64,000 nt of DNA from Hemicentrotus pulcherrimus. Lineage: Eukaryota; Echinodermata; Echinoidea; Camarodonta; Strongylocentrotidae. The notes under the pieces were generated by a model that was not told the origin of the DNA, did no database searches, and saw only the letters and a list, made by a program, of their open reading frames with translations. The stretch covers positions 175,866 to 239,865 of the forward strand of contig BEXV01000182.1 in NCBI GenBank assembly GCA_003118195.1. Reading direction: 5' to 3'. The position numbers were made by a program, and so were the translations under genes. The first letter of the stretch is position 1, and every line of letters starts with the position of its first letter. Below are positions 1 through 64,000 of this stretch, piece after piece.

Positions 1-780
1 TTTTTTTTTGGGGGGGGGGGGGCATTTAGATTGGCGGCATATAACTCTTGTGTCCTTTCCTCTGTGGTTTTTCCACTGCTCTTATATTTGTCTCCCTGAT
101 CTTATTATTATTTTTTGTTAAATATTTTGTTTTCTCCTTCCTCTTTCTTTTCCTCTCCATTTTAACATGATCGATATAAAATCATATTAGCAGAATAAGT
201 TAACAGTTGTAGCTCCTCCTTCAAAGTGCACATTTTGCAATTACAGATTGCATCATTTGCCACAATGTGGTATGACTGTTGGTAACCTTGCAACTTTGGG
301 AAAACATATTCAGATAACATTGCGAGTCATTTACATTCATGTACTGAAGCTGGCAATCAACTTGACTCCCTCACCAATTTAAACTTCCAATTGAATTAAC
401 GCCTTATCCAGGCCTAGCAAGAACCCGTAAACAACATGCTTAAAACGCAGATACAAAAAAATACTTCTGGCAGACCCACGGCAGATACCAGCCCACAAAT
501 TGAACTGCATGAGGCGGACTGGCAGGGGAATGAAAACTCCCCATTATTGCTTCATAGGTATGGGAATCTTATCTGGGTGGTTTTGAACATAAGCCAGACA
601 TTTAAGGGAACAGACTGTTTTTCTCGTTGGAGGGGGCGGTTTTCGTTTCGTGATTGGAAAGCCAGAGGTGGTGCATGTTTACTGTTCGCCTTGCGAGGGA
701 GAACAAATAAAGAATGTGTTGAAAACTCGAACTGTAGATTATTGCACCTTGCTCACACAGCTGCTGTGTGCAGGTAATAT
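1..780. other. Unassigned region with GC-rich patch and donor-like site
   Basis: The window opens with T9 and G13 homopolymers. Between 430 and 773 base composition is richer in GC than the surroundings, with a GC box at 632-639 and a CAG|gtaata donor-like site at 773/774. A 113-codon frame (436-777) lies here, but its protein has no recognisable domain. The patch could be a noncoding first exon of a gene; that is inference with no direct support. Confidence 0.2.
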
Positions 781-3700
781 AGTTTTATTGCATCGTTAAA
801 GAATAGGGTCCTTTATTGTGGGCAGCGTGATAATGCTTCATTAGTGTTTATTCCATTTCAGTAATACTGGTAGATGGATGGCAGTGGGTCATATATTATA
901 AATGTATGAGGTTTTGATGATATTCTGGTAAAATTGAAAAATTGAAAATGAAAAAAAGAAAGATCCCCTCTCAATGAGTCATGACAATTCATAGACATTT
1001 CATTTTATTAGTTCATGGGTCTTTAACCAGAGAACAATGTGTCTGAAAAGTTCATGGCACTATCGAACAGTGAAGGGATCAGATTATTTGGTAATCTTCA
1101 AATGAATATTTTGTTACACAGTATATCAACAAAATTATTATTCTAAAGAATGTATCCCATGTTAATATTATGCCATGTTAATTTATGCCATCATATTTGA
1201 TGAAAAATTCCTACAGGATTATCTTTCATGAACAAAAATGGATTACAAAAAAATATGAATACATTGTTCATTATCATTGGATTAAAATTTTAAAAGGATG
1301 GAAAATAAGCATATGAGGGTTCCAAGTCTTAGTCTTCATGAGATGTGGAGATAGCATGACTAGGTGTGTGATGAATGAGACCAGAAACATATACATGTTA
1401 AGTACATAAAGGTAAGGGCTCATCCTAAACCAATATAACACCAGTCGATGTGAAACAGAGAAGTAGTATGTGTTATGTATGCAGTTTATGAAAAATCATA
1501 CCAAAAAGTAGTATCTTACCAAAAGCAGACATGAAGGTAGAATTTTGAGGGCCCATCCCTAACCAATTTGACACTAATATAATTTGATTGACAGCATTCC
1601 TCAAGGTAAACAGGGTATTTTTGTATCTGATATGACTGTATATACCTGCAGCCCGAAGTTCATAAAGTACCTCGCATTAAATCTAATTACTGGCTACTTA
1701 AATGTTTTATACAGGTTCTGGGTGAATCAATCAATTTGATGATCATTATGAATTCTGCCTCTAAGCTATCATGACTATCAAGTCATAGTGATAGGACTTA
1801 GTATTTAAATGATTTTATGATCATTGTGGTGTCTAACAGTAAATAGATGCAGTTTTCACAGGAGGAACATTTGTCTGATTAATCTATTGATTCATGGTTA
1901 TTTTGCAGCTTTATTACAATTTAAAAAAATGGTTACTTTGAAAAACCTCAATCTCATATGAACGATCCCTTCTGCTTTCATATTTTATACCAGTTTCCAT
2001 TACCTCACCATGGTTGTTGGTTTGTGCCTGGGTTATGCACATTGTGGGCACTTAAGCTTACCTTATTAAAGAAAAGGTTGAGTTCTGGGAAGAGGTGAAA
2101 AATAATTTGTGTGCGCTATCATTCTTATTATGCAAGTGTGGAAGAACATCACATAAGACATGTTCCCTGAAAAGCATGGCTCTTCAAATGCCTTCATATT
2201 CTAAATATGACATGAAACATCGTAAAAATCCAGGGTAGGATTTTTACACCACATGTTTGTGTAGACCCATACATCTTTCTGTGTACAGTGTTTGTAACTT
2301 TACCAAGACTTGGCCAAATTTGTTATCATTTTGATGATTCCAGAACCTTGCAATACACACAAATTCTTATATGCTAGATGATCAACCTTTTCTGGTCGAT
2401 TCCACACTGTTTCTTTCACGATGCAATCGCATGACCAGAACTCAACTTCATCTTTAAAGACTGTCACTCTTTTATGTTTCATATGGATTTTGTAAGACCC
2501 AGGGAGTTTTATTTTTAGAAAAGAAGCAAACTTGGGTTTCTGTGAGTTTCTGTAAACTGACATCAATTAATTACCTACCAAGGTAGTCCCGTCACTAAAC
2601 GTGATGAAGGCCTTTCTTGAGCTGAGGGAAGACCGTGCCAAGAGGGGAGCAGAACTAATGACAGGTTTCATACAGGAAGTTTGAAGAAGGATAGTCGTGA
2701 AATGGAATAAAAAAAGAGAAAGAGAGAGAATGGGCAGTAAGCCAGTGCGTGGACCCAGGGTAGGATAGGCTCTGCAGAGCTTTTAGAGGCTTCTGTTGAG
2801 GTACTAACAATACTTTTAAAAGACTGATAAATTTGTGTGAATGGCTGGTGGGAACTCTGCATACTCTGTTTTGCCCCCTTTAAAAACAAGCCCCAAGAGA
2901 ATACTCACAAGTGCTCAAAAGAAGAAATGTTTTAACCGATCGACTACTGAATCCTGGCTCCTTTAGAGCATGGATTAAAACAACTCACATTCACATGTGA
3001 GCTGGTTGTATACCGGTAGATATATTTTATTGTTAGCAAGTATGCAACATATTATGATCAACACTAGAAGTTATCTTTTTTCTGTAGAATTTGGGCTGCA
3101 GAATTGTCCCAACACAGAAAAGTACATGTCACAAAGTCAAAGCTAAGAAAGAAGATACTAAGAGGCTGACAGAGGCATTTTCAGCAATATCTCTGGCTAT
3201 AGGGATGTGGACAAAATTGCCCAGATCTCTTATGTATATTTTGAGTGCTACATAGAAAACAGAAGGATTGTCCTATAAGTTAACATGAATTTTGTCTTTC
3301 AAAGCATGGTGTTTTCTTAAGGAAAAAAACTAATTTCTTCAGGCATTATATCCATTACATAAAATATGACACCAATCACATATCAGTAGAGATTATTACT
3401 TCCGTAGAATTTGCTAGATCCATATCAAATACTGCTCCAGCTGTTTCCCAATCATTATATCCTTTCCAAGATTGCTGGCAAAATTTTAGATTGATGCTGT
3501 AATTGATTGAATGAAGAGGTGGAGTTCGGAAGTGCAATATGTCGGAAATAGTCTGATATTGCAATGTATAAGTGAACCTGTGCATATGGGGTGCTTTTTT
3601 TTGCATGATGCCAGCTCCAATATCCCACATGGGATGAAGATTTTTTTTTTACAATGAGAGAGAGTCTCGTTTACATTGTAGATTAACTGATGAGCTGAAA

Positions 3701-4626
3701 AAAGAAGGGAATTTTGTCTAGAGCTCTATACTATTAAAGAAGAACACGATGCAGTTGCATTTGAGCTGAAAATTACATTTACACGCTACAGTTTACATTG
3801 AACAAAAGCAGGTCATGCACTTTGAAAATGTGTGAGTAACATTAGTTGATCTGCAGTTTGTCTTTCATCGTATAGGATTTCAGAGATGTTTCCGTCTAAA
3901 AATGTTGCAGTTGAGATGATCTGAGGTTTCGATGTGCATGGGATCACATGACATTCAAGACTGGTTTATTCACTCTTGAATATCATGTACTCTTGTTTAT
4001 TTTTCATCAGATAACCCATTATAATATATTGCATATCAAGTTTTTTCTTTCATACCAAAATATTCCTCACATCAATTCTGTAGTATAGTAGGTTTTAGCT
4101 GAATGACTTCATTGTCATTGATAGAGGTTATTAATACTATAATGTTGCAGAAGCTAATCTCTAGTTGAGAGATTTCATCAGTTGACTGTATGTTGACCCT
4201 GACCTTCATTCATTTCTGTTTTGTTTTGAATGTGCACCAATAAAATTGACTTGGATATCAATCTTGACGAGGCAGCATAAAGTACACTGAAGTAGCTACA
4301 ACCACATTAAAATCTGGATAATCTTGCATGAATCAGTTAGCTGATTATGAGATGACATGAAGATTATCAAGCTATTTTTAGGGGAAAATTGCATTGTACT
4401 CATTTAAGCCATTTGTAAATAAAATCAATTCAGTTAGTGTATAATATTGATATAGGATTACCATAATAAGCAATGAACCTACAGTCTAACTAAGGGAGTG
4501 GTCATTTTGCAAGTGCCTGAAAAAGTTTTAAAATCTATTTTGAAATAGATAATCAATAAGTTCTTGCAACTTTTTTTTTGAGATAGTCAAGATTTTAGAA
4601 AACAGAATAAACATGTGTTGTCTTCT

Positions 4627-4710
4627 GAGAATTGGAAGGTCGCTAATGCTGTGTTAAAAGACAATGACTTTTAACAGAGTGAAAGCCCTTTTGGCTCTTA
4701 ACAGGTGATA
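4627..4710. repeat. Palindromic element copy 1
   Basis: The right arm (gcccttttggctcttaac, then aggtga) matches the family arm. The centre holds a 9-bp perfect inverted repeat, TGTTAAAAG at 4652-4660 and CTTTTAACA at 4668-4676. The left arm is decayed. Confidence 0.6.
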
Positions 4711-6659
4711 TGTAATGTGTCTTTATTTCAGTAAAAAAATTGAATACCGGTAATCTGAAGTTTCTTTTTGATATTTCTCAATGAAGGATTAGGCAACAGT
4801 CCATTTCAACATGTTGGACATAACTTATCAGAAGTAAAGTAAAACTCGGTACGTATTTGAATTTCAGTTTTCAAGAAGACTAATATTTCATCATAATAGA
4901 AATCATGTCTTTATCATTTTTTTGCAGGAAATATGGGGGAGTGTGGATGTGACTTTAACCCACTTCTGTACATGTATTCATAAACCACATTGCACTTGCA
5001 ATAGGAGTATCCTGTTATCGCTCAGACTTTTTTTTGTAAATGGATGAAAAAGATTAATAAAAACATATCTGAAGGCAAATCCGTCATAATTCTTCCTGTT
5101 TTTCATCTCATAGCTAATCCCATGTTACTGATTGTGATTGACGGCTTAAAGTTCAGCATTTATTTTTTTAACATTATGTGCATCAGATCGCTTCCATTTG
5201 AATTATTATTTAGTACTGATGAAATCAGTACTGAAAAAGATGATTTTTTAAATTTACAAATAGGTCTTTGTCTTATTGGTAAATTTGACTTGTGTGACAT
5301 GATTTGTTTAGACTAAGACTAAGATTTAACAGTTCTTGTCTCTGTCATACACATACACGTATTTGACTTTTCTTCTTGATTTGAAGCATGCATGCTGACC
5401 TTTCTTCATTCCTAAAATTCATGATGGACTTGATGGTACAGTTTTCTATATCGGTCATATTTTGTAGCTGGTTTCTTTACCACCCAGATATATTATCAAA
5501 TTCAAATAAGAGATGTTAAATTGTCGAAACGTTCTCAGTTGGAGAACTTACCTTGAAGATTTCCATACATGAAAAGATGGATTTTTGTAGACTAGAGAAG
5601 GAAAACATCAATGCTACAGGCAAATTACTCCCTGGTCAGGTTTGTTCCATTTTTATGAGACCAAACCATATCGAGGTGATCAGACCATACTCTCATCAAC
5701 TTTATTTGAGGTCAGAGGCATGTACTTATCACCCTGTCGTATGCAAAATTTGATAAATAATTCAAGATGAGAATGCTACTCCCATTCAAAATGCATTAAC
5801 AGACAGTGCATATTGAAAACCAAGCAGTTATTAGGCAAACTAACTCCTTGGTACAACCAGAGTGAGTTCCCCCTGCTCCCAATGAAAATGGTCTCCCATC
5901 ATCTCCAAGTAGTTATAGACAGATGAAGGTGTGTCATACCAGAGACATGGTTCAAATCAAGTCTAGAGTAGGTAGATACCTAACAAAACTGACTTTTAAG
6001 TGTGGAGTAAGTAGTATAAATCCTTTATTTTATAAAAAGCCAAAACAAGGGAATTGGTCTATCAGCTGCAGACTTGATACAAGATGGTTTTATTCACAGA
6101 GAAGCAGAGAACAGCCTCTATGCAGGGCATTTTGCAGGCATGAAATTTTCTATGTCTAGAAGGCTAGGAGTGTTCATTGGAATATTCATTGTAGTAATGT
6201 CATCCTGCAATGATGTATGAGGGCAGAAGCCTTGATGGAGTTGCAATCTAATTAGGATAGGCTATTTTCAGTAACATCTCACAGGTTTCCATTAAGGAGG
6301 CAGTCTGGAATGCTGTCAGCCAATGATGGCTGCTAACATTCTGTGTCAAGGCTACAGTAATACTTGTAGGTGTCCCCTTCAAGACCTTAAGATTTTTTTT
6401 TTTTAAACCAGGAGATATAATTTATGGAAATTAATTGTAAACTATGCACATATATAGCTACTCTTTTCAATGCTAACTTAAAAAAAACATCGAATTCTTG
6501 GTTGGTTTGATGATTTGGTTCCTTTGATATGCCAATGTAATGAATACCATTGTGCCATTACTGTTATTTTAACATTTCTAGGGCGGAGGACTGTACGTAA
6601 CTTGGGGGCCATGTCCAAAAATAACAGGAAAACACAGGCCCCAAATTTCGGTCAATAGC

Positions 6660-6683
6660 CCCCCCCCCCCCCCCCCCCCCCCN
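6660..6683. other. Poly-C tract ending in an ambiguous base
   Basis: Twenty-three C residues are followed by a single N, a sequencing limit at a homopolymer. Confidence 0.9.
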
Positions 6684-8050
6684 TATGAACAGGCAGGATA
6701 CACATGTAAGCCCACGTACCTTCCTAAAAAAAAAGGTTAGAGTGGAGCAATTCTGTTGAGTAAAGAATGTTTGCTTAGGGCTTGATGATCATTGGCTTAA
6801 AAACTTTGCTGACAGTTATTATCAAGAACTAATTTTGGTATATTGCTATTTTATGTGGTCTTAAAATAGTTTTGAGTGACTTTTTACACTTATTTACCCT
6901 GGAGAGGGCCAAAGCATTTTAGGCTAATAGGGGCCTGACTCTCGGTTCTTCCAAAATATTCTTTGTAAATAGACTGTGATAGAAAGAAGATGATTTCCCT
7001 GTCAAATCATCACTCATCTCAAGACTCAAATGGAGACTCTGAAAAATTTATTGATAAATGCACTACATCTCAGTCATTAGACAAGAGTAAATAAACTGGA
7101 GGCAGTAATTGAAGTAGGGAGCCTGGTTTTGATGATGCCACGTAGCTTTAGCTTTCGCTTTCACTCAGCGGCAGACAGGACTGCTCATCACAACTAAACT
7201 ACTGACCACCTACATCATAAGTGAAGGGAAGTAGCCCTAGGAAGAAATGGGTGAATATTTCCCCCTCCCTCCCCCCCACCACTTCATCCTACATGTAGTT
7301 CCAAGAGGGTCAGAGGAATAAACAAGAAACAGGTTTAGCAATAGAGAAATTTGCAGGAATACATCCTTATTAAGCCATGATTCATGAATTATGTACCTGT
7401 CACAGAAAGATTTGAATATAGACATTTGGATTAGTTATTAAAAGTGTTAATAAAATTGTATTTCATGATTTCATAGAAATAGGAGAGTGGGTGGAGACAA
7501 AAGTGTGTTGTTGCAGAGAATAAATTAGCCCATAAAACAGATGAGAAATTGTTTGCTAAGCAAAAAAGAAACCCAGACCCCACCCCTTCTCCCTTACTAT
7601 GTATCGTGCGCAAATTACTACCTTTAATCAGGGACTCGCTATTATCAAATTGTTATATTTTCCCTGACAGCCTTCCCCAAAGATACAGGTTGTTATCGAG
7701 AGTGAGTTTATGAGTTGTCATAGATCATTTTACATAAATCAATTAGACTTGTTTTGATGAGCAAAATAGATGCATATTTTACAAGATAATAGTCGGATCT
7801 CTTATCGAACAAAGTTCATGAAGACATTATTCTTGTCAAGGAAGGATTGAAATTATCAGTCTGAAAATGCAATTTGATGCAGAACAGAATCTAACATAAG
7901 ACAGGGGAAAGGCACATAGGATTTGTGTGTGTAGGGGGGAGGGGGTGGAGGGACAGTACAAAAAAAGTCAGCAGCAGCAAACAAAAGATCTAACAGAATG
8001 ACTAATTTGAAAAGTATTTCAATATGTTACAGAGCCATGGAGTATAGAGA

Positions 8051-8129
8051 TCATCTGTTCAGAGCCGGAAGGGTGTAAACTCTGTGTTAAAGTATACAAG
8101 TTATCGCCCTTCTCGCTCCAAACAGATGA
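8051..8129. repeat. Palindromic element copy 2
   Basis: Both ends are intact: TCATCTGTT at 8051-8059 and its complement AACAGATGA at 8121-8129. Next come cagagccggaaggg and cgcccttctcgctcc. This is one of the best preserved copies. Confidence 0.8.
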
Positions 8130-8713
8130 GATGTGAAACCTTGAGGATCACACCTAAAATGGATGGGTAAGACTAAGAATTGAAAAATAGCCAGCAGATG
8201 ACTCATCAGAACCCTCCTTTCCGCCAATCATCACTGTCCTTGTATTTCTTTGAAGATTAACTGACTTTTAAAACAGGGCTTGACAACTTTTACATAGAGC
8301 AATTTTTCATATTTAGATGGGGGTATAATGGACACAAACCTAAAAAATTACAATCAGGACCCAATGTCCAAACAAATAATTGTTGATCCCTGCAAGGTTA
8401 TAGGCTCAAGTAAGACAAACAGGTCCAGTGTATCAGAAGCATCGATCTACATGTACACACATTTTCTCCAATAAAAAGAAAAACTTTTATGCATTTTCTA
8501 AAGAGTGCCAAGTTTCTCATCATGTAAAATAGGTCAGGATATGATAACAATGGAATATGGAAACAGAGGAACTGCTGTTTCAAAGAACCCTTGAAAGATG
8601 TGTACTCATGTTCTCCAATTATTGTTTCCAATTCCATCAGCAAAGGCACAAACATTTGTTGGTAACCCCAACCATCTGAAACTTAAAGGCTAGCAGACTG
8701 ATATGTGCTACTG

Positions 8714-8788
8714 TATGCTGAGAGCCAGAAGGGCATTACATATGTGTTAAAGCATATGAGAACATATCATTCTGACTCTAGGCAGACT
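8714..8788. repeat. Palindromic element copy 3
   Basis: The left arm reads gagagccagaagggcatta and the right arm atcattctgactctaggcag. The centre contains tgtgttaaagcatatgag, shared with copies 2 and 6. Confidence 0.7.
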
Positions 8789-8887
8789 ATGGTATCCATA
8801 AGCATAACAAGTTTATGTCTGTAAATCCCCAATTATTTCCCCTGGGAAGACGTGGCCCACATCTTCTTCTTCCCTGATCACCCCTAG

Positions 8888-9009
8888 AGACTGTTGTACA
8901 CCACCTACTCCTGGAGGGATGCATCCACACCAGTAACGTCTTCAAGGAGATCATCTTCACAAATCAAGACTTTGAGAAGTTTTGGAAAGAGGATAGAGGG
9001 TCCAAGTGA
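8888..9009 (+). CDS. Possible terminal exon of an unrecognised gene
   Basis: After a CCCTAG acceptor-like site the frame starting at 8890 reads TVVHHLLLEGCIHTSNVFKE, then IIFTNQDFEKFWKE and DRGSK, and stops at TGA 9007-9009. Balanced composition with aromatic and charged spacing looks protein-like, and local GC is raised over 8840-9000. No partner exon was found upstream and no family was recognised. It could be the 3' end of a gene or a relic. Confidence 0.25.
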
Positions 9010-12000
9010 CTCTGTCTTTTGTACCTCTATGCTAATGTTTTGTGTTCTGAGTATTCATCTAGGACACATTGTAAGAAACCTTGGTTGATATCTGCATTCA
9101 TATGCGTTTAATCATGAAATGAGAACTTTGAGGGTGCATTAATGACATCTCTAAGAAGATGTGTGATGTGTTTCGAAGGATTGTGTTACTCTTTGAAGTG
9201 TGTCAAGCAGTCTGTCTGCCAGCCAAGAACATATCCACTCACTTTGTTTAGTGCAGAGAGAGGTTTAGACAATGAGTTACATGATATGATGATGGTGATG
9301 GGAGCCAGGGATCCCAGTCTAGGGATTGGTTTGTTTAGGCTCTATGGGATATATGAGTCGGAGAAGTGTTACCAGTCTGCTGATGCCAATCATACCTTGC
9401 CATGACTCATGTGACAGGGGTGTATTCCGTCGATCATTGAGGTGTGTTCACATTTGTCAAAAAGTTCCTGTTGCTGTGAACTTCAGGCTATTTCATTGGT
9501 TTAGTGCTATGATATGTAGAGTTTGATAAACATTTCCTTTTGGTTCATAATATAGGTGTGATAGTGTTGATATGAGAATCTCCTGGATTTCTCAGAGATA
9601 TTGGAAATTAGATAGAAGATGTTACCCGTTGTAGAATGATTTGTTAAGTTATCAAGAAATTCATTATCAGAACCTAATCTTTGGCTTCCATATTGAGACG
9701 TGTCTCAAGATTGAATTTGACAACTGTCTTGACTTTGAATTATATTTTTCATATATTCTTCACATGCTGCACGGATAAAAGATTCTGTGCAATTTGATCA
9801 ACTGGGTTAGGACCCTGTATAGTATTGTCATTATCATACAATAGCTCTTGTATTTGTACTAGCTACATGTACATGTAGACAATTTTAATATTTAAAGAGA
9901 GATTGTGTTTAGATAAGACATGATAATTTTTTTTTTTTAAATAAATATTTGCTGATAATTATGACAGCAATGTTAGAAAATAAACATGCATATTTGTTGA
10001 AAATCCCTCTTTATGCTCTCTCCAACTAGCCGTAGGGTCCATGCTTTTTAACAAAACCCATCCTCATCTAAGTTTTGCTATGTAAAGATTTCTAAATATA
10101 GAATTCATAAATGAGTGCAAATGATTCAAAAAGTTTTTGTGTATCCTGGTCATATTAATGGTAAAGTTTGAAGGATGTACGACGACGGTGAAGGTGTGTA
10201 TACAAGTAATCCCTTCTGATGAGTAACTGTCACTGCTCCTGTCCGCTCTCATTCAGCTTCTGGTCGTGATGGCCCAAGCTCCTGTTCGCTACTCATAATT
10301 TGTGGTTTGCAAGGATTTCCTCAGAGAAATTGAGATAATTTTATCTGTTGGTTGAAGCATGCCCCTGTAATTGGATTACTTCTCCCAAATTTTACTGCTT
10401 TATAAATTGATCCAATACTCAACTGGAGTTGCGTTCAAATTACTTGACCCATCTCTCTTTCGTTTTTCGTTGAATATAAGAGATAGAAATTCTGGTTTGG
10501 ATTAGCTAATCTATACGGACTTGTGATCGAATATGACCAAACGGAAGCAAGATGACATTGACAATATAGATAAGGGATAAATGATGATTAATATAAAAGA
10601 TTATTAAGATGAAAATAATGATATCACCCATCTTTAGAAACCACAATGATTTATTCAATGGATGATAAACCACACCATCCCTCTTGGAGCCTCACTTGAC
10701 TGAAGTTTTGAACTCACAGGGCCTCATTTTAGGATGCTTTTAGTACTTTTCATCAACATTTGTGTCATCTTTAATTCCTCGGTTATCATTTTCCTAGCAG
10801 GATCCAACCTGTCATTATTTATATTTGACAGGTTTTAATGACTCACAGTAGTCAAGCTGTTCCAATGGCTGACCAAATTCAGTGATAAGATTTTAATTTT
10901 TTGGCCAACCTCTTTCTTTCCTTTTGACCCTCTCTCTATAGGTGTCCAGTTCAGTGTCATATTATAGTTTCCTCTAGTAATTTGTGGTTTATTTGATGTG
11001 CTTGTATCAGTAGGGTATTTCCCTGTCAGAAATTGAGCAGAAATTAATAAAAACAGGGGCCATGGACGAAAGAGTAGATGTGAATGAGGGACTCTTCACA
11101 CGAAATGGGCAAAGGCAAAAGAACTTCATTTGAAAATTTGTTGAGAACAGAGGTGCAAGATATGAAAAGGAGGCAAAAGATGGAAAAGAAATGGAGAGAA
11201 AAGGATGAGCATACTGAATCTAATTACTTTGTGATATCTTCAGTAAACACACAGTAAACCCCAAACAACTACGAAAATCAAAGCCATTTAGATGGCCAAG
11301 GGTAATACAGGATTATAGACATTATTCCATTTCAAGGCCTGCAAACAAGTTAACTGGAAGTTTACTTTGGGCATGTGTGTATTACTCTCAACTCATTTTT
11401 TATTTTTGTAATTTTTGGTAAGTTTACAGGCAATATCTCTGTCCATAAATTATAATTAAAACAATGACATTGTTATTTGGAAGAGGTGAGATATTGAGTG
11501 AATGAGGAGGCAGAGAAGGTGGAGTAGTAAGGGAGGGTATAAAGGGAAGATATGGGAGTAGAATAGAGCTTATAATTAGATCAAATATATCAAATACATG
11601 CAATATTTTGGGACTGTCTGGCAAATCCGCTTTAAAGTCAAAGACTGAATTGAGAAAAGGCTGTGAATTCAAAGGTCAGTGCTAACATGAAAATTCACCT
11701 GATGTTAAACAGAATCAAATCCTCCAATGCTCACAGGAAGAATAACGCCAACATGAAACAGGTGACATTCGATGAAGACAAGTACATTATGAACGAGGTA
11801 CCAGACGAGTACTGTTAACATGAAAATTGGGAATGTGGTGATATTTATATTTCCATGGTATGGGAGATGGGAGTAGAATGTATAATTTAGATAAGATGTG
11901 CTGAGAAATCTACACCATGAGGGTGAAATAGGTATGAGAGATATAAAAGGAAGACAGTGACAGGGTGTGCTGGTGATAAGATTCAGAGAATAAAGAATGT

Positions 12001-12719
12001 TAATTCCAGGAGCAAAGCTTGTTTATTGTCACTGTCTTTGGTCTATCTTTTGAGACAAAATTGGACATTAGGGGGAAGATGGTTGCAGTAAAATTCAGTT
12101 TAAATTTATTCATCTATTTCTGCATAGGTGGCTGAACTTCTAACAATGTATTTAGGCTCACTAGTGCATTAATTCTCTGAATAGAATGATAGTGTGGGTG
12201 TTTTATTATATGTGTATCATATCCATAAAATGAATGGACTAAACAATTTTATCTTACTATCTTTAATGTGACAGATAGTAAACTAATTTGATATCATTAT
12301 CATATACTGATTCAACCTCAGAGAAATATAGTTTATGATCAAATTTTGCCTTTATGCCTGATGGCTTTCAAGAGCTTGGTTTGAAAGAACCAAATTCCTT
12401 TTCAATACCGGTATACAGGATAAAAGCAATTAATTAATTTGTAGTGCACACGTTTCCCTCCGGTGGACATGCACTTTAGCATACATGCCCAGGTCCTCAT
12501 TGAATGGAAATAAATGCTTAGACAATCATTGAACCATTTTTATCAGTTATCACACTTCATAGCATATACCAATTTCTGTATCCCTATTTATACTAGAGTT
12601 TTTGTGTCTATGGAGTAAACAACGATATTTTCCCACAGTTTAAAAATGTTATGCTGTTTTCCAAGATAAAGGAGGATCACTCATGCATCTGACTTGTTCT
12701 TATTGGGAGGGGGGGGGGG

Positions 12720-13106
12720 NNNNNNNNNNNNNNNNNNNNNNNNNNNNNNNNNNNNNNNNNNNNNNNNNNNNNNNNNNNNNNNNNNNNNNNNNNNNNNNNN
12801 NNNNNNNNNNNNNNNNNNNNNNNNNNNNNNNNNNNNNNNNNNNNNNNNNNNNNNNNNNNNNNNNNNNNNNNNNNNNNNNNNNNNNNNNNNNNNNNNNNNN
12901 NNNNNNNNNNNNNNNNNNNNNNNNNNNNNNNNNNNNNNNNNNNNNNNNNNNNNNNNNNNNNNNNNNNNNNNNNNNNNNNNNNNNNNNNNNNNNNNNNNNN
13001 NNNNNNNNNNNNNNNNNNNNNNNNNNNNNNNNNNNNNNNNNNNNNNNNNNNNNNNNNNNNNNNNNNNNNNNNNNNNNNNNNNNNNNNNNNNNNNNNNNNN
13101 NNNNNN
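12720..13106. other. Assembly gap
   Basis: 387 N residues directly follow a G homopolymer. Any open frame crossing it is meaningless. Confidence 0.99.
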
Positions 13107-15406
13107 GTAAAAATTACGATTAAAGGGCACATATCAGAAATTTCATAATTTGCGCGTTATGCCTATAAAAGGTGAATTTCGTTCACGTCATAAATCTACA
13201 TGATATTGTTTTATAAGAATTTTTAAGCAGTATCTCGCTTTTTTTCTCTCTATTTTGTCTCAAGTTTTAGTTGACCAGCCCACCTATACTTGTTCCAAAC
13301 AAGTATTATATGTCTAGTTATTTCTGTGCTGGAAGCGGGAAGTGTGTAAGAGTATTTTTGATGATGTTTTTGTCCTGTTGCGTGTAAGTGGGCTGGATCC
13401 CTGCCAGTATCAAATAGTTGATCAATGTGAAGGGTCCTTCAAGGCCAAGTCAAATAACACATGGTTTTAAAGGGAAATTGCAGGCCCTGTTCAGATTAAT
13501 ACTTTTTCAGCACTTTCAAGTTCAGGTTTTTGAGTACACTACTTGAGTAAAGTGTGCCATCAGAAACTTGAAATATATCACATGCAAAGTGGTCCCTAGA
13601 AGTAGCAAGTCATTAAGTGCTGTAAAGTGTACGACACTCTCTTATTAGCCTCTGATAACTCAGGATAGAATTGCATGATATAAAAATGATATAGTCTCCA
13701 ACAGGTTAAAAATCTTTAAACCTCCTCTTTGCTCTAAGATGTTTGTCCTTTTACAATATTAAGAGGGTATTCAAAGAGCTAAAATGGAAAATGAGTGGGT
13801 GTGTTATTGGGAGTTTGCCAGGTGCGTGACTCCTTGCAAGAATCCGAAGGAGGAAGAGTTTTAAGAAATGCAAGAATGAGACAAAGATCTTTGAAAACAT
13901 GCTCTTGAAAAAAATGCCTCCATGTTTTTTTGATTGAATTGAATTTTCACTTTTCATAAAGTATGTGGAATATAATTTCTGAGTTGTTCAAATGTAGATA
14001 AAATATCACTTTCACATTCTTATAGGTCACATCAAATGATATTCAGATACACGTAACTTGACCATTGAGCAGTGTGAATATTATTTTATTTTAAGTGAAT
14101 CGCAAATGGTGTCACCTGTCCAGTGCTCAGTTACTGGGAAACTTATAATTTTTAAATCTCAATTGGACAATGCACAACATTAAGGCATTTGAATACATTT
14201 ATCCTAAGAAAAGAGGAAATTTAGTGTGACAAAAATCTCTTGTGAATTTATACTTCGTAATCAAGGAGACTTTTCATGAGCAACAGGAAATTAACACCAA
14301 AAAAATGTCTCACATTAAGTAGGCCATGCTCAAAATTACTGCAACCTACGCATTATATAGCATTCTTTCTGGCACATTTCTGTTTTTCTTTTTTGGTGGG
14401 GGAGGGGGAAGGGGTCGCAGGGTGCCATTAAAGTAGTCACACCAAGAAGCAAAAGTGATTTGAATTGATGCAAAATTCATATCATTGCGAAGGGAAAGCC
14501 TTACTGATCAATTACAACAATTTTCCTCTTCAAAATATGTTTTGGGCCCGCAGAAATCAACTTTCAAAAATGTTAGTTTTGAGATCCAGATTTACTGCCT
14601 ATTCGTATTTTTTCGTATTTTGTCGTAGTTCTTCGTGTGACGTCACACCCTGGACACGGCTGTTAAAAAAAGGCTGCTAGCTTCCGCTTGGTCTGCAGCT
14701 AGACGCACTAAGCGGAAGCTAGCAGCCGGTACCGAGCTGTTTGTCCAGGGTGTGACCTCACTATTCAGAGCTCGCTACGCTCGTTTGTTTGGCTTACGTT
14801 CGGGGGCGCTTGGGGGTTTAAGAAGGGTCTTGAAAAATGGCATTTTACGCCTCTCCACGATATCAATATGATTTCTCAGCAAGTTATTCGTGTTTTTCAA
14901 GAGAAAATCTTTCCATCCATATGTAATTTGTTCTAATTATCAGTTTTTAGTAAATTTTCTTTGTGTAGCTCCTTTAAAGAATCCTGTCAAGTACAGTGAA
15001 GTTTGGAGGACCGTTACCAATGCAAAGTGCTTCAACCCCCTCTTAAAGTGATTCTATTTTCAAGGAAAATGGATTGTAATCTGGGTGTATCTAGTGTTGT
15101 CCATAAAGTGGTCCAAAGAGCATATAAACTTTATGTTTTATCCGGAAAGGACATTTTCATGGAAGGAAAGGACATGATCATGGAAAGAACATTATCAGAC
15201 ATCTTTCATGTTGTAGAGCAGTCTGCAAAATCACCCCCTATGGAAAAATCTTGAAATCTTTACATGATTTCAAATTTCAAATGTGTAGTACTAATTTTCT
15301 TTAAAACTATACCTCGACGGAAAAAGCTATGGATATTTATCTGATTTCCAAGCAACTTTCAAATCTGTTTATCACATTTATCTTCTCTTTTTGTGTGTAT
15401 TTACAG
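13107..15406. other. Intron or upstream DNA before exon 1
   Basis: No exon is recognised. It contains the foldback element at 14637-14761 within a CpG-richer patch (14.5-14.9 kb). Confidence 0.5.
14637..14761. mobile_element. Foldback (MITE-like) element with 125-bp hairpin
   Basis: The outer arms 14637-14656 and 14742-14761 match in 19 of 20 positions (GTGACGTCACACCCTGGACA against the complement of its partner). The inner arms 14672-14689 and 14710-14727 are an 18-bp perfect inverted repeat (GGCTGCTAGCTTCCGCTT) around a 20-nt loop. GC and CpG content is far above the surroundings, and the 14.5-14.9 kb flanks share this, so the hairpin may be one part of a larger nonautonomous element. No transposase is seen. 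Confidence 0.6.
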
Positions 15407-36773
<21,367 letters not shown>

Positions 36774-36800
36774 TATTAAAAAGGGTGATTAGTTTTTCTA

Positions 36801-36940
36801 GATGAAGTCAAAAACCTTCACCCGACCCAAACAGACACCAAGCACCAAGTCTAGTATGATTTCACTGGCATTGATGCCATCAGCCTAGAGTAAAGACAGC
36901 AAGGATGGGGGAGATTGAAGGAGGTGGGAGAGCAGTTTAG
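36801..36940 (+). pseudogene. Decayed tandem copy of the coding tail in the 3'UTR
   Basis: This stretch repeats the last 147 nt of the coding sequence (36627-36773) with an offset of 167-174 nt and several small indels. Shared blocks include caagcaccaagtc, gagtaaagacagcaaggatg and gagagcagtttag. A TAG interrupts the copy (gcctagagtaaag) and the indels break the frame, so it is noncoding now. Confidence 0.75.
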
Positions 36941-37942
36941 CAAGACAGAGTTTTTATGGCTTGAAGAAAAAAAAAAAGGATAAGAAACAGAAAGTGAGGT
37001 ATCATCTAGATTCCCATAAATTCATGTGGTGTTAACCCTTTACAGACTTGGATTGACCAGTGGAACAAACAATGGACTACCACAATCGACTTTTTTTCAA
37101 GTAAAGTGCATGTATCTTTTACTACATAAAATGTGGCAGTCTGGTGTTTTGATCCATGAAAAGTAAAGAGTAAATATCCTAAGCAAGTGCTGCATACCTA
37201 TATAGGGCATTACAGATCACAGCCATGTATCTGAATAGAACACTCCTGCATATGTATTAAATGATGCTATATAAAGTAGCCCAGCAAAATACAACACATA
37301 CTCAAGAAAAAAAACACTTAGAATGGGCCCAAAACAACACAAATTCTGCTTCTATATTTTTTCAACACTAATGGAGAAAAAGAATGGAAAAAACAGAAAA
37401 CAATAATGATAATCAATGTCCTTACAAGTGATGTGAGAATCACCAGAGTATACTGTTTTACAAGAATACTCTCCCTCGACCTCGCTCACAGACAAAAATA
37501 GCATAGCGCCACCACATGTTGAATGGTGGTCAGTCATAATTGCCCCCTCTCTTCCCCTCTCATGAAATATATTTTGTTTGAAATGTTTACTGATTCTCAG
37601 AAAAGTAGCATTCAATGCAATACCCTACTGATATTTTTACCAACAACTACCCGGTACATTATCTTCTTCTGACAGATATGTGTATATTGTGTAGTGAGAC
37701 TTCCGATTTGTACAATCAGGTACTGTGTTATTATTCATCAACTGTTAGATTTTGGTCTATTTCAGGTAGATTTCAGGATTTTTAATTTTTTTTTGGCATT
37801 TAATAATTTGCCAATCAACTCATGCTGTTAGCAATATTATGCTTCTGTAATACATTTGTTTTATTTGGTATGCAATGACATCCCTCTTCCAATTTCTTGC
37901 CAATATTATAATGTACCTTTCATGGTTAGTTACTGTATATTG

Positions 37943-38018
37943 TTTGTTTGGAGTTGTGAGGATGTCAACTCTGTGCTGAAGTGTATGACGGAATGCTCTT
38001 CTAGCTTCAAGCAGATGA
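37943..38018. repeat. Palindromic element copy 8 (in the 3'UTR)
   Basis: The left arm gtttggagttgtgaggatgt and the right arm ctcttctagcttcaagcaga are diverged, but the aactctgtgctgaagtgtat centre and the cagatgat end fit the family. If the 3'UTR call is right, this copy is transcribed in the mature mRNA. Confidence 0.5.
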
Positions 38019-38199
38019 TGTTATCCTGTCATTGACTCAAAATTTATACCTACAATTTATGCATTTTCGTTCATTCTTGCTTTCATTTTTGACAGGGTTG
38101 CATTTGTCTCTATGCACCTATGTTTATTATTGAATTTATGTAATATTTATTCATAGGTTGTGTGCTCTATATAACTCCATTTCTGGGCAAAGGTTTTCC

Positions 38200-38205
38200 A
38201 ATAAA
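38200..38205 (+). terminator. Candidate polyadenylation signal AATAAA
   Basis: A canonical AATAAA lies 1.4 kb after the stop codon, in AT-rich DNA. Further AATAAA hexamers occur downstream (for example near 39515 and 41888), so this one is chosen only as a plausible first strong site. Confidence 0.4.
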
Positions 38206-41200
38206 GATGATTGAAAAAACAACTCAGAATGCTCTATAAGATATTATGTTACATTTTCTAGAAGATGACCCAATTCTTGTCATACAAGTTTACTAATAGC
38301 CGCATGTTTGCCATGGTTTAATATCTTGGGGTTATTAATAGTAAGATGTTGAGACTATAATTAGAATCTTTAATTTACTGATAATTGTACAGCTCATGTC
38401 ATCTCATGGAAATGTAATGCAATGTTTTTTTAATCAAATGAGTTGTATATTGTCAATAGGCTTGTGGCATTCTTCAAGAAAGGTATCTGTCAGAGTCTTT
38501 CAAATGAGTTTCATAAACTTTTGCTTCTGTAGCAGTACTTATATTGTCATTACCGGTAGAATTAATTTGATGTTGCTGCTGTTTCTGCTAATTAAAAGAA
38601 GGGTGGGTCCCAAGATTGTTTATACATTTTAATGATAATGCTCTGAATCCCTTTTGAACCAGCCTAGAAATATGCATGAAAGAAATTTAAAAGTTCACAG
38701 CAAGTGAGCTTTAATTAAAATTGATATTCAATATGCATTATTTTTGTAGTTTCAAGTTTTTGAGAATCCCTGTCTTTCTCATCATAAAATGATTAAGCTT
38801 CATGCTTTTATTAAACCACTTGTGGTCGGAATAATCCTATGCTTATTTGATACTTCCAAGATAATTGGTTGTATTCTCGACATAGAGATTTGTAATGATC
38901 TGAGAAAGAACGAGATCTAATCTTTAATCCTGTTTCCCTCATTCACATACCCAATACAGTGTACAAGGGAACATTCAAAATTACTGTTGGCTTATTGTCA
39001 CAAAGTTGTAAGCTCATATCCATTTAATATAATCAATGCCTGATCTGGCTGTCATGAGACAGTTCATTGCTGCATGTTAGTGAGATGACATTTAAAGATT
39101 GAGGTCAGTAAAATAGAAATGAAGGATATGTAAGAAAATGTAATCACTCATTGTTGCTTTGTGCAGTGGAAGAGAGAGTAGGCATGAAGCAAATGGCCCC
39201 ATTCAGACCTGATGCAGTAAACCAATTGAAAAAAAACCTGCAGCAGCCGAACTTCAAGTGTGAATGAATGCCATGTGGCAATATTTTGTCTTTATAATGG
39301 GGAGGGGCGATGGGTTGTAGCTGCAACTATCATCTGCATTTAACTCACTGATCTGTGTGTTATATAGTGAAATATTGCTGCAATGTGTTTCTCAACTTTT
39401 AAGCTGTTTACATCCTTGTGTCTGAAAGGGCCTTTACTGTGCAATAATACTGTAGCTCATTGAAATGAGGGTCCATGTCATGAGGGAATTTAGCTTCAGA
39501 TATTTCCGGTTGAAATAAATCATCTACACATGAGAATGAATTTGATGAATGATCGAAGTGGAATCTTTCATACTCAGAAAAACTATATCCAAACAATTTG
39601 ACAATCATTGATCACAAAATCCATGAGTGCATCTCATACCCATTAAATGGATGCTTATATATTTCATTCTTTCTTCATTTAAAAGTTGAATTGTTTTGTT
39701 GATGTTGTAGAGGTAAATTCAGGCAGGTGATGTGTATTACTATTGCACCTTGTCTAAGTCTTGTTTGAAATAGACCAGCTTCAAGTATTTAGATATGGTC
39801 AGACGTAAATGTATTCCCACCTAGATGATAATTCATCAAAACTTTCTATGATATCATAAATATATTAATGCTGTTTTACTTAACTATTTATCAATATTGT
39901 TGACATGTTGGACTTCATTTATCATTGGTCATAACAGATTAAAATAATGACTAATGTTCCCTTACCGCAAGGACTCATTCAATTGTCTATAGATTTCATG
40001 TCCTGTCTCTTAATGATACCCTCAACACTCTTTGAGAGGTAACATAAACTGGATCCATAGTGTAAGGTGTGCTGGGTCCTATTTAATCCTCTTATTACAG
40101 TAAAGACTATAAAGTAATTTACTATTTATATGATATATATTTCCCAATGACATGGTAATAAGAAGCTGAATGGAGGGCCTCATGAATTATTTTGATAGCA
40201 TAGTGACAAAGAGGACCTCTGAACTTGTAGACTACATTGTGATATAATATGTAAATAATTGTGTATGTATATTTTGTATGATGATGACATCTTATATAAC
40301 GTGTCTATATTGCAAGGTTTTGACAACGAATTCATGTTTGTATGATACAAAAACTGTTAAGGCTTTAAAACAGTGTTTCTACACCCCTTCTTTCTCTCTC
40401 TTTTCCACCTCTCCCTCTCTTTTTTCCTCCACTCTCTCCATCTTTATCTCGATTTCTCTTTCCTCTTTCTCAATCTCTCTTGGTCAGACATGATTAAAGT
40501 AAGAAAAAAGTTACCTGAAAATTAAACGTAATATATTTTGTATGTAAATTCATATACATATACATGTTTTAAAGTAATACAAGTAAACAGTTTTGTGGTA
40601 CCCCTAAATCTTTCACAAAGCCAATCATGACGCTTTTATTTATACTGGATAGGTAAAGCGAAATTTAATCTTTGCCAAATTAGTGTGCTGTTTTGTGCTG
40701 GGACCGGTGTATTTTTTCACATAAGCCCAACTATTGGTGTAATATTATGTAGTGCAATGGATGTAAGTATTTCAACATCTTTTATATTGTATATTTTAAG
40801 TAAGTTATAGACATTGTAGTTTTATCTTTTAAATGTTTTATTTTATCTTATTAACTTTCATTTCATAGAAATAATTGTGTTATTTCATTGTTTTTTCTTT
40901 GAATAGAAGTAAGATTATTACTGAGACTGTACACATTTCTAGATTTCATTTCAAAATCACTCTTCAAGCACATACACAAATATGTAGATTTTTTGTAAAG
41001 GTTTTGTATTTGTTCATAATTCCTCATGTGAATGTATATGAGATACAAGTAATTATATGAAGATATGTAACTAGCTTGCCATTTGTCATGCTCTCCGATT
41101 TTTTTTCTTTCACTTTATATCCTGAAATGATTTCAACTGAAAGAATAAAAGAGAGAAATCTACTTTTTGGTTTCTTTCTAGGCAGAGACATTAAGGTGGG

Positions 41201-41681
41201 ATCAATACTTTTTCAGGTGAAGAACAATTTTAAAAACCAGGTTAGGGGATTTAGATGATTCTCTCTGTTGAAATGTGATATTGTGCCCCAGGGTTTGGAA
41301 TATAGTGTGCTCCCACATGTGCAATCTCGTTACCGACAAACTCAAGAAACCTGTTGAACATCCACATTGTTCTGACAAGGGTTTTGTCTTATTTTTCCCT
41401 CATTCTTATGTAAATGGATCCAATTCTCATTATCTGTCACTGATGGCCCCTGTGCATGTGCATCTTTAGCATGTGTCATCTGCAGGTGCTGTCTACAATT
41501 TTGCAGTGGCTCAGTTGGTGGGCCATTGGTATATTGTTGTCATGTAGGAGAGATCTCAACTTCACATGTGTGATTTGAGATGCACTTCCCTATTTTCTAA
41601 GAATTTCCTGTGAATTCAAGCCATTTGGGTCTTATGACATGCCTATAATCCGTCATGAATGTATCTCAAATCTTGGTTATG

Positions 41682-41763
41682 TATCTGGCTTAGAGCCAAA
41701 AGGGCATTATGACTCCTGGAATACTTGTACACAGCCTCTTCTGGCAGGCTCTGAACAGATGAT
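41682..41763. repeat. Palindromic element copy 9
   Basis: The left arm ggcttagagccaaaagggca and the right arm cctcttctggcaggctctga pair with a small bulge; the right end is gaacagatgat. It lies downstream of the gene. Confidence 0.65.
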
Positions 41764-42180
41764 ATGGATCTGTACTTATTTATTGCTTAGTATCCCTCTC
41801 ATCTGATTTTAAACATTTTCTTCTTCATTTTGAATCTGAAGCTCATTTCATGAGGTTCAGAGTCATGTTGTACAGCTGATGATTGAGTGTTGCAATAAAT
41901 TCACTATGTTCAATATCAAGCAAAATCTCTTTGTTATGTCTGAATTTATTAATGTGTAGTATAACAACATTTTAAACGAAGCAGAGAATTTTTTAAATTC
42001 CAGCTGTTATATTAACTGAGTAATTTAGATAGATTTTGAGGGTATTCAACACAAATAAGCCTCTAAATATCAATACCATACCGTCAAAAAATTTAGGAAA
42101 ATGTGTAATTTTTGCGGGTTGGGATTATGATGAAGATGATGACTGTATGGTGATGGTGATGATGAAATGAGATGCTACTA

Positions 42181-42470
42181 ATAATAATATACCGTACTTA
42201 TATAGCGCATATCACAATATGTCTCTATGCGCTGTGAGAAAGAGTAAGAAGGAAAGGTGGATAGAGAAACTTAAGGAGAGTGAGATATATGCTCAACATA
42301 CTTTCTCTCGTTAACATTGGAAAGTGTTCTTCAAAAGAAATGTTTTAAGATGCGCCCTACAGTTGTCAACAATTTTTGTTAGATTGCCGGTAGTTTATTC
42401 CGAAGTTCGGCCGATGTAACCTGAAAAGAGCAAGACCCGTAGAATTTAGTATTTATTTGTGGAATGATGA
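42181..42470. repeat. TATAGCGC-type SINE-like repeat, longer copy
   Basis: It starts ataataatataccgtactta, then tatagcgcat and gtctctatgcgctgtgag, and runs through a body including aagaaatgttttaagatgcg and gtttattccgaagttcggcc. The head matches the fragment at 34165. The body resembles widespread short interspersed repeats of echinoderms and molluscs, judged from memory only. Confidence 0.45.
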
Positions 42471-44996
42471 GGAGAGACTTTGGGGAAGATCTGAGGGTGG
42501 TGATGGTGTAGGGTGACGGTGAAGAATTTGATTTACTATGCGTTTATTGCAGTGATCATTAGTGTAATAATGCTTTTTATTGGACAAGCTAGACTAAATA
42601 GGTAGTTACATTTTAGACCCATAATTATGTTTTTTTCTTCCTAGACGTGAATCTCTTTATGCTAAACCCTTGTTTATAAATGTAAATACCACTCAACATT
42701 AACTGAGAAAACATTCACAATCTCTTCGCTAAAACGGTATGAATTCATATAAACATTTACATCCACCTGTAATCCTGAAGAGCTTATGTACATGTATATT
42801 TCCTGTTGACAGAAATATTCCCATGTATATATTACCAAATTCGACATTAAGTGTTAGGACTTCGGCAACACTAATACACGTTTGAAGACGTCGTGAAAAT
42901 TCATTGAGGTAGATACACGTATAATTGCAATCCGTTTGCCTTTGAATATAAATCCATCACCAGCTACTACCCAAGATCAATCAGCGTAAACTGATGAGAG
43001 GAGTCTATATTCAAAAATCAATTTTCCAACGCAGGGTCCAATCTCTCTAATACCAAACGGCCCGTTTTGTAAATCCGACATTTCTATTTGGGATTAGGCG
43101 AAGCTGGATAGCTTTAGAGTTTAGCAGCAAGCAAGCGGTATTCTGGTCATCTGCTTCTAATGTTTGAGCGAAGGTTTATGGCGGGTTCGAGCATCTCAAG
43201 GATTAAGACCGCATGTCATTCATCTCGTCCCAATATTTGGGATACATAGTTGATAGCTTGCTTCTTGTTTACCAACTTCGCCTTATTTTTATTCATCGAT
43301 ATCGAAAAGTTCATTCTCCTACTCATACACGTAGCTTCATTTTTTAATTTAAATGTAAAGTTGATCTGTTGAAAACTTCCATTAACATTCTTAAAATGTG
43401 AAGATAATTAAACAGAAGTGACCGTTACAAAGACTACCGGTCCGTCATAGGCGTAAATACTTATAAATGAATGATACACGCCAATAAATCTAAAACAACA
43501 ACGTTTCCCATATTAAATCTATGTCTAACCAGAAAAAACTCCAAGAAAAATTTATTATAAACAAAATTTTAAAAAACCCTGAGCAAAACATTACAAAACA
43601 AAAGAAACAAACCAAAATATATGTCAGAATAAAGTGTCCTTCCCTCTCCCAATATTAATCTGCGTTATTTCTCTCTTTATCGCTTTAAACAAAATCTTCA
43701 TGATCTCGGGCACTGAAAGGGATTTCATTTCATTGCTGGATTCAATTTAAAAAGCAGATCTTTTTACAATGACTCAGATTTCAACACCACCAGCAATCAT
43801 CAAAACATCACTTCACCATCTTTCTGTGAAATTTAAACGGAAAAGATGCCATGAGAAGAAGCGATACCTTCTGACATCAGAGTCATTTTCATCCTCCTAT
43901 AGCAACAAGCTTCTTGTTTTTCCATCCATACTCCCCCAAAATGATGACTGTTATTTTTCCCGCCGGTAATTAAGCGATGAATGAAGATTATTTCCATGCC
44001 AGATGCCTCTCACTCTTGCCTTACAAAGGGTGAATGTCTCCTTGCCAGGCAACCAGTAAATTAGACATTGATCGGCTCATAATACACACGTAACTCATAA
44101 GTAATAACAAATTCTTCCTGCTCCGTCAATAGCAGTTGACAATTTTCTGCATGATCTTACATGACTCTCAGAATTCAATAAAAATTTGTCTGACAGGTTA
44201 GAATGGATATTTTTGGAATAAGTTAAAAATCATCATATTTTAACCATTATGATAGCAAAGTGTTGATACAAATGTAGTATTATGCTAAACATGACACATT
44301 TAGTGAAATAACGTTTCAGGTTGTGTTATTGATTGGCAAAGGGCTATGATTTTATTCACCCCCCCCCCCATTCCTTCCTCCCGATCCGTGCAGCTATACC
44401 AGAACAAGCTCACCCAAAATTTGAAGCTAAGAATTGCCAAGAGGTCATCATAAAATATTATGCGTAATCTTTCTATTACAAATTACCAGCGGTCATACTG
44501 ATTGCTAATTTACTATTGCAATGATACACTGTCAAATGACTATTGCAGAACAATGCACTTCTTGTGAACGGAGAAAGTCCAATCAGTCAGGAGTTGACTG
44601 ACTGGTCAGCGACGCATCAAAATAAAAAATTACTACTCCTTTGGCGGTTTCCGTCTTCCAATATGCATCCAAATCGCGAAAAACACGTCATAAAAAATTA
44701 TATTATAAATTGTGCAATGTGCTGGTTTATTCCACATTTTGGAGGGAGTATTTAAAGAGGATTTTGTGAAAGGAATTTCGATAGTATAAGGTGAAATGCA
44801 TATAATAATTGAATTGAATTGAATATTCATCAAGCTCAACATACATGTAAGCTTGTCCTTAAGTAATATTTTTTATTTAGTCGTGGTAGAGTGATTTGAA
44901 AACATGAATAGATGTAGGGAGGTTGTGGGTTCGAGAACACTAATGATTTATCGTGCCGAGACATTAACTAGAGTTTGCTACTCCGTACTCAGGAGA

Positions 44997-45036
44997 GGGT
45001 GGGATCAGGGTGGGATCAGGGTGGGATCAGGGTGGG
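44997..45036. repeat. 11-bp G-rich minisatellite (G-quadruplex motif)
   Basis: Nearly four tandem units of GGGTGGGATCA give eight GGG runs with 1- and 4-nt loops, directly before a TG microsatellite. Confidence 0.9.
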
Positions 45037-45049
45037 ATGCTTAAAGCCG

Positions 45050-45081
<32 letters not shown>

Positions 45082-45119
45082 ACGCTCGTGTGTGTGCGTA
45101 CGCTCGTGTGTGTGCGTAT
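45050..45119. repeat. TG microsatellite passing into an 18-bp minisatellite
   Basis: A pure TG run to about 45078 is followed by repeats with an 18-nt period containing gcgtacgctcg (45078 and 45096) and a third, truncated gcgtatg. Confidence 0.9.
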
Positions 45120-47809
45120 GGAAGCACAAGTAAGGAAGATAGAGAGGGAGAGAGAGAAAAATTAATACAATGTACGCAAACTTTATGTATTTGCATGCAT
45201 GAATCCGATGTCATGGGTAACAATAACTATAATTTAACTAAATATGCAAATCAAGTTTACGCTGAGAATGAAAACTTTCCGTGCTCGTATAGTCGTATCA
45301 CATCATAATGACTGGGTTTATACAATTCTAAAGGACTTTTAAAACCATTAGCCCGCCTTTAGTCCCGTTTTAGTAGGGAGTGTCCGAGGAATAAATCATA
45401 CCAGACACCAATATATGACACTTTCTATTTCTACTTTCTCACTAATGCTATTTTTGATACGGGAAATACATTTGTCATGGATTAAATTACTGAGATCATG
45501 TAAATCCACGTTAAGTTTTCCTGTTTTTATATTGCCATGGCCGATCATGTTTATTCATGTTTCACCCAAATTTTTTTTTTTTTTCTTTTCTTTCCTCCAT
45601 AGCATCTGACGTCAATACACATAGGAAACGAGGTCATTGTGAAACCCCTTTTGCCTCTAAACATGTACTTTCGAGGACATTAAATTATTAATATAATAGT
45701 TATCGAAACAATGATAATGGAATCATCAAGCATATACATGCAAATTATGAGGATGATATAATGTAACGATATATAATATATAACAATGGAGCTTAAGACC
45801 GTCTCGCATTTACTAAACCAAATTCATTGTGATTTCCGTCAAAATACAGGGCATCTACAAACGTGCGGTTGCCATCCTATTTTCATAAATCTTTGATATT
45901 TCCCCGCTGCAGATTGAAATTTAAACTTGATTCCCAAGTGGAAGAGGTTTCTATTATGTCTTCACCTTTATCTCCTTTCCACCCCATGAGTGGATTTTAT
46001 TACTCATTTCAATTTAGTATTTTGATATCATGACCGTGGGGCACAATTTCCATGCTGGAGTCAGTCTCCAAAATTCGAGCGGAAAAGGTGCACGAACCTT
46101 TTATTTTATCATTGATTTTTGAATATTCTTAGGTGGATATGGGAGGGGGGTGTTGTAAACAGAATACGGAAGGCAGGTTTTTAAAGCTTGTACAAAAGCC
46201 CAATCGTTTTTACCCTTGGATATCACGCAGATAGGACTTTAATTGTGTTTGATCACGTATTTCAAAACGACTTCATAATATGTTTATGAAGTTTGTAAAT
46301 GTAACATAACGGTTTATCTGATGTATGATTTAATGATAAATAAAGTATACTACCCCTTCAAATGCTTCTGTTTATCACTTTCACTTTTCTATTTGTCGCC
46401 TTCATCTGAGTAACTGGTTTTGCCATTGATAACTGGTCCGTGTTCTAAAAAAATGCTTTTGTCCGGAAATCGGGTTTAAGTTCGAGGCCTTAGGTTTCCT
46501 TTTGTTAAACGTGATTTTAGACCTAGGGTCTGGTTTAACCGAATTAATAGAATACGGACATATCTTCTTATTCTATTCTTCTTTTTTGTTACTTTACAGA
46601 TACTCCTGAGACTATCTAAACCACTGTCCCGAATGTATTGAACATCAATACAACGAGGACACCAATTTGTAAGCTTATATGACACTTCCGAAGTTTCATC
46701 TCAGTAAACTATGCGACTAGAAAACCAAGCTATACTTTCCGTACTTGCCGGCCTTAATATGCCATAACCATTATGTGAGCCTACTTTAAAAACAATGTGA
46801 TATATCAATGCCTTTATGGTTATTAAAGTGCTTTCAATCTTCCTCTACTACTTTTCTGACTTCTAATTTCCCTTCTTTTTCCCTTCTTTTCCCCCTTATT
46901 ATCTTCATCTGCTATTATGCACTTTCACTGAATTGGTCATTCTTGTATTGTTTGTTGTCCGAATGGTAGGTCATTATAAGGTAAACAGTAATGGACTGGG
47001 ATACTGATGAATTTCACACACACGCACATTCACCGTATCATAATTTGGCGCAATCATGCTTTCATTTCCATGATTAACACTCAATATGTTGGACAATGCC
47101 TCTCCTGCAAGATTGACGGGAAAATGGCGGAAGAGACGCCATGTGTTATTACGCTAACTAAGACACCTCTTGTTCCGGACGTTGGAGGAAGGTGAATGGA
47201 GGGAAGGAGAAGGCAGGATGATGGAAGAAAAGGTCGTCCACGAAGACAGAGTTAATCGCTCAGGTTGTCAAACAGACCGATGGTGGTATTGAAGAGGTTT
47301 AAAACGAAAATAAGACACAATTCATAGTCTATACCAACTTACACGCGCACACACGCAAGCACACATACACCAGAATATTAGAAGTTGTGGAAGAGACAGG
47401 AAAAGAGGGATTACGATTAAAAAGAGAGGCATAAACAAGTAAATACATAAAGGTAAGCAGGTGTATAGAGCAGCACCCATCCCATCCCTCCAAACAAATC
47501 AGAAGGAATCAGGAGAAAGGGGGAGGGAGATAGAGAGAGAGAGAGAGAGAGAGACGCGACGGACTTTGCTCTGTGCGCCAAATCTCAATCATCTCCACTT
47601 TGAAGTACGCTGGCATTTCAACCAAATATTATAGGTAGACGATTCTTTATGATGTACTCCGCTTCATGAATAGTTCGGGAAAAATACAGAGGTCATATCC
47701 TGTGATGCAACAATATGTATTGTATTATTTACGTATGAGTTTGGTGTCTAAACCAAAAATTTGCCAAATTCTAATAATAATACATTTACTTTTTAATGTA
47801 CAATGCCTT

Positions 47810-47823
47810 GTTACCATGGTAAC
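47810..47823. promoter_or_regulatory. Perfect RFX X-box (GTTACCATGGTAAC)
   Basis: The 14-mer is a perfect palindrome and matches the RFX-family X-box GTNRCC-N2-RGYAAC at every defined base. RFX factors commonly control ciliary genes. No gene start was identified beside it. Confidence 0.45.
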
Positions 47824-48844
47824 CTAACATTTTGGCGCATTTGCAGTGTGTGTTTAATATTTCAAATCACAGTCCATGTGGACCATCCAAATTGGTTTTC
47901 GATTGCGTTTCGGAAAGTAAGTCTAGATTGCAAGATTCCCACAAAATGTGACTGCAGAAGGAAATGATTTCGTTTCTCATCACTCAAAGCTACTTTTTGC
48001 ATTTAACACTTTGAAGTCTTAGGTGTGTGAACTATACAACATGTTGCAGTATAGCCTGGTGGAGATTTTTTTCAAGCAGATTGGCTATTCTCTTGTGTGT
48101 TAAATGAAATCTTAATACTGTCTTGAAATCTTCAAAATTTAAGGTGCGTTTTTCAGGCTATACTGAGGGGGAGGGGGGGGGGGTGGTTATACGTCCATAT
48201 TTTCGTTTTTGTCAACATCATAATTTGTCAAGAAATACTTCACCCAATGTGTTTATTCTCTTGGTTATTAATCCTTCCCTTAAAATCAATGTTAATTAAT
48301 ATTTGTCATCTAGTAGACCCTAATATATATTGAGCCAGGCGGATCAATTGCCCCTGTGAATTAATCAAAAATAAACTCCCTATGTTTTAAATGGAATTGT
48401 TAAAACTTTCCTAACTCATTTCACTTCCTGAAGTTATGAAATTGAGAGTTTCGTGTAAATTAAAACAAATTATCTAAAGGGGTAGATGTCATATTTGTAA
48501 AAGAAGAGTCAATAAACAGCCACAAGAGCCCATGGGGAAATGCAAACGAGATGAGTGTTAGAGGAAAACAAAAATAACAATTACAGAAACAGAATAGATA
48601 AAGGAACACATTTATAGAGATTATTTCGGAGAAATTGCTGATTGAATTCAATGTATGAAAAATGGATGACGAAATGAATTAGTGAATTGATGGAAAATCG
48701 ATTTTCTATTTCAAAATTTAGACTTCTATCTTGCTTACAAACAAACATGAAATATATGAAGAAAAAAAAAGAGAAAAAGAAGGATGAAATGAAATGACAA
48801 GATGATGCGAGATCAGGGGAAGAGATAAAGATGTAGAAAGAGAG

Positions 48845-48892
48845 CGTGTGTGCGTGTGTGTGTGTGTGCGCGCGCGCGTGTGAGTGTGAGAG
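48845..48892. repeat. GT/GC alternating microsatellite
   Basis: An alternating purine-pyrimidine run of GT with an internal GCGCGCGCGC block, a sequence type prone to form Z-DNA. Confidence 0.85.
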
Positions 48893-51800
48893 TGAAAAAG
48901 GAAGACGTTGAAGAAGGAGAAAGGAAAAGGGAAGGATAAAGATAGAGGGTTTGTAGAGGGAGAAATAGAGAAGACAGAACTAGAAGAGAAGAAGGAGAGT
49001 CAAATAAGATGGGACATCGTCTCAAGTGGTGACAAGAGAGTCCAGGGTATTAAGTGCTGCGGGACACGAGACAGGCCCAAATTGAATAAATGAAATTAGC
49101 CCCTTATTGCGAGCTCAGGTTGACAACAATAAATTATCAGTGATCAGGAAATGAAGTGAAGTAGCTCACTATCCAACTCTTGTCAAGGGAAACGCAACAC
49201 CTTGGCCTATGCCAGCCCGGGGGCTGCTACAAGTATTTGACGGCTTCGGGAGCTAGCCGCTAATAGATCGTACCTTGCATCCTATCTCTTTTAACCTTCT
49301 TATTCTCACAATATTTACAATCCACACTTATTTCTCTCCTACTGGTCTGGGGATGGGAAGTGGTGTGATTCTTTTTTTCTCTCTTATAGAGATTTGGTCC
49401 CTACTTCGTTTCTAAATCATCCTTGCTATGATGGACATTAGGGCATCCCTCTGGCAATGACCTGCTAAGTGTTTTAACGATCAACACGGCCCTGGAAAGG
49501 ATAGGAGAGGCTTATACCTCTTTGGTTATTGGACAGGTCAGAACTATTGCCAATAATATTCAATGTCAGTGATGTCACAAGGGAACGTAAAACGTCAAAG
49601 GAAATTCTCCCCAAATTGACGTGGTTTCGGTTGATTGTTGTTCGTAGAATAGGGGTCATTGTCTCGCGCCTTTCTTCTGAACAATAACAATTCAATTCAA
49701 TTCAATCCAATCAAGGCTTATTAAAACAACCTTTGCATTCACAGACTGAATTAAACATGATTTCACAGTGTTGGCAAATACAACTTATATGCAAATTGCA
49801 ACAATAACAAACATGTAAAATTGAATGTAAAAGATAAATTGGATTTATAGACATAAAGGTTTACTTTCTAATTAAACACAACATGGACAAATATACAACA
49901 AAGATATAGGCATTTAATAATGCAATCTTTTCCTGTCAATTAAGTCATTGTATTATTTTTCCATGGCATCAATGCTATTTTTATTTGAAAACTTCCTGTA
50001 TACTAATACATATCTGTAATGTCTACTTTTTCATTTAAGAAGCTATCTTCATTTTTTTAATGCCGTTAAAGGTAAAGACTATTTACAAATTTTGCCCGAG
50101 GAATAATATTGATTTCCTGAATCATATTTAAATGGATGCTTTAATAGAGGGGGATGTACACCCTGTTTCTGAAGCGAATTCACTGATTGTATATACAAGT
50201 AGACAATACCAATATTGTACCTGAATGTTGACTTGACATAATTTAAATTGCTTGTCCCCGCATGCATGGTCTATCGCCCAGTCACAAGAGTGGGTGTCAT
50301 CATCCCCTTTACATGACTAGCTCTCTATTAGATAAATCAACTTTGACACTTTGACTGATGAAGTCAAATTAATGTTTGACAAGACGCATAATATATTCCA
50401 TGCTCGATGCGTTATTGTGTGACGTAACAATCACACAAGCAATCGAAGTGCTCGCAGACAACGATGACTTCATATCAGGGGTAGATAGTAGGGCATGGAT
50501 GTACGGGTATACTATCGGCAGGAAAATCTCCACGCAGCCGTCAATTTTCACAATGCCGTACTGGCTCATCGTAAATAAATTAAAGAAACATATCTTAACA
50601 GCAATTTCGAAAATCGCCTCATTAAGAATTACTCATATCGATATGGATTTTGGGGTCACAATTTTTTGTGACTCTTTATAAATGTAAATGTATTAAAATA
50701 TTTAAGAATGTTAGTTCTTTTAAGCTTAAAATATTTTTCTGTTTCCCGAGCTTCCACTTAAGTAATATCTCACATTACAAAGAGCTGTACAAATTACACA
50801 TATGCAATACAAATAGCATGGGTCTTTATCCATGATGCATTACATTGACGTATGTTCAAAAACATATTAGTATGTGATTCTGAATTAAGATCAGCACACG
50901 ACATTTTCTGTGAAACTTGTGGAGCACAGTTTGGAAACTGGTTCGATTTCATAGCCTCTTAATTTCGGAATATCATTAATCTTCAAATGACTTCTTGGTC
51001 AATAAACCATTAGTGAGCGAGCAAATATTTTTTTAAAAGTTTTCCTGAAGTTGCGAACCATAAAAAACATTGGCGATGAGTTGTATCCAATCTAGCTCTT
51101 TGATTTTTTTTTATCGTCATCAAAATAAAGATCGTCGAAGATGGCGTGATCCACGAGTCATTACCCATCGATAGTAATAATAATAATAATGATAATATCG
51201 TAAAAGTATTTAATAAAAACTGCATTCCATTGTCATCTCTTTCCTTTATATTACCTTTCCTCTACCTTTTCTTTTACTCCTCTAAACGCATCATAAGCGG
51301 GGTTTTTTAATGAAAGAATATCAACAGCCTATAGGTGTTATCGATAACCTACAATTTATTGTCTACATAAAATGCATTTGTATAGGCCTATTCTGCATCA
51401 CTAGTGTATTACATATTGGTTATACATTTTTTCTTCTCTTAGAGATGCATATAAATGAGTTATCATATTTCTTTTTTTTAAAAGGAAAATTATGAAGAAA
51501 CAAAAAGGAGAAATGTTCAGTTTGGTCAAAATAATGTTAGTTGAGTAATTGAGTTCATTGAGTATTTTTTTTACATGACATTTATATTCATTGCATGCCT
51601 TTTCTTGATAATGTGGCTTCATAATACTATATTATTATATATTGAATATAATAACAGAATATCATTTGAAAACAAAAACAAAATCAAAATCAGTATTTTT
51701 TTAATAACACTCAAGAGAAAGATAAGTAACTTTGGGATGTTTCTGAAACTCATCTTTACCAACCCAACGGGTGATTACTTTTTCAAAGAAATTTTTCTAT

Positions 51801-54530
51801 TCTAAGCGACTTGGTCGTTTCCTGTAATAAGGCAAATATAAAATAAAATAAAATAAGCCGGCTTGATATAGAAGTATTTTTTCGAAGCCATCAACATAAG
51901 GGCTAAGATGCAGACTATCTTTGTAATTAAAATAAATCCCAGACACTAATTAAAAAAACTTTTGAATAACAATGCATTTTTATTAAAAGCGCTTCTGGTT
52001 ATTTTGTCGATAAAAGTAGAATACGATATGTTATTATTGTAGCTACGCAAAGGAAATTGCTGTCAATTTCAAAATATATGACGTTTTTGCGGATGACGTT
52101 TATGGGTTGTGACGACAGACAATACGTGGAAAAACAAATAGATAACAATATTAACGATATAGTGTGCAATTAAAAGAAAAGAAGCAAAGTATAAATTGTA
52201 TTCAAGGAATTTTAAATCTATATGATCCTTTCAGTATGTATTCTTATGATGAATTTTTATTGCAGTTCCTTTTCATATTGACAAACGCATGTGTAAATAT
52301 AATCTTATCGAATCGCCGAGTGTCTTTCCCTTTGTATAAGGTTTCTTAACAGTATCTATGTTTCCGTTGTTTCACGACTAAAGAATAGGCTGAAAAGGTG
52401 TAAGTTTTCAACGCAGACAAAATGGCCGGAGGCTGGACGTGATGTGTTACGTTGCGTTATCGATCGAAGGAAGACGATGCATTTCAAGAAACTTGAAGAC
52501 ATAAGAGCACAATAGACTACATTCAATATAGTTTCCTTGAAATGTTCGATATTAAAGATTTCCTAGATAAGGTTCCAATCAATGTTATAGTATGCGAGCC
52601 AACTGGCACCAGATATACTTACACTAAAAGACATACTAATAAACGATAACACTGCATTTGCCTGTCAAATTTTGACAGCTTGTATGAATATACCTTATTT
52701 TTAAATATTAACTACTATTATATTCAGTTCATTCACTATACGTGTATGTATCGTATCTGTACAACTGTCTGTTCAACATTTGTTTGTTTGTGGGGTGGAG
52801 GGGGAGTGTGTGTGTGAGGGGGGGGGTACGTTCTTCGTTGTCTTGGGCTATAGTTTGTGATTCATCTGTGTGGTCTATTTGCACCACTGTCTCTGTTGAT
52901 TATGAAATAGATACTTAGGTATTTTGTTTCTTTTATAGTCAATCGAGTGTGATTTACCTTCAATCAGGCCCTCTTCAGGGTCGACTATGAAATGAAAAGA
53001 CATCACCCTTTGATGGAAATCATCAATAATTCCTTCATTTAGTTACGAACCTTTTTAAAATATTGAGGAGGGAAAATACAGCTTTCAAAATATACGGCGC
53101 AGATTTGGGAGAATCGAAGATAAATGTCCCTCTACCGCCTCATGCATCGCGGTAGCAAGTTTGATCAGGGATACCATTACGCGCCAATAGTAAACGGTGT
53201 ATCCGGCCTCAAGGAAACGGGAAAACATCCTAACCCTAAAGCTTATTACAACTATATTTAACACTTAGACTGATGCGAAACGGACTAATCGAATGAGCTT
53301 AGATTACGGTTTGTTGTAATCTCATACCGCTTTAATACTGTTAGCTAGAAGTAGACATAACCAAGGCTTGACATGCTAAGTGGTCTATATAGGAAAGTTG
53401 ATAGGTATTAGTAGGAGCAATCGCCCAGAGCCTGGTGTGAAGAAGTCGGAAACCGGTGGAATCTCAAGTGCCTACACTCTCTCTTAGAATCGGTCTATCG
53501 AATTCCCCCTTTATTCTTAGTTAATATGTATTTTGTTTTAATCTTCACCATGAATGAAGAGAATAAGTGTTACGAATCCATGATTTCTGCGTGCTTTTGT
53601 AAAGAAAGTAAATAACAATAACTAACATAACCTTTCATAAATAAAGGACATAGAAAACTCTCCGTGATGCAACGCGAAAGTTGTTAATGTCGATATGAAA
53701 GCTTCAAAGATGCTTGACAGAAACGGCATGTAACTTGCATTCAAATGGAAAGACTTTTACAATCTGAAACCAAAGAGGTAAGAAAGAGTATATCGAACTG
53801 TGGGCCGCATTATTTTCTACGACATATTGGAAGACAAGTTCTTTAATCGTAATAGATCCACCTCGACCACGTTAGGTAAGTATGGAGATGAAATGTAGAA
53901 ATGCAGATTACACTAGTAGGACACGACTTTCCTATAATTTCTATCGAAGCTTGTACGTATATTTATTAAAGGTAAATCGATAGTCATATTTTGATCAAAT
54001 TTATGCAATGAACATTGCTCCAGGTTTAGTCAAGGGAACATGGGAAAAGAAACAATTACGAATAATCAGGGTACACTATGGACTGATTGGTAATCATGGA
54101 TATTTGAATTCCAGCTTTATGTAAGCTTTAAGTATGTAAACAGAAATATTAATTCATAGCAAGATCTAGAAATATGCAGGAGCGAAAAAAGGGGGCGAAG
54201 GAAACAGAACGCACACACTCATCTCAACCCCCACACGCCACACCCGCTCACTTTACACCAACATGCCACACTGCACGCAAATACGCGTGCGCACACACAA
54301 TCAACTGAACAAACCCATCCTCTTACTTTTGCATTGTCATGTATAAGAATGTATTGATCGACACAGTGGAATTAATTTGATTGAAACTGAATTGGCATTT
54401 TTGTTGCCACCCTACCTTTTTCATTAAGATGAAACAAATCTGGTTGATTTAATTGTTGTAAAAACAATACAAAGATTGATACTAAGCCTATGTTTACCAC
54501 TCTTCTTCTCTCCTCTGAGCATTTTTTTTC

Positions 54531-54571
54531 GGGGGGGGGGGGNNNNNNNNNNNNNNNGGGGGGGGGGGGGG
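54531..54571. other. Assembly gap inside a poly-G tract
   Basis: Fifteen N residues (54543-54557) sit between two poly-G runs, followed by gctacttagat repeated twice. Confidence 0.95.
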
Positions 54572-55435
54572 CTACTTAGATCGGGGCTACTTAGATTTGC
54601 CTTGCCATATTAGTTTTATTTAAACGTTTGTCATCCCTTATTTGATCATATCAACAAATTATCAATGATATTCACTGTAAGAAACATTAAGACGTGAGCT
54701 CAAGATCTCCAAAATGTGACTTTCAGAAAGAAACAAAAATACAAAAAAGGGTTGCCTCTTTAAAAACCGATGAAATATGTAAGGTTTATCATGCCTTCTA
54801 AAACTGCCTTCCTTTTGGTAAAAATAAACTCTTCTTTTTATTTCAGTAACAGTATTTCCACAAAAAGGAAGGCAATGGTGGGGATCTATGAGTTCAAGAC
54901 TGCACTACCTATCTCTCTCATTCAGTTGTCTTCTCACATCATTTTTTCTAGAAGGTTTCACGTAGAATCTCACGCCTAGCTGTTTGTGTTCATGAGATGC
55001 TAAATGGATTTGAAGGTATACTGAATTTGAACTTGAGGCCTGAAGAAAGAGAGAAAGGTCAACTAAATATAAGCAAAAATGTCGCCGGTTAATAACACTA
55101 TATATATTCTGGAAGACGGCAATGAAGCACCGGGCTTTGCAAATGCCGCGGTAAATGTCTTGTTACAATTGGATAGGTAGTTAAATAATGTACCGGAAAT
55201 GGTAGGCATATCCTGTTGTTTCGCATTTTATTTACATGTAATTTAATATGCCTCATGTTTTTTTCCGTCGGCCTTAAGTGCTTTGGTAGTGGATTATGGC
55301 GAGTGGTACACTCAATTAAACATCCTCTACTTTTTATTGGTCAGTTATCATAATTATATTTGATAAACCACTATTATAGGTTGGAGCAGTTTAATCAATG
55401 TATATTAGGTAATAAAAGAAAGGGCTGTGAGAAAA

Positions 55436-55726
55436 CTCGAAGAGAAGAGAAGAGAAGAGAAGAGAGAGAGAGAGAATGTATAAGTGCGCCTATGTGTGCG
55501 CCTGTGTGCGTGTGTGTGTGTGGGTTCTGTGTGATAGAGAGAAAGAGATAGAGAGAGGGGGAGCTGTAAATAAAATGAGAGGATCGGATGGGAAGAAAGT
55601 TTTGTATAAAATGATAGAGATTATATAGATATTGAGAGTTAGAGAGAGGCGGAGAAAGGGACAGAGGTGGATAAATGTATGACAGTCAGTGGGAAAAAGA
55701 GGAAGAGATAGAGAGAAAGATAGAGA

Positions 55727-55764
<38 letters not shown>

Positions 55765-55935
55765 AGGATGGAGGGACGACGGGAGAAGGAGAGAGACGGA
55801 CAGGGAGTAAGAGGGGAGAGAAAGTGATGATTGGAAAGTCTGAAAGAGAGTCTGAAAGAGATGTGAAAAAGGGAGAGAGAGAAAGAGAGGGGGAGAGAGG
55901 GGAGGGGAGAAATGAGAGAGAAGAATAGAGAGAGA
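55436..55935. repeat. GA-rich purine tract
   Basis: About 500 nt are dominated by GAGA and GGGAGA on the + strand. The long open frames on either strand here encode only Arg/Glu or Ser/Leu/Pro low-complexity sequence and are not genes. Confidence 0.85.
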
Positions 55936-57466
55936 AAAATATACTCATGCCGATATACTCAAGCAAGCCAGCCGACAAAACCCATTTAGACTGGATGAAA
56001 ATACCTGTCTCGTATTTCACCTCAAAAATACCAAGGACTTTATATGAGCCATCTCCTTGTAAATTTAATCACAAGTAAAACAGCTCAAACTCTAGTCAAT
56101 TTCAACCAAAAGGTTAATGCATTTGGAGTTCTGAATTGCATTTTTAGTTACCTTTTTAAATATTCATTTTTCAATTAGTGCAGAAAATCTCTTCCACCAG
56201 ACCCTTGTGCTCATGAACTGAATGTAATGCTGTTTATCGTTCCGGTGCAGAAGTCACAGGTTTTATGAATGAGATGATAATTGCAGATGTAAAATTTTGA
56301 TCTATATTGATGATACTGATGAAAGGAAGACGATGCATACAAAAAGGAAACTTTTTTTAGGTCTATATGCATGTAACCAATAAAAACGATATTTGAAGAA
56401 AGCCGAATCGCATGGCAGCAAGGACATTTTTTAAGGTCTGTCTCTTTCCTTGTTGTTCTTTTAAATGCAGAAGAACGAATGTTTTTTTTTTTCCCACCTA
56501 TATCAGGAGTTGATGCTTTACTTTTCATTTACCAGAATAAAAGTAATTTGACCAGCTGATGGAAGGGGGGGGGGAACATTTTGGTTCATTTAGTGTTATA
56601 CCTGAAACAAAATCAATGCGTTCTAAATAATTCCCAAAACATGGCAAAATAATAAAAATATCTAGAACTCCCAGGTGCCCTGAACTTCATACTGATCATA
56701 CAAAATTCGTCGTCTTGACTGACGGAAAGAAAACAAAGCTATCGCGAATATTTCCCTTTAAATATATATTTGTCCCAGTTATAAATCACCATGAGCATGA
56801 TGATAATGCTCTGTATAGATTACTGACCACAAGAGTTTGAGAAAAAAAACCCTCTAGTTCGAGGCTCTGTAGTCATCGTTTCATCAGTTAGTCATCCTGT
56901 TAGCTGGCTATCGTCAATCAAACAAAATACTAATATTGGATATTCTAGATCATATGGGCTCTCCCGGGATCTTCATTATAAACTCAACATGTACCTAGAT
57001 TTTGTTATCGATCGGAGATTCGTGTGGACACAGACATAGTTTTGAGGTGTGAACCCCGTATGAATATTGACACCACATCACACTTTCACACACTGTTCAC
57101 ACAAAAAAGCTAATATAAAATCTAGTGCCATCGATTGGAGTATACACAGCGATTTCTTTTATCAGTGTCGGTATTTCTGCATTATTCAATTTTTTGTTGT
57201 TTCAGTGATTTTTCTTCAAGGCATGCTCAGCAAAGTTATCATTTTGTTGCTGACAGGATTCAAGGTTATCTCTTGAAGCTTTTTCATGTTATTTCAGCTT
57301 TCCTATTTCATCCCGCTTTTTCTCTTTATGCATGTTATAATAATGTCGATCCCATAATAAATTCTTAGCAATATTGTGTATTGTTAAACAAATGATTAAA
57401 GAATTCAATACAAGAACAGTTTACAATAAAAACCAAATATTTGAAAAAAAAGATAGTTTTCCTCAC

Positions 57467-57964
57467 CTATGCACAATATTCAAATTGTTAGCTTTATAAC
57501 CAACATCACTGTCATTTTCATATTCATCTTCATTCATCATTAACACTACCACCCCCTCCACCTCCATTAACATTATTATCAGACTCGCCATAATCATCGT
57601 CGTCGTCATATTCATCATATTCATCATACTCATCTTCATTATAATCTTCTTCATCATCATCATCACCTTCATTAACATCATCATTGTTATTGCCGCAATC
57701 GTCAGCATTCTCAGCTCTTGCCAGTTCCTGTTGGCATCATTCATCATTTACACTTCCACCCCTCCACCTCCAACATCATTAACATTATTATCAGACTCGC
57801 CATTATCATCGTCGTCCTCATATTCATCATAATCATCTTCGTCATCATCATCATCATCATCATCATCATTATCATCATCATCTTTATTAACATCATCATT
57901 ATTATTGCCGCAATCATCAGCAGACTGCAGCTGTCTCAGCTCTTGCTAGTTCCTCCTGGCAAAT
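57467..57964 (-). other. Tandemly duplicated Asp/Glu/Asn-rich coding-like segment
   Basis: Two units, 57533-57736 and 57738-57964, are alike at an offset of 205-225 nt. On the minus strand the upper copy reads LRQLQSADDCGNNNDDVNKD, then a poly-Asp run, DYDEYEDDDDNGESDNN and a Gly-rich end. The lower copy reads DDEEDYNEDEYDEYDEYDDD then GESDNNVNGGGGGG in its best frame. Small indels break both frames. A GTGAGG donor-like site (57461-57466) follows a frame reading NEDEYENDSDVGYKANN. It could be a variable acidic linker of the MAM-like gene at 58.2-58.6 kb or simply an ATC/GAT repeat that was duplicated. Confidence 0.45.
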
Positions 57965-58245
57965 GTTGCTCTCCTACCCCGTCTTGTTTTCTTACATGGG
58001 ACCCGTAAGGAGGTGAGATTCCTCCCATGGACCTACTTAGAATAGGTTCATGCTCCACCACTGCGTTGACGGAAGTCTCAGGAAACATATGCCATAAAGG
58101 CCGACGTGAAACAATAATGTTCTTCACTATAGATGATACTTTGTCCCACAGGTTTTAAGTCCTGTGTTAGATTCAATGACATGCAGGGCCTTGGATTTGG
58201 GATTTTATGTCTCCATCCTGAAGAAGTGAGATCTGGTGAGAGGCA

Positions 58246-58578
58246 TCAGACGGTTGGGGGAAGTATAGGAATGTCGACCACCACAGAGTTTCCTTGCAGG
58301 CTCTGATAGCAGGAAACCTTGACTGCATAGACATAACGTAGAACTAGCTATACAGAGCGTGGTTTTGTCTGAACCATTGTGTTAACAGCTACAAGTATGC
58401 ACATGAAATAACCCGAGCTGAAACACAAATGTAAAACCCTTTGATCGCGTCCATCTTTGCTGGAGATCGTTCTTGTCCATTGCAATGGGTCATCATCGCA
58501 TTCAGACTTGAGCAGCTTGCAAAACGGATGCTTTTGACCTGAGTAGAGACAATTAAAACCGTAGATGGAAGAACTGGA
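58246..58578 (-). pseudogene. MAM-domain-like frame with one internal stop
   Basis: Read on the minus strand, the frame after a TGA at 58579-58581 gives SSSSIYGFNCLYSGQKHPFC, then KLLKSECDDDPLQWTRT. Past a TAG at 58348-58350 the same frame resumes with YVYAVKVSCYQSLQGNSVVV then DIPILPPTV and a TGA. The layout F-N-C-x-x-x-G-x-x-P-F-C-x-x-x-x-S-x-C-D-D-D-x-x-W-T-R followed by Y-x-Y-A-x-x-x-x-x-x-x-x-G-x-x-x-x-x-x-x-P-I-L-P follows the MAM domain of extracellular adhesion proteins. The TAG means either a dead copy or an unseen intron of a living gene. No signal peptide or membrane segment is seen. Confidence 0.4.
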
Positions 58579-61500
58579 TCATGTTGACCAACGGCCCAAT
58601 ATCCACTTCTACGAGTCCAGAATTAGAAACACTCTGAATATATTCTAAGAAGATTAGTGATATGTTCATGCCCCAAAATACTCTTTAAACACTTAACTCA
58701 TGATAAGTGGTGAAGAGCAGTCTCATATAGGCTACTTGCATGCTAAGCGCTCCTGCATGCTAAGCGATCCTAGTCAATTTCAACTAAATGCAAGTCAGAT
58801 ACATATTCATTAACAGAAATTCATGCATATCAAAGAAGAAAATAAGGAAAAGTAGTAATCGGGATAAATCCAAGACGGAATTCGATTTTATTCCAACTAG
58901 CTTTTTTTTAATTAACGGAAAGATTTGCATGGATCATTCTGTTTCCTCTTAATCTAAAAATCAATTACAGTAAGCGGTGACTGAACTCAGCAGTGCTAAG
59001 GGATGGTCTTTAGACGCATAGCTTTCATTATATTTCCAACTATTATCGTTTTTAACATTTCCCTGTACTATAAGAAAGACAATTAGTATAGAAGGAGGAA
59101 TATAGATTTCAAATGTGCCGGCTTTCCTGAAGTCTGTTAAAATATGATCTGGATATCATACATAAACATAGTGAAATAGATGAAATAAATCCAGAGAAAA
59201 TTAGGAACACCAACATTGTAAAGTTTCCTGTCAAATATACTCGAAACCATTATGATGATTATAAATTATAATCAACTTTTTTCTTAAACAGCACGGAAAC
59301 GAATATATTTTAATAATATTGTTCTCATGATGCACAATTTGCAGTATTTATTTGTTATTGCGGTGAATCAATGTTTTCTATCTTTAAGATTTAACAGACG
59401 TCCAGAGCTAAAGCTTTAAAAACATTTTGAAAAAGAAAGAGATGTTATAAGAGAAGCAACTTTTAAAAAACGGACAATATTTACACCAAAACACGTACTT
59501 TAGGAAAACCTTTGCTAAGTTGTCAACCAGGAGGAGACTTGTTGATACATCACAGATAAAGGTTCGGCTGTAGTGGATTTCTTAAATACCCCGCATTTTT
59601 CTTGTCAACTCCCGAAGTTCAAGCAATATTCGGTCACCTCTAGACTAATGAAGCCTAGCCCTAACCATGTAATTCAATCTCACATCTATCTCCGGTCTTC
59701 TATTTCGCCGAAAATGTCGAGAAAAATTACAACTGATTTTGCCCCCCACTGATTGGGTTTAGAAGGAGTCGGGGGAGTATAGAGGCTGAACACGCAGTGC
59801 TGTGTCCATTTGCAAACTAATTCGGGCGGGAGAAAAGGGACGATGTATTTCACGCTCTCCGTAGAAAAGGACTCGGATAGAACGCTACGTTAGGTTTTTC
59901 AGGAGGAAGGCGGAAAGGGGAAAACTTGTTTTTCAGAAATGGGAATTCCTAATCAGTTCGAGGGAAAAGATGACTTTTTGAAATGGTAGATTTAAAGGAT
60001 GTATTACAAACGAAAGTGATAGTCTATATCTGTTATATTGAGGTACACGCCACAGAATCTTCAAACAAAACGCTTTAAATTAGTTTGATCATAGCTTTTT
60101 CACAAACAGTTAAATAGGACTAAATGTAACCATTTTTCAATCAAATCATTTGGATACTATTGAAATATTTTTGTTTTCTATTACAATACATTGCTAAATG
60201 AAAGTTTAAAGATTTTAAATAAATATTCATCCACGTTTATATTTACCCAATTTCTTTTTCTCTTCCTTCTTAAAGTGTGTGTTGGATAAAAAATTCAGGC
60301 AACGATGGCGATCTCTTCGGGAGGCAAAGCTCACGATTTTGATATCGTTTTATTTATTTGAGTAGAAAATGTATAATCGGATCTTCCAATCCTAAAAAAG
60401 TACCCTTGTAAGATACAAGTCAACATTCTCATATTTACAATGGATTTGTAAAGTACCAAAGCAATTTTCAACCCACTCATACGTAACAAAAATATTATAC
60501 CATTGAGCTAGAGCTATATAGATAAAAAGCAAATTTCCACAAGGATTATTGATGTCAATACTTGCTGCTGGTACTGGAAGTCCTTTAAATAGTGATCAGA
60601 AATGACTCGTCATCGCAAAAAGAGCAATTATTGACCCTTTGTAAAGTGCATGTTAAGAGAACCATGTCCGTTGTTGCGCATCCGCCCCGTATTTGTGACT
60701 AAGATGGTGCCAGGGTAAAAGGACAGATACAAAAAAAAATCGTCAGCAGAACGACGACCGACCGACTGATAAATGTCTCGGGGAGAAATGGAGGAAAAAA
60801 ACCTCAAGCATTTCAAGTATCATGTATCATTCTGTCTGTAACACTTTGACAAGTTATCGTCATCAGAAAGCGATTGAAGGAGTGAATTTAAAGGTCTCAA
60901 AAGCAGTAATGGTGTCAAGACATTGTCTAGTGTTAATCTAAATGGTTTCCATACGGTATTGGGGGAAATGGGTTAAACTCAATGAACAGCGTACTGGTCT
61001 GCATCTAGGAGTAAAAAGGGAAAGGAATTAAAGCAAAAAGAAATAGTTTGAAAACTTGAAAGCCATATCTAAGTTGTTAACATAGGTTTGATCGTGATGT
61101 AATAAAGATTTTTTTGATAAAAATGTGATTAAATATGTCAGAATGTCCTTTAGTCTGCAAGGAAAGCTTCAAGCTCGTCTCATTAATAAGACAATTATAA
61201 ACTAAATTGATAATCTATTTTTTTAAATAATTAATAAGGAAAAAACGGGCATAGTTCGTGAAATAATAATACAACAATGTAAACAAGTTGTGAGAGGCAG
61301 ATTTTTGATACGGAACATTTCCGAAGAATTTCGAAAATGTTATTTGTATGAAAGTATAAAAACGCTCTACATCTTCCACATCATCACAATGGATTAACCT
61401 CAATCCATTTAAAAGCCTTAAAGGAGAACTCCATCCCCAAAACAAGCTACTGCCAACGAAAGGAAATGACTCGGAACAGAATGATAAATAGAGAAAATAA

Positions 61501-64000
61501 GTGCGTAAACTAATGAGAAGCGATGATTTTCAAAAGATAATATTTTGTTCTAACATTTTCCTACAATCACAGTTTTGTCGATGAAAGTTGTCTTCTCATT
61601 TTTGTGCTTAAAAAAGAACATGTTAAGTTGTATGGACTAATGATAGGGAATGAGTAAAGTTTGTTATAACACACTGAAGAAAACTAATACTAATTTTGAT
61701 AGAATGAATTAGGTATTATTATAACAAACAGACATATCCATATATTTTATGATTACCTTCATAAGAAAAAGAATATACAATGCATGACATGATTTACAGT
61801 CATGCATTTATAAATTCAAACTGAGCAAATATGAATAAGTAACTTGGAATCGTTTAATCGAAACAAATGTGAATGATTGGTAAGAAAAGCAAGGGATGAC
61901 ATTGCAGCTCTACAACCGATCTACTTTTTCTCTCTTTAAAAAGGGGTGTGTAATGTATCATTAAGAAATATTGCATTCGTCTTAGGCGATCTCGTTCAAT
62001 TCTTGTACTATTTTCTTTCTTCTTCTGATTCACCTAAAGCATTTATTTTTCTGTCCCCTGATTTGCCCTTTAAATTGTGACAAGCAGTAGGCATTTGAAG
62101 GTTCCTTAATATAACGTTTAATAGTCGTTCCTTCTCTCTTTCAAGCCAAGACGAAGAAGAGGAAATGAAAAGATTGGTAAATGGGACAACAGATATGCCG
62201 ATAAGAATATCAGATTAATCGAGATTGGATCAGTGTCATTGTCGACATACATTTAAAAAATGGGACAGGTCTGAAAGAATACAGGGAAAAGCATCGTAAA
62301 TTTTTGTCCACGATATCCTAAGATGATTCCTCTCAGGTAGGAAACCCAGGAAAGAGGAATTCAAGGATTATATAAACATATACAGACAGAGAGGATGGGA
62401 GTGATTAGAGTAGAGACAGGATGGAGGGAGAGGGAGGGGTTGTGGGAGTGATGAAGAGAGAAACAGGGAGAGGGACAAGGAGGAGAGAAAGAGAAGGAAA
62501 TGGGAAAGAGAGTGAGGTAAAAAGAGAGAATGTGAGATAGAGAGAGAGAAAACAAAACAAAAGAGACATGGGAGGAAAAAGAAAAGGGAGACGGAGGGAG
62601 AGCGAGAGATGGACAGAGAGAGAGAAAGAGAGAGAAAGAGAGAGAAAGAGAGAAATATAGAGGGGGAGAAGGAAGAACAGAAAGGTGAAAAGTGAGAGGG
62701 ATAATGCAGACTGACATGTGCATGAAAGGGACAATCGGAAATTTGTCGAAAAGAAGACGTGACTGAAGAACAAGTCAAGGCGAAACAAAATGTAACGGAA
62801 AGAGAAGAACAGTAAAGAAGCTGACCGGTTCAAATTGCGAAACATGTTCTTTCATAGGTTTCCTCTGAAATGCTGATATGGTGTAAAGGCACTTAGTCGC
62901 CATTTGATCAAGCAGGTTGCCCGAGTCGCATTATTAAAACGTCTCGTGCGGCCTATCAAATAACATTGGGCTTTCAACGCAAAGATTCAACTTAACTCTT
63001 TCCTTTTCCCCTCTTTTTTTCTCTCAGTGTATTTGTCTATATTCCATATTCTTTCTCTTGCTAAATTATTGTCTTTGCTTACATCTAAATTTTTATTCTG
63101 TTACATCATATCGAATTTCTTATAATTGCTCTGCTCACTGGGTACATTAATCACGTTATTACACCTCTCTGTATCCTCTTCTATCGCCCTCCCTCCCTCT
63201 CTCTCTCCCTAGCTATGTCTTGTGAATACATATCACTCCTTTTTTTTCTCAACAGTTTGAAACTCTTTTTTTCTCCATCTTCATGCTTTCTTGCAACCCA
63301 ATATCCGACGCTTCCGCTTTCCTCTCCGTTCTCTAACGTAATATGGCCTCTTGCCCCCTCTTTTATTCCCTACATCGCCTCTTTCCGCTACACAATACAT
63401 ATCCGTATCCGACAATATTACTTTCTGTCACTCATTTTATCTCATCTACCTTTATCTATCATAAATCATTGTANAAAAAAAAAAAAAAAAATCGCACTCC
63501 GATTGTCAATTTTGTTGCTGAAGTGGTGAAGGCTAATTGAGTCTGGCCTTCTAAGTATGTATGGTTGGTGAATACGAAATGAAATAGCGATGAAAACAGG
63601 AGCTGCCATGATCCCTTGCGGTTCACAGTTTGGAGTTTTCTCGCTAAACGAGAAAAGAAAATTTCTGTTCATGCTGCCGTCAACCCTGGCATTCTGTATT
63701 AAATATTAAAGGCGATCTCTTCTTTTTTTTTTAATGAATTCGTGATAATGGACACATATGCAGAATGAAAGAAATGCCTTTATAGATGGCTTAAAAATGT
63801 GTTAGATAATCTATACATATCCCAATAATATCTTTTAAATCAAAGGATCGGTGAGACACCACCCTGTTCACGACAACACGATGGTATACAGTAATTATTG
63901 GCATGGTATATCAATCTATAAGTTGATATCTACCTTAGATGTAAGTCTGGTTAATTTTCAGTTTATACTCAGGGAAAAGTACCAGGTCGTGCTTATTTTT
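58579..64000. other. Right-hand flank without recognised genes
   Basis: AT-rich DNA with a short tandem repeat of tgcatgctaagcg near 58740, the GA tract at 62.4 kb, a CT-rich stretch at 63.0-63.4 kb, and an N followed by poly-A at 63474. A somewhat GC-richer patch at 59.6-59.95 kb holds no frame I recognise. Confidence 0.55.
62391..62700. repeat. GA-rich purine tract
   Basis: A purine-rich stretch like that at 55.4 kb. The minus-strand frames of 120-146 codons are Ser/Leu/Phe low-complexity translations of CT repeats. Confidence 0.85.

Follow-up and report, generated by a model that had tools for sequence, protein, structure and literature searches.

The palindromes scattered through the 64-kb stretch of sea urchin DNA analysed here (the window) are very probably decaying copies of a miniature inverted-repeat transposable element (MITE) only 77 bp long, which has no room for a gene and would have been mobilised in trans. 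Our study shows that the family disperses as a unit with sharp ends, inserts at ANNT sites, reaches a high copy number and decays in a manner led by its CpG sites. The preliminary description of this DNA had offered a miniature inverted-repeat transposon as one option, and the sharp 77-bp boundaries, the unrelated flanks and the target-site duplication bear it out: the unit is short, non-coding, dispersed and present in many copies, with terminal inverted repeats and a duplicated target site, as expected of a MITE.

Structure of the element

The unit is almost wholly inverted repeat, consisting of a 31-bp arm, a 15-bp loop and a second 31-bp arm, and its ends begin CGTCTG. The consensus folds with 29 symmetrical pairs in the arms and four in the loop, and the arms become identical over 31 bp once CG is written at seven sites dominated by CA/TG. 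An element made up almost entirely of terminal repeat would take this hairpin shape without selection on an RNA. We infer that the transposase of an autonomous element carrying these inverted repeats would act in trans, binding the arms and cutting and pasting the unit.

Copies in the window

Starting from eight family copies, of which one came from the window, we built a profile and iterated it on fetched sequence; at E<1e-4 it identified ten window copies (Table 1). First-order Markov randomisations of the same loci gave zero hits below E=1 in four rounds (best values 1.3-1.9). A hit at 28138-28193 was left out of this count as weak (E=0.003). All nine palindromes reported in the preliminary description are present, near the coordinates it gave, but its count of about nine had overlooked a tenth copy, on the minus strand. 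Its statement that all copies in the window lie in the first 42 kb also holds, the last 22 kb being without a profile match at E<0.1; ten uniform placements would leave that part empty with a chance of about 0.014, a value calculated post hoc. A single weak arm match (E=0.38) lies at 45642-45663.

The term near-perfect palindromes suits few of these copies, since most (4627, 8714, 24464, 33740, 34799, 37943 and 41682) are well decayed. The loop is reversed in three of the ten (15525, 33740 and 41682). Several palindromes are interspersed with the exons of a PH/MyTH4 gene, and the one near 24464 lies about 30 bp past what by eye looks like the donor splice site at the end of the first PH-domain exon. 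The earlier suggestion that the family is carried in introns is true only loosely, as its copies are spread across many contigs of the host genome.

Table 1. Palindrome copies in the window, with strand and basis of identification.
Copy	Span	Element or profile limits	Strand	Basis and flanks
Decayed, centre longer	4621..4708		+	profile
Best preserved	8048..8132	element 8052-8128 (77 bp); profile 8051-8129	+	exact 4-bp duplication AGAT at 8048-8051 and 8129-8132
Decayed	8715..8787		+	profile
Opposite-orientation pair	15522..15684	15526-15597 and 15602-15680	minus and plus	profile hits 15525-15596 and 15610-15681; four bases, ATTT, separate the copies; ACAT at both outer sides
Decayed	24461..24536	profile 24463-24536	+	profile
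Tenth copy	33740..33814		-	profile; ATTT on both sides by eye if the ends are shifted one base, boundaries that differ from the computed alignment
Decayed	34799..34865		+	profile
Decayed	37941..38018	profile 37944-38018	+	profile
Decayed, one arm with indel	41683..41762		-	profile

Dispersal in the host genome

A genome-wide search finds many copies beyond the window, in agreement with the earlier view of a dispersed family. With one mismatch or none, an arm 21-mer matches the 414-Mb assembly, which COX1 assigns to Echinoidea, 614 times (318 forward and 296 reverse), and its reversed control does not occur at all. Twenty arbitrary stretches, amounting to 131,684 unmasked bases, contained four full copies, from which about 12,600 copies are extrapolated genome-wide (95% interval 3,400-32,200). 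A first look had returned 323 and 1429 candidates; 40 were scored from each, and 40/40 matched both times. The flanks are unrelated: among 100 flank pieces from 50 places of the first copy set described below, just four pairs matched, and each of these involved either neighbouring palindromes or a single local duplication. Three exact 18-mer matches in viral contigs were rejected as chance; one of these contigs (L001) is by eye phage-like coding DNA without the palindrome, and the sequence around the match in the other two (L002 and L003) is shared with it.

Target-site duplication

The target-site duplication is best read as 4 bp of the form ANNT, mostly ATAT, AAAT and ACAT, and may instead be a duplication of 2 or 3 bp in an ANNT context. 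The check for such duplications, called for in the preliminary description, gave an excess in three sets of copies. First, among 42 copies retained from 51 aligned (the others were low-scoring or lacked ends), 13 had the same 4-mer on the left and the right, where re-pairing predicts 3.4, and the middle dinucleotides matched in 23, where it predicts 6.6; over shifts of -2 to +2 and lengths of 2-8, the exact-match excess reached p<0.05 in those two windows only. Second, 20 new copies gave nine middle matches (4.0 expected, p=0.004) and five exact ones (2.3 expected, p=0.027). Third, 62 copies were fetched by one inner arm 21-mer alone, so that their ends were unselected; here eight were exact (3.8 expected, p=0.016) and 19 matched in the middle (10.6 expected, p=0.002), and the 52 whose partner arm exceeded the 99% shuffle level gave eight (3.8, p=0.013) and 17 (9.6, p=0.005). 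It is important to note that the first two sets were chosen by palindrome similarity and therefore understate decay.

When the three sets are pooled, an exact 4-bp duplication is present in 26 of 124 copies, compared with 9.2 expected: ATAT in 15, AAAT in four, ACAT in three, and four sequences once each. At the outermost position (left -4/right +1) the two sides agree no more often than composition predicts (68 matches against 67.0 expected). Within the matched middle dinucleotides of the first two sets, TA is the commonest (13/32) and AT occurs once; the others include AA, GA, CA, TT, GT and TG. The target duplication of mariner elements is TA, and a strict Tc1/mariner duplication does not describe this family, in which 19 of the 32 matched middle dinucleotides are other than TA.

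A 2-bp duplication with T...A element ends was favoured at first, on the strength of an excess of T/A edges over outer A/T in the first two sets (105 versus 85 of 124, p=0.004). That excess is suspect because the queries for these sets contained the same edge letters. Since it is non-significant in the inner-arm set (87 versus 78 of 124, p=0.28; 74 versus 69 of 104 after partner filtering), 4 bp is preferred over 2 bp, notwithstanding the uncoupled outermost position.

Decay of the arms and RNA function

The preliminary description had also proposed a structured RNA or hairpin-precursor family borne in introns; such a family (microRNA-like, for example), with its stem under selection, is on our results extremely unlikely. 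The folding consensus and the position of several window copies among exons of the PH/MyTH4 gene agree with such a family, as does the fact that the human palindromic element MADE1 gave rise to microRNAs (PMC1784062). However, the arm covariation that would accompany a selected stem was sought in 62 copies, where 1555 of 1793 stem cells are paired against 1562 expected and double changes number 30 against 36.7, and in an independent count on 33 realigned copies, which gave 10 cells against 12.5 expected; in neither does arm pairing exceed what independent decay produces. The four CpGs of the working consensus have diverged by 0.43 on average, the remaining positions outside the loop core by 0.084 and the loop core itself by 0.090, so CpG sites decay fastest while the stem is conserved no better than the loop; moreover, CpG decay in one arm is uncoupled from that in the other, or slightly anti-coupled to it. 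The absence of compensatory change, the equal divergence of stem and loop and the CpG decay together argue against selection on an RNA, and on these three grounds we reject an RNA function. The dispersal of the copies with target-site duplications also speaks against it, and no Rfam family reaches its gathering score in the window.

Single arms and longer forms

When places were fetched by one arm, a partner scoring above the 99% shuffle level lay within 70 bp in 52 of 76, and the other 24 had none. We adopted this shuffle-controlled figure; a looser forced-alignment count (62/74 with a partner, 12/74 without) let through at least one interrupted copy, L105. Some of the partnerless arms are decayed or interrupted by other repeats, and six places (L091, L113, L114, L146, L152 and L158) are not accounted for in this way. 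Such arms, together with locus L025:7873-8198, which carries two arms 326 bp apart, would fit a longer repeat of which the palindrome forms an end or the core, the 77-bp units being fragments or deletion products beside longer forms. This is nevertheless very unlikely, as most arms have their partner where expected and the L025 interior matches a different dispersed repeat, about 83 bp long. L025 was accordingly rejected as a longer parent: its 40 genome matches are itself and 39 on the interior repeat only, with 0/39 spanning arm and interior. In addition, the shared interiors of one-armed places belong to other repeats (13 of 16 places compared, three being set aside as their interior contains another palindrome): those of L105, L147, L157 and L160 to one about 390 bp long that has inserted at a TTAA, and that of L109 to another. 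We saw no series of one-armed copies sharing one interior that ends in the same far-side arm, and did not recognise a longer, autonomous relative with these ends in any of the 76 arm places or of 20 arbitrary stretches of 10 kb.

The TTAA repeat occurs in 4/76 arm places, against about 0.5 expected from 5 copies and 1521 TTAA in 195,279 bases. The palindromes were considered as an insertion hot spot for it, and we claim no enrichment; its junction pattern, at no more than two mismatches, has 18 hits genome-wide (control 0), few of them with a palindrome arm by eye.

Relation to known transposons

A palindromic MITE is an ordinary kind of repeat, and its mechanism is unsurprising. Our literature search, covering titles and the starts of abstracts, found none naming this family, and an arm 13-mer, on either strand, is absent from the main text of the literature searched; the family may already be catalogued as a repeat in Repbase or Dfam, which lay outside the comparison. 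What had been an unrecognised palindrome is now a MITE whose unit, ends and target are defined, so that it can be masked and counted.

The best lead for the transposase is the Sola2 type, because the duplications resemble the 4-bp AT-rich AWWT duplications (examples ATAT, AAAT and ATTT) printed for it in PMC3627910. By these printed duplications alone the likeness is a lead only: ATAT or AAAT make up 19 of our 26 exact cases, whereas seven (ACAT, AGAT, AGTT, GCAT and AGAG) fall outside AWWT. The chances are about even that the MITE was mobilised by something other than Sola2, namely ISL2EU (A|AT|T), Tc1/mariner (TA) or some undescribed group whose target is ANNT. The frequency of TA among matched middle dinucleotides points that way, as does the ISL2EU target, A|AT|T, which is likewise flanked by A and T (PMC4482050). 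However, the variety of matched middles disallows a strict TA or a strict AT, and ISL2EU ends usually start with GG according to the same source, whereas those of the palindrome start with CG; the combination of an AT duplication within A|AT|T and GG ends is thus not found in this family. Coral CMITEs, described as MITEs of about 100 bp that sometimes stand in tandem (PMC2872659), are loosely similar in that the palindromes also occur as pairs, but differ in their TTAA duplications, conserved interior and less conserved ends.

The closest known analogue is MADE1, a mariner-derived MITE of the human genome, which PMC1784062 describes as a near-perfect, non-coding palindrome of 80 bp in which a 6-bp centre separates two 37-bp inverted repeats, almost equal in size to our unit. 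The sea urchin element differs in its 31+15+31-bp plan, its CGTCTG ends, its ANNT duplications in place of the TA of mariner elements, its sequence and its host. It could belong to an undescribed or little-known group of ANNT-target transposases and have many transcribed intronic copies that, like MADE1 copies in humans, feed the small-RNA machinery of the host, which we regard as improbable. As an invertebrate analogue of MADE1, the family helps to ask whether such hairpins turn into small-RNA genes.

Palindrome family and its abundance

All nine palindromes claimed in the preliminary description are present in the window, and a profile search added a tenth (see table). The copies align across 77 bp, consisting of a 31-bp arm, a 15-bp loop and a second 31-bp arm. 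A further strong palindrome in the window, built from nested 20-bp and 21-bp inverted repeats with 95% complementarity, gives no match to the family profile. The window occupies G000:C182:175866-239865 of a 414-Mb eukaryotic assembly. COX1 on this assembly's contig C4061 has an open frame in the echinoderm code, and also in code 5; translated by the former it shares 95% identity with listed entries for Prionocidaris, Echinocrepis and Cidaridae/Eucidaris, which makes the host a sea urchin. Exons on the plus strand of the window match PH (twice) and MyTH4, the second PH match being slightly under its curated cut-off, and myosin-X in PDB also matches the MyTH4 exon (E=0.002); no Rfam family reached its gathering score in the window.

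The genome search proposed earlier revealed that the palindromes are not confined to the window copies, with hundreds of matches in the assembly. A single copy used as query against the 414-Mb assembly returned 323 first-look candidates, and 40/40 of those scored matched at 82-100% (better strand); the consensus gave 1429 candidates, again with 40/40 scored ones matching. Likewise, a one-arm 21-mer with <=1 mismatch occurs 318 + 296 times assembly-wide (control 0). Our density sample took 20 arbitrary 10-kb stretches, three of them entirely N, for a total of 131,684 unmasked bases. It holds four full palindromes, two in L022 and one each in L025 and L028 (L numbers denote single stretches taken from the assembly), as well as partial ones; this density of ~30 per Mb corresponds to 3,400-32,200 copies genome-wide (Poisson limits). 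It is important to note that the window, with 10 palindromes in 63.6 kb (p ~0.003 against the four sample copies; p=0.015 against six, partial ones included), was picked for this very feature. On contig G000:C77, where three exact arms are regularly spaced, the palindrome seems to be caught inside a tandem repeat array.

Coordinates of palindromes and other repeats in the window and elsewhere in the assembly
Feature	Place	Position	Strand	Remarks
~390-bp dispersed repeat	window	2062-2464	-	
~390-bp dispersed repeat	L026	2494-2891		
~390-bp dispersed repeat	L014	2905-3314		
~390-bp dispersed repeat	L030			shorter
~390-bp dispersed repeat	L015			partial
88-aa open frame	window	2300-2566	-	overlaps ~390-bp repeat
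Palindrome	window	8052-8128		AGAT on either side
Nested inverted repeats	window	14637-14761		
Palindrome pair	window	15526-15680		ACAT at both outer sides, ATTT separating the two copies
Tenth palindrome	window	33740-33814		
~83-bp dispersed repeat	L025	~7913-7995		ends inverted by eye
Three exact arms	G000:C77	264586-265696		545-bp steps

Flanks and target-site duplication

Only four matching flank pairs were found among 100 pieces from 50 first-set places: two are surroundings common to the window's 15525/15602 pair, one is a local duplication in L022, and one joins L007 with the window pair, each stretch containing a second palindrome. The pair in L007 is comparable, with ATAT separating its copies. 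When the suggested check for target-site duplications was run, identical left and right 4-mers exceeded re-pairing in all three copy sets: 13/42 vs 3.4 in the first, 5/20 vs 2.3 in the new one, and 8/62 vs 3.8 in the set gathered by one inner arm only (8/52 vs 3.8 under a stricter partner test), for a pooled 26/124 vs 9.2 expected. Coupling is strongest at the middle two target positions and weaker for left -1 with right +4 (p=0.02; 74 vs 66.3). Between left -4 and right +1 the pooled sets show no coupling beyond composition. The target is ANNT, ATAT being the commonest. The seven window palindromes other than those with duplications in the table have no exact 4-bp duplication at the boundaries used. 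The 77-bp unit, its unmatched flanks and the ANNT duplications support the option of a miniature inverted-repeat transposable element (MITE).

CpG decay and stem pairing

Seven mostly-CA/TG sites (267 CA/TG, 62 CG, 36 TA and 69 other in 62 copies) behave as lost CpGs, and restoring CG at all of them renders both arms identical across 31 bp. At consensus positions 8, 45 and 67 (0-based), CG is almost absent (2, 1 and 1 of 62 copies) and position 67 shows CA only, with no TG, so that there we infer the ancestral CpG. Divergence reaches 0.43 at the working consensus's four CpGs; the loop core stands at 0.090 and the remaining positions at 0.084.

A structured RNA had been offered as the other option, with arm covariation as its check. 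In 62 copies, 1555/1793 stem cells pair, vs 1562 expected from independent decay of complementary arms, and double stem changes number 30 vs 36.7 expected; in a MAFFT alignment of 33 copies, 86.8% of stem cells pair, equal to shuffles, and pairing falls to 32-48% when partner columns are slid, as the palindrome itself demands. Pairing is thus no higher than under independent decay in either set. The arms at paired CpG sites are uncoupled or slightly anti-coupled (observed vs expected, 13 vs 13.8; 5 vs 7.4; 9 vs 14.3). Because pairing is as under independent decay and the paired CpGs are uncoupled, an RNA kept for its fold is rejected; stem and loop divergence are also alike. The arm pairing noted previously is present, and it reads as inherited symmetry, not selection.

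Arms without a partner and other repeats

The assembly listing counted 87 exact-arm places, of which 76 were taken up after setting aside nine already fetched and two in tandem. Within 70 bp of the arm, 52/76 have a partner scoring above the 99% level of shuffled sequence, leaving 24/76 without one (a looser count gives 62/74 with a partner). Among these 24, some are palindromes so decayed that they sit at the threshold. The ~390-bp repeat cuts the palindrome in L105, L157 and L160 (by eye, at the loop TTAA) and in L147 (likewise by eye, at an arm TTAA), another repeat cuts it in L109, and L110 and L124 have a second palindrome behind the arm. Six are not explained (L091, L113, L114, L146, L152 and L158); comparing their interiors revealed no common one, and L158 and L025 share one 26-bp match. 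L025:7873-8198 was rejected as a longer parent, its interior holding the different ~83-bp repeat, and no longer parent was recognised among the fetched arm places and the 20 sampled 10-kb stretches.

By eye, the ~390-bp repeat has inverted ends (AGATAAAGTTGAGTTCTGG...) with TTAA at both, features in which it looks like a TTAA-type MITE. It seems over-represented in palindromes, cutting them in 4/76 places, but a genome-wide junction pattern bore no such excess out, giving 18 hits, few of them with an arm. Of 487 candidates 40 were scored, and 39 other places match the ~83-bp repeat at 80-94% across 52-87 bp; by its inverted ends, it is perhaps another palindromic MITE. Identical 151-bp stretches lie in L110 (G000:C200) and L124 (G000:C533), on opposite strands of two contigs; they are perhaps unmerged haplotypes or a duplication, and such pairs could yield empty sites.

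Comparison with known elements

The palindromes are filed, with caution, as a new family of an already known type, the MITE, and may already stand in Repbase or Dfam. They have the same anatomy as human MADE1 (PMC1784062). Regarding the target site, AWWT duplications are printed for Sola2 elements (PMC3627910) and A|AT|T for ISL2EU (PMC4482050); the family's duplication is less like the latter than like AWWT, which makes Sola2 a lead.
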